This document shows, in pieces, positions 1 through 44,911 of a stretch of DNA of 44,911 bases (position 1 is its first letter; each line of letters opens with the position of its first letter). This DNA is from an uncultured Elusimicrobia bacterium. Lineage in GTDB: Bacteria; Elusimicrobiota; Elusimicrobia; Elusimicrobiales; UBA9959. The notes under the pieces are model-generated. The model did no database searches and was not told the origin of the DNA. It saw only the letters and a list, made by a program, of their open reading frames with translations. The stretch is from NCBI GenBank assembly GCA_903889965.1, contig CAISZM010000053.1, forward strand, positions 1-44,911. Direction: 5' to 3'. The position numbers and the translations under genes are program-made.

Positions 1-504
1 CGACAGTTTCATCTCGGCGGTGCGGCGCAGTTCCAGCACCCCGGAAAGGACTTCTTTAAGTTCGCCCAGCGTAATATTGGAGGTATCTATCACCTTGTTG
101 GCGCGCCCCTTGAGCTCGCAGAGTATGCGGCGCTCCTCTTTGATGGCGGCCGCGATGTTCTTGCCGAGCGGGTGGCGGTGGCGCGTCTCCGAAAAGCGCT
201 GCATCAGCACCGCGTCGGAGGCGTCCATGAAAATGACCTTGTAGTTGAGCCCCAGCCTGCCGAGATTTTCCATCGTGCGCACGAAATCCTTGAAGAACCG
301 CCCCTCGCGTATGTCTATACCGAGAGCCACGTTCTTCAAATAGTGCCTGTCCACGACCAGCGCGGCGAAGGCCGGTATCAGCGCTATGGGGAGGTTGTCC
401 ACGCAGTAAAAGCCGAGGTCCTCGAACGACTTCAGCGCCTGGCTTTTGCCGGCGCCGGACATGCCGGTGATGATGAAGATCCTGCAATTGTCCGGTTTTT
501 TCAC
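1..504 (-). CDS. rapZ: RapZ family RNase adapter / nucleotide-binding protein, 3' end cut by window edge
   Basis: Only the first 168 codons are in the window; the frame stays open to base 1. A P-loop GMSGAGKS lies at about residues 14-21, followed by the family stretch ALKSFEDLGFYCVDNLP, then a Walker B-like IFMDASD and the R-H-R-HPL motif. The start is GTG at 504-502, which overlaps the TGA stop of hprK (GTGA), so the two are translationally coupled. RapZ proteins bind nucleotides and, in enterobacteria, control the sRNA GlmZ and thus amino-sugar synthesis; in other phyla the target is less clear. Its place after hpf and hprK is consistent with the PTS-linked clusters in which rapZ is often found. 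The missing C-terminal half is where RNA binding resides in studied homologues, so that function cannot be judged here. Confidence 0.9.
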   Translation of the reverse strand, partial: MKKPDNCRIFIITGMSGAGKSQALKSFEDLGFYCVDNLPIALIPAFAALVVDRHYLKNVALGIDIREGRFFKDFVRTMENLGRLGLNYKVIFMDASDAVLMQRFSETRHRHPLGKNIAAAIKEERRILCELKGRANKVIDTSNITLGELKEVLSGVLELRRTAEMKLS

Positions 505-1466
505 TTTTTACCCATCTCCCGTATAAGGCTTTCGTTGAATTTCTTGGCCACGAAGTAGCCCTGGTTCTTCAGGCGCTGGTTCAGCGAAGCCACCTCTATC
601 AGCACGGCCAGGTTGCGGCCCGGGGTCACCGGCAGGCGCAGGGAGGGCACGGGCACGTCCAGTATCGGCACCTCGCTCGTGACCAGCCCGGTGCGGTCGT
701 AATTGCCGAGCGTGCCGGTGGGTACGCTTTCCAAATTCACGTGCATCTCTATCAGCGACTGGTCCATTATGGAGCCCACGCCGAACAGCAGTTCCACGTC
801 TATGATGCCCAGCCCGCGGACTTCCATGTAGTGCTTGATGTTCTTGGGGGAATTGCCCACCAGCATATATCCGATACGCCGCTTCACCTCCACCACGTCG
901 TCGGCTATAAGGATGTGCCCGCGCTTTAAAAGTTCCAGCGCGCATTCGGACTTGCCCACCCCGGAGTCGCCCTGTATCAGCACGCCCAGGCCGTAGACGT
1001 TGACCAGCACACCGTGCACGTAGGTGATGGCGGCCAGCTGGTCGTCCAGGTATATGGTGAGCTCGCGTATGAAGGTAGAGGTATCCGCCGTGGTACCCAG
1101 GAGCGGTATGCCGGCCTTGGCGCAGGCCTGCTTTATGGAGGGCAGCGGCTTTACGCCGCCGGTCACTATCACGCAGGGGATGTCCGGAGCAGAGAACATC
1201 TTCTGCAGGTTAGCCATCACCTTGCGCTGGTCCTCTTTCTGGCAGTAGGCGTACTCGCCCTGGCCTATTATCTGTATGCGCTCGGCCCGGAACTGCTCCA
1301 TGTGCCCGGCTATGGCCAGGCCGGGCCGGTTTATTTCGCTGACCGTGATGCGCCTGTTCAGGTAGCCCTTGCCGGAAACGGCCTTAAGCCCGAGGATCTT
1401 TCCACGGGACTTGAGCAGCTCCCTGACGGACAGGGATTTACCTTCCTTTTTGGGCGGCTGGGTCAT
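501..1466 (-). CDS. hprK: HPr kinase/phosphorylase
   Basis: This 321-residue protein has the full length and motif order of HPrK/P. An N-terminal regulatory domain covers about residues 15-140, His151 begins the conserved HGVLVNVYG segment, the P-loop GDSGVGKS is at 166-173, DD at 189-190, the signature MEVRGLGIIDV at about 214-224, and VTPGRN at 280-285. The enzyme phosphorylates and dephosphorylates HPr on serine, linking carbon or energy state to gene control. No PTS sugar permease is visible in the window, as in many Gram-negatives that keep only a regulatory PTS. The gene starts 16 bases after the hpf stop and overlaps rapZ by four bases, so the three look like one operon. Confidence 0.96.
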   Translation of the reverse strand: MTQPPKKEGKSLSVRELLKSRGKILGLKAVSGKGYLNRRITVSEINRPGLAIAGHMEQFRAERIQIIGQGEYAYCQKEDQRKVMANLQKMFSAPDIPCVIVTGGVKPLPSIKQACAKAGIPLLGTTADTSTFIRELTIYLDDQLAAITYVHGVLVNVYGLGVLIQGDSGVGKSECALELLKRGHILIADDVVEVKRRIGYMLVGNSPKNIKHYMEVRGLGIIDVELLFGVGSIMDQSLIEMHVNLESVPTGTLGNYDRTGLVTSEVPILDVPVPSLRLPVTPGRNLAVLIEVASLNQRLKNQGYFVAKKFNESLIREMGKK

Positions 1467-1482
1467 GGCGCTTTAAAAACCC

Positions 1483-2004
1483 TTATTTTTTTACGGGCTG
1501 CAGCAGGCCGTAGGTGCTGTCGAGGCGCTTGAAGACGACCTGGAGCTGCTTGGAGCCCCGCTCCTGGAAGAACCAGAAGTTGTAGCCTATCTTCTCCATC
1601 TCCATCACGGCCTCTTCCCTGTTCATCGGCTTAAGCGGCACGTCTTTTATAACGGAGAAGCGTATTTCGGGCCCGACGAGGGTCGTGAACTCGCCCAGGT
1701 CGACGCTCTCGGTGGCGTGATGGTCGGTGAAGCGCTCCTTGTACTTCTTTATCTGCACTTCCATCTTGTCCATCGCCTTGTCTATGGCAGGGTACATTTC
1801 GTCGGAGCTGGCCGCGGCCTTCATGGTCTGATGGCCGGCGTGCACTATGACCTCGGCCGAGTGGATCTTCTTTTCCACGGAAATTATCACCTGGGCCCAG
1901 ACTATGTTGTCCAGGTATTCGTGTAATTTGGAAAGTTTGGCTTCGATAAACTCTTTTATGGGCTTGGTCATCTTTATCTTGCGTGCCACTATGTGTATTC
2001 TCAT
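1483..2004 (-). CDS. hpf: Ribosome hibernation promoting factor, long form
   Basis: The 173 residues comprise an N-terminal sigma-54 modulation/S30AE domain (about 1-100, beta-alpha-beta-beta-beta-alpha, beginning MRIHIVARKIKMTK) and a C-terminal dimerisation domain (about 115-172, with KPMNREEAVMEMEKIGYNFWFF). The second domain marks the long form, which pairs 70S ribosomes into 100S dimers in stationary or starved cells. A strong Shine-Dalgarno GGAGGA lies 5-6 bases before the ATG. It is the first gene of the hpf-hprK-rapZ set. Confidence 0.95.
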   Translation of the reverse strand: MRIHIVARKIKMTKPIKEFIEAKLSKLHEYLDNIVWAQVIISVEKKIHSAEVIVHAGHQTMKAAASSDEMYPAIDKAMDKMEVQIKKYKERFTDHHATESVDLGEFTTLVGPEIRFSVIKDVPLKPMNREEAVMEMEKIGYNFWFFQERGSKQLQVVFKRLDSTYGLLQPVKK

Positions 2005-2042
2005 TGTATCCTCCGGATCGCGCTGAAGACTAAAACACGGCC

Positions 2043-2065
2043 TTCCCCGCTGCTGCAGCGGGGAA
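2043..2065 (-). other. Perfect 10-bp hairpin in the hpf leader
   Basis: TTCCCCGCTG and CAGCGGGGAA are exact reverse complements separated by 3 bases. There is no T-run on either side, so it is not a standard terminator. On the minus strand a TATAAT (2080-2075) lies just upstream. If that is the -10 box, the hairpin would sit at the very 5' end of the hpf mRNA, about 40 bases before the start codon. It could stabilise the transcript or be an operator. No good -35 box accompanies the TATAAT. Confidence 0.45.
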
Positions 2066-2180
2066 GCGTTCTTAATTATAATTTATAAAATTCGGAGGAC
2101 TTTATCAATGAAAAAGGCGGGGCCGCAGCAAGCCGGGGCGTAGCAAACCGCCCATAACCCCGGCCTGTGCCGTAAAGGCG

Positions 2181-3695
2181 TTACTGCCAGGGCACGGCGC
2201 TGGGCGGCTGCTCCTCCCAGGAATCTCTTTGCAGCACCACATTCAGCGTGGGCACCTTAAGTTTTGAGTTATAGAAGACCATGGTATTGTCCCCACCCGT
2301 GACATCGCCTTCGATCCACTCGGCGCCATATATATCGGAAGCGCCCGCGGCGGTAAGATTGCCGCTCACGTAGAGGAATCCGTAAATACCCAGGTCGCCG
2401 CCCGACGCCGAACTCTCCGTGGTACTGGAACCAAGCCAGTAAGTAGACACATTCTGGTGGTACCCCGTATCGCCCGGGTACTGATCTGAACTGCCAGTGT
2501 CGAATTTTTGGTATTCCCGCCAGGCCTGCGGCGGCACGTTCAGGACACATCCCGGACTGGCGGGAAGGGAACTGGTGGTATCGTTACTCCTGCAGTACCG
2601 GTCATCCTTGTCTCCCAGCAGCGAGAAATCTCCCCTGACGATAACTGTCCCTTTTATGCCGGTATAACCGCCCCAGGTGACATTATGCCTCCAATACCAG
2701 GTATAGTCTTTGTCCCTCATGGTGGTTTGATGAAAAATATCGGTAACGGTACAGTTCATACAGCCACCGTTGCCCCCGGGGTAATCGCAGGCGATAGCGC
2801 CGTACGCATCGTAATGGCAGCACTTCATGGTGGCAACGGTATCGGTGATAGTCGTGTAGGTCGGAGTACAACTGCCGGAACAGCTGCTGCAGTTGCCGAA
2901 ATTCCCGCTGCTGTCGCAGGTGCAGGTTTTTTTATTTTTTCCGCTGCCGCATGTGCCCGGCGATGGGGTGTATGAGGTGGAAATATGAGTGGCATACACA
3001 TCCTGGCAGTCGAGCGTACCGGTGGCGGCGGCGGAGGCCTGCATGGTGGTGAAATCGAATATCGGCAGGTCCGGCACATTGTAGTTGGACCACCATTCAA
3101 GACTGTCGGTATTGGGCGGATTAGTATTCTTGTCAAAAGGATGAACCGTGCCCATGGCGAGCTTGCGCGGGAAATGAGTGTTTGCTACGGAGCTGGTCGT
3201 TACCGTTATATCCCCCCTGGCCATAATAGGGCCCCAGTGCACCACGCTTTGCGCGGAAGTGGATTTCATGTCGCCGCGCGCAAGCAAGGCCCCGGGCACG
3301 CTGGTATTCGTAAAAACAGCCTTAATGGCGCGCGTTTCCTTGTCACCCGTGTCCCGGCCCTCGCCTAAAATAGTTACCTGGTCGACGCCCGGGCCGGCTA
3401 CTATACTAATGCGGTAACTGCCTCCGGTGATATCCCTGTAGGTTGCGTCAAAATCATATCCGTTGAGGGTACCGCCGCCCGACACCTGGGCGAAAGTAGC
3501 GGTGGAACTTTTAACCTTCCAGAAACCGCGGTCCACAGCCGCCTCGGCCAGGCCGAAAGCCAGACTTGATTTCTGGTCCTTCACCGACATCTTCGTATCG
3601 TGCTGCACCCACTTCACCATCACCGGCACTATTATCATCAAAAAAAGAAAAACCAGCAGCACCGTCATCAGCATGAACCCATCTCTCTTCTTCAT
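2181..3695 (-). CDS. PilX/GspK-like minor pilin with cysteine-rich insert
   Basis: A type III (prepilin) signal is present: MKKRDG followed by FMLMTVLLVFLFLMIIVPVM, with cleavage expected after Gly6. Position +5 of the mature protein is Thr, not Glu; this loss is typical of PilX/GspK-type tip pilins. Residues 40-56 (KSSLAFGLAEAAVDRGF) match the PilX N-terminal helix. The remaining 440 residues are large for a pilin and rich in Ser, Thr and Gly. Residues about 230-315 hold 12 cysteines, in motifs such as CTC and CSSCSGSC, suggesting a disulfide-stabilised or metal-binding module. It is last in a three-gene pilin operon, 19 bases after the PilW-like gene. Confidence 0.8.
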   Translation of the reverse strand: MKKRDGFMLMTVLLVFLFLMIIVPVMVKWVQHDTKMSVKDQKSSLAFGLAEAAVDRGFWKVKSSTATFAQVSGGGTLNGYDFDATYRDITGGSYRISIVAGPGVDQVTILGEGRDTGDKETRAIKAVFTNTSVPGALLARGDMKSTSAQSVVHWGPIMARGDITVTTSSVANTHFPRKLAMGTVHPFDKNTNPPNTDSLEWWSNYNVPDLPIFDFTTMQASAAATGTLDCQDVYATHISTSYTPSPGTCGSGKNKKTCTCDSSGNFGNCSSCSGSCTPTYTTITDTVATMKCCHYDAYGAIACDYPGGNGGCMNCTVTDIFHQTTMRDKDYTWYWRHNVTWGGYTGIKGTVIVRGDFSLLGDKDDRYCRSNDTTSSLPASPGCVLNVPPQAWREYQKFDTGSSDQYPGDTGYHQNVSTYWLGSSTTESSASGGDLGIYGFLYVSGNLTAAGASDIYGAEWIEGDVTGGDNTMVFYNSKLKVPTLNVVLQRDSWEEQPPSAVPWQ

Positions 3696-3714
3696 AACGC
3701 CCCCGTTCAGCCCG

Positions 3715-4236
3715 TCAGTTCATCAACATTACCTTTTCCGAAGCCATGTGGAGGGCCTTTTTTTTACCCTCATAAATATTTTTCTGAAGCGTCAGCGAAA
3801 CCGAAATAATACCCATATCGTCAGAACGCGGAAAAGTAAAAGCAAGGTACGCTAAATTTCTGCTGATCACACGCTTGTTGCCGCCCCTGAGCTGGTACAG
3901 AACCGTTCCCTCCTGTTGGAACGTGATGGTGTTTGAAACATATGTGGTGGTGCTTTGTTCCGTGGTGAAAGTGATCATTGAATAAAAAGGCTGGGTGGAA
4001 TTTGCCCGGCTTATGGAAACAGTGTCTCTCTGGGCCTGGCGCAGATTGCGCGTCAGGACGTACATTATACCGCGCGCCTCCTGCTGCAGCTCGATCCTGG
4101 TGCGCACCTGTATGAACTGCCGGTTGGCCTGCAAAAGCAGGGGCGCGCCCACCACAAACAGGGTGGACACAATACCCACAACTACCATCAACTCCATCAG
4201 CGTAACACCCCTTCTGGGTGTCGGAAGCCCTACCAT
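3715..4236 (-). CDS. PilW/GspJ-like minor pilin (prepilin-type N-terminal methylation domain)
   Basis: The N-terminus RRG followed by VTLMELMVVVGIVSTLFVVGAP is a textbook prepilin signal: cleavage after Gly10 and Glu at mature position +5. The body of about 150 residues contains EARGIMYVLTRNLRQAQ, resembling PilW/GspJ-type minor pilins, followed by beta-strands. The start codon lies within the last codons of the upstream pilin gene (7-base overlap), indicating translational coupling. With its neighbours it probably forms the priming/tip complex of a type IV pilus or type II-like pseudopilus. No pilus ATPase or secretin gene is in the window, so which machine it serves is open. Confidence 0.85.
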   Translation of the reverse strand: MVGLPTPRRGVTLMELMVVVGIVSTLFVVGAPLLLQANRQFIQVRTRIELQQEARGIMYVLTRNLRQAQRDTVSISRANSTQPFYSMITFTTEQSTTTYVSNTITFQQEGTVLYQLRGGNKRVISRNLAYLAFTFPRSDDMGIISVSLTLQKNIYEGKKKALHMASEKVMLMN

Positions 4237-6809
4237 GAAAAATTCACCCCCGAAGTGGTTTGTCCCGCCGTAACAGAAACGCCGGTCGCTACTCTCGCCG
4301 CGGTACCCGTACTGCCCACCACCGGGTAAAAAGCGTAAACATTGTACCCTGATCCGTCCCGGACATCGGTAATGTAGGATCCGTTCTCCAAGCTGGAAAC
4401 CATATAATAGGGCGCCCCGGTAAGCGTGCCAGAGCTTAAATCCGGAGGTTGGGGATTTATAGCGTTAAGCGTGGTGGTGGTCACGACTATGAGAACCCCG
4501 GTCTGTATGGGCGCGCCATTAGAGTTTACCGTTCCGGATATATACCCCAAGGCGCCTGAAATAGTAAAGGTGGATGAAAACATTGAGTCGCCCATTCCAA
4601 GAATAGTAACCGTAGAAGAGATGGGGCTGGAGGCTTCAAGCGCTCCTATGGCCGGTTGCACTGTATAGTAACCGGTTGACAGGACCACTGAAGTGAAGCG
4701 GCCATCCGTCCCGCTCACCTGCTGATCCCGGGCGATACTGTTCGCGTCCAGTATAGCCACCGCGACTCCGGGCAGGGCGCTGGTGCCGTCCCTGGTTACG
4801 AACCCCCGCACCTTGCCGCCTTGGTAGAGCACAAAATCAACTCCGCCGTGCAACTCCCCGGCTTCTATGGGTATTGTGGTGGAGGAGGCCGTCACATAAG
4901 AGGCGCTGCCGCCGGAAGGGTTCGCCACTATATTCACCACGCCCGGGGGCACCTTCAATCCGTAGCGGCCGTCCGTGCCGGTAGTGGTGGAATTTGCGCC
5001 GCCCGAGGTAACGGTTATTCCGCTGAGCGCCCCCCCGACGGAGTTGGTGACGCGCCCTGAGATCGTACCTTTAAGGTTGTCCTGCGCGAGAAAAGTGGAG
5101 GTACTGGCGAAAGTGTAAGACGAACCGGGGTTGGGAATAGGGACGGAAGACCGCTCAAGGCTGTACGCTCCGCTTGCGATTGAAACCGTCCAGGAACCGG
5201 TGGCGACATTAACAAGGGAAAAATAGGCGTAGGGCTGCGGCCCCGGATTAGCGTAAAGAACCGCCGTGGTGGAAGCGGAAAAACCGTCTGTGCAGGAAAC
5301 TATGGCTCCCGCGGCCGGAGTACCCGAGATGGTATTCTTCAGGCCGGAATTAAAACCGTGCGGAGGGGCGATTATAGAAGCCGAATAGTCGTAGAAATCG
5401 ACATTGTTATTGTTTGAATCGTAAGCCGGTCCATAGTTCCAGTTCACTCCGCCGGCGTCTCCCGTACTTGTTAAACGGGCATATAGCTCGTTGCGGGAAA
5501 GTCCTACTGTCTGGCTGATGGCCGCGCCCTCAGAAAACGGCGCCGGGTGACCGGTTTTATTCCAACCCACAGCGTCGAGCGCCGTTCCGTCCGAAACCTG
5601 ATAAAGTTTAACGGCGCCGCCGCCCTCCCCGCCGCCATCCTCGTCAACCGGAATTATGTTGCCCTGCGCCCCGAAATAGGGAAAATAATAAGTTGAATTG
5701 CTGTTCGACCAGACCGCGTCCGCGACCACCTCATCCCCCCCAGCGACAATAATGCTTCTATTGGCGAAAAGATAGTAACCGCCGCTGGCGATCGTGGGAT
5801 TAACGTAATCTATCTGTATAGCATTTTCGGATGTGTCGTCAGAACGCCGGAATTTAAGACCGACCCCCCCGGTTCCATTCATGGTCCAGGAATGTGTGCT
5901 CGGATTGAACACCTCGACATACTCCTGGTCAAAGTTGGGGGTAACGGCAATATCGACGGTGCTGCCGACCACCTGGCTGATAACAAGGTGATCGGTTCGC
6001 CATGGATAACCGTCGATCCTGCCGGTGGCTATTTTACTTAGCTGGAAATCTTTTTGGAGCGTGCCGCCTGCCGCCACAACAACGCTGTTCATAACCGGGT
6101 AATAGCCGGTGGCGGAAGCCATAAGGGTATAAAATCCCGGCGTGCAGTTTATGTTATATTGCCCCGAAGAATTGGTGGCGTCGCTCCACCCGGACGCCTC
6201 CACCACCTGGACCAGCGCCCCGCTGATAGCTACCGTGCCAGTGGTTTTCACCGTGCCAAAAAATACGGAGTTGGCCATAACCGTGTCCGGGTTGGCCAGA
6301 ATACTGCGTATTGTCAGTTTGCGCTTGCGGTCACCGTATCCCCACACCACGGTTACGGTGATGCGCTTCATGCCCGTATCCTGACTGGTCGGCCCTAGTG
6401 CCGAAAGCGCCCCCGCATCATCCCGCACCCCCTGTATGTAGGTGTAGCGCGTATAAGCGACTCCCGCTTCCTTAATATCTTCGGGAGGGAAATAGCCAAT
6501 GTCGTAATCCAGGGACTCAGGGGAGAAGTCGGTAGTGTTATGTTTCGGATCGGTAGTTATAATGACCTGATAATATGTCTTCTGCTTCAGTATCTGCATT
6601 TTTTCCTGCGCCAGATTGGAAGCGATAGTTCTATTTTTGGCGCCCTGCACCGCTTTTTGTATAAAGGAGAAAGACTGCATTAGGCCGGTGATGCCGATGA
6701 CAAGAATCGCCAGCGCGATCATAAGCTCGACCAGGCTTACCCCGGCACGCCGGCCTATACCCGCGTGGGATAACCGACCCGGTTTAAAATATTTTTTAAA
6801 TAGCCGCAT
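4230..6809 (-). CDS. Giant PilV/GspI-like minor pilin with lamin-tail and carboxypeptidase-regulatory-like modules
   Basis: The 859-residue protein starts with a prepilin signal: Gly23 cleavage, then VSLVELMIALAILVIGITGL with Glu at +5. A PilV-type helix follows (IASNLAQEKMQILK, 62-75). A globular pilin part reaches about 175. After it come a carboxypeptidase-regulatory-like beta module (about 184-257), a lamin-tail-like domain (about 273-450, with EYVEVFNPS, GGYYLFAN and DAVGWN), and about four further modules of the first type (about 492-575, 581-660, 666-750, 756-859, with repeated TDGRY/TDGRF turns). Ordinary minor pilins have 120-200 residues, so the tail would project as an adhesive or scaffold at a pilus tip (inference). 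Shine-Dalgarno AAGGAAGG precedes the ATG. It is first gene of the trio. Confidence 0.85.
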   Translation of the reverse strand: MRLFKKYFKPGRLSHAGIGRRAGVSLVELMIALAILVIGITGLMQSFSFIQKAVQGAKNRTIASNLAQEKMQILKQKTYYQVIITTDPKHNTTDFSPESLDYDIGYFPPEDIKEAGVAYTRYTYIQGVRDDAGALSALGPTSQDTGMKRITVTVVWGYGDRKRKLTIRSILANPDTVMANSVFFGTVKTTGTVAISGALVQVVEASGWSDATNSSGQYNINCTPGFYTLMASATGYYPVMNSVVVAAGGTLQKDFQLSKIATGRIDGYPWRTDHLVISQVVGSTVDIAVTPNFDQEYVEVFNPSTHSWTMNGTGGVGLKFRRSDDTSENAIQIDYVNPTIASGGYYLFANRSIIVAGGDEVVADAVWSNSNSTYYFPYFGAQGNIIPVDEDGGGEGGGAVKLYQVSDGTALDAVGWNKTGHPAPFSEGAAISQTVGLSRNELYARLTSTGDAGGVNWNYGPAYDSNNNNVDFYDYSASIIAPPHGFNSGLKNTISGTPAAGAIVSCTDGFSASTTAVLYANPGPQPYAYFSLVNVATGSWTVSIASGAYSLERSSVPIPNPGSSYTFASTSTFLAQDNLKGTISGRVTNSVGGALSGITVTSGGANSTTTGTDGRYGLKVPPGVVNIVANPSGGSASYVTASSTTIPIEAGELHGGVDFVLYQGGKVRGFVTRDGTSALPGVAVAILDANSIARDQQVSGTDGRFTSVVLSTGYYTVQPAIGALEASSPISSTVTILGMGDSMFSSTFTISGALGYISGTVNSNGAPIQTGVLIVVTTTTLNAINPQPPDLSSGTLTGAPYYMVSSLENGSYITDVRDGSGYNVYAFYPVVGSTGTAARVATGVSVTAGQTTSGVNFSW

Positions 6810-6905
6810 GCCCAGCCCTTCCTTAAATTCCGTGCGATTCCTTCTTGCACCAATTGAGCGAATATACGCACCGCAACCGCATAACGCCTTTTTTCCGAAA
6901 ATCGC

Positions 6906-7550
6906 TTAAACTACCGATTTAAGGGCCATTGCGATCTGGATCGTAACATCCCGCTTGGGTTGTTTTGCATTAATGTCCAAAAGCACGCCATTTCCCCTAT
7001 AATACGACAATAGGGGCTCAGTCTGATCCCCGTAAACCATAATTCTTTTTTTTAAGATCTCCGGCTGGTCATCTTCCCTGCGGGCCAACGCTCCGCTGCA
7101 TGTGCCGCATTGAAACACCTGCCCAGAAACGTCAATGCCCGTATCATAGGTCATACCACAACGGGTACAGACACTGCGGCCCTTAACGCGCGCGGCCGCT
7201 TCCGCGTCCGGCATGTTCATAAAGATCACGCCGTTCAGAAATCCGGAGCGTGACGCAAGCCAGGCATCCAAAGCCTCGACCTGCTCGTGCGTGCGCGGGA
7301 AGCCGTCAAAGACTATGCCGCGCTTTTCGTTTACCATTTTTTCTTTGAGCAGCCTCAGCATAAGCCAATCCGGCACTAACCGGCCTGTGGAGATATAGTC
7401 GTAAAACTCCTGCCCCAGCGGAGTTTTTGCCATCACCTCACTGCGAAAAATATCCCCGGGTGAAAATCGCGCCATCCCCAGTTTATCTGAAATAATCCGA
7501 GCCTGGGTGCTCTTCCCGGAACCCGGACAACCTAAAAAAGAAATATTCAT
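6906..7550 (-). CDS. adk: Adenylate kinase with zinc-finger-type LID
   Basis: P-loop GCPGSGKST at residues 7-15, FDGFPRT at 81-87, and a LID with four cysteines (128, 131, 148, 151) in the spacing of zinc-binding adenylate kinases, then RREDDQPEILKKR and TEPLLSYY. It converts ATP + AMP to 2 ADP in the cytosol. The P-loop reads SGKST where most bacterial Adk have AGKGT, so it may be a divergent or second copy of the enzyme. The gene and its flanks are visibly more AT-rich than the neighbours. A GGGGGGA Shine-Dalgarno precedes the ATG. The pilin operon follows 96 bases downstream on the same strand. Confidence 0.88.
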   Translation of the reverse strand: MNISFLGCPGSGKSTQARIISDKLGMARFSPGDIFRSEVMAKTPLGQEFYDYISTGRLVPDWLMLRLLKEKMVNEKRGIVFDGFPRTHEQVEALDAWLASRSGFLNGVIFMNMPDAEAAARVKGRSVCTRCGMTYDTGIDVSGQVFQCGTCSGALARREDDQPEILKKRIMVYGDQTEPLLSYYRGNGVLLDINAKQPKRDVTIQIAMALKSVV

Positions 7551-7560
7551 TTAATCCCCC

Positions 7561-7599
7561 CGTATTTGACAAAATACGAAAAAAACATCTCCAAAACAA
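7561..7599 (-). promoter_or_regulatory. Putative adk promoter with palindrome over the -10 box
   Basis: On the minus strand TTGTTT (7599-7594) and TATTTT (7576-7571) are separated by 17 bases, a plausible sigma-70 promoter. The palindrome CGTATTT-GACA-AAATACG (7561-7578) covers the -10 box and the start-site region, so a dimeric repressor could bind there. The leader would be only about 14 bases. Confidence 0.45.
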
Positions 7600-7767
7600 T
7601 CCCACCCACAACCCGCTCTATACATGCATAATTCCCGAAACCACCCTGTTGCAGTTCTAGCGGTCAGGCAAATACTTTAGCCCCGCGTCATAACATGTTT
7701 CCCACGCCCCCCACAAAAGACACTCGCGCCGTGGTTTAAGCGTGAACCCGTGACCGCGGTCTAAAAC

Positions 7768-8436
7768 CTAGGGATAAGACCCGGCGTCTTCCTCCTGCGC
7801 GGGGGCGGCCTTGGACCTGGCGGCCGGTTCTTTATCCACCATCACCTGCCCGGCCTCGTCGTCGGCGGGAACCGCCGCTGCGGGTGCCGCGGGGGCGGGA
7901 GCCTGGACCTGCGCCTTTTTGCGGCGCAATACGCGCTTCATTTTGCGCGGCTTAGACGCTCTGACGGCCGGCGCCGGTGTTTCCGCAGCCGGGCTGACCG
8001 CCGCGGCGGGCTTATTGTCGGCCGTAACCATGGAATCGTATTTTTCGCGCTGCTCATCATCCAGGAATTCGCGTATGGTGTCCGGTATCCCCCGGTTCAG
8101 TTTTACCATTTCATAGCGGCTGGCGTTCATCTTGTAGCGCCAGTTCTTTTCCTCTTCGGAGTTCCTGTCGAATTCCTTCATCAGCTTATCGAATTGAGCG
8201 GTTTTCCTGTTCACCGCGTCGGAGATCCTCTGCTCCTGCCCGGAGCTGAGCCGCAGCGCGGCGGACAACTCGGCTATTATCTTCTGCGAATCCGGGCGCT
8301 GCACCGGCGCGGCGCTTTCCAGCGCCTCCGTCCTCATGTCGTTCACTCCCGGCAAAGCCTCGGGTGCGGCCGGACCCTGAGCCGAAACGGCCGCGGGCAG
8401 CGCGGCGAGAAAAACCAGCATGATAAATCCTTTCAT
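7768..8436 (-). CDS. Secreted Spy/CpxP-like protein with Ala/Pro/Lys-rich tail
   Basis: The start is the ATG at 8436-8434. It is preceded by GGAGGG at 7-base spacing and opens with a clean Sec signal peptide (MKGFIMLVFLAALPAAVSA). The open frame runs further upstream, but without signal or ribosome site. Of the 222 residues, about 55-140 form charged helices (LSSGQEQRISDAVNRKTAQFDKL ... FLDDEQREKYDSM) resembling the LTxxQ-type helical periplasmic proteins Spy and CpxP. The C-terminal third is low-complexity, with a basic cluster (KPRKMKRVLRRKK) and Ala/Pro runs that might bind an anionic polymer. A chaperone or metal-sensing role is only suggested by fold. Confidence 0.65.
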   Translation of the reverse strand: MKGFIMLVFLAALPAAVSAQGPAAPEALPGVNDMRTEALESAAPVQRPDSQKIIAELSAALRLSSGQEQRISDAVNRKTAQFDKLMKEFDRNSEEEKNWRYKMNASRYEMVKLNRGIPDTIREFLDDEQREKYDSMVTADNKPAAAVSPAAETPAPAVRASKPRKMKRVLRRKKAQVQAPAPAAPAAAVPADDEAGQVMVDKEPAARSKAAPAQEEDAGSYP

Positions 8437-8768
8437 AAAGCGTCCCTCCGTTATTTCCATGATTTTACCCGCAAAACCCCCGCGCCAAGCCCTCCGGAAC
8501 ACCCGGCACCGCCGGTAAAACACCTTAGGATCCCGGACGTGCGCGGACGGGCCGTTCAACAGCCCGTTGGTATCGTAATTATAACACAAAAAAAGCCGGA
8601 TTTTAACGAGGAAGGGGCCGCGCGGACAGGCGCCGTGATAAACCCGTCCGGAACGCGGGTCCCAGGGTCCGGAAAAGGCGTTTTTCACCTTCCGGCACCC
8701 CCGGCCCCCGCTGGCCGATTGACTTGCGCGCTTTCCTGGTGTATATTATTGATGGCCGCGGCCTATTT
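8437..8768. promoter_or_regulatory. Divergent intergenic region with a promoter for each side
   Basis: This 332-base gap holds no gene I can support. On the minus strand TTAAAA (8606-8601), 17 bases, then TATAAT (8583-8578) could drive the Spy-like gene with a leader of roughly 135 bases. On the plus strand TTGACT (8719-8724), 17 bases, then TATATT (8742-8747) drives the gene at 8769. Nothing else stands out. Confidence 0.55.
8719..8747 (+). promoter_or_regulatory. Near-consensus sigma-70 promoter
   Basis: TTGACT, a 17-base spacer and TATATT. Transcription would start near 8754, giving a leader of about 15 bases before the ATG at 8769. The upstream TTG in the same frame lies inside this promoter and so cannot be the start codon. 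Confidence 0.75.
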
Positions 8769-9590
8769 ATGGAAACAAGGAACAAGAGATCCGCCTGGAA
8801 GATCTGGCTCGCTTTTACGCCTCTCTATATACTGGTGGCCATACCGCTTGTCCGGTGGACCATGCAGATAAATTCAGGCGATGTGCCGCTTTCGAAAGAG
8901 GACTCCAGGGCCTTCAGCGCGCAGGACGGGGAGATAAAAAGGTCCGCCGCGCAGCAGAACGCCCCGGAGCTGTATGACAACGGCCTGTCGGTGCGCTACC
9001 ATAAGAAAGCCCCCGGCGGTCAGGACGGCGGCACAGGGACAGAGGGTGGGGACAAAGCCCCCGCGAGATCTACAGGAACTGCCTCCGCACAGACCGCGCC
9101 GGGATCCGATGAGGCCAAGGCAAAAGAGCAGCTGGGCATGGGCCAGGAGAAGGGCTTCCTCACCTACGCGGTCGGGGTAGCGATGAACAACCCCAGGGCG
9201 GTCAGCGCCATTTTCAACAGCTCGCTGGTAATAAAGGGGTTCATGGGACGGGACGCCGTTAAGTCCGCTCTCGGCAGCCGGCAGGGCCTTGCTAACTACT
9301 GCAAGGGCAGCGGGCCCAGGAATTTCGTGAACAATTCGGTGGTACAGTCGGCTTTAAAAAACCCGGCCATCGTAAGCGCCGTAATGTCGAGCGGCCTGGT
9401 GCAGTCCCTTATGACGACCCCGGCGGTGAAAGACCTTATGAACAACCCGCAGGCCGCCGCCGACCTGTTCAGCTCCAACCCGGAACTGGTAAGCCTGCTG
9501 CTGTCCAACCCCGCTCTCATGAGCAACCCGGACTTCGCCGCCATCGCCTCGAAATTCGACATCGGCGCCTTAAAACAGGCCCGGTACTGA
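8769..9590 (+). CDS. Membrane-anchored protein with Asn-Pro helical repeats, function unknown
   Basis: I do not recognise a named family. The 273-residue product begins METRNKRSAWK, then one transmembrane helix (about 11-31), a polar low-complexity linker (about 40-125, rich in Gly, Ala, Asp), and a C-terminal helical region (about 130-270). That region contains recurrent NP turns roughly every 8-25 residues: MNNPRAVSAIF, LKNPAIVSAVM, MNNPQAAADLF, SSNPELVSLLL, LSNPALMSNPDF. The pattern recalls STI1/ubiquilin-type NP helices, which bind hydrophobic segments; this is a resemblance, not a confirmed hit. The TSS-to-ATG leader is very short and has no obvious Shine-Dalgarno. It ends before a bidirectional terminator. 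Confidence 0.7.
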   Translation: METRNKRSAWKIWLAFTPLYILVAIPLVRWTMQINSGDVPLSKEDSRAFSAQDGEIKRSAAQQNAPELYDNGLSVRYHKKAPGGQDGGTGTEGGDKAPARSTGTASAQTAPGSDEAKAKEQLGMGQEKGFLTYAVGVAMNNPRAVSAIFNSSLVIKGFMGRDAVKSALGSRQGLANYCKGSGPRNFVNNSVVQSALKNPAIVSAVMSSGLVQSLMTTPAVKDLMNNPQAAADLFSSNPELVSLLLSNPALMSNPDFAAIASKFDIGALKQARY

Positions 9591-9640
9591 ACATATTGTC
9601 CCGGTCGAAGAGCCCTGGCCGGGCGGCAGAGCATTGAAAA

Positions 9641-9673
9641 AAACGCCCCGCGGGTCAGCCCGCGGGGCGTTTT
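9641..9673. terminator. Bidirectional rho-independent terminator
   Basis: AAACGCCCCGCGGG and CCCGCGGGGCGTTT form a perfect 14-bp stem with a 4-base loop, with A-runs on the left and T-runs on the right. It ends both the rightward gene (8769-9590) and the leftward sigma-factor operon (9703-11586). Confidence 0.92.
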
Positions 9674-9702
9674 TATACCGCCTTCCCTGGCGGCCATGAA
9701 GC

Positions 9703-10473
9703 CTACCACCCGTAAGTTTCGCCGGTCAGCTGCCCGACGCGCTGCTCCACTATTTTGGCCTTGTTGGCCCTGCGGCTGGCGAGGTCTTTCTTCACATCCC
9801 CTATCTTCCTCTCCATTTGCTTTATGCGCAGTTCCTGGCCCTTGTTCCTCAGGTCGAAGAGCTCCGATGTTTTGGCGGTCAGGGTCTCCTTGATGACCTT
9901 CTTATCCGCGTCGGAGGCCTTGCCGTATTTAAGCGCGAGCTCCCTGGTATCGAACTCGAGCGACATGGCGCGCACGGCGTCCTTTTCAACGGATTCGTCA
10001 TTTTCCATCTTGGCCATACCGAACACCTTGCCGGCCATCTGCATCAGCCCCTTGTATTTCGCGGGCGCGACGCCGCGCAGGTCTTCCACTTTTTTGCCGA
10101 AGGCCGCGTCGTATTTTTTTATCAGCGCCAGGCACTCGTCCTCTTCAAGGAACACCGGCCCTATCTCGTCGGGTCCGCCGCGTCCTTTTTCGAAGGATCT
10201 GTCCATGCCGGGGCGGCGGTCTTTGCCCTTCATTCCGGGTTCCCGCTGCTCCTTCCCGCCCGAATCCCTCTGGTCCTTTTCCCCGAAGCCCCGCTGGTCC
10301 CTCTCGCCGGGACCCCGCGGGTCCCTCATGCCCGGCTCCATATCGGGCCGCCCGGGGCCGCCTATCTCCATCTCTTCGTTGTCGGGCCCGGGGCCGTCCT
10401 GCGCCACCGCGCCGAGAGCCGGCAAAGAGATAAGGGCCGCGCTCGCTATCCACATGATAATTTTCCTGTTCAT
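9703..10473 (-). CDS. Secreted charged protein of the ECF sigma operon, function unknown
   Basis: The ATG at 10473-10471, with GGGAGG upstream, opens a signal peptide (MNRKIIMWIASAALISLPALGAVAQ). The mature N-terminus (about 25-100) is disordered, dominated by Gly, Pro, Asp, Arg and Met with repeats such as RDQRG and KDQRD. The C-terminal half (about 105-256) is helical and highly charged, with a heptad-like stretch near 200-240. A divergent relation to periplasmic Spy/CpxP-type sensors is possible because such proteins often accompany ECF sigma/anti-sigma pairs. It lies 10 bases after the anti-sigma gene, so it is probably the third gene of that operon and a likely target or modulator of the response. 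Confidence 0.7.
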   Translation of the reverse strand: MNRKIIMWIASAALISLPALGAVAQDGPGPDNEEMEIGGPGRPDMEPGMRDPRGPGERDQRGFGEKDQRDSGGKEQREPGMKGKDRRPGMDRSFEKGRGGPDEIGPVFLEEDECLALIKKYDAAFGKKVEDLRGVAPAKYKGLMQMAGKVFGMAKMENDESVEKDAVRAMSLEFDTRELALKYGKASDADKKVIKETLTAKTSELFDLRNKGQELRIKQMERKIGDVKKDLASRRANKAKIVEQRVGQLTGETYGW

Positions 10474-10483
10474 AATATCCTCC

Positions 10484-10966
10484 CTAGCCAAGAGTTTGCC
10501 CGCAGTTTGCGACCTCGTCTTCGAGGGCGCTGTAACCGTAGTCCCAATCCGCGGATTGCTGGGACGCTCCGGACTGCGCCTGATACAGCGAGTATTCTAC
10601 CGAGTCCAGGCCCTGGTCCAGGCCGCTGTTCCAGGCAAGGTCCGCCCGGGGCTGGAGGCCGGAAAAAGCGAATATCCCGGCCATTACTCCGGCCATAGCC
10701 CCGGCCAGCAGGGCGTCGCCCCACCGGAAGAAGAACCCGGACCTGCCCGCGGCGGGGGCCCCCGCCCCCGTGAGGACGGCGTCCAGAACCGCGCCCGAAG
10801 GCTCACCGGAGACGGAATCAAGCCACCTGCCGGCGCTTTCAAGCGCCGCTATCTCTCCCCGGCAGGACGCGCAGGAAAGCAGGTGGCTCTCAAAGTCCGC
10901 CCGCATCCCGGCGTCCGCTTCGCCGTAGAAATAGAGCACAAGTTTCTCTCCGTAACCGCAGTTCAT
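10484..10966 (-). CDS. Zinc-type transmembrane anti-sigma factor
   Basis: The first 45 residues form an anti-sigma zinc-finger domain with His28-x3-Cys32-x2-Cys35 (HLLSCASC). One transmembrane helix spans about 82-104 (LLAGAMAGVMAGIFAF), and a short periplasmic, Asp/Gln/Ser-rich tail follows. This is the standard build of ZAS-type regulators that hold an ECF sigma factor at the membrane. It lies 38 bases downstream of the sigma gene on the same strand and has a strong AGGAGG site. The tail is short, so signal perception may depend on the secreted third gene product (inference). Confidence 0.85.
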   Translation of the reverse strand: MNCGYGEKLVLYFYGEADAGMRADFESHLLSCASCRGEIAALESAGRWLDSVSGEPSGAVLDAVLTGAGAPAAGRSGFFFRWGDALLAGAMAGVMAGIFAFSGLQPRADLAWNSGLDQGLDSVEYSLYQAQSGASQQSADWDYGYSALEDEVANCGQTLG

Positions 10967-11004
10967 AACCGCCTCCTGTAATGGTAACGCGCCGCGCCCG
11001 CTTT

Positions 11005-11586
11005 TTATTGCTTGTCCCCGGACAGGTCCTTCCTCAGGCAGGCCGCCGCGCGGCTCATGCGCGCCAGCGCGGTGCCTATCGGCACACCCAGCATATCCGC
11101 CACCTCACGGAAAGAGAGGCCGGAGTAATGGCGCAGGTAAAAGACATCCCGCTGTTCAGGGGACAGGCGGTCCAGCGCGGCGGCTATGCGCCCCCCCAGT
11201 TCGCCGCCGGCGGCGGCGGCCTCCGGGCCGGGCTCCGGGGAAGCGACGCAATCTATCACGCCGGGGCGGCCGTCCTCCCCTTCGAGCGGGGTCGAGCCGC
11301 GTACCCGCTCGCGCCTGAAATGGTCCATGGCGGCGTTCCTGGCCACGGTAAAAAGCCAGGCCCGGAATTTATCCCTCTCCCCGTAGGACCCGGAACCGCG
11401 CGCGAACTTAAGGAACACATCCTGCAGTATGTCCTCGGCCGCCTCGCGCCTGCCGGTCAGGCGCAGCAGGTAGCCGAAAACGGACGCCTGGTGCCGTTTG
11501 ACGAGGGCGCCGAGGGCTTCCATGTCCCCGTTCCTGAAATCCGAAACAAGTTCGGAATCGCTTTTTGAGCCGGATTCGTCGACCAT
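11005..11586 (-). CDS. ECF-type RNA polymerase sigma factor
   Basis: 193 residues with sigma region 2 (about 25-95, including DILQDVFLKFARG and RAWLFTVARNAAMDHFRR) and region 4 (about 135-185, LSPEQRDVFYLRHYSGLSFREVADMLGVPIGTALARMSRA, a helix-turn-helix). Regions 1.1 and 3 are absent, as in RpoE/SigW-type factors. It directs RNA polymerase to stress promoters and is presumably restrained by the anti-sigma factor encoded next. I could not identify a clear cognate promoter in the 51-base divergent gap before the SpoIID gene. Confidence 0.92.
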   Translation of the reverse strand: MVDESGSKSDSELVSDFRNGDMEALGALVKRHQASVFGYLLRLTGRREAAEDILQDVFLKFARGSGSYGERDKFRAWLFTVARNAAMDHFRRERVRGSTPLEGEDGRPGVIDCVASPEPGPEAAAAGGELGGRIAAALDRLSPEQRDVFYLRHYSGLSFREVADMLGVPIGTALARMSRAAACLRKDLSGDKQ

Positions 11587-11637
11587 CAGAGCGGCCTTTT
11601 TGTGCAGCTGAACGATAATTTCATACGATAGTGTATC

Positions 11638-13722
11638 GTGCGCAGGCTAAATCTTATTCTTTTATTCGCTGTTTTTCAATCGGCCGCGTATGCGGCCGCG
11701 CCCGCGCCCTATGATCTGTACCTCAAAGGAGACCTCCTCGCGGCCGCCTCGGCCTACATGTCCGAAGCCGCTTCCAACCAGGACGGAGGACGGGCGTTCC
11801 TGAACGCTGCCATGTGCCTGCGCCAGGCCGGGCGCTACCACGACGCCGCCGGCGCCATGCTGAAAGCCCTGGCCTTTTCCCCGCACGACGCCGATATATA
11901 CACTGAACTCGGGTGGCTGAAATTCCACCAGGCGGATTACGACGGCGCGCGCATGGCTTTTGAAACCGCCATAACCATACAGGAACTGCACCCCCGCGCG
12001 GAACTTGGCCTGGCCAGCGTTTACTCGAACCTGGGCGATAAGGAAAAAACGCTTGCGCACCTGGAGAAATACAGGCGGCTGCGCCCGGATTTCGCCGGCG
12101 TGGATTACATCCTCGCCTGGAACTACATGAACTTCAATATGCAAAAGGAGGCTGAGGACGCGCTCATAGAGGCCCTGCGCAAAGACCCCTCTTTCACCGA
12201 GGCCCGCCTGCCCCTGGCCGGCATCTACGCCCGGCAGGGGAAATTCAACGAAGCCTGGAACCAGTATTACCGGGTTCTGGACTACGCTCCCGGCCACCCC
12301 GTGGCGTCCAAGATGATGAAAGTCCTGGAGGGCAAGCTGACCAAGCAGCCGGAGGAAATAAGGCCGCCGTTCAGGATCACCCGCCCGCTGGTTATGGCCC
12401 CACTGGACGCGCTGGCCTCGCTTTCGGACTCGGTCCGCATACGCGTAGGCATAGGCTCCACCAATACGGGCAAGCAGGGCAGGAACAATTTCCTCAAATT
12501 CAAATCGTTCGAGGGGCTGGCCGTTACGGGGAAGGCCAGCGGCAAGGTGTTCGCGCAGATCCCTCCGGACGAGGCCTGGACGGCGGCCTATGAGGACGGC
12601 AAGGTCGCGCTGAAAGGCCGCGACGGGACGGTTTACGGGCGTTTCCAGGGGAAAATACTCCTTAAACCGGCGAAAAAGGGCGGCTCGGTCGTATTTGAGG
12701 CCTCCTCAAAGTGCAGCAACCCCTGGTTCCGCGGTTCCGACCGGCAATACCGCGGCTACATAGAGCTTTACCCGATACCGGGGCGCGGCATCGGCGTGGT
12801 TAACGTCGTGGAGAACGAGCTTTACCTGCTCGGCGTAGTGCCGAGCGAAGTGGCGCCGCAGTGGCCTTACGAGTCCCTCAAGGCGCAGGCGGTGATAGCC
12901 CGGACGCAGGTCCTTATACGCCGGGCGCGGGGAGGCGTGCACAAAAAGGACGGCTACCACCTGTGCGACGGCGAGCACTGCCAGGCGTACAACGGCATGT
13001 CCGCGGAGGCCAACACCACCAGCCGCGCCGTGGTGGAGACGGAGGGCGAGATACTGACCTATCACGGCCGCCCGGCATATTCGTTTTATCACGCCAACTG
13101 CGGAGGCTGGACGCAGGCCTCCAAAGAGGTGACGGGCTGGGGAGATTCCCCCTACCTCGTCACCAAGCCGGACATAGCCCCCTCGAAGAGCGAGTCCCCC
13201 CTGGACCCCTGGGCTTTCCAGCTGTGGATCACCGGCAACCCGCAGGCCAACTGCAACTACCCCGGCCGCGTCCGCTCATCGGAATTCCGCTGGATGAAGA
13301 TCATCCGCCAGAAAGACATGACCTTCCGCGTGAACAGGGATTACGACGTGGGAGAACTGCTGGATGTAATCCCGCTGCGGCGCAGCCCTTCGGGCAACGT
13401 CAACTCCATCAAGCTGGTGGGCAGGAAAAGATCGGTGACGGTGACGAAAGAGCACCTGATACGGAATATCCTGGGCTTTACCTCGTTGAAAAGCACTCTG
13501 TTCGAAATAGAGATAAATCGTTTTAAGAACGGGCGCGTGCGGAACTACTGGATATACGGCGGGGGCTGGGGCCACGCCATAGGCATGTGCCAGAGCGGCG
13601 CGGCGGGCCTGGCCGGCAAGTTCGGCAGGAACTACAGGGAAATACTGGATTTTTATTTTCCAGGCACCGATATCCGCCGCATCAAATACGTAAAAATGCC
13701 GGCGAAACCTCCGGCGCCCTAG
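11638..13722 (+). CDS. Secreted TPR and SpoIID/LytB-domain protein
   Basis: The GTG at 11638 opens a signal peptide (LNLILLFAVFQSAAYAAAP), so it is preferred over later ATGs. TPR-like helices cover about residues 25-235. A SpoIID domain follows, with GVVPSEVAPQWPYESLKAQAVIARTQ (about 400-425), HCQAYNGMS (about 445-453), YHANCGGWTQ, and C-terminal WGHAIGMCQSGAAGLAGKFG. SpoIID enzymes are lytic transglycosylases acting on peptidoglycan strands lacking peptide stems; the family also occurs in non-sporulating bacteria. The TPR part suggests docking to a partner in the periplasm. At the start, ACGATA-GTG-TATCGT forms a small inverted repeat. The stop codon overlaps that of uppP on the other strand. 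Confidence 0.9.
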   Translation: MRRLNLILLFAVFQSAAYAAAPAPYDLYLKGDLLAAASAYMSEAASNQDGGRAFLNAAMCLRQAGRYHDAAGAMLKALAFSPHDADIYTELGWLKFHQADYDGARMAFETAITIQELHPRAELGLASVYSNLGDKEKTLAHLEKYRRLRPDFAGVDYILAWNYMNFNMQKEAEDALIEALRKDPSFTEARLPLAGIYARQGKFNEAWNQYYRVLDYAPGHPVASKMMKVLEGKLTKQPEEIRPPFRITRPLVMAPLDALASLSDSVRIRVGIGSTNTGKQGRNNFLKFKSFEGLAVTGKASGKVFAQIPPDEAWTAAYEDGKVALKGRDGTVYGRFQGKILLKPAKKGGSVVFEASSKCSNPWFRGSDRQYRGYIELYPIPGRGIGVVNVVENELYLLGVVPSEVAPQWPYESLKAQAVIARTQVLIRRARGGVHKKDGYHLCDGEHCQAYNGMSAEANTTSRAVVETEGEILTYHGRPAYSFYHANCGGWTQASKEVTGWGDSPYLVTKPDIAPSKSESPLDPWAFQLWITGNPQANCNYPGRVRSSEFRWMKIIRQKDMTFRVNRDYDVGELLDVIPLRRSPSGNVNSIKLVGRKRSVTVTKEHLIRNILGFTSLKSTLFEIEINRFKNGRVRNYWIYGGGWGHAIGMCQSGAAGLAGKFGRNYREILDFYFPGTDIRRIKYVKMPAKPPAP

Positions 13723-14498
13723 ATCAGCCGCCAGGCGATCACGCCGGCTCCCAGGAGGAGGCAGTAATAGGCGTAATACTTGAACCTTTCTTTGTTCAGC
13801 GTATTCGCAAGCACGTACAAAGCGCAATATCCCACGATAGCCGAGATCAGAAAGCCGATAAACATCGGAAGCATGAGGTCGCCCGTAAAATATCCGTGCT
13901 TCACCGCCGAGATGCAGCGCACGAACTCGGCTCCGGCCATCGCCGGTATCGCCAGCAGGAACGAGAAGGCGGCCGCATCCCCGCCCATAATATCCAGTTT
14001 CAAAGCCATAGATATCGTCATCCCGGACCGCGAGATCCCCGGCAGTTCCGAGGCGCCCTGCATTAACGCGATAGCCAGCACGTCCGTCCAGCTCATCTGC
14101 GCCATTTCTTTCGCTTCCTCGTGCGTCCGCAGGCAGTACAGGATAAAGATGCCCGTAACAAGGAACCCCGCTCCCGAGATGGGCAGCGTGGAGATCTTCT
14201 CGTCAAGATCCGCTAACTTGAAGAAGGCGCCCACGATCGCCACCGGGATCGTTCCCGCCAGGACCATGAGCAGCAGCCGCCGGTTGTGGCGTCTGAAAAG
14301 CCTGCGCAGCGGCTTGAAGTAGAAGGCGATGATGGCGGCGAGAGTGCCCGCGTGGAGCGCGATCTCCACGGCAAGGGGGTTTTCCGTGGCTAGCAGCTTT
14401 TCAAAAACAAGAAGATGCCCCTGGTAGCTTACGGGCAGGATCTCGGTCACCCCGTGGATAAGTGCGAGAAGGACCGTGATGAGGGTATCTTGTCCCAT
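13719..14498 (-). CDS. uppP: Undecaprenyl-diphosphatase (BacA/UppP family)
   Basis: 259 residues, polytopic (about 7-8 membrane segments), with both family motifs: GVTEILPVSYQGHLLV at 16-31 (catalytic Glu19 and His28) and PGISRSGMTISM at 153-164 (Arg157). It recycles undecaprenyl pyrophosphate to the monophosphate carrier for cell-wall and polysaccharide synthesis. The first motif reads SYQGH where most members have SSSGH or SSTGH, an uncommon change. GGGAGA precedes the ATG. It converges with the SpoIID gene, and both stop codons lie in one palindromic CTAG. Confidence 0.92.
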   Translation of the reverse strand: MGQDTLITVLLALIHGVTEILPVSYQGHLLVFEKLLATENPLAVEIALHAGTLAAIIAFYFKPLRRLFRRHNRRLLLMVLAGTIPVAIVGAFFKLADLDEKISTLPISGAGFLVTGIFILYCLRTHEEAKEMAQMSWTDVLAIALMQGASELPGISRSGMTISMALKLDIMGGDAAAFSFLLAIPAMAGAEFVRCISAVKHGYFTGDLMLPMFIGFLISAIVGYCALYVLANTLNKERFKYYAYYCLLLGAGVIAWRLI

Positions 14499-14524
14499 AG
14501 TTCTCCCTTTTTAGGATCGGCCGG

Positions 14525-15895
14525 TCAGGGCTTTTCGTACTCTATATAACCCGAGCCGACATCCAGCTGCGTGGACGTACCGGAAACGCAATAACTGGCG
14601 TAATAGTAGTGGTAGTCGTCCTTATAGATCGTCAGGCTCACGGTTTTCCCGTCGGTGTCCGCAGCCGCGTTGCCCGCCGTTATGTGTTTGCGCGCCACCT
14701 CCCTGCCGTTAAGCGCCACATCCACGTCGTAATCGAAAATTATCTTTTCCCGGTCGGCCGGGTCCCGCTTCGCCTGTATCACAAAATGAATGCGGGCCTC
14801 GGCGTCTTTTTTACTTTTTCCCTTTTCGTATATCAGGTATTTGCCGGTTTCAGAGGCTTCGCTGCGGTTGGCGGCGCCTTTTTCGAACATCAGCGACCGG
14901 CTCAATTCCGGAAGCTCGTTGTAATTGAACACGGGCTCGATGATGTTCCTGCCCCTCTTTACGTCCATCGCGGCGTAATAGCGCACCATGTAGCTGACGT
15001 CGTAGTATATGATGTGCCGGCCCGGGGTTATTTGGGTCAGGGAGGCCCTGAGGTCGTCGTCCGGTTTGCCGTCCAGGACAATTTCCACCTTATCGTCCAG
15101 GAAGAGCTTTGTATTCAGGTGCACGTTCCGGAAAGATACCGAGGTGCTCCTGTACTGGAGGACGGAGATCGCGGCCGCGGCGCCCAGCACCACGAGGCCT
15201 ATGCCCGAAACCAAAACGGGCATATTACGCTTCTTTCTGCCTTTCAGGGGGGGCTGCGGACGTACATGCCCGCTGTCGAACACCTCGTAGACGGCGAGCG
15301 GCTCTTCTACGCCTTTCACGAAGTACTGCCCGTGCAGCTTCCACGAGTAAGGATGCCCCGGCCCGTTCAGTATCCACCCCCTCGCGCTGTCGAAAACGGT
15401 GTAGGAAATGTAGACATGGCCGCCGCCAGCCATTTCCTTGATTCGGGACGCGCGGTTGACCACGCCGCCGAAGATATCCATCCCTATGCTGCCCTCCACG
15501 GTTATCTGCCCCATGTGCAGACCTATGCGCACAAGGATCTTGTCGGGATTGGCCGGGTCGGCGTTGAAAGAACGGAGCCGTTCCTGGATCAGCAGGGCCC
15601 TCTCCACGGCCGCCGACGGCTCGGCGAAGACAGCCATGATGGAGTCGCCGATGCGCTTCAGCACCTTCCCCGCGCCTCCCTCTTCCACCGCCCGCACCAG
15701 GATGTCGTCGTGCGTTTTCCGTATCTCAGAGGAGTACTCGTCGCCCTTCGTCTCGGTAAGGCGGGTAAAATCCTTGATATCGGTGAACATGACGGTGAGG
15801 ACCGAAGTTTTTTTCTGCTTCCTGAAATTTTCTATGGCCTGCATGTCCTGCGCGTCCAGGTTCACCGGCGTATTTATTTTTTGCTCCTCATCCAT
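14525..15895 (-). CDS. Class III adenylate/guanylate cyclase with C-terminal transmembrane and periplasmic part
   Basis: The cyclase homology domain covers about residues 30-210. Both metal-binding aspartates are present (VMFTDIKDF, Asp39; RIGDSIMAVF, Asp84), as are the transition-state residues (VVNRASRI, Asn147 and Arg151). Lys80 and Asp140 sit where adenylyl cyclases carry the adenine-selecting pair, favouring cAMP as product. One membrane helix (about 225-246) follows a basic stop-transfer stretch. The last 200 residues are predicted extracytoplasmic, beta-rich and of no family I recognise. The catalytic domain lies N-terminal to the membrane anchor, so the outer C-terminal part may be the sensor. 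It is transcribed alone, 26 bases upstream of uppP. Confidence 0.88.
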   Translation of the reverse strand: MDEEQKINTPVNLDAQDMQAIENFRKQKKTSVLTVMFTDIKDFTRLTETKGDEYSSEIRKTHDDILVRAVEEGGAGKVLKRIGDSIMAVFAEPSAAVERALLIQERLRSFNADPANPDKILVRIGLHMGQITVEGSIGMDIFGGVVNRASRIKEMAGGGHVYISYTVFDSARGWILNGPGHPYSWKLHGQYFVKGVEEPLAVYEVFDSGHVRPQPPLKGRKKRNMPVLVSGIGLVVLGAAAAISVLQYRSTSVSFRNVHLNTKLFLDDKVEIVLDGKPDDDLRASLTQITPGRHIIYYDVSYMVRYYAAMDVKRGRNIIEPVFNYNELPELSRSLMFEKGAANRSEASETGKYLIYEKGKSKKDAEARIHFVIQAKRDPADREKIIFDYDVDVALNGREVARKHITAGNAAADTDGKTVSLTIYKDDYHYYYASYCVSGTSTQLDVGSGYIEYEKP

Positions 15896-16094
15896 ATTGT
15901 TCCCTTCCGCTGCCGCCTCCCCCAGCCCGGGCTCCGGAAAACCGCGCGGCTTTCAGGCTCGAGGTCCCGCCACGGCTATTGTAGCAAAAGGCCCGGAAAC
16001 CGCCGAAATCCCCGCGGTCCCGCCCGCGATTAAAATGTTAAAATTTACCGGGGCCGCGCGCTGACTGACGCGCCGCCGGGGAGAGGAGACGAAA

Positions 16095-17111
16095 ATGAGG
16101 AATATAACTTTAGCCGGTATACTGGTTTTAACGGCCCTGTCGCTGCCCGGCTGCGGGAAGCGCGGAAATGGAAACCCTGCGGAGCCGCAAAAGGCCGCCG
16201 CGGCTTCCGGCCCCGGCGCCGCGCTGAACCTTAAATGCTCCGATATAGTTTCAAAAGAATTCATGGCCGACAACTTCGGACCGGATATCCAGTACACGGA
16301 ATCCGGCGCCGGTCCCGCGGGCGCGGAAGCCGTAGGCTGCTCCATAAACCGGCGCGGGGCGACTTTTGCGATCAATATAAACAGGAACCCCATGCCGGAC
16401 GCGGAGTTCGACACGGCCATGGCCCGGGATTTTGCGGAATACAAGATGACTAAAATGGGCCCGAACTACTACGAATCCCAGGTAAAGAACATCGCCGGGG
16501 GGATGCAGATGGCCATGTCCGTATTTATGGCCGGCGGGCAGTACTTCGTGACCTTGACCTACGGCGGACAGGAAACGCCGGAATTCATTACCGACGCCAT
16601 GAGGAAAATAGTGCCCGAAATAACCGCTAACCTGGGGAAGCCCCCCTCCGCTCCTGGAAATACGGCCGGCGGCTCCGATTTCTCCGGCACCGGGGCCATT
16701 AAGGCCACCTGCGCCGGGATCGCGCCGGTGAGTTTCGTAGAGTCCACGTTCAGCCAGAAAGATGTTACGCTTGCCGAGGCCTTCCTGACCCTGAGGAATA
16801 TCCCCTTCCTCAACTGCTCATACGTCGCCGAAGATTTTATAACCCTGCGGGTCGGGCAGGGCGACAATGCCGCTGAATATTATGAAAAACAGCTGAAAGC
16901 GCTCGGTTACAAGGAAACCAATACCCTCGGGATCAGGTCCGCCGAAAGCGACAGCGTCCCCCAAAAAGTGATGATAACCACCTACGGTCACAACCGGCTG
17001 GTCCTGCTGAACCCTAAAACCGTTCTCGAGATCAACGTCCTTAACGCTAAAAGGAACGAATCGGCGGAAACGGACATTTTGACCAGGAAGGCTATCTCCG
17101 GCCTGCAATAA
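16095..17111 (+). CDS. Lipoprotein with two related cysteine-containing halves, function unknown
   Basis: The lipobox LPGC places the lipidated Cys at residue 20, and GGAGAGGAG precedes the ATG. The 338 residues appear to hold two related domains: about 45-190 (LKCSDIVSKEF ... VGCSINRRGATFAINI) and about 210-335 (ATCAGIAPVSF ... LNCSYVAEDFITLRV). Each has a first Cys near its start and a second before a beta-strand pair, then a helix and AGGQYFVTL- or GHNRLVLL-type strands. I recognise no named family. A substrate-binding or assembly role at the membrane would be speculation. Confidence 0.72.
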   Translation: MRNITLAGILVLTALSLPGCGKRGNGNPAEPQKAAAASGPGAALNLKCSDIVSKEFMADNFGPDIQYTESGAGPAGAEAVGCSINRRGATFAININRNPMPDAEFDTAMARDFAEYKMTKMGPNYYESQVKNIAGGMQMAMSVFMAGGQYFVTLTYGGQETPEFITDAMRKIVPEITANLGKPPSAPGNTAGGSDFSGTGAIKATCAGIAPVSFVESTFSQKDVTLAEAFLTLRNIPFLNCSYVAEDFITLRVGQGDNAAEYYEKQLKALGYKETNTLGIRSAESDSVPQKVMITTYGHNRLVLLNPKTVLEINVLNAKRNESAETDILTRKAISGLQ

Positions 17112-17112
17112 G

Positions 17113-17133
17113 AACCGGCTTCTCCCGGTTTTT
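17113..17133 (+). terminator. Short rho-independent terminator after the lipoprotein gene
   Basis: AACCGG, a 6-base loop and CCGGTT form a stem directly after the stop codon, followed by more T residues (TTTTT in all). The stem is only 6 bp, so strength is moderate. Confidence 0.6.
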
Positions 17134-17153
17134 GACCCGGCGGTGAGACCGGG

Positions 17154-20100
17154 CTAGTTGCTCTCCTTCCCGCCGATCGCGGAGATCCAGTAAATATTGC
17201 CGTAATCCGGGACTCCGACCTCTATAACCTGCCCCCCCTCTACCGCAAAACTGGCGACATGCTCTTTTCCCGCCGCTATCTTCTGCTCCGTGCCTGCGGC
17301 GCTTTTCACCTTTATGCCGCCCTCTGTGCCGTTCACCCCGCGGGCCGATACCCTGAGGAGGAATTTCCCCGGCTGCAGCCTGAACCGGAAGGTGTTCCCG
17401 GGGTTTACCTTGCAGGAATCGCGTTCCAGCGGATCGCGCGTCCAGCGGCGTTCCTCGCAATTCATCGCCGGTCCCGAAAAGCCATAGCCTCTGCCCTCAT
17501 CCCACACGGTGTCGCCGCTTACAGGGGTGTATATCCTCGGCAGCCCGTATCCCTTCAGCATTCCCAGCTGGCCGGAAGGCGGGCCGAATTCGAAAAGCAA
17601 GGCCGGGACCGCGGAAAGCGCCCCGCGCTCATCTAGGCGGGCCTTCGCCGCTTTTACTGCGTCCCTGACGAGCTTTTCGTAAGCTGCGCCCGGCGCGGTT
17701 ACATTAATATAAATCGGGAACTCGCCGAGGGTTAGGCCCGCGGTGCCGTCCGATTTAAGGGGATGCCCGAACGCGTCTACCGTTTCAGCCCCGCCAAGAT
17801 CTATGCCAAGCCGCGATGTCCCTTCATATCTCCAGGCCGTTATCACTTTCCGCCGGCCATCCTCCCATAAATACATCCAGACCTTCGGATCGGAGGATGG
17901 GAGCCTGAGGGCGCGTCCGCTGAACCCCTGGAGCTGCCTTATCATGGCCGCGACGGTCAGCCACACCGGGCGCACGCTGCCGTCGTCCCTCAGCAGCCCC
18001 GACCCCGCGTGCATCGCCGGGCGGGAGCCCTTCTCCCGGTAGATAAAGACCTTCTCCACTCCAAGGGCAAGCGCGATCATCACCGCGCGGGGAACCTTCG
18101 CCGCCTGGTAGCGCTCGGTCCTGCCTATCGGGCCGCCGACATCGTCCCCGGTTTCGGTCAGCCATATCTCAGCCCCGGGCTTGAGCCGGTCGCGCCACGC
18201 GACGAGATCCTCTATCTGCTCGGGGTAAGTTCCGCCCGTACCGGCCTTATCTCCCCGCTCCGCGTTCGGGTCCCGGCCGCAGATCTCCGGCTCCTCCCGC
18301 CCGCTGTAGAAATGCACGTTTATGACATCTACAAAATCAAGCGGCCGCCTGCCGTCCGCGTATTTGTATTCATAAAGCTGCCCGACCGTCTCGAGCCCTA
18401 TGCCGGCCCAGCCGCACGATGTGACCGGCAGCGTCGGGTCGGCCCGGCGCGCGCCTTCCGCTCCGGCGCGCATAACCTCGAAATAACGCGAGATCGGGCC
18501 CACGAACACCCCCTGCCGGGGGTCGTCGAGGTTCGGTTCGCTCCACAGCTCCACCGCGTTTATACCATTCATGCCGGATTTTTTGTCGGAGGTAAGGAGT
18601 TTCGCGGGGTCGGCCTTCGCGCCGCCCTCCCTTGCCACGAGCTGGTAAACGGCCTCGCCGTAGTCGGCGGGATCTTTGGGCGGGTAGCCTGACCGGTTCT
18701 CAGTGACGTCGACCGGGGCCGAACTGGCCCAGTCCGGGGGCATAAAAACGTAAGGCAGGACCTTCATCCCGAGTTTCTGGTATGCGGAAAATATCAGGTC
18801 CTGGTCCACATGCCAGGGCGCCACCGAACCGTCAAAGGCGTATTTATCCTTCGCGGCGGAGTACATCTTCCATTTCGCGTTATCAAAGCGCACCCAGCCG
18901 AAACCGCAGCGGCGCATCTCGGCGGCCGCGGAGATATCCGCCGAGTTTATCCCGAACCGCCGCGTGCGTTCGGTATCTACCTGGCCGGCCGGCCTCACCA
19001 GGTACTGCAGCCATTGCACTTCTTTTTTTTCACCCGAAACCGCTTCAAGCCCTAGCAGGTAGGAGCCGGGCTGGAGGGGTTCGGCGCCTTTCAGGGCGAC
19101 CTCGGCAAAGCCTTTAGCCGGCACCACGGCGCTGACCCTGCCCGACGCCACGATCTCGCCCGTCTTCGGAACGGCGATCGTGTCGTTAGAGCTCCCGTCA
19201 AAAAGCATGAGCGACGCGGGAAGTCGGATAAAGCTGCTGCCATTGCCGTTGTTATGGAACCTCATTTTAAGGAATTTAGCCCTGACCGGCCGGCCGGGCC
19301 ATGGCAGGCTCCGCCGCCCCCATTTCTTATGCAGGTCGTAGTTCTGAAGTCCGTCCACGGGCACGAATTCTTTCCCGTCCTCGGAGACGGAGACGTCCAT
19401 CTTCCATATCCAGTTCGCGTCACCCGCCGCCAGCGTCATAGCCGTCAGGCCGCGGATCCGCCCGAGGTCGGCCGTGACCACCGCCTCCTTATAATCCTTG
19501 CCCCACGGGGTAGCGGCCGCGGACATATCGTCCCCGTCGCACATCCCGGCGTCGCCCATCTCCCTGCCGTCAACGGCCCAGGTGTTCCTGCAACCCAGGG
19601 CGTGGTCAAGCCCGGTCACGATATCGGGAGGGACAGAATCGTTCAGGCCGGAATTCGTCTGCAGCGTATAATAGATCTCCTCCTCTTGCGCCATATCGCC
19701 GAAATTATTCACTATCACCCGGTAATCAAGCGGCGCCCCGGGTTCATAAACCCCGCCCTGAACCGGGGCCAGGCGGACCCCCGACTCCCCGGGCCGCGAT
19801 CCGCTCAGGGCGGAGAGTTCGTCGAATATTAGAGATGTAGGACCGCCGCTTTTTGCGAACCACACCATGTGGACGGCGTTTACCGGCTGGTCGACTTTGC
19901 CGTTTTGCCCGCTCTGTACGTACGCCTGTTCGAACCCTGCCGCCGAAGGATCGGCCTCTATCAGTTTCCACCCGGTCCAGTCGGCGTCCACCAGGTACGT
20001 CAGCCATTCGCCTTTGGAATCCCTGACCTGGAATCCGACCTTGGAAACGTTGCTTTCCGGCTTCACATGAACCCAGGCGGATATAGACCTGCAACCGGGA

Positions 20101-20387
20101 AGCTCTCCGTCGAACAGGGGGACGTCGACCTTCGAACCCGGACCAAGGGCCGTGCCGCGGATCTCCACCGCACTGGTTCCAAGCTTCGGCTCCATGCCAG
20201 CCGCAGGGGCGGCCTCGCAGTTATCCACCCGCCAGGACCCTACCGGCCCCCCCGAGTCCAGGATATTGAGAAGGCGGCGCTGCAGCGGCCCGGGCGCGGC
20301 GGCGGAAAAGCCCGGTGAAACAATTCCCGGCGCCAGTATAACCGCTGTAAGGAAAAGTTTCCCTATGCGGTAAATTTGATGTTTCAT
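17154..20387 (-). CDS. Large secreted multidomain glycoside hydrolase (clan GH-A type, GH39-like)
   Basis: The ATG at 20387-20385 (preceded by AGGA) gives 1077 residues with a signal peptide. Predicted order: beta-sandwich carbohydrate-binding-like domain (about 45-190), Ig-like segment, F5/8 type C-like domain (about 265-400, with the EAVVTADLG turn and a fused second half), Ig-like segment (about 415-465), then a TIM barrel (about 475-830). Glu in ELWSEPNLDD (about 617) fits the acid/base and Glu in IWLTETGDD (about 745) the nucleophile. The last 130 residues (FEFGPPSG ... GYGFSG) match the beta-sandwich found at the start of rhamnogalacturonan-type esterases. Substrate cannot be read from sequence; a plant or algal polysaccharide is plausible. 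Confidence 0.8.
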   Translation of the reverse strand: MKHQIYRIGKLFLTAVILAPGIVSPGFSAAAPGPLQRRLLNILDSGGPVGSWRVDNCEAAPAAGMEPKLGTSAVEIRGTALGPGSKVDVPLFDGELPGCRSISAWVHVKPESNVSKVGFQVRDSKGEWLTYLVDADWTGWKLIEADPSAAGFEQAYVQSGQNGKVDQPVNAVHMVWFAKSGGPTSLIFDELSALSGSRPGESGVRLAPVQGGVYEPGAPLDYRVIVNNFGDMAQEEEIYYTLQTNSGLNDSVPPDIVTGLDHALGCRNTWAVDGREMGDAGMCDGDDMSAAATPWGKDYKEAVVTADLGRIRGLTAMTLAAGDANWIWKMDVSVSEDGKEFVPVDGLQNYDLHKKWGRRSLPWPGRPVRAKFLKMRFHNNGNGSSFIRLPASLMLFDGSSNDTIAVPKTGEIVASGRVSAVVPAKGFAEVALKGAEPLQPGSYLLGLEAVSGEKKEVQWLQYLVRPAGQVDTERTRRFGINSADISAAAEMRRCGFGWVRFDNAKWKMYSAAKDKYAFDGSVAPWHVDQDLIFSAYQKLGMKVLPYVFMPPDWASSAPVDVTENRSGYPPKDPADYGEAVYQLVAREGGAKADPAKLLTSDKKSGMNGINAVELWSEPNLDDPRQGVFVGPISRYFEVMRAGAEGARRADPTLPVTSCGWAGIGLETVGQLYEYKYADGRRPLDFVDVINVHFYSGREEPEICGRDPNAERGDKAGTGGTYPEQIEDLVAWRDRLKPGAEIWLTETGDDVGGPIGRTERYQAAKVPRAVMIALALGVEKVFIYREKGSRPAMHAGSGLLRDDGSVRPVWLTVAAMIRQLQGFSGRALRLPSSDPKVWMYLWEDGRRKVITAWRYEGTSRLGIDLGGAETVDAFGHPLKSDGTAGLTLGEFPIYINVTAPGAAYEKLVRDAVKAAKARLDERGALSAVPALLFEFGPPSGQLGMLKGYGLPRIYTPVSGDTVWDEGRGYGFSGPAMNCEERRWTRDPLERDSCKVNPGNTFRFRLQPGKFLLRVSARGVNGTEGGIKVKSAAGTEQKIAAGKEHVASFAVEGGQVIEVGVPDYGNIYWISAIGGKESN

Positions 20388-20716
20388 ATCTTCCTGCACC
20401 GGATCTTATTTAACCGTCCCCGGTGCGCGGCGGCCGGAGCGGCGAGCCCCGGGTAATAGCGTTTAAGGCGCTTTCCTCCGGGCCGCCCTTCCCCGGGCCG
20501 GAAGGCCGCCAAAACCCGTACCAACCGTTATGATACAAAAGTGCGCGCTTTCTTATCCGGCGCGGGCGGCCGCACAAACCCATAATACCCATACCCGGGT
20601 GGGCCCTAATACGCTGGGAAGCGGGCCCAATGCCTCAGGACGAACCCGCCGGAACCGGCTAGAATATAATGACCGATGCGGCAAAGCGCCGCGTACGGTT
20701 CAGGAGGACTACTCTA
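20388..20716. other. Divergent intergenic region
   Basis: This 329-base gap contains no gene I can support. TATAAT (20665-20670) on the plus strand may be the -10 box for the gene at 20717, but no good -35 is present. TGGGCCC (20600-20606) and GGGCCCA (20623-20629) form an exact inverted repeat 59 bases upstream of it, a possible operator. No clear promoter for the glycoside hydrolase was found. Confidence 0.4.
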
Positions 20717-21370
20717 ATGATAAAAACGCTCAATCTGGCATGCTCGCTGATGTTCGCGGCGGGAATGGTTTCAGCGCAGGCCGTAAAGGCGGGCACCCCG
20801 GCCTCGCAGTACCAGCACCGGCAGTTCAGCGTTGACGCGACCCTCTATTCCCAGGTGCGCGACGCTTCCCAGCCCGCGGTACTTAAAGTCTCATTCGACC
20901 TCGAGGTCCCCGCCGTGGATGTGGGGGAACGCTCCATTCGCAACCTGGACTTCACCCTTGAGGCGCTGCCCGCAGGCAGCCCCGCGCTGCCCGGCTACAC
21001 CATGGCTTCCCTCGGGTCCGGCTCCAAGCTTGATTTTTACCCCTCCGACACAGATTGGGGAAAGAACAACCTGACCTACGTTAAGACGCGCCGCGATTAC
21101 ACGGATTTCATCATCGAGGCCAAGACCAATATCGACACCCGCGCCGCCAAGACCGTGCTCGACGCGGCCCTGACACGGATGAAGGACGGCACCGTCTACG
21201 GCGCCAAAGCCCTGCTGAAGATAAATCTGGATTGCTCGAAGGACCTCACCTCCTGCTCGGTGCGGCCTTGGGGCGGCGTCTGGTACGACCACTGGAACGG
21301 CGGGTTCATAGACACGGTGGAGCCGGACTTCCTCCTGCTCTCCAACCAGAGCTTCTCGCTGGCCGATTAA
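20717..21370 (+). CDS. Secreted protein of unknown function
   Basis: The ATG at 20717 follows AGGAGG (20702-20707) and opens a signal peptide (IKTLNLACSLMFAAGMVSAQA). The frame is open upstream, but the TATAAT at 20665 argues against an earlier start. The mature part of about 195 residues is beta-rich, with a single pair of cysteines (CSKDLTSC) near residue 175-182 and aromatic WGGVWYDHWNGG after it. I recognise no family. It has its own terminator and is probably monocistronic. Confidence 0.65.
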   Translation: MIKTLNLACSLMFAAGMVSAQAVKAGTPASQYQHRQFSVDATLYSQVRDASQPAVLKVSFDLEVPAVDVGERSIRNLDFTLEALPAGSPALPGYTMASLGSGSKLDFYPSDTDWGKNNLTYVKTRRDYTDFIIEAKTNIDTRAAKTVLDAALTRMKDGTVYGAKALLKINLDCSKDLTSCSVRPWGGVWYDHWNGGFIDTVEPDFLLLSNQSFSLAD

Positions 21371-21393
21371 CCGGTTCAGGTTTTTAAAAAATG

Positions 21394-21425
21394 CCGGGCT
21401 GCTGTAAAAAGCAGCCCGGTTTTTT
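21394..21425 (+). terminator. Rho-independent terminator
   Basis: CCGGGCTGC, an 8-base loop and GCAGCCCGG make a 9-bp GC-rich stem followed by six T residues, 24 bases after the stop codon at 21370. Confidence 0.9.
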
Positions 21426-21552
21426 GTTCCGATACGGCCTTCCACCGGCCCCTGACAATTCGCCGGCGGCCCTCCGCTGAATTTTAAGTCCACGCGCGCA
21501 AAAGCCGCCCGCCGCCATTGCTTCAATGCGCCCAAATTGTTACTTTATCAGC

Positions 21553-22269
21553 ATGAGATCCTTATACTGTTTCGCACTGCTCCTGCCCTGCGCGCTGCTC
21601 TTATCCGGATGCAAGGCCAAAGCACCTCCTCCCGATACGGGCGGAGCATCGACCGACACTGCCCGGACCGAACCCGTTTCCGGCGCACCCGCGGCGGGCG
21701 GGCCGGTTTTCTGCCAGATGCCGCGGGTATTCAAACTGGCTTACGACGAGAATTATTACGCTAAAGACGGGTCGGCCGGCGTTACCATGAAACGCTTCAT
21801 AAAGCAGACCCTTTCTGCGCATTATTACCGCGAAAGGTTAAGCACTTTGCCGGAAGACGTAGGGACCTGGTCGGTATCGACGAAGGACAGCTTCATAGTT
21901 TACTCCACCGTCGAAGGCGGGTGCACCGCGGTGAGGCATGACCCGTCAAGATACAACCCGTTCCTTATGGACAGCCCGGTCTATTACACCGGTCAGTTTA
22001 CCGGAGAAACGAAGATAATAGGAAATTCCGCCACCGGCTATAAATTAAACCAGGCCAAAGACCTGGGTAAAAAGGTGGATGCGGAAATAATCACGCTGGC
22101 GGATTATATCGACAAGGATTACTGCGTTCCCCTGACCCAGGACGTTAATTCAAGCGATTACGCTTCGCACTCTGAAAAGGTCAACTTAACGAGCGATTTT
22201 CCCGATACCGTTTTCCGGCTTCCTTTAGAATGCAAATACGCCCCGATAATCGGTTCGGACAATCCCTGA
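21553..22269 (+). CDS. Lipoprotein of unknown function
   Basis: MRSLYCFALLLPCALLLSGC is a lipoprotein signal with lipidated Cys at residue 20, so the ATG at 21553 is preferred over the in-frame ATG 27 bases upstream; neither has a strong ribosome site. The 238-residue product has a Pro/Thr/Ala-rich linker (about 21-52), then a domain with cysteines in FCQMP, EGGCTA, DYCVPL and PLECKY, which could form two disulfides. No family recognised. Downstream lie two small hairpins (22309-22322 and 22359-22374) without T-runs. Confidence 0.65.
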   Translation: MRSLYCFALLLPCALLLSGCKAKAPPPDTGGASTDTARTEPVSGAPAAGGPVFCQMPRVFKLAYDENYYAKDGSAGVTMKRFIKQTLSAHYYRERLSTLPEDVGTWSVSTKDSFIVYSTVEGGCTAVRHDPSRYNPFLMDSPVYYTGQFTGETKIIGNSATGYKLNQAKDLGKKVDAEIITLADYIDKDYCVPLTQDVNSSDYASHSEKVNLTSDFPDTVFRLPLECKYAPIIGSDNP

Positions 22270-22455
22270 CACCCTTAAGCGAAAGGATCAATAATAGCGC
22301 GGCGAACGGACAGGGACCTGTCGGTTCGTGGGATACGGTTATTTTTGAATTGCCAAAGCCGCGGGGACCCGCGGTCAGGGGATACTCCCCCTTAACAGAT
22401 CCCGCCCGGCAACTATGGAGCGGATATTATGCCGCAGGATGCGGCAGCCGGGTCA

Positions 22456-22932
22456 TTACGGTTTGGCGGCGCGGAGAACTACCGACGAGGGATAACCGAA
22501 AAGCTGGTTGTTCCTTTTTGCGAGCGCGCCGGCCACGAGTTCTTTTACGTCCTTGTTGCCGCTTCCGACAACAGTTATCTCTATTCCCTTTCCCGAATCC
22601 ACCGCCGCCGCGGCTATGGGCGCTTTGCCGGTCAGGGCTGATACGCCAGCCAGGCAGGGTTTAAGCATGTTAAGGGCATCCTTCATCGCAGGCTGCATGA
22701 AGAACTGGGCATTCAACAGGGAGCAGGCGTCAACTTCCAGGAACACGTCCCTTGTCAGACCGTATTCGATCCGCTCGGGCGCGGAAACGGTTATATCTTT
22801 AGCGGGAAAAACCGGATAGACAGAACCAAAAGCTCCCTGCCCCGCGGACAGGCCGTCGGCTCCGGCCGACGCTGACATGCCGGCAGCCGCCAGCAAAACC
22901 GACGCGATAAATGTTTTCCCTATAAATTTCAT
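22456..22932 (-). CDS. Small secreted protein of unknown function
   Basis: A signal peptide (MKFIGKTFIASVLLAAAGMSASAGA) and an AAGGAGA ribosome site support the 158-residue frame. The mature domain is alpha/beta with two cysteines (DACSLLN and LKPCLAG), about 24 residues apart, probably a disulfide. The pattern PERIEYGLTRDVFLEVDAC is not one I can assign. It converges with the lipoprotein gene at 21553-22269. Confidence 0.62.
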   Translation of the reverse strand: MKFIGKTFIASVLLAAAGMSASAGADGLSAGQGAFGSVYPVFPAKDITVSAPERIEYGLTRDVFLEVDACSLLNAQFFMQPAMKDALNMLKPCLAGVSALTGKAPIAAAAVDSGKGIEITVVGSGNKDVKELVAGALAKRNNQLFGYPSSVVLRAAKP

Positions 22933-23191
22933 ATTCTATCTCCTTGTTATACGCACCCGGGACGCTTCTTATATGGTAGTAAAACCACACTAGGCCGGTA
23001 TGCGGCGGAATACCCAGGCTGGCAAAATATTTAGACCTATGTCTCCGTGGGCACTTAGGTATTTTTTGTCGGCGGCGGCGGAGCCCGGCGGGGAATGCCG
23101 GGGGCCGAAGTATCTTTATGGAACAGGACAGCCTTAAGGCCCCGCCACGGATCGACCGGGGGATCGCGCAGGCAATTCCGTGACCGCTATA

Positions 23192-23788
23192 TTACCGGGC
23201 TTTGAAACTGGAAAGCACCGTGTAAAAATACGGCCAATACCGGTCGAAATCCAGGCTATGGGAGCTGAACGTCACCCAGTACGGCCGCCCCCCCGCTTTA
23301 AAGAAGACATTGACGGATTTCATGCCCAGGTTCGCGGGCTCGACCCTTACTATCTCGTAAAAAGACATGGCGGTACCGTTTACGGTCCTGCCCTGGAGCG
23401 GCCGGATGCAGTCGGCCGTATCGCGGCCCGTACAAGGCTGGAAGCTAAGGGCGTATCTCCACAGGTCGCCTGTCGGCGCCGAGGCGGGGATATTGTTATA
23501 TATATTGTACATGTCCCCCACGCTTATCTCGGCCCAGTTCCTGGCGATCCTGCCGTTAACGGTATGGTTAATATCCAGGTCCGGGTTTGAAAAGAACTGC
23601 TCGTTCACCATTTTCCGCCCGCGCCCGAAATTTTCATCGAGAGGGTACCAGGACGCGGGGTAACAAGCCGTGGCGCTTCTGTATTCGCGGCAGGTCAAAT
23701 GGATATTTTTGTCCGTCTTCTTTTTAGCCCCGGCCCAAGCCCCCGGCGCCGCCATCAGGAAAACCAGAGCGTAAGTTATTGTTTTCAT
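23192..23788 (-). CDS. Secreted protein of unknown function, PsbP/DcrB-like C-terminus
   Basis: The ATG at 23788 opens a signal peptide (MKTITYALVFLMAAPGAWA). 198 residues follow with cysteines in LTCREY, TACYP, PCTGRD and DCIRP. The C-terminal part (MSFYEIVRVEP ... MKSVNVFFKAGGRPYWVTFSSHSLDFDRYWPYFYTVLSSFK) has the strand-turn-strand-helix ending of PsbP/DcrB-type small exported proteins, a loose resemblance shared with the lipoprotein at 16095. It is single and divergent from gpmI, with the structured element at 23891-24227 in between. Confidence 0.62.
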   Translation of the reverse strand: MKTITYALVFLMAAPGAWAGAKKKTDKNIHLTCREYRSATACYPASWYPLDENFGRGRKMVNEQFFSNPDLDINHTVNGRIARNWAEISVGDMYNIYNNIPASAPTGDLWRYALSFQPCTGRDTADCIRPLQGRTVNGTAMSFYEIVRVEPANLGMKSVNVFFKAGGRPYWVTFSSHSLDFDRYWPYFYTVLSSFKAR

Positions 23789-24321
23789 AATATTTTCCGA
23801 CTCCACCTCCGCCGCCTAATCTTAAAATCGCACTTCTCTCAGATTTTAACTTATTACCACGTTCGGCCGCCGCAAGCGTAATGGAGCGGGTGGCTGGAGG
23901 TCAGGGTTCTGAAGGCCCGTTAGCGTGAGGGCGGGGTGTTACCCTGAGCGCCCGTTGCGGAAAGGCGTGGACTTGACCGCAGTCCTGCGCCGCCACGGAC
24001 ACTGTAGCGCACCCGCCGTCAAAGTCTGGCGGGGGGAAACCGACGCAAGCGTGGACCCCGCGGGACACTGTAGTGTTTCCTCTTCCCGGGCGAGTGGACT
24101 TTGCTTCCCGCCTTTACTACGGACACCGTGGCGGTTTCGCGCAGCGAAATCCGACAGAGCAGGGTAATATCCCGCACGACCCCTGGTGTAGCCGACGCGG
24201 TGCCTGAAGAACCTTGACCTTCAGCCAGGACCCGCGACCCCCCGTTCCGTATCATAAGCCCCCCCTTATTTCCTAAAATATAGGCGGACGCTTTTCATTC
24301 CGACTTACCAAGGATAAAAAT
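23789..24321. other. 533-base intergenic region holding a structured element
   Basis: There is no convincing protein gene. Most of the gap is the folded unit at 23891-24227, described separately. The flanks (23789-23890, 24228-24321) are unstructured; the right flank ends in the gpmI ribosome site (AAGGA). Open frames here owe their length to the GC content and sub-repeats. Confidence 0.6.
23891..24227 (+). ncRNA. Candidate large structured RNA (or MITE-like foldback element)
   Basis: The ends pair: TGGCTGGAGGTCAGGGTTCT (23891-23910) with AGAACCTTGACCTTCAGCCA (24208-24227), 20 continuous pairs including two G-U. A tandem G-A/G-A mismatch follows (23911-23912 with 24206-24207), then AGGC with GCCT. 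On the minus strand the wobbles would be A-C clashes, so a plus-strand RNA fits better. Inside are hairpins GGGCG-GGGT/ACCC-CGCCC (23929-23953), GGCG-GGACT/AGTCC-CGCC (23964-23991), CCCGCC/GGCGGG (24012-24033), ACACT/AGTGT (about 24066-24077) and an 8-bp stem over 24133-24151. I could not match it to RNase P RNA, tmRNA, 6S or SRP RNA. A non-autonomous mobile element with decayed inverted ends is the main alternative. No promoter or terminator is obvious. Confidence 0.45.
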
Positions 24322-25875
24322 ATGGATAAGAAAAAAATTCTTCTCATCGTGCGCGACGGCTGGGGTATGGCCAAGCCCGACAAGTTCAACGCGGTGGACA
24401 ACGCGAAGACCCCTAATATGCGCCGCTACCTCAAAACCTATCCCAACTCCGTCCTCGAACCCGCCGGCGAAGCCGTGGGACTGCCCAAAGGCTACCAGGG
24501 CTCCTCCGAAGTAGGCCACCTCAATATGGGCGCCGGCCGCATAGTCATACAGGAACTAAAGCGCATAATGGACATGATAGAAGAAGGCACCTTTTTCAAA
24601 TGCCCCGCCCTCGCCGCGGCCATAAATAACGCCGTAAAGAACAATTCCGCCCTGCACCTGATGGGCCTGGTACAGGACGAGGGCGTGCATGCCCACCAGG
24701 ACCACCTCTACGCCCTGATGCGGCACGCCAAAAAAGCCGGTATAAAGCAAGTCTACGTGCACTTCTTCTCCGACGGCCGCGACACCCCCCCGCGCAGCGC
24801 CCTCTCCTTCCTTAAAATGCTGGAGGAAGTTATCCAGGAGGTGGGCGTGGCCAGCATAGGCACACTGATGGGCCGCTACTACGCCATGGACCGCGGCGAA
24901 AAATGGAAGCTCACCGACCAGGCCTACAACGCCATCACAAAAGCCGAGGGCGCAAAGGCCAGAACCGCGGAAGCGGCGATCAGCGGCGCTTACTCGACCC
25001 TCAAGAACCCCAACGGCCTGCCCATAGTGGACGAATACATCCCCCCGACCATAATCGGGGACTACCCCGGCATGAAGGACGGCGATTCCGCAGTGCACTT
25101 CAATTTCCGCCAGGACCGCGCCATACAGCTCACCAAAGCGTTCGTGGAAGACTCTTACCCGGGCAGCCGCTGGAAAAAGATGGACGTCGTATACTGCGGC
25201 CTCACCCGCTACTACGACGAATTCAAGTTCAGCGCCCTGCCCCCGATGGACGAAGGCGGCGGCATGGAGAACCTTTTGGGCCAGGTGATCTCCGAAAGCG
25301 GCCTGAAACAGCTGCGCCTGGCCGAGACGCAGAAATTCAAGCACGTCACCTCTTTTTTCAACGGGAAGCGCACCGAGCCCTACGCCAACGAGGACCAGGT
25401 GGAGATCAAGGGAACATGGGACCCCTCCAGCTTCGGCGAACACCCGGAGATGAACGCCCCCGAGGTCTGTGAACGCGCGCTTAAAGAAATAGCCTCGGAA
25501 AAATACGAATTTATCCTCGTCAATTTCGCGAACGGCGACATGGTCGGCCACACCGGTATATACGAAGCCGCGGTGCGGGCCGTGGAAACAGTGGACCTCT
25601 CCGTGGGAAAACTTGTGGACGAGGCCCTTAAGCACGACTACACCGTCATGGTCACCTCCGACCACGGCAACGCCGAGGAGATGTGGGACTATAAGCTAGG
25701 CATGCCGAAGACCGCCCACACCACCAACCCCGTGGAGTTCATCTACATCTCAAAAGAGGCCGCGGCTGTAAATCTGCGCCCGCACGGCATCCTTTCCGAT
25801 ATAGCCCCCACGGTGCTCGCGGTAATGGGCCTCCCGCAGCCGGCGGACATGACCTCAAAGTCGCTGATAGCATAA
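24322..25875 (+). CDS. gpmI: 2,3-bisphosphoglycerate-independent phosphoglycerate mutase
   Basis: 517 residues, the normal length. Metal-site Asp12 is in LIVRDGWG; the phosphorylated Ser62 lies in GSSEVGHLNMGAGR (60-73); HAHQDHL, FSDGRDTPP, HFNFRQDRAIQ, FANGDMVGHTG and TSDHGNAEEM supply the other substrate and Mn ligands in the family order. It interconverts 3- and 2-phosphoglycerate in glycolysis and gluconeogenesis. An AAGGA site precedes the ATG. Immediately after the stop comes a copy of the AAGATT foldback repeat. Confidence 0.97.
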   Translation: MDKKKILLIVRDGWGMAKPDKFNAVDNAKTPNMRRYLKTYPNSVLEPAGEAVGLPKGYQGSSEVGHLNMGAGRIVIQELKRIMDMIEEGTFFKCPALAAAINNAVKNNSALHLMGLVQDEGVHAHQDHLYALMRHAKKAGIKQVYVHFFSDGRDTPPRSALSFLKMLEEVIQEVGVASIGTLMGRYYAMDRGEKWKLTDQAYNAITKAEGAKARTAEAAISGAYSTLKNPNGLPIVDEYIPPTIIGDYPGMKDGDSAVHFNFRQDRAIQLTKAFVEDSYPGSRWKKMDVVYCGLTRYYDEFKFSALPPMDEGGGMENLLGQVISESGLKQLRLAETQKFKHVTSFFNGKRTEPYANEDQVEIKGTWDPSSFGEHPEMNAPEVCERALKEIASEKYEFILVNFANGDMVGHTGIYEAAVRAVETVDLSVGKLVDEALKHDYTVMVTSDHGNAEEMWDYKLGMPKTAHTTNPVEFIYISKEAAAVNLRPHGILSDIAPTVLAVMGLPQPADMTSKSLIA

Positions 25876-25951
25876 GGATTATCAGATCGTAAGATTCAAG
25901 ATTTAAGATTCGGCGCTCAGTATGCGATCTGCGATCTTATAATCTTCAATC
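25876..25951 (-). repeat. AAGATT foldback repeat, copy A (inverted, short)
   Basis: The tract fills the space between gpmI and the DUF167 gene. Read on the minus strand it carries the core GCAGATCGCATACTGAGCGC then CGAATCTTAAATCTTGAATC, matching copies B and C with mostly transition differences, flanked by AAGATT-type units on one side and AATCTT on the other. It is therefore in the opposite orientation to the other two. Confidence 0.75.
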
Positions 25952-25962
25952 ACTATCCCCCT

Positions 25963-26181
25963 ATGTTCATAAAACTTAAAGTCCACCCCGGGGAACGGCG
26001 GGACAAGCTGGTAAAAAAGGCCCCCGACGCCTACGAGATCTGGACCAAATCGCCCCCGGAGCGGGGGCTCGCCAACGCATCGGCCGTACGCCAGCTCTCG
26101 CTGGAGCTGGGCATAGAGGCCAAAAGGATCCTCCTTATAAAAGGCGCCCACTCGCCCGCGAAGATAGTTAAGATCATTTGA
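25963..26181 (+). CDS. DUF167 (YggU) family protein
   Basis: The 72 residues align end to end with the family: MFIKLKVHPGERRDKLVKK, then PPERGLANASAVRQLS (the PERGxAN signature) and LLIKGAHSPAKIVKI. This is a small cytosolic alpha/beta fold of unknown biochemical role, often next to membrane-protein or cell-division genes; here it sits between gpmI and a thiol-redox operon. The repeat tract lies directly upstream, so it probably depends on read-through from gpmI. Confidence 0.88.
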   Translation: MFIKLKVHPGERRDKLVKKAPDAYEIWTKSPPERGLANASAVRQLSLELGIEAKRILLIKGAHSPAKIVKII

Positions 26182-26242
26182 ACCCTTACCGCCCGCCCGA
26201 AGCATGTAGATTTACCGGCGGGAGTTACTGTATAATCCTATT

Positions 26243-26878
26243 ATGATCAGTCAGAAGAACGCGCGGCTGGCGACATTGGCTTTCTTTTTAATATTCGTCT
26301 CCACCATAGCCGTGCTTATGGCGCGCCAGCTTAACCTGGGCCCCACGCGTCCCTCGCCCGCCTTCCGCGCTTTCGGGCCCGAAAAAGCCCCCGTGCAGAT
26401 CTATGAATACACCGATTTCTCCTGCCCGGCCTGCCGGCATGCCGCCGGCGACATGGATGGGCTGCTCCGCATATACGGCCAGTCGGTACACTTCAGCTTC
26501 AAGCATTATCCCCTGCTCAATATCCACCCCTGGTCGCTGCACGCCGCCGCCTACGCGGACTGCGCGGGCGAGCAGGGAAAATTCAGGGAATACGCCGCGC
26601 TCCTCTTCGAGAACCAGGAAAAATGGGCGCTGGCCAAGACAGAGCCAGTGGAATTCAAGCAATACGCCCTGAGCCTGAAACTTGACTGGCCCAAAATGAC
26701 GGCCTGTTCCGGAGCTCCCGAAACGCTGAAGCGGATCGAACTGGACATAGCGGAGGCGGATATCAAGGGCGTCAACGCCACCCCTACCTTTTTTATAAAC
26801 GGGAAGCGGGCGGTAGGCTCGGGCCAGCTGCTGGAACAGGCCGCCAAATTCGACAATCTGCCGGGGATACGCAAATGA
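26243..26878 (+). CDS. DsbA-like membrane-anchored thioredoxin-fold oxidoreductase
   Basis: An N-terminal anchor or uncleaved signal (about 9-27) precedes a Thioredoxin_4/DsbA domain with active site CPAC (Cys61, Cys64) in YTDFSCPACRHAA, a helical insert (about 95-165), and the cis-proline loop GVNATPTFFINGK near 175-187. This type makes or shuffles disulfides outside the cytoplasm. It is coupled by an ATGA overlap to a MauE/DoxX-like gene, which may recycle it. Many neighbours are exported proteins with paired cysteines, which would be clients. Confidence 0.9.
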   Translation: MISQKNARLATLAFFLIFVSTIAVLMARQLNLGPTRPSPAFRAFGPEKAPVQIYEYTDFSCPACRHAAGDMDGLLRIYGQSVHFSFKHYPLLNIHPWSLHAAAYADCAGEQGKFREYAALLFENQEKWALAKTEPVEFKQYALSLKLDWPKMTACSGAPETLKRIELDIAEADIKGVNATPTFFINGKRAVGSGQLLEQAAKFDNLPGIRK

Positions 26879-27333
26879 ACGGACGAACCGGAATAAAAGG
26901 AACAGCGGGCCTGCTGGCCCGCCTCGCCGTGGCGGGCGTGTTCATCTACGCCGGCGTCACCAAGGCGCTGGCCCCGGCCGAGGAATTCGGCTACGCCATA
27001 GAGGGCTACAGGGTGCTGTCCCCCCATCTTTCGCTCGTTGCCGCGCACCTGGTTCCCTGGCTGGAGCTTTACACAGGGCTCCTTCTCGCGGCCGGAATCT
27101 TCACGCGCCTGTCCGCCGCGTTCGCGGCGGCCATGCTGATCCTCTTCGAAGCCCTGCTGGGCCAGGCCTGGCTCAGGCACCTCCCCATAACCTCCTGCGG
27201 CTGCTTCGGCAGCTCCGGCAGCAACTCCATAACCCGCGAATTCCTCCAGAACCTGGTTTTACTGGCGCTGGCCGCCGCCGCCTTCCGGCGGGGCGGCGCC
27301 TTCTCGGCCGACCACGCGGCGGATAAAAAATGA
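26875..27333 (+). CDS. MauE/DoxX-family membrane protein
   Basis: 152 residues with four predicted transmembrane helices and the MauE hallmark SCGCFG (Cys108, Cys110) in a loop, preceded by YAGVTKALAP, common to DoxX/MauE proteins. MauE-like proteins are thought to work with thioredoxin-fold partners in periplasmic disulfide formation, and here the gene overlaps a DsbA-like gene by four bases. The CxC pair is the likely redox centre. Confidence 0.88.
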   Translation: MNGRTGIKGTAGLLARLAVAGVFIYAGVTKALAPAEEFGYAIEGYRVLSPHLSLVAAHLVPWLELYTGLLLAAGIFTRLSAAFAAAMLILFEALLGQAWLRHLPITSCGCFGSSGSNSITREFLQNLVLLALAAAAFRRGGAFSADHAADKK

Positions 27334-28106
27334 AAAACCTGGCTATAATTGCGGCCCTTGCGGTTTCGGCCGCGGCTTTTGCCGCCTTCAAGCCTTACGA
27401 CCAGGGCGCGAGCGTCAAAGCCGCATGGATGACCGTTTCATCGCTCACTACCGGCCAGGAATACAGCCTCGAAGTGGCCCAGGACGGCAAGACGATGATG
27501 CGCGAGGAAAGCACGGAGAAACTGGTGACCCGCCGCGGCACGATCCCCCAGCAGCTGGCCCGCGATTTCTTCCGCGAAATAAACAGTTCCGAAATAATCA
27601 ACTCGCAGAATACCAGGCAGAGCAAGCTCGTGTTCTATCGCGGCGAACTGCTGCGGATCTCGGCCTACCTGAACGGGGAGCTAACGCTCACAGAGGCGCC
27701 GCTGAACAATTTCGGGGAGGCGTTCGCCCACGCTTTCGGAGAGGTTAAAAAAGCCGCGGCCGCCCTGCCGCGGGAAACCGCCCTGAGCGGTTTTCTGAGG
27801 GCTGAACCCCTGGAAGGCGAAGAACTGGACGCCTTCCGCTCAAAGAACGCCGAGGACGGAGAAGTCCGGAACATCGAGACGAGGGACATTCAAAGGGTCA
27901 AGCCTCTCCTGGCCGCCATAAAAGAACCCCGCCGCCTGATACCGCTGGAGAACGAAACCGCCCTGAAGGAACTTCAGGATTTTATATCGGCCCACCAGCT
28001 TTCCGGGCTTCGCACCATCTTCTACGTGCCCAGCACCAGGGGAACTTTCAGGTGCCAGATACTGGACGCCGCCAGGCGCGCGCCGGCCACGGAAAAACTT
28101 AAATAG
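27330..28106 (+). CDS. Exported protein of unknown function in the thiol-redox operon
   Basis: It begins with a signal peptide (MKNLAIIAALAVSAAAFAA), overlaps the MauE-like gene by ATGA, and encodes 258 residues. The mature part is alpha/beta and charged, with only one cysteine near the end (FRCQIL). I recognise no family. Its strict coupling to the dsbA-like and mauE-like genes suggests a shared function, perhaps as an accessory or a dedicated substrate. Confidence 0.65.
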   Translation: MKNLAIIAALAVSAAAFAAFKPYDQGASVKAAWMTVSSLTTGQEYSLEVAQDGKTMMREESTEKLVTRRGTIPQQLARDFFREINSSEIINSQNTRQSKLVFYRGELLRISAYLNGELTLTEAPLNNFGEAFAHAFGEVKKAAAALPRETALSGFLRAEPLEGEELDAFRSKNAEDGEVRNIETRDIQRVKPLLAAIKEPRRLIPLENETALKELQDFISAHQLSGLRTIFYVPSTRGTFRCQILDAARRAPATEKLK

Positions 28107-28120
28107 GAAAAAACGGCGGT

Positions 28121-28149
28121 TTGCAGGCAGGCCCCTTATATATAATAAT
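28121..28149 (+). promoter_or_regulatory. Possible promoter for the transporter/UDP-sugar genes
   Basis: TTGCAG (28121-28126), 17 bases, then AATAAT (28144-28149); an overlapping TATAAT at 28141-28146 is an alternative -10. It lies 33 bases before the ATG at 28182, which has a GGGAG site. Confidence 0.45.
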
Positions 28150-28181
28150 ATGAGCGGCGAGCCGGAGAGTACGGGAGATTT

Positions 28182-29390
28182 ATGATAAAAACACTGAAGA
28201 CCGTCTTCACGCAGAAAACCGGCGACGGGACCACCGAAAGGCTGCTCCAACTGGCCTTAGGCTACTTCATCACCTACATCGCTACCGGAATAGCGCCGAA
28301 ATACTTCCTGAACAACGCCCCTGGCTACCCCGCCATGAGCGACGTGTCTTACATGGTTTACTCCACGGCCTTATCCAGCGTTTTCTGCGTGTTCCTGGTG
28401 ATAATCTGGAAGTGGTACAGGTTCCAGTCCCAGGAAAAGATCACTATCCTGGGCTTAACCTTCCCCAAAGAATTCCTCTACATAATACCCTCCGGCGTCT
28501 GCACCGCCGTGGTCATCCCCACCACCACGCTGATGTACCTGCTGCCGATCTCGGTTATGGTGGCCATGATAATCATGCGGGCCAGCATCATCATAGTAAG
28601 CCGCGTGGTGGACTCGATACAGATATACCAGGGCGTGCTCAAAAAGAAGGTCTACTGGGAAGAGAACGTGGCGGTAGGCTTCGCTCTTCTGGCCGTGGCC
28701 CTGCAGATGCTCAACTTCAAGGGCGCCGCCTCCATGGCGCAGGAAACCGGCAATTACGCCGCCTTCTTCGGCCAGCTGTTCGTGTTCGACGCCAACAACT
28801 TCGCCTTCTTCACGAACGCGGCGGCCATGACCATACTGGGCAGCTACATCCTGGCCTACGCCATCCGTATCTACATAATGAACTACTTCAAGAACACCCG
28901 GACGAAGGGCGTCCCCTACGACAATAAAGGCTACTTCGCGGTGGAACAGATCTCGGCCAGCACCACCATGCTTCTGGCCACGCTGGCGGTGCTCTTCGTC
29001 ATGAAGCCCGACCCGAATAACGCCAAGGACTTCGTGGCCAACTTCCAGGGCGCTTTTATAACCCCGCACGCGCAGTGGTGGAAAGCGGCCATCGCGGGCG
29101 TGCCTTACGGTATAGGAGCCTTCTTCTCCGTGTTCTTGTTCATGTTCAAGGGCAGGACGGCGACCTTCTCCGGCCTGGTGAACCGCCTGACCTCGCTGAT
29201 AGCCGGAACTATCGCCACCCTCCTGGTATTCCTGCTCATGGCCCAGAAGCCTCCGAAAGCGGAGGACTGGGCTGGCCTCGTTATCATATTCATAGCGCTG
29301 TATTTCCTGGGCAAATCCGAAAAGAAACGGGCTCGCGAGCTTTCTGCGGCGCACGAGGTTGAGCTGGAAAAAGACAGCGAAATAAAATAA
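28182..29390 (+). CDS. Polytopic membrane protein, nucleotide-sugar/EamA-type transporter-like
   Basis: 402 residues with about nine or ten hydrophobic segments, including IIPSGVCTAVVIPTTTLMYLLPISVMVAMIIMRASIIIVSR (about 105-145), whose P-T-T-x(2)-Y-L-L-P-I-S-V pattern is reminiscent of drug/metabolite-superfamily carriers, and a second half with VPYGIGAFFSVFLFMF. The C-terminus is charged and cytosolic. I cannot assign a substrate. It lies 11 bases upstream of UDP-glucose dehydrogenase, so moving an activated sugar, lipid-linked sugar or precursor is a reasonable guess. Confidence 0.7.
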   Translation: MIKTLKTVFTQKTGDGTTERLLQLALGYFITYIATGIAPKYFLNNAPGYPAMSDVSYMVYSTALSSVFCVFLVIIWKWYRFQSQEKITILGLTFPKEFLYIIPSGVCTAVVIPTTTLMYLLPISVMVAMIIMRASIIIVSRVVDSIQIYQGVLKKKVYWEENVAVGFALLAVALQMLNFKGAASMAQETGNYAAFFGQLFVFDANNFAFFTNAAAMTILGSYILAYAIRIYIMNYFKNTRTKGVPYDNKGYFAVEQISASTTMLLATLAVLFVMKPDPNNAKDFVANFQGAFITPHAQWWKAAIAGVPYGIGAFFSVFLFMFKGRTATFSGLVNRLTSLIAGTIATLLVFLLMAQKPPKAEDWAGLVIIFIALYFLGKSEKKRARELSAAHEVELEKDSEIK

Positions 29391-29401
29391 CCGGAGTTAA
29401 A

Positions 29402-30733
29402 ATGAAAAACAACAAGAACAGCAAGGTTGACATTTGCGTGGTCGGCGCCGGTTACGTAGGCCTTGTCAGCGGCGCGTGCCTGGCAGAGCTCGGCCACCGC
29501 GTGGTATGCGTGGATAGCGATCCCGCCAAGATCAAAATGCTGGAAAAAGGCGTGATGCCTATTTACGAGGACGGCTTGGAGAGCGTGGTAAAGAAGAACG
29601 TAAAGGCCGGGCGCCTGCACTTCGCCAATTCCGTAAAGGCCGGCATGCACCACGGAGGCCGCCGGGCCGAGGCCGTATTCATAGCCGTAGGCACCCCCCC
29701 CCGCGAGGACGGTTCGGCCGACCTCTCCGCGATAGAGAAAGTTTCCGAGGACGTGGCGACGAACATGACCGACTACACGGTCATAGTGGAAAAATCCACC
29801 GTTCCGGTGGCCACCTGCGACTGGATAAACAAGACCATAAACCGCAACAACAGCCGCCACCTTCCCTTCGACGTGACCTCCAACCCCGAGTTCCTGCGCG
29901 AAGGCACCGCTGTCCGGGACTTCCTCAAGCCGGACCGCGTTGTTCTTGGCGTCTCTTCGCCGCAGGCCGAGGCGCTGATGCGCCGCATATACAAGCCCAT
30001 GAAAGGCGCGGAGCTGGTGGTAACCAGCGTGAAAAGCGCGGAATTGATCAAGCACGCTTCCAACTCTTTTTTATCCACCAAGATCTCCTTCATCAACGCG
30101 GTCGCTACCATCTGCGAAAAGACCGGGGCCAACGTGGAGGACGTGGCCCGGGGCATGGGCCTGGACAGGCGCATAGGCCCGGCCTTCCTCAAGGCCGGCA
30201 TCGGCTTCGGCGGTTTCTGCTTCCCGAAGGACCTGGAGGCTTTCTACTGGCTGAGCAGCCAGGTGGGCTACGACTTTGAGATGCTGAAAACAGTGAAGAA
30301 CGTTAACGAAAGACAGAAAATGTGGCTGGTAAAAAAACTTGAGGAAGAACTTTGGAACCTGGAAGGGAAAACGATAGCGCTGCTGGGATTGGCCTTCAAG
30401 CCGGAAACCGACGACATGCGTTTCGCGCCGTCTATAGACATAGCGCGCGAGCTGCTCAAGCGCGGCGCTAAATTACGCGGGTACGACCCGGTCTCCCAGG
30501 AGAACGCAAAAAAAATCATAAAAGGCATCTATTTCGCCGCCGATGCCTATGACTGCGCCAAGGGCGCCGACTGCGTCTGCCTCGTGACCGAATGGCACGA
30601 ATTCGCCAAGCTGGACCAGAAGAAGCTGCTGTCACTGGTCAAACATCCGATAATGCTGGACGGCCGCAATCTATACGACCCCGCCAAGATGAGGTCTCTG
30701 GGCTGGACGTACATGTCGGTAGGCAGGCCGTAA
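29402..30733 (+). CDS. ugd: UDP-glucose 6-dehydrogenase
   Basis: The Rossmann motif VVGAGYVGLVSG (13-24), Asp at the end of beta-2 (VVCVDSD), VFIAVGTPP, EKSTVPV, SNPEFLREGTAV, the Lys/Asn pair in AELIKHASNSFLSTKISF (Lys217, Asn221), and the catalytic cysteine in GIGFGGFCFPKD (Cys273, with Asp277) are all present. It oxidises UDP-glucose twice to UDP-glucuronate with NAD. Most members read GGSCFPKD; Phe replaces Ser next to the catalytic Cys here. The product is the substrate of the enzyme encoded next. Confidence 0.95.
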   Translation: MKNNKNSKVDICVVGAGYVGLVSGACLAELGHRVVCVDSDPAKIKMLEKGVMPIYEDGLESVVKKNVKAGRLHFANSVKAGMHHGGRRAEAVFIAVGTPPREDGSADLSAIEKVSEDVATNMTDYTVIVEKSTVPVATCDWINKTINRNNSRHLPFDVTSNPEFLREGTAVRDFLKPDRVVLGVSSPQAEALMRRIYKPMKGAELVVTSVKSAELIKHASNSFLSTKISFINAVATICEKTGANVEDVARGMGLDRRIGPAFLKAGIGFGGFCFPKDLEAFYWLSSQVGYDFEMLKTVKNVNERQKMWLVKKLEEELWNLEGKTIALLGLAFKPETDDMRFAPSIDIARELLKRGAKLRGYDPVSQENAKKIIKGIYFAADAYDCAKGADCVCLVTEWHEFAKLDQKKLLSLVKHPIMLDGRNLYDPAKMRSLGWTYMSVGRP

Positions 30734-30741
30734 ATATAAAT

Positions 30742-30924
30742 TGCAGATTCAAGATTATAAGATTGGCTACCAAGAAATTCAAGATTCAAGATTATCAGAT
30801 TGAAGATTGGGAATCGGGAAGTCAGCAGCAATTGAAGATTGAAGATTACATATTGAGCACGGGATCTTAAACCTTGAATCTTCAATCTTATAATCTGACA
30901 ATCTGATAATCTTGAATCTGATAA
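30742..30924 (+). repeat. AAGATT foldback repeat, copy B
   Basis: It fills the gap between ugd and the decarboxylase gene. The left arm is built of GATTCAAGATT/GATTATAAGATT/GATTGAAGATT units. The core AGATTACATATTGAGCACGG is at 30844-30863. The right arm has the complementary units (CTTGAATCTTCAATCTTATA...). The whole can fold back on itself as a long AT-rich hairpin. The composition is far from that of the flanking GC-rich genes. Confidence 0.85.
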
Positions 30925-30951
30925 CCCTGATACCAATATTGGAATAACCTT

Positions 30952-31881
30952 ATGAGAATATTAGTCACCGGAGCGGCAGGTTTTCTCGGCAGCCATCTTT
31001 CCCGCCACCTTCTTTCGAAAGGCCACAAGGTCATAGGCCTGGACAACTTTATCACGGGCAGCATAGACAATATACAGGACCTGTTCAAAAATCCCGGGTT
31101 CGAGTTCACCAAATACGACGTCACCAACTATCTGCACGTGCACGGGAAACTCGACGCGGTACTTCACTTCGCCAGCCCGGCGAGCCCCATAGATTATCTG
31201 AAATTTCCCATCCCGACGCTGAAAGTGGGAGCGCTTGGCACGCACAAAGCCCTGGGCCTCGCCAAGAGCAAGAAAGCCATCTTCATGATAGCCTCCACCT
31301 CCGAAGTTTACGGCGACCCCCTGATAAACCCCCAGGACGAGTCCTACTGGGGCAACGTGAACCCGATAGGCCCGCGCGGGGTTTACGACGAGGCCAAGCG
31401 GTACGCCGAGGCCCTGACCATGGCCTACCACCGCTACCACGGGATACCGGTACGCCTCCTGCGCATTTTCAACACCTACGGGCCCAATATGCGGCTGAAA
31501 GACGGGCGGGCGGTGCCGAACTTCATGACTCAGGCTCTCAAGGGGAAGCCCATAACTGTTTACGGCGATGGCTCGCAGACGCGCAGCCTCTGCTACGTGT
31601 CGGACCTGATAGACGGGATATACCGCCTGCTGATCAGCAAAGAGAACGGCCCTGTAAACATAGGGAACCCGCAGGAGATATCCCTGCTTGAACTGGCCGA
31701 AGCGATAAAGCGCCTTTCAGGCAGCCGTTCTAAAATAGTTTTCAGGCCCCTGCCGCAGGACGACCCGAAGGTGCGCCGCCCCGATATAACCAGGGCGAAA
31801 AAGATACTGAAGTGGACGCCGAAAGTGGGCCTCGAAGAGGGGCTTAAAAAAACCATAGCCCATTTCAGAACCCGCATTTAA
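30952..31881 (+). CDS. uxs: UDP-glucuronate decarboxylase (UDP-xylose synthase), short-chain dehydrogenase fold
   Basis: 309 residues with NAD-binding GAAGFLGSH (7-15), Ser/Thr in [10 protein letters not shown] (114-123), and the catalytic pair Tyr145-x3-Lys149. The stretch [34 protein letters not shown] and the [14 protein letters not shown] motif are typical of UXS enzymes rather than 4-epimerases. It turns UDP-glucuronate into UDP-xylose, so with ugd it forms a two-step path from UDP-glucose to UDP-xylose for surface glycans. The AAGATT repeat lies between the two genes. Confidence 0.92.
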
Positions 31882-31894
31882 AACCCGGAGGGCT

Positions 31895-32563
31895 ATGCGC
31901 GTACTAATAGCCGAAGACGAAAAAAAGATAGCCGAATTTATAAAGCGCGGCCTCAGGGAAGAAGGCTACGCGGCCGATACCGCCCACACCGGCCCGGATG
32001 CGCTGCGCCTGGCCGGGGAGAACCTCTACGACCTGCTGCTCCTGGACGTGATGATGCCGGGCATGGACGGCCTGCAAGTATGCGCGAGCCTGCGCGCTTC
32101 CGGCTTTTCCGCCCCGATACTGATGCTTACGGCCAAGGACCGCGTCGAGGACAAGGTCAAGGGGCTGGATTCCGGAGCCAACGACTACCTGACAAAACCT
32201 TTCGCCTTCGAAGAGCTCCTGGCCCGCGTAAGGGCCCTGCTGCGTTCAAGGCCCTCGGAAGCCTCGGCGCTGCTGATGGCCGGCGGCCTGGAGCTGGACC
32301 TGCCCGCGCACAAGGCGAAGCTTTCCGGCAGGGAACTGGACCTGAGCGCGAAAGAGTTTTCGCTGCTGGAATACCTGGTGCGCAACAAGGACAAGGTCGT
32401 TACGCGCACCATGATAGCCGAACACGTGTGGGACATAAATTTCGACACCGGCACCAACGTTATCGACGTCCACATCAATCACCTCCGGCGCAAGCTGGGC
32501 GGAACCCCCTCCCGGACGATAATACATACCGTGCGCGGCAAAGGCTACGTTATCAAAAGCTGA
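31895..32563 (+). CDS. OmpR/PhoB-family response regulator
   Basis: Receiver domain 1-118 with acidic residues in IAEDEKK, the phosphorylated Asp51 in LLLLDVMMP, Thr79 and Lys101 (LTKPF). The winged-helix DNA-binding domain runs from about 128 to 220 (EFSLLEYLVRNKDKVVTRTMIAEHVWD ... NVIDVHINHLRRKLG ... TVRGKGYVI). It is closest in style to CusR/CopR/MprA-type regulators, which does not prove a metal signal. It is 22 bases upstream of its kinase. Candidate 11-bp direct-repeat sites lie just after the kinase gene. Confidence 0.95.
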   Translation: MRVLIAEDEKKIAEFIKRGLREEGYAADTAHTGPDALRLAGENLYDLLLLDVMMPGMDGLQVCASLRASGFSAPILMLTAKDRVEDKVKGLDSGANDYLTKPFAFEELLARVRALLRSRPSEASALLMAGGLELDLPAHKAKLSGRELDLSAKEFSLLEYLVRNKDKVVTRTMIAEHVWDINFDTGTNVIDVHINHLRRKLGGTPSRTIIHTVRGKGYVIKS

Positions 32564-32585
32564 AACCGCCGGGACCGCATAAACA

Positions 32586-34046
32586 ATGTTCAACTCCGTA
32601 CGCTTCAAAATAACGCTCTGGTACGCGGCGGCCCTGGCCGTGACGCTCACGCTTTTCAGCATCCTTGTCTACCACAGCCTGCAGAAAAGCCTGGAAGAGA
32701 ATATGGACCAGCTGCTGGCCTACCGCGCGGAAGGCGTGTCCGACGCGCTGGAAACATATCTGGAGACGGAGCGCATAGAAGTGGGCAGGCGTTCAGCCGC
32801 CGCCGCCAAAGGCGGGGCTTTTTACAAGATAGCCCCGGAACTGGTACACCTGAACACCGAGGACCCGAGGCAGGCTTCGGTGGAGGTGCGCATACTGGAC
32901 GCCTCGGGCGCGGAGCTTGAAAGCTCCCGGGGCCGGCGGGTCGCCCCCGAATTGCCGGAAAGCACGCTCAAGGAAGTCCTTAAGGGCACCGCCGCCTATG
33001 ACACCATAACCCTGGACTACGGGAACTCGCCGGAAAATATTTTCCGTTCTTACGCCACTCCCGCTTCAGGCACCGGCGGCGCCGTGTATATAGTGCAGGC
33101 GTACCGTTCCGCCTACACGGCTCAATTAGCGCTAGGGAACCTGCGCACCATGATGGCCGCGCTGGTGCCCATCATCGTCCTCCTGACCGGGGCTTTCGGC
33201 ATGTTCTTCGCGCGCATAGCCCTGCTCCCCGTGGCCAGCATGTCCCGCACCATACGCCAGATAACCGCCGAGAACCTGAGCCTGCGCCTGAAGCCGCCGG
33301 ACACCCGCGACGAAACGCGGGAACTGGCCGATCTTTTCAACGCGATGCTGACCCGGCTTGAGGACTCGTTCATGTCCGAGCGGCGCTTCATACAGGACGT
33401 TTCGCATGAGCTGAAGACCCCGCTGACCATAATGAGAGGCGAACTGGAAGTCGCCCTGAAAAAGGCCCGCACAGCGGGGGAATACGCGGCCATATTGCAG
33501 AGCAACCTTGAAGAGACACAAAAGATATCGAAGATAGTAGGGAACCTGCTCACCCTGGCGCGTTACGATAACCGGGAAGTGCGGCTTGAACATTCACGGG
33601 TGAACCTTATAGAACTGCTGCGGGAATCCGCGGCCAGCCTCTCCGGGATCGCCCAACAGTCCGGGGTGGCGCTGGAGTTCGAGGAAGAAGAAGGGGCGCA
33701 CCCGGTAGAAGGGGACCCGTTACAGCTCAAATCCCTGTTCCTCAACCTGCTCGACAACGCGATCAAGTACAGTCCGGCCGGGGGCAAGGTAAGGGTAAGG
33801 ATATTCCTTGAAGGTTCCGGTCCGGCCGTCCGCATTTCCGACGAAGGCGCCGGCATCCCGGCGGCGGACCTGCCCCACATATTCAAGCGCTTCTATCGCG
33901 CGGACTCCTCGCGCAGCTCGGCCGGTTTCGGGCTGGGACTGGCCATAGCCAAATCTATCGCCGAGGCGCACAGCGCGCTGATAAAAGCTGAAAACATCGA
34001 CGGAGGCGGCTCCGCGTTCACCGTGATCTTCCCCCCGCAACATTAA
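32586..34046 (+). CDS. Transmembrane sensor histidine kinase
   Basis: Two membrane helices (about 9-30 and 188-210) flank a periplasmic sensor of about 155 residues. A HAMP domain follows (about 211-262), then the phospho-acceptor His274 in FIQDVSHELKTPLT, and an ATPase domain (about 380-484) with NLLDNAIKYSP, SDEGAGIP and FGLGLAIAKSIAEAH. 486 residues is usual for CusS/BaeS-type kinases paired with OmpR-class regulators. The periplasmic part has no recognisable ligand motif. Confidence 0.94.
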   Translation: MFNSVRFKITLWYAAALAVTLTLFSILVYHSLQKSLEENMDQLLAYRAEGVSDALETYLETERIEVGRRSAAAAKGGAFYKIAPELVHLNTEDPRQASVEVRILDASGAELESSRGRRVAPELPESTLKEVLKGTAAYDTITLDYGNSPENIFRSYATPASGTGGAVYIVQAYRSAYTAQLALGNLRTMMAALVPIIVLLTGAFGMFFARIALLPVASMSRTIRQITAENLSLRLKPPDTRDETRELADLFNAMLTRLEDSFMSERRFIQDVSHELKTPLTIMRGELEVALKKARTAGEYAAILQSNLEETQKISKIVGNLLTLARYDNREVRLEHSRVNLIELLRESAASLSGIAQQSGVALEFEEEEGAHPVEGDPLQLKSLFLNLLDNAIKYSPAGGKVRVRIFLEGSGPAVRISDEGAGIPAADLPHIFKRFYRADSSRSSAGFGLGLAIAKSIAEAHSALIKAENIDGGGSAFTVIFPPQH

Positions 34047-34051
34047 AATAA

Positions 34052-34096
34052 TTTAATCTTGTTTTAAGAGTGGTTTAATGCCACGACTGCTAGACT
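34052..34096 (+). promoter_or_regulatory. PhoB/PhoP-style operator plus -10 box
   Basis: TTTAAT (34052-34057), TTTAAG (34063-34068) and TTTAAT (34074-34079) repeat at exactly 11-bp spacing (hexamer, 5 bases, hexamer, 5 bases, hexamer). This is the layout used by PhoB/PhoP/OmpR-class dimers. TAGACT (34091-34096, after TGC) sits 11 bases beyond and could be the -10 box, the operator taking the place of a -35. The regulated gene would be the one at 34135. Confidence 0.55.
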
Positions 34097-34134
34097 ATAG
34101 TCAAAGAAGTAAAACTTTACCAAGGAGAATCACA

Positions 34135-34545
34135 ATGAAAAAGTACATACTCGCAGCAGTAACTCTCGCAGCTTTCACCGGCATGAGCTTCGCTCAGACC
34201 CCGGCTGCGGCCCCGGCCCCGGTTCCCGCCGCCGCCAAAACGGCCGCCCCCGTCAAAGCCGCCAAACCGGCCGCGATGAAAAAGGCTGAGGTCACCATTG
34301 GTGAAATTTCAGCCATGGACGCCGCCAAGAACGAAATAACCGTGAAGGATTCCAAAGGCGTGGAAAAGACTTTCACCCTTGAAGCCGGCAAGATGACCGG
34401 ACTCACACAGGGCGCGAAAGTGAAAGTAATGGTAAAGGACGGCAAAACCACCGTGAAGGCCATAAAGCAGCACGAGGGCAGGCACGAGGGCAAGAAAGCC
34501 GCTGAGAAGAAAGCGGAAGCCCCCAAAACCGAAGCCGGCAAATAA
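34135..34545 (+). CDS. Small secreted Ala/Lys-rich protein with an OB-like core
   Basis: The ATG at 34135 follows AAGGAG at 7-base spacing and opens a signal peptide (MKKYILAAVTLAAFTGMSFAQ). After an Ala/Pro linker, residues about 52-105 (GEISAMDAAKNEITVKDSKG ... GLTQGAKVKVMVKDGKTTVKAI) have the alternating strands of a small DUF5666/OB-like barrel. The tail is Lys/Glu/His-rich, with HEGRHEG, a possible metal-binding stretch. It has its own operator-like promoter and terminator. The function is unknown; placement suggests it is an output of the two-component system. Confidence 0.7.
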   Translation: MKKYILAAVTLAAFTGMSFAQTPAAAPAPVPAAAKTAAPVKAAKPAAMKKAEVTIGEISAMDAAKNEITVKDSKGVEKTFTLEAGKMTGLTQGAKVKVMVKDGKTTVKAIKQHEGRHEGKKAAEKKAEAPKTEAGK

Positions 34546-34564
34546 TCCGCAGACGCCGACAAAC

Positions 34565-34600
34565 AGAACCGGCCGGGGAAACCCGGCCGGTTCTATTTTT
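34565..34600 (+). terminator. Rho-independent terminator with GAAA loop
   Basis: AGAACCGGCCGGG, GAAA and CCCGGCCGGTTCT form a perfect 13-bp stem capped by a GNRA tetraloop, followed by ATTTTT. It separates the secreted-protein gene from the convergent protease gene. Confidence 0.93.
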
Positions 34601-34616
34601 ATACGGTTTTAAGCGG

Positions 34617-35966
34617 TTATTTCTGGGCGGACCAGGCTATGAACTCGTCCCACCTTGAGGCCGAGGACCACGCCAGTTCGCTGTAGCCCTCCGCCGCGGC
34701 GGAGCCGGGCAGGTAGATGGATATGCCGTGCGAGCCGGAATAATCCGCCTTGTCGTCGGGGGAAGTCTCGCCGCCGTTGTCGGGGCTGGTATTGTTGCTG
34801 TAGCGGTTGTGCAGCACAAGTTCCCCGGTGATATACCCCATCAGCGCCGAAGAGGCTCCCTTCACGGCTGCGTTCTCCGTCTTTTCGGAGACCAGCCTGA
34901 CGAGATCGTAAAGGTCCTTATTGTCGGAGATGGCGTACGACACCGCGCCGGTGCGGGCGGCTTCCACCTCGGTTTTAAGCCCGGCCGACATGACTGCGTC
35001 TACCCAGGCGTTGACCCTGGACACAAGCCCGGGAAGGGCGGAAGTCTTTATGAAGCTCTGGGTGGCGCCTTCGCCTGACTGCTGGTAGTGGTTGGCATAA
35101 GAGTCCACCGCCACCAGGGCCAGCTGGGCCGGGGACATGGAAGGGTTCGCGGCCAGGGGGCCGAGGAAGGTGTTATAGGTATAGCCGTCTCCGGGCTCCG
35201 TCTCTTCCGAGCCAACTATGTAATCCGCGGAATTCCTCAATTCATAATCCACCTCGGGCATTTGCATCAGGCAGGCGTCCGAGCCGTACACGTCGACCTT
35301 GCCTATCGCCTTGAGCGCCATACCGAGCTGCGGAGTGGTTATGTGGTTATCGGTCTCTTCGTCGTAGGAGATGCCTTTGCTGACCACGTCTTTCAGGCCT
35401 TTCTCCCAGCCGGAACCATGGTTCCAGACTATCAGCATGTATTTCCTGGCGGGATAAGCGGCCTTGGCCCACTGCCCGAAGGCGGCCAGGGTCCTGTAGT
35501 CGCCCATGTCCGCCTTGGCGATCTTCTCCAACGGCTTGGAGGAGATCTTATTTACGTCGTTGTCCTTGGTTATGAGGTAGCGGCGCATACCTTTCCAGTC
35601 GCCGTCCTCTTCGGAATAGCCGGCCATGCGGCCGGCTTCCACCACGATATTCATTTTGGGATTTGAACCGACCATCTCCATTTCGTTCATGTCCTTAAGC
35701 GCGTAGGGCTCAAGGTCGTTCTTCCCGTTTATATAGACCATTATGGTCCACTCGGCCGGGGCTTTCTGCGCGGCCTGGTGGCTGTTGCCGAACAGCCAGT
35801 CCGTTATTATGCCCTTATCCTGTGCGGGGGAGGCCTCCGGGACCTCGGCTGACGAGAGCCCGGCTTTCAAGCCCTCACCGGGGCCGTCAAAATTAATTCC
35901 GGCCGCGGAAGACGCGGATGCTAGGAAGAATACCGAAAAGGCGGACAGCCAAAGTTTATTTAACAT
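34617..35966 (-). CDS. Clostripain-family (C11) cysteine protease, paralogue 1
   Basis: Signal peptide (about 1-22), pro-like segment, then the C11 core: WTIMVYINGKNDLE (73-86), catalytic His183 in VWNHGSGW and Cys232 in YGSDACLMQMPEVDYEL, followed by VGSEETEPGDGYTYN. 449 residues. Clostripain-like proteases cut after Arg or Lys and are usually secreted, with self-processing. An N-terminal insert (about 45-70) and a Ser/Asn/Asp-rich stretch near 385-410 distinguish it from its two paralogues. AGGAGG precedes the ATG; a dedicated promoter lies 27-55 bases upstream. Confidence 0.9.
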   Translation of the reverse strand: MLNKLWLSAFSVFFLASASSAAGINFDGPGEGLKAGLSSAEVPEASPAQDKGIITDWLFGNSHQAAQKAPAEWTIMVYINGKNDLEPYALKDMNEMEMVGSNPKMNIVVEAGRMAGYSEEDGDWKGMRRYLITKDNDVNKISSKPLEKIAKADMGDYRTLAAFGQWAKAAYPARKYMLIVWNHGSGWEKGLKDVVSKGISYDEETDNHITTPQLGMALKAIGKVDVYGSDACLMQMPEVDYELRNSADYIVGSEETEPGDGYTYNTFLGPLAANPSMSPAQLALVAVDSYANHYQQSGEGATQSFIKTSALPGLVSRVNAWVDAVMSAGLKTEVEAARTGAVSYAISDNKDLYDLVRLVSEKTENAAVKGASSALMGYITGELVLHNRYSNNTSPDNGGETSPDDKADYSGSHGISIYLPGSAAAEGYSELAWSSASRWDEFIAWSAQK

Positions 35967-35992
35967 TGATCCTCCTGTGAATCGTTATGACT

Positions 35993-36058
35993 ATTGTAAC
36001 AGCGCCGCGCCCCGCTCACAAGGGCCTAAAAACCTACCCGGTTCCGGCAAAGGGCCTA
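35993..36058 (-). promoter_or_regulatory. Promoter of protease 1 with two AAGGGCCTA boxes
   Basis: On the minus strand TTGTGA (36021-36016), 17 bases, TACAAT (35998-35993). Plus-strand AAGGGCCTA occurs at 36020-36028, overlapping the -35 box, and again at 36050-36058, 30 bases further upstream. The whole segment is similar to the promoter of protease 2. Confidence 0.7.
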
Positions 36059-36067
36059 TAAGGGCCG

Positions 36068-37333
36068 CTACCTGTACCACTTTACGAATTCGTCCCACTG
36101 CGTATCCCTGGCCCAGGCCAGCTCCTTGTAGGTACTGTCAAAATAGACCGGGGGCAGGAATACGGCCAGGCCCTTTGAATTCGCGTATTTTTCGCCGCTC
36201 ACCCTGTTCCGCATTATGAGGGCGCCGGATAGGTAATCCTCAAGAGCCTTTGCCGTGATCTTCACCTCGGGGCTCTTCGAGGCCTCGGCATAGAGGCTGA
36301 GGAAATGCCAGAGGTCTTTATTGTCATTGTAATAGAAGGCCTGCGTCTTCGCGATGACCGCCTTTATCACGCGCCGCTCCCTGGCGGCCATGGCCGCGCG
36401 CACGAAATCGTTGACCACGGGCACAAGCCCTTTTACCGCGGATGTCGCGACCACGCTCAGCGTGGTATTTCCCCAATGCTGCTTGTAGTATTCATTATAA
36501 GCGTCCACCACGGCCTGTCCCAGTTCCGCGCCGCCCATCTCCGGCCTGTCCGCCAGCCGGCCCAGGACCATATCGTAGGGGTAGCCTGTTTCCGGCTCGG
36601 CTTCTTCGGAACCGGTTATATAGTCGGCAGAATCCTTCAGCTCGTAAACCACTTCCGCCATCTGCATCATGCAGGCGTCGGAAGCGTATACGTCCACGCC
36701 GCCGATCTCTTTTAGCGCCTGGCCCAGTTCCGGGGTGCTTATATGGTGGCCGGTAGCGTCGTCATAGGAAATACCCTTATCATCCACGCCCTCCGCGCTC
36801 TTCAGCCAACCCGAACCATGGTTCCAAACTATCAGCATGTATTTTTTTGCCGGATAATTGGCTTTGGCCCAGCGCCCGAATTCCGCCAGGTGCTTATAGT
36901 CGCCCATGTCCGCCTTAGCCAGGGTCTGCACCGCCGGCGAATCTATCAGGTATTCGCTGTCGCCGTTCTGTATGTTGTCTTTCTTTATCAGGTAGCGGCG
37001 GGCATTCACCAGGGTGCCGGTCGCGGGGTCGTAAGACTTGGTAAGGCCCAGTTCCACCACGATATTATATTTGGCTCCGGAGCCGACCTTCTCCATCGCG
37101 TCCACGTTGGAGAGCGCGGCCAGATCCAGGTTGTTTTTACCGTTAAGGTAGACCATGATGGTCCACTCTTTCTGCCGGTCCGCGGGGGCCGAAGGTGAAA
37201 CGGAGGGCGCTTCCGCAGCGGGAATATCAAGGACCCGGCCCGCGCCTCGGCCGTCGAAATCGAAGCCGGAGGCTGAAGCCAGCGAAGCTAAAAATATTAC
37301 CTGTATGGCGGAAAAGCGCAGTTTTTTCAGCAT
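36068..37333 (-). CDS. Clostripain-family (C11) cysteine protease, paralogue 2
   Basis: The ATG at 37333-37331 is preferred: GAGGA lies upstream and a signal peptide (MLKKLRFSAIQVIFLASLASA) follows; the frame continues upstream without either. 421 residues with WTIMVYLNGKNNLD, His172 in IVWNHGSGW and Cys221 in YASDACMMQMAEVVYEL. It is the most divergent of the three around the active-site Cys (YASDACMMQMAE against YGSDACLMQMPE). Expected to be exported and Arg/Lys-specific like clostripain, though specificity residues cannot be fixed by eye. Confidence 0.9.
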   Translation of the reverse strand: MLKKLRFSAIQVIFLASLASASGFDFDGRGAGRVLDIPAAEAPSVSPSAPADRQKEWTIMVYLNGKNNLDLAALSNVDAMEKVGSGAKYNIVVELGLTKSYDPATGTLVNARRYLIKKDNIQNGDSEYLIDSPAVQTLAKADMGDYKHLAEFGRWAKANYPAKKYMLIVWNHGSGWLKSAEGVDDKGISYDDATGHHISTPELGQALKEIGGVDVYASDACMMQMAEVVYELKDSADYITGSEEAEPETGYPYDMVLGRLADRPEMGGAELGQAVVDAYNEYYKQHWGNTTLSVVATSAVKGLVPVVNDFVRAAMAARERRVIKAVIAKTQAFYYNDNKDLWHFLSLYAEASKSPEVKITAKALEDYLSGALIMRNRVSGEKYANSKGLAVFLPPVYFDSTYKELAWARDTQWDEFVKWYR

Positions 37334-37358
37334 TATTATCCTCAGCGGCGTCCCTGTA

Positions 37359-37424
37359 ATTCTAGCAGCGCCGCGCCCCCCGGACAAGGGCCCAAAAGCC
37401 CAGCCGTGAGCGGTAAAGGGCCTA
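37359..37424 (-). promoter_or_regulatory. Promoter of protease 2 with two AAGGGCC boxes
   Basis: On the minus strand TTGTCC (37387-37382), 17 bases, TAGAAT (37364-37359). Plus-strand AAGGGCCCA starts at 37386, over the -35 box, and AAGGGCCTA at 37416-37424, again 30 bases apart. The spacer GGCGCGGCGCTG is also shared with protease 1. Confidence 0.7.
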
Positions 37425-37460
37425 CGCTATAAGGGGGAGGAAAACCGCAGCGGCCTTAAA

Positions 37461-37500
37461 AAGCGGAAGGGCCGGCTTGAGGCCGGCCCTTCGCGCTTTT
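37461..37500 (-). terminator. Terminator after protease 3
   Basis: GAAGGGCCGGC and GCCGGCCCTTC make an 11-bp stem with a 5-base loop, extended by AAGCG/CGCTT with one bulge, and an A-run on the plus strand gives U-rich RNA for leftward transcripts. It isolates protease 3 from protease 2. Confidence 0.85.
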
Positions 37501-37515
37501 ACTGAACCGCGTCCT

Positions 37516-38778
37516 TTACGGAGTGGTGTACCACTTTATGAACTCGTCCCACTGTGAGACTTTGGCCCAAGCCAGTTCATTATAGCTCGCGTTTACGGAG
37601 TCGGGCATATATATCGACAGGCCGTGCGAGTTCGCGTAAGTGGCGTTCGCGCGGTTATGCATCACCAGGGTGCCGGTGACGTAATCCTCGAGGGCCTTCG
37701 CCGCGGCTTTCACTCCCGCGTTCTTGGAAGAGGCGGAGTAGAGCTCAAGGAAATGGCACAGGTCCTTATTTTCCGCGTAGGCGTAACTCTGGGCGCCTGA
37801 GAGGGCGGTTTTAACGAGATCCTTCTCATTGGCGGTCATGGCGGCCTTCACGAAGGCGTTCGTCGCCGTGACGAGGCCGTTAAGCGCGGAGACCCGCACC
37901 AGGCTCTGGGTGTAATCCTGCGTGCCGTAATGGTCGCCGTAGGCGTCCACAGCCAGGGTGGCCAGGGTGGCGGCGTCCATGGCGGGGTTAGCCACCAGGG
38001 GGCCGAGCAGGGTATTGTAGGTGTAGCCGTCGCCGGGTTCTGTTTCCTCGGAACCCACTATATAGTCGACGTTGGTTTTTATCTCGTAGTCCACCTCGGG
38101 CATCTGCATCAGGCAGGCATCCGAGCCATACACGTCTATCTTGCCCATGGCGTTGAGGGCCATGCCAAGCTGGGGGGTGGTTATGTGATGGCCGGTCTCG
38201 TCGTCATAGGAAATTCCTTTGACTTCGGGGCTGCGGGATTTTATCCAGCCGGCGCCGTGATTCCATACGACAAGCATATATTTCTTCGCGGGGTAGGCAT
38301 TTTTAGCCCAGGCCACGAAGTCTATAAGGTGCTTATAGTCGCCCATGTCCACCTTGCCCAGGTCGGCCAGGACAGGTGAGGTTACTTTATTGATATTGGT
38401 ATCTTTCTTAACCAGGTAGCGGCGCGCCGTCTTCCAGTCGCCGTCCGAAGCGTCGTAACCGCCCATGCGGCCGATCTCGGTCACAACATTAACCCTGTCG
38501 GAAGAACCGATCATTTCCATCTCGTTCATGTCTTTAAGGGCGAAGGACTCCAGGTTGTTCTTGCCGTTGACAAAAACCATTATGGTCCATTCCTTATCGA
38601 CTCTCCTGGGGAGAACGCCCGCCTCTTCGGCCGGGGCAACTGCGGGAACATTCAGCTCAAGGCTGGATATTTCCTGCTGAAGGCTGGTTTTGTTGGTGGT
38701 GTCAAAAGAGATCTCTGCTGACACCAGGGTAGAGACTGCTGCGATTATCGCGAACGCTGCGGCCGATTTCCTTAACAT
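37516..38778 (-). CDS. Clostripain-family (C11) cysteine protease, paralogue 3
   Basis: Signal peptide MLRKSAAAFAIIAAVSTLVSA, GGAGGAG ribosome site, 420 residues. C11 core: WTIMVFVNGKNNLE (64-77), His174 in VVWNHGAGW, Cys222 in YGSDACLMQMPEVDYE, and GSEETEPGDGYTYNTLLGPL. It is closest to paralogue 1 around the active site and to paralogue 2 at the C-terminus (YNELAWAKVSQWDEFIKWY). It has the strongest promoter of the three and an unusual leader with a 15-bp tandem repeat. Confidence 0.9.
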   Translation of the reverse strand: MLRKSAAAFAIIAAVSTLVSAEISFDTTNKTSLQQEISSLELNVPAVAPAEEAGVLPRRVDKEWTIMVFVNGKNNLESFALKDMNEMEMIGSSDRVNVVTEIGRMGGYDASDGDWKTARRYLVKKDTNINKVTSPVLADLGKVDMGDYKHLIDFVAWAKNAYPAKKYMLVVWNHGAGWIKSRSPEVKGISYDDETGHHITTPQLGMALNAMGKIDVYGSDACLMQMPEVDYEIKTNVDYIVGSEETEPGDGYTYNTLLGPLVANPAMDAATLATLAVDAYGDHYGTQDYTQSLVRVSALNGLVTATNAFVKAAMTANEKDLVKTALSGAQSYAYAENKDLCHFLELYSASSKNAGVKAAAKALEDYVTGTLVMHNRANATYANSHGLSIYMPDSVNASYNELAWAKVSQWDEFIKWYTTP

Positions 38779-38798
38779 TACTCCTCCGTAGCTGCGGT

Positions 38799-38828
38799 TT
38801 GGTCTGGAAGCGCTTGGTCTGGAAGCGC
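38799..38828. repeat. 15-bp tandem direct repeat, two copies
   Basis: TTGGTCTGGAAGCGC occurs twice head to tail (38799-38813 and 38814-38828), in the transcribed leader of protease 3. It may be a recent slippage product or a protein/RNA-binding site. Confidence 0.9.
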
Positions 38829-38861
38829 CATGCTCACCTTTACATTTTAAGCACTACATTG

Positions 38862-38891
38862 ATTATAATCAAGGACAAAGGGCCTAGTCAA
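38862..38891 (-). promoter_or_regulatory. Strong promoter of protease 3 with AAAGGGCCTA in the spacer
   Basis: On the minus strand TTGACT (38891-38886), 18 bases, TATAAT (38867-38862). The -10 box is the centre of a perfect 14-bp palindrome, and the AAAGGGCCTA box lies between the two elements, where a bound protein would block RNA polymerase. The leader is about 75 bases and includes the tandem repeat. Confidence 0.75.
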
Positions 38892-39115
38892 GTACCAGCC
38901 CATCGACCTATTGCATTTTAGGCCCAAAGACCCATAGACTTGTCAATACCCCATTGGGAGAGGCCTCCCGCGCAGGAGAATATCCAATTTATTCCTTTTG
39001 CCGGGGATGGCGGCCCGCAGACTGAAAGGCCTATGGCATAGGTCTAATGGACATGGCGCAGCCTTTTTACACCGGACCCCCCCGTCCTGCGGTCGGGACG
39101 CAAGCCTGGAGACGC

Positions 39116-39144
39116 TTGAAATGAGGGGTTTCGCGGTGTATAAT
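39116..39144 (+). promoter_or_regulatory. Near-consensus sigma-70 promoter of the sensor kinase
   Basis: TTGAAA (39116-39121), 17 bases, TATAAT (39139-39144). Transcription would start near 39151, about 50 bases before the ATG at 39202, which excludes the longer in-frame start at 38998. Confidence 0.75.
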
Positions 39145-39201
39145 AGGCGTAGGGTAAAGCCCGGTCCACGGGCACGGTTTAAGTGGCTGTACGGGGGGGT
39201 T

Positions 39202-42099
39202 ATGCGCCAGACACGGCACAAGGAATTGTGCGAGGCGTCTCTTAACAGGCATGGCGAGCTGGAACTTCTGCTCGACAACATCAGCGTGCATCTCTGGTGC
39301 CTTACGGCCCCGGACACCTACGGCGCGGCCAATAAGGCGCATGCCGCGTTCCTCGGCGTGTCCCCGAACCTGCTTCGACGCAAAAAGATAGATCGGCTGC
39401 TGGCCCCGGAAGAGGCGTCCGTGTGCGTAAAGAACGCGGAACTGGCCTTCGCCCAGAAAACCCCTTTGCGCACCGAGGAGCAGATGACCGGCGCGGCTGG
39501 GAAAAAGCGTTTCTTTTCCGTGGAAAGGGTCTACAGTCCCGGAGCGGGCGGCGCCGGACGCGTTATTTGCTCCGCCACGGACATAACGGAACGGCGCCTT
39601 GCCGAAGAACTGCTTGAGCGCCGCCGCCGGCTTGAAAGGCTGATAGCCGGAATTTCCCCCCTGTTCATCTCCCTCCCCCCTGAAGAAATAGACGCGTGGA
39701 TAAACTCCATACTCAGCCTCATAGGCTGCTTCGAGGGCGTGGACCGCAGCTACGTATTCCAGTTCGACCCCGCCGAAAATGTCATGCGCAACACGCACGA
39801 ATGGTGCGCCGCCGGTATTGCGCCGAAGCTGCGCAGCAAAAAGAGCCTGCCCCTCGCCGCCCTCCCCTGGTGGGTCGCCAACATCAAGGCGGGCCGGGAG
39901 ATAAACATAAGCAGGACAGCGGACCTGCCCAAAGAGGCCGGGGCCGAGAAAAAACTGCTCAGGGCGCAGTCCGTATTATCCTCGCTGGCGGTGCCGCTGG
40001 CCATAAACGGACATATCGAAGGTTTCCTTGGATTCGACTGCGTAAAGCGGGAGACGCTCTGGCGGCAGGAAAACATGGACCTGATCCGCATAACGACGCC
40101 CACCATTGTTAACGCCATAGACAGGAAAAGGGCGGATGAGCGCCGGCGGCAGCATGGAGCCGCGCTGGACGATATACTCCGGATGCTGTCTTCGCGCGGC
40201 GCCGATTACGGCAGGAACGTCGACGAGATAGTACGGCTGGCCGGGAAACTTTTAAAATGCGCCCTGGCCGTCTATGGCCGCCTGGACGGGAGCCAGGTCC
40301 GCACCGTCAGCAGGTGGCAGCCTCCGGAGGCGGGCGATATAAGCGAGCCGGAAGGCGGCCTTTGCCGGCGTATTATCTGCTCCAACGGCCCTGACCTGTT
40401 TTGCGCGATGGAGCTCGAGCCGCGCATGGGCGAAGCCGGTCCTTGCGCGGCCCCGTGTTCCCTGAAAAATTATGCCGGCCGCAAGGTAAAGTCCCAGTCC
40501 GGGGCCGTGATAGGCGCCCTGTGCGTGGCCCATACCGGGCCGCACGAGCTTTCCGATATAGAGCGGCGCACGCTCTCCCTGCTCACCCACGCTTTGGAAA
40601 CGGAGGAGGCCCACCGCGCAGCGGGGGAACTGCTGCAGGAGAGCGAGTCGCGCTGGCAGTTCGCCCTTGAAGGGGCCGAGGACGGGGTGTGGGACTGGAA
40701 CCCCCAGACCGGTAAAGTTTTTTATTCCAAGCGCTGGAAATCCATGCTGGGCTACGGAGGCGCGGAGGTAGGCGACTCCATAGAGGAATGGCGCTCCCGC
40801 ATACACCCTGAAGATAAAGAAAAGTCCGGCGCCTGCATACAGGCCCACCTGGACGGCGCCACGGCCATTTTTACGAACGAGCACAGGCTGCTCTGCAAGG
40901 ACGGTTCCTACAAATGGATCCTGGAACGCGGGAAGGTGATAAGCCGCTCTCCCGAGGGCAAGCCGCTGCGCGTGATAGGCACGCAGACCGATATTTCCGG
41001 CAGGAAGGCCATGGAAACGGAACTGGAGGAGGCCGTGGCCAGGCTGACCGCGCTTATAAAGAACCTCAGGTCCGGTCTGATGCTGGAAACTCCCGGGCGC
41101 AAAGTGCAGTTCGTAAACCAGAGATACTGCGATATTTTCTCCATCTCGTCCTCGCCCGAAGCCCTTGCGGGGGCCGACTGCGCGGCTATAGCCGTACAGA
41201 CCAAGGCTATAACGGCTAATCCCGATGCTTTTCTCGAAGGCATCTCGTCAAAGATAAAAGGGGGCAAGGCCGCGCTCAGGGAGGAGCTGTGTTTCAAGGA
41301 CGGAAGGGTATTCTCGCAGGATTATATCCCGGTATATCTGAACGACGGATCTTTCCTGGGGCATATGTGGAAATACAGCGACATAACTCCGCAGAAATCC
41401 CTGGAAAAGATACGCACGGAGCTCACGCACCACATAAACCACGAACTTCGCCGGCCCATAACGAACCAGCTCATGGCCTTAAGCTACCTTCAGGCGGAGC
41501 TTGATAAAATGATGAACGCGGACCAGAAGCAGATACTGGACGGCACGCTGGAATCGGCCAAAGAAATGACGCACATGGTGGAAGACCTGTTGGAGGTTAC
41601 GCGCTCTGAAACCGGTAAACTTTCCATAAATACGGAGCCTACCGACCTGGCCGCCCTGGCAAAGTCGATGATCTCTTTTATGAAGCCCGCGGCTAAAAAG
41701 AGCCGTATTTCACTGTCGCTGGAGGCATCCGCCCCCGTAAAGGCCAAGGCCGACCCCTCGCGCGTGCGCCAGGTGCTGGGGAACCTTTTGGACAACGCCT
41801 TCAAATTCACCCCGGCCGGCGGCGCCATAAAGATCCGGATACGCAGGGCGCCGGGCGCCGGGAAGATGGCCGAGATCTGCGTGTCCGACAACGGCCCCGG
41901 CATCGGCGCCGCGGACCTGGACAAGATCTTCGACCGCGCCTACCACGCCAGGAACATATCGCGCAAGGGCATGAAAGGACTGGGACTCGGGCTCTATATC
42001 TGCAAAATGCTGGTGGAAAGGCAGGGCGGGCGGATCTGGGCGGAGAGCACGGAAGGCAGCGGCAGCGCTTTCTATTTCACGCTGCCGGCGCTGCGCTAG
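39202..42099 (+). CDS. Soluble multi-sensor (PAS/GAF) histidine kinase
   Basis: 965 residues, no transmembrane segment. Order: PAS-like (about 20-130), GAF-like (about 145-310), GAF-like (about 330-470, with cysteines 388, 393, 401, 415, 419), PAS_3 (about 485-605, VWDWNPQTGKVFYSKRWKSMLGY ... RIHPEDKE), PAS (about 615-735), HisKA with His747 in HHINHELRRPI, and the ATPase domain (about 845-963) with NLLDNAFKFTP, SDNGPG and GLGLGLYICKMLVE. The cysteines in the second GAF could hold a metal or redox cofactor (inference). There is no receiver domain and no adjacent response regulator, so it is an orphan kinase. Start chosen from the promoter at 39116-39144. It overlaps the 3' end of the convergent deacetylase gene by 23 bases. 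Confidence 0.9.
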   Translation: MRQTRHKELCEASLNRHGELELLLDNISVHLWCLTAPDTYGAANKAHAAFLGVSPNLLRRKKIDRLLAPEEASVCVKNAELAFAQKTPLRTEEQMTGAAGKKRFFSVERVYSPGAGGAGRVICSATDITERRLAEELLERRRRLERLIAGISPLFISLPPEEIDAWINSILSLIGCFEGVDRSYVFQFDPAENVMRNTHEWCAAGIAPKLRSKKSLPLAALPWWVANIKAGREINISRTADLPKEAGAEKKLLRAQSVLSSLAVPLAINGHIEGFLGFDCVKRETLWRQENMDLIRITTPTIVNAIDRKRADERRRQHGAALDDILRMLSSRGADYGRNVDEIVRLAGKLLKCALAVYGRLDGSQVRTVSRWQPPEAGDISEPEGGLCRRIICSNGPDLFCAMELEPRMGEAGPCAAPCSLKNYAGRKVKSQSGAVIGALCVAHTGPHELSDIERRTLSLLTHALETEEAHRAAGELLQESESRWQFALEGAEDGVWDWNPQTGKVFYSKRWKSMLGYGGAEVGDSIEEWRSRIHPEDKEKSGACIQAHLDGATAIFTNEHRLLCKDGSYKWILERGKVISRSPEGKPLRVIGTQTDISGRKAMETELEEAVARLTALIKNLRSGLMLETPGRKVQFVNQRYCDIFSISSSPEALAGADCAAIAVQTKAITANPDAFLEGISSKIKGGKAALREELCFKDGRVFSQDYIPVYLNDGSFLGHMWKYSDITPQKSLEKIRTELTHHINHELRRPITNQLMALSYLQAELDKMMNADQKQILDGTLESAKEMTHMVEDLLEVTRSETGKLSINTEPTDLAALAKSMISFMKPAAKKSRISLSLEASAPVKAKADPSRVRQVLGNLLDNAFKFTPAGGAIKIRIRRAPGAGKMAEICVSDNGPGIGAADLDKIFDRAYHARNISRKGMKGLGLGLYICKMLVERQGGRIWAESTEGSGSAFYFTLPALR

Positions 42100-43006
42100 G
42101 CCGGCGGGGATTTCGAAAGGAAGACATGGCCGCTTTAACGGTGTTCGCGTGTATGCGGACCGTGTCCGAAAATTTCACGGCGTAGCCGCCGCTGAGCGTC
42201 AGGGCCACGGGGATCCCCCGCAGGCGGCATTCGCCGAAAACAAAAGCGTCCCTTTTTTTGATCCCGCCCATGGTGAGCTTAAGGCCGCCCAGCGCGTCGC
42301 CCCTGTAGATATCCGCCCCGGCCACGTATACGGCGAAATCCGGCCTGAACCTGTCCATTGCCCGGTGCAGTTCGCTCCTTAAAGCCGCCAGGTAGGCCGC
42401 GTCGCCAGTGCCGGGGCGCAGCCCTATGTCCAGCGAGCTTTTTTCCTTTTCCGGCGGATAAATTTCGGAGCCATGCATGGAGAAAGTGAAGACGCGACGG
42501 TCGCCGCGGAGTATGGAGGCCGTACCGTTCCCCTGGTGCGCGTCGAGATCTATTACCATGGCGCGTTTCACACGCTTTTCCTTGAGCAGCTTTTTTACGG
42601 CAACGGCGATATCGTTCAGGAGGCAGAAACCGCCCCCGTGTCCCCTGAAGGCGTGGTGGGAGCCCCCGCCGCAATTGACGCCTGCCCCGTCCCGCAGCGC
42701 CGCGCCCGCCGCGGCCAAGGTCCCCCCCGCGTTCATCAGGTGGGCCAGCGCCACGGCTCGCGTGATCTTAATTTCGGCCAGGGCGGAGTCTTTCGGGGTG
42801 AACCTGAATTCCAGGTTTTTCCTGACCCAGGCCTGGCTGTGCGCCAGCTTCAGGTCCGCCGCTGACGGCGCGGCCGGGGCGGTTATATCTTTTTTGTTTA
42901 TCACCCCCTCGCGCAGGAGGAGGTCTATCACCGCCCGGAATTTATCCGCGCGGAAAACATGCCCAGGCGTCTTCACCGTGTAATATTTAGAAAAAAATAT
43001 TTTCAT
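42077..43006 (-). CDS. Histone deacetylase/AcuC-family metal-dependent amidohydrolase
   Basis: 309 residues with the complete deacetylase signature: GGGSHHAFRGHGGGFCLLND (catalytic His117/His118), VIDLDAHQGNGT (zinc ligands Asp155 and His157) and AGADIYRGD (Asp232), then LSGGY before the C-terminus. Bacterial members remove acetyl or similar groups from lysine side chains, polyamines or small molecules; the exact substrate is not visible. No acetyltransferase or polyamine gene is adjacent. No strong Shine-Dalgarno precedes the ATG. Confidence 0.92.
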   Translation of the reverse strand: MKIFFSKYYTVKTPGHVFRADKFRAVIDLLLREGVINKKDITAPAAPSAADLKLAHSQAWVRKNLEFRFTPKDSALAEIKITRAVALAHLMNAGGTLAAAGAALRDGAGVNCGGGSHHAFRGHGGGFCLLNDIAVAVKKLLKEKRVKRAMVIDLDAHQGNGTASILRGDRRVFTFSMHGSEIYPPEKEKSSLDIGLRPGTGDAAYLAALRSELHRAMDRFRPDFAVYVAGADIYRGDALGGLKLTMGGIKKRDAFVFGECRLRGIPVALTLSGGYAVKFSDTVRIHANTVKAAMSSFRNPRRPSAAPAA

Positions 43007-43032
43007 TACTGCCTATACCCCTGGTTCGGGTT

Positions 43033-43226
43033 AGGCATGGGATTGCCCTTGTTCCACGCGGCTTGCAGCACCGGCTAACGCAGGGATGGTGTTCAAAACC
43101 AGGGTCTCGCACATCGTGCTCGCCCTTCCCCGCCTCGCCCTCCGCGCTACGCAAGCGTCGGGTTCCGGCAGGGTTTTGCCCCCCATCCCTGCGTCAGCCT
43201 CTATTAATAAAGGCAACCCCATGCCT
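43033..43226. repeat. Foldback element with two nested long stems
   Basis: Outer arms AGGCATGGGATTGCC (43033-43047) and GGCAACCCCATGCCT (43212-43226) pair with one mismatch. The nested arms GGCTAACGCAGGGATGG (43073-43089) and CCATCCCTGCGTCAGCC (43183-43199) also pair with one mismatch, and CAAAACC (43094-43100) pairs with GGTTTTG (43172-43178). The A-C mismatches within these paired arms would be G-U on the minus strand, so a minus-strand RNA would pair throughout those segments. A GCAC-ATC-GTGC hairpin lies at the tip (43109-43119). It sits between two minus-strand genes (lnt and the deacetylase) and includes ACGCAAGCGT, also present in the 23891-24227 element. It may be an mRNA-processing structure, a ncRNA or a MITE remnant. 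Confidence 0.55.
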
Positions 43227-43275
43227 GCCCCTACATTCAAATATCAATACCACAAATATTACACGGTTCATTATT

Positions 43276-44721
43276 TTAATGCGCGGGGGAGTAGACCGGG
43301 ACATCCGCTTCCAGCACCGTGCGTTCGTTCAGCCGCGTCTTCGCCAGCACGCGGCCCCACGGGTCTATCACTCCGGAAATGCCGTTATTGGCCGCGCGCG
43401 CCACCGAACGCCTGTTCTCCACCGCCCTGAAAATATTGACTATAAAATGCTGGTACGGAGCGGCGGTGTCCAGGTACCAGCCGTCATTCGTGATATTCAC
43501 GAACAGGTCGGCGCCAGCCCGCGTAGAAGGATAAAAAAGGTACGGAAAAACCGACTCGTAGCAGATAGCCGCCCCTATTTTAAAACCTTTGAACTCCATA
43601 AGCTTCTGGTCACGGGCGCCGGGCAGGAATTCTCCCAGCGTTGCCACGGGCTTTATGTAACGGCCGAGGAATCCCCGCATGGGCACATACTCGCCGAAAG
43701 GAACCAACTGCCGTTTTTCGTAGGAAGCTGAGATCTCCCCCTTTTTGTCCAGCAGGAAGGCGGCCACGTGACTTCCGTCGCCCCTCGAAACCGAGCCCAC
43801 AAGACTGCCCCCGGAAGGGCGGGCGGCCGCAGCCTTAAGCCAGCTATAGCAGGCATTTGAATCTATCCAGCAGGGCAGGGCGTTCTCCGGCCAGACCGCC
43901 AGTTCCGCTCCAGCGGACCGGGCCGCCAGGTTTTCCATGCTGGATTTTATGTTCCCCGCCTCCGCGGCGTCCCATTTGGCGTACTGGTCTATGGAGGGTT
44001 GCAGAAGCGCCACCTTAAGAGTTCTTGCCGGCGCGGGAATATTCCTAAGTTCCAGGCCGCCGAAGGTCCACAAGCCGGCTAAAAGCAGGATCGCCGGTGC
44101 GAACCCGGCAAGTTTCCCCGCGGCCTTGCCGCCGCTCGCGAAAAGGGTTCCGGCCAGAGCCCCGGTGAAACAGACCGCCGCGCTCAAGCCGTAAACCCCG
44201 GTCAGCGAAGCTATCTGTATGAGCCGTACATGTTCCCACTGCGTATACCCCAGCATGAACCAGGGGAACCAGATCGCTTTCATGGCGAGGTAAACCTTGC
44301 CCCTTTCCAGCAGGAACCAGCCCAGGGCGAAAAGATAGGGCCAGGCCTTCAGCCCGGCCTTTTTGACATAGAAACCATAGACAGAAACCAGCGCGAATTC
44401 AAGCGAGAGCGCGAGGCTGAGCGCGCATAGTCCCAGCGCGGAAACGGCCGGTCCCACCCCGCCAGCCCGCATGGTGGGGTATATCCAGTAAAGTATGCCG
44501 AGGTAGAAAAGAAAACCGCAGACGAGCCCACCCAAGGCGGCCGACTTGGGAGTTTTGGACTTTATCAGGAAGTATGAAAGCGGCGCGAGGGCGAACCAGG
44601 CCAGCCAGCCCTGGCTGAACCTGGGATAACTTAATATAAGGAGCAGGGAAGTAAGAAAGGGAAGAAGAATACCGAATTGAAGATTATAAGATTCAAGATT
44701 ATCAGCTTTGGGTTTGGGCAT
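43276..44721 (-). CDS. lnt: Apolipoprotein N-acyltransferase
   Basis: 481 residues: an N-terminal membrane part (about six to seven helices to residue 222) and a nitrilase-type domain (about 233-480). The catalytic triad is Glu279 in WPENALP, Lys336 in YEKRQLVPFGEYVP and Cys387 in ICYESVFP; the NITNDGWY and RRSVARAANNGISGVIDPWGRV motifs follow. It adds the third acyl chain to lipoproteins in the inner membrane, consistent with the lipoproteins in this window. The first 16 or so codons lie inside AAGATT repeat copy C, and the ATG has no Shine-Dalgarno, so the start is uncertain. I find no alternative ATG, GTG or TTG before the first membrane helix. Confidence 0.93.
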   Translation of the reverse strand: MPKPKADNLESYNLQFGILLPFLTSLLLILSYPRFSQGWLAWFALAPLSYFLIKSKTPKSAALGGLVCGFLFYLGILYWIYPTMRAGGVGPAVSALGLCALSLALSLEFALVSVYGFYVKKAGLKAWPYLFALGWFLLERGKVYLAMKAIWFPWFMLGYTQWEHVRLIQIASLTGVYGLSAAVCFTGALAGTLFASGGKAAGKLAGFAPAILLLAGLWTFGGLELRNIPAPARTLKVALLQPSIDQYAKWDAAEAGNIKSSMENLAARSAGAELAVWPENALPCWIDSNACYSWLKAAAARPSGGSLVGSVSRGDGSHVAAFLLDKKGEISASYEKRQLVPFGEYVPMRGFLGRYIKPVATLGEFLPGARDQKLMEFKGFKIGAAICYESVFPYLFYPSTRAGADLFVNITNDGWYLDTAAPYQHFIVNIFRAVENRRSVARAANNGISGVIDPWGRVLAKTRLNERTVLEADVPVYSPAH

Positions 44722-44911
44722 TGGGAATAAGAATTGAAGATTATCAGATCGGGAATATGGGGAATTGAAGATTTTAGATTATCAGATTGAAGATTGGGAA
44801 TAGGGACTATTGAAGATTAAAGATTATAAGATTGCAGATTACATATTGAGTACCGAATCTCAAATCTTGACTCTTCAATCTTATAATCTGGAATCTGATA
44901 ATCTGATAATC
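44676..44911 (+). repeat. AAGATT foldback repeat, copy C (runs off the window)
   Basis: Left arm units GATTATAAGATT, GATTCAAGATT and GATTGAAGATT alternate with GGGAATNNGG spacers. The core GCAGATTACATATTGAGTAC is at 44834-44853. The right arm holds the complementary units to the window end. It is the longest of the three copies and invades the 5' end of lnt. Confidence 0.85.

Follow-up and report, generated by a model that had tools for sequence, protein, structure and literature searches.

The block upstream of gpmI is, judged by sequence comparison, a composite and not one large RNA: a type-A hairpin element whose top has been replaced by a type-B element, which itself carries three small inserts. 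It lies in a stretch of 44,911 nucleotides from an uncultured Elusimicrobia bacterium (hereafter the window, to which all coordinates refer), and comparison with copies in the same genome places its outer limits at approximately 23882–24242. We consider it probable that REPIN/MITE-like hairpin elements from two sister families of Elusimicrobiota, non-autonomous and dispersed, are nested in the block, and that the fold of one of their strands is selected.

An earlier note, made from the letters of this DNA, had reported that the two ends of the block form 20 continuous pairs, and these were confirmed in the letters as TGGCTGGAGGTCAGGGTTCT (23891–23910) with AGAACCTTGACCTTCAGCCA (24208–24227). 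The two G-U deviations that it placed on the plus strand are G23897-T24221 and G23904-T24214, the sole non-Watson-Crick pairs among the 20, and the tandem G-A that it described next is GA (23911–23912) opposite GA (24206–24207), followed by further pairs. The minimum free energy of the plus strand of the block was −171.4 kcal/mol (z = −4.93, with none of 100 shuffles as good) versus z = −2.44 for the minus strand (1 of 100 shuffles as good), which means that the block folds beyond chance and better on the plus strand. The note had also failed to fit the block to known RNA classes and had suggested a search of Rfam, with which this agrees: no family matched the elements in the window at the gathering threshold, no match was obtained for 23800–24330 with E up to 10, and at ten further-compared loci no family matched the A or B copies with E up to 1. 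The two tRNAs and one sub-threshold ar35 match found at the ten loci with relaxed E lie away from the A and B copies.

When the genome of the window (G000, 2.24 Mb, assembly 90% complete) was searched by BLASTN with positions 23850–24270, 43 matches were returned, consisting of the window itself and of pieces at approximately 25 other sites; the block is therefore made of repeats. The 5′ arm of the type-A element (23882–23918, plus strand), which belongs to its outer stem P1 and includes the 20-bp arm, showed 97% identity to an intact A copy and was found in other copies of the same genome. The 3′ arm of the same element (24185–24242, plus strand) showed 88% identity to the intact copy, and this piece also recurs elsewhere. 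Between the two arms, a type-B-bearing block (23919–24184, plus strand) occupies the place of 54 nt in the intact type-A copies, which are approximately 150 nt long and are present elsewhere in the genome. The type-B pieces within it (23920–23965, 24012–24052, 24073–24094, and 24157–24184) are contiguous at locus L024, and type B is uninterrupted at all three compared sites (L024, L011, and L028). The covariance model of B (R1, built from 21 B copies) matched the window at 23926–24119 with 43.2 bits (E 2.1e-6).

The three inserts separate these pieces. Insert D1 (23966–24011, plus strand), a member of the GTGGAC...GGACACTGTAG family with a pattern match at 23967–24007, lies in an unpaired junction of B; it is missing from the three compared sites and present in L009. 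Insert D2 (24051–24073, plus strand), assigned to the same family by a pattern match, lies in the hairpin loop of B helix P4, where 10 of 101 B copies (a set that excludes the window copy) carry a D unit. Insert C (24095–24156, plus strand, 62 nt) starts as a D-type unit, with the D pattern at 24094–24131, and is located in the internal loop between P1 and P2 of B, on its 3′ side; it is found elsewhere in the genome at L014, L016, L017, and L018 and has GAG on either side, as seen by eye. The D pattern, by whose construction D units end in GTRG, had 21 matches in the genome, three of them within the block, versus 1 for a reversed control pattern, although one of the 21, on C1, looks fortuitous. 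The window contains one more type-A element, distinct from the block, at 43056–43217 (minus strand), where the covariance model of A (R2, built from 31 A copies) matched at 43079–43192 with 84.4 bits; this copy belongs to alignments A5 and A6 and hence to R2 itself.

Both families are widespread in the phylum. R1 and R2 each matched 52 of 340 Elusimicrobiota genomes, and 31 and 32 of the 32 genomes of the genus, respectively; the phylum-wide copy numbers are lower limits, with ten candidates scored per genome. In the genome of the window, R1 gave 27 matches, corresponding to 20 B places and 7 opposite-strand shadows, and R2 gave 32 matches at 31 places, among which the interrupted A of the block is not included. 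With 51 A and B places in this genome and 101 A matches in G150, copy numbers fall in the range of tens to hundreds that is typical of REP-type repeats. The relatives were represented by 80 regions from 11 genomes, taken from the top of the 52 R1-matching genomes; 7 opposite-strand shadows were removed in this search too, and two duplicate rows came from L178. L203 and L205 have the same flank and are probably a single place represented at the ends of two contigs, so that the 101 B copies probably stand for 100 places. Alignment A2 contained 21 of 39 B copies, copies with large inserts, truncated flanks, or many indels being left out, and alignments A5 and A6 of type A contained 39 and 31 of 47 copies, respectively. 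A 21-base B pattern was found in 42 stretches of the GTDB genome contigs, 38 of them in Elusimicrobia MAGs; in the four matches outside Elusimicrobiota (L115, L116, L120, and L126), the sequence that follows is unlike B, and these were rejected. B was absent from viral contigs (searched with the exact pattern), plasmids, and phages. Among the listed papers that mention Elusimicrobia together with palindromic sequences or riboswitches, none had a title on such elements.

The two families conserve structure while their sequence changes. B consists of an outer stem P1 (19 pairs as counted), a G-A internal loop, P2, and the hairpins P3 and P4, and A consists of 25 pairs in five helices; the arms often have common edges (GGAGGGG ... 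CCCCGACTNNGCATCTCGCGG). Across 21 copies of B, 97.7% of the cells pair and double changes occur at 17 of 44 pairs, while in A they occur at 20 of 25 pairs. The covariation of B was 0.289, for a structure that included a 5-pair pseudoknot which later failed, versus 0.080 for shuffled alignments and at most 0.045 for slid structures; the corresponding values for A were 0.501, 0.160, and at most 0.124. In both families, covariation exceeded all 500 shuffles and all slides, although one of five measures for A (further pair types) was within the shuffle range, being reached by 113 of the 500. The short inner helices of A and helices P2 and P3 of B covaried as well. The rejected pseudoknot, TTGCG with the P4 loop CGCAA, was nearly invariant in the first alignment but had no covariation support; pairing is full in 66 of 103 rows (two of which are duplicates), and 22 rows with TTGGG do not pair.

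The outer stem of B is unlike between most copies, yet still paired, and the core is almost invariant. In 31 copies compared without a fitted alignment, the P1 arms of one copy formed 85.7% Watson-Crick and 5.7% G-U pairs, versus 58.2% and 8.3%, respectively, for arms of different copies; this ungapped count includes copies with small stem indels, which lowers pairing. Ten pairs of B copies had identical cores; two to five compensated P1 pairs and no broken one were seen in six of them (all within G125), and the remaining four showed no difference in P1. The earlier note had named loss of the pairing in homologues as a result that would speak against its RNA reading, and this was not what we found, since the stems vary and yet pair.

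The changes are strand-biased. Over the 101 copies of B, P1 contained 105 G-U cells versus 22 A-C cells, and all helices together contained 115 versus 31. Although the model used to fit the alignment is tolerant of G-U, the same excess is seen in the ungapped count of P1 (33 versus 10, with a ratio of approximately 1.6 in the cross-copy control). Where both flanking genes are opposed to B, G-U and A-C cells numbered 30 and 4 over all helices; the bias is therefore a property of the element itself, and host transcription does not account for it. These counts cover B only because the alignment of the outer stem of A in A5 is imperfect (A-C cells in two P1 columns). Folding was more stable for the sense strand in 93 of 100 B copies and 43 of 47 A copies, compared with 38 of 98 control stretches; neither the cell counts nor the strand-energy counts are independent, as the copies share core and ancestry. 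With the double changes given above for both families, the strand-biased and pairing-preserving change that the earlier note had read from the two ends of the block holds across copies. G-T pairs are tolerated in single-stranded DNA as well, and the strand bias therefore does not separate RNA from single-stranded DNA.

Recent copies are dispersed within genomes. G130 has, at different places, three B copies that match each other exactly over 131 nt and lie in a unit of approximately 340 nt that includes a reversed A arm. In G150, four doublets are 89–92% identical over approximately 330–370 nt with unrelated flanks, and arms within 200 nt of each other were divergent in 24 of 24 cases, with gaps of mostly 62–70 nt (counted with 101 A matches and 7 B copies). 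Neighbors within 200 nt among the 51 places of the genome of the window were likewise divergent in 8 of 8 cases, with gaps of 31–169 nt; many A and B arms are solitary. The nearest neighbor of a B copy lay in the same genome for 51 of 101 copies (7.8 expected), and grouping by genome was only moderate, with mean B distances of 0.174 within genomes versus 0.193 between them. No target-site duplication was evident by eye around eight doublets of G150. The earlier note had held that many near-identical copies with target-site duplications in one genome would refute a new RNA; many copies in one genome were indeed found, but their stems are varied, and the only candidate duplication was the GAG/GAG around insert C.

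Inserts of at least 12 nt were present in 11 of the 101 B copies, all in unpaired parts and mostly in the P4 loop, where ten of the inserts are D units, and no B helix was broken by an insert of this length in the 101 copies. The first insert of L175 (the same as L009) was placed by the model in the P3 loop and by eye in the junction before P3, like D1. B lay between perfect outer palindrome arms of at least 11 nt in 4 of 97 copies, versus 0.19 expected from cross-copy controls. In one MAG (L097, L101, L106, L109, L127, and L129), B copies carry a palindrome of approximately 70 nt (AAAAAGGTGCCAGCC...) in the P3 loop, and many of the MAG's contigs terminate at a B copy, where the repeats seem to break the assembly; the P3 loop of the B copy at L131 is a run of N. 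A further candidate nested unit is the small hairpin GTGTCGCTTCGCTCCAC, which was seen repeatedly within or next to A and B elements (L272, L285, and L211). We also considered whether the tails of A and B are the two ends of an ordinary transposon, but among tail-to-tail A/B pairs sought up to 4 kb apart in the studied loci only five were found (264–411 bp apart, none over 411 bp), and this idea was set aside. The search for a mobilizing enzyme covered the Y1 family in the genome of the window: no Y1 transposase (PF01797) was detected in this 90% complete genome, while the control search found Y1 in 5 of 14 genomes.

The main reading of the earlier note, a single large new RNA class of approximately 340 nt upstream of gpmI, accounts for the good fold of the whole block; we regard it as hardly credible, as the block consists of separately repeated pieces. 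Where the note saw one RNA of 337 nt in the size class of RNase P or GOLLD, there is a nested composite with A and B arms of approximately 130–150 nt, many per genome. Its link to gpmI was not supported either. The reading frame, which we call gpmI following the note, spans 24322–25875 (plus strand), and a homologue was found in 31 of the 32 genomes of the genus. A conserved promoter-like motif, ATTTCCTAAAATATAGG (24268–24284, plus strand), separates the element from gpmI, and ATTTYNTARAATA was present upstream of gpmI at 28 of the 29 genus loci having at least 60 nt upstream. The block sits upstream of this motif and not in the gpmI leader. In an R1 search of 30 gpmI loci, B was upstream of the gene only at the locus of the window and downstream of it at four others; no other locus among the 26 of the genus with at least 150 nt upstream had B upstream, and the A core was upstream at 4 of the 26. 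A riboswitch or leader RNA of gpmI would lie between promoter and start codon and recur there, which is not what these loci show. Another reading is that A and B are cis-acting RNA elements of transcripts, controlling stability, processing, or termination between the genes of operons. B copies were inside called genes in 0 of 101 cases, according to a simple gene caller, and many were within approximately 50 nt of the flanking genes; in tandem gene pairs, 57 were sense and 22 antisense, the others being in convergent (11) or divergent (5) pairs or having one neighbor missing (6). Several species also share gene pairs that hold B, and in the two most populated cases (4 and 6 loci) every copy is sense; such sharing could reflect a local function. 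However, the sense excess shrank to 37 versus 21 after shared sites were collapsed (p = 0.048), the 11 copies in convergent pairs and the position of the window copy upstream of the promoter-like motif do not fit, and the G-U bias is independent of host transcription. B cores at shared sites were hardly more alike (mean distance 0.163) than other copies of the same genomes (0.174). At six gene pairs, B points in opposite directions in different species (L174 versus L242/L244, L237 versus L218/L256, L188/L258, L193/L198, L190/L248, and L177/L196), which may reflect a hot site, an inversion, or replacement. A cis-acting role in transcripts is possible for part of the copies, and as a general explanation we consider it unlikely.

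Strong covariation, the almost invariant core of B, and the many copies would also be expected of a set of small RNA genes, each independent and transcribed from its own promoter. No promoter-like conservation was detected in the base composition of the 45 nt that precede the arms (67 of A and 64 of B), no Rfam relative was found, and one element is nested inside the other, so that we regard such genes as very improbable. A different possibility is that no folded strand is selected at all: template switching at palindromes, in which one arm is copied onto the other, would keep the arms complementary, and the cores would be alike since the copies are young. The paired changes of P1 in copies whose core stays identical are what this predicts. 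Template switching nevertheless predicts no strand bias, against the 105 G-U and 22 A-C cells observed, and covariation extends to the short inner helices of A and to P2 and P3 of B; this explanation therefore appears improbable to us. Under the preferred reading, nested hairpin elements with one selected strand, each arm would combine a P1 that is free in sequence but bound to pair, a conserved folded core, and often common edges. A and B would spread within genomes, settling in intergenic positions and in the unpaired regions of other hairpins, each other included, and selection would act on the fold of one strand, most likely via a trans-acting factor that recognizes folded RNA or single-stranded DNA. 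We infer this factor, as we do the kind of folded strand (RNA or single-stranded DNA) and a role of loops as targets and not just as tolerated places.

A REPIN is by definition an inverted doublet of REP sequences. Compared with REPINs and REP-RAYT systems (PMC3116915, PMC3733652, and PMC2817692), A and B are similar in their many extragenic palindromic copies per genome, their inverted doublets, and their dispersal within genomes. They differ from REP and REPIN palindromes of 20–40 bp in having arms of approximately 130–150 nt with several helices and a conserved core, and from REPINs in that the outer stem is free in sequence and the genome of the window has no Y1 match; their arms start with GGAGG or GGCGGAG, while the tag used for comparison with REP is GTAG/CGTC. 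Bacterial MITEs and other small mobile repeats (PMC10969869 and PMC2229807) resemble A and B in being short, non-coding as far as seen, and intergenic, and A and B have the long terminal inverted arms expected of MITEs. Unlike those of MITEs, the terminal arms of A and B vary from copy to copy while remaining paired. IS1397 sits in the loops of palindromes. Like such insertion sequences targeting REP palindromes (PMC1525189), the present units are elements within hairpin repeats, but the nested elements are here themselves hairpins of approximately 20–150 nt. A and B share covariation, tandem G-A motifs, and strand-biased wobble pairs with the structured RNAs of Rfam, and differ from the Rfam families in lacking a covariance-model match.

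Descriptions of small dispersed repeats in bacteria usually present them as simple palindromes, whereas A and B are multi-helix folds with strong covariation, found in a little-studied phylum with approximately one hundred copies in the best of the genomes examined, in strictly divergent doublets where neighbors exist, and nested. More tentatively, A and B may be the first examples of a class of structured mobile elements spanning the lineage, each a pair of folded RNA or single-stranded DNA arms with a core read by a protein and a P1 that drifts while paired, which would move without RAYT, prefer hairpin loops, and build nested stacks. The block also cautions that what looks like a well-folding 'large RNA' in a single stretch of sequence may be made of stacked repeats. 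The many differing stems per lineage offer a test bed for selection on RNA versus single-stranded DNA in repeats, and the two families point to a putative mobilizing or binding factor in Elusimicrobiota.
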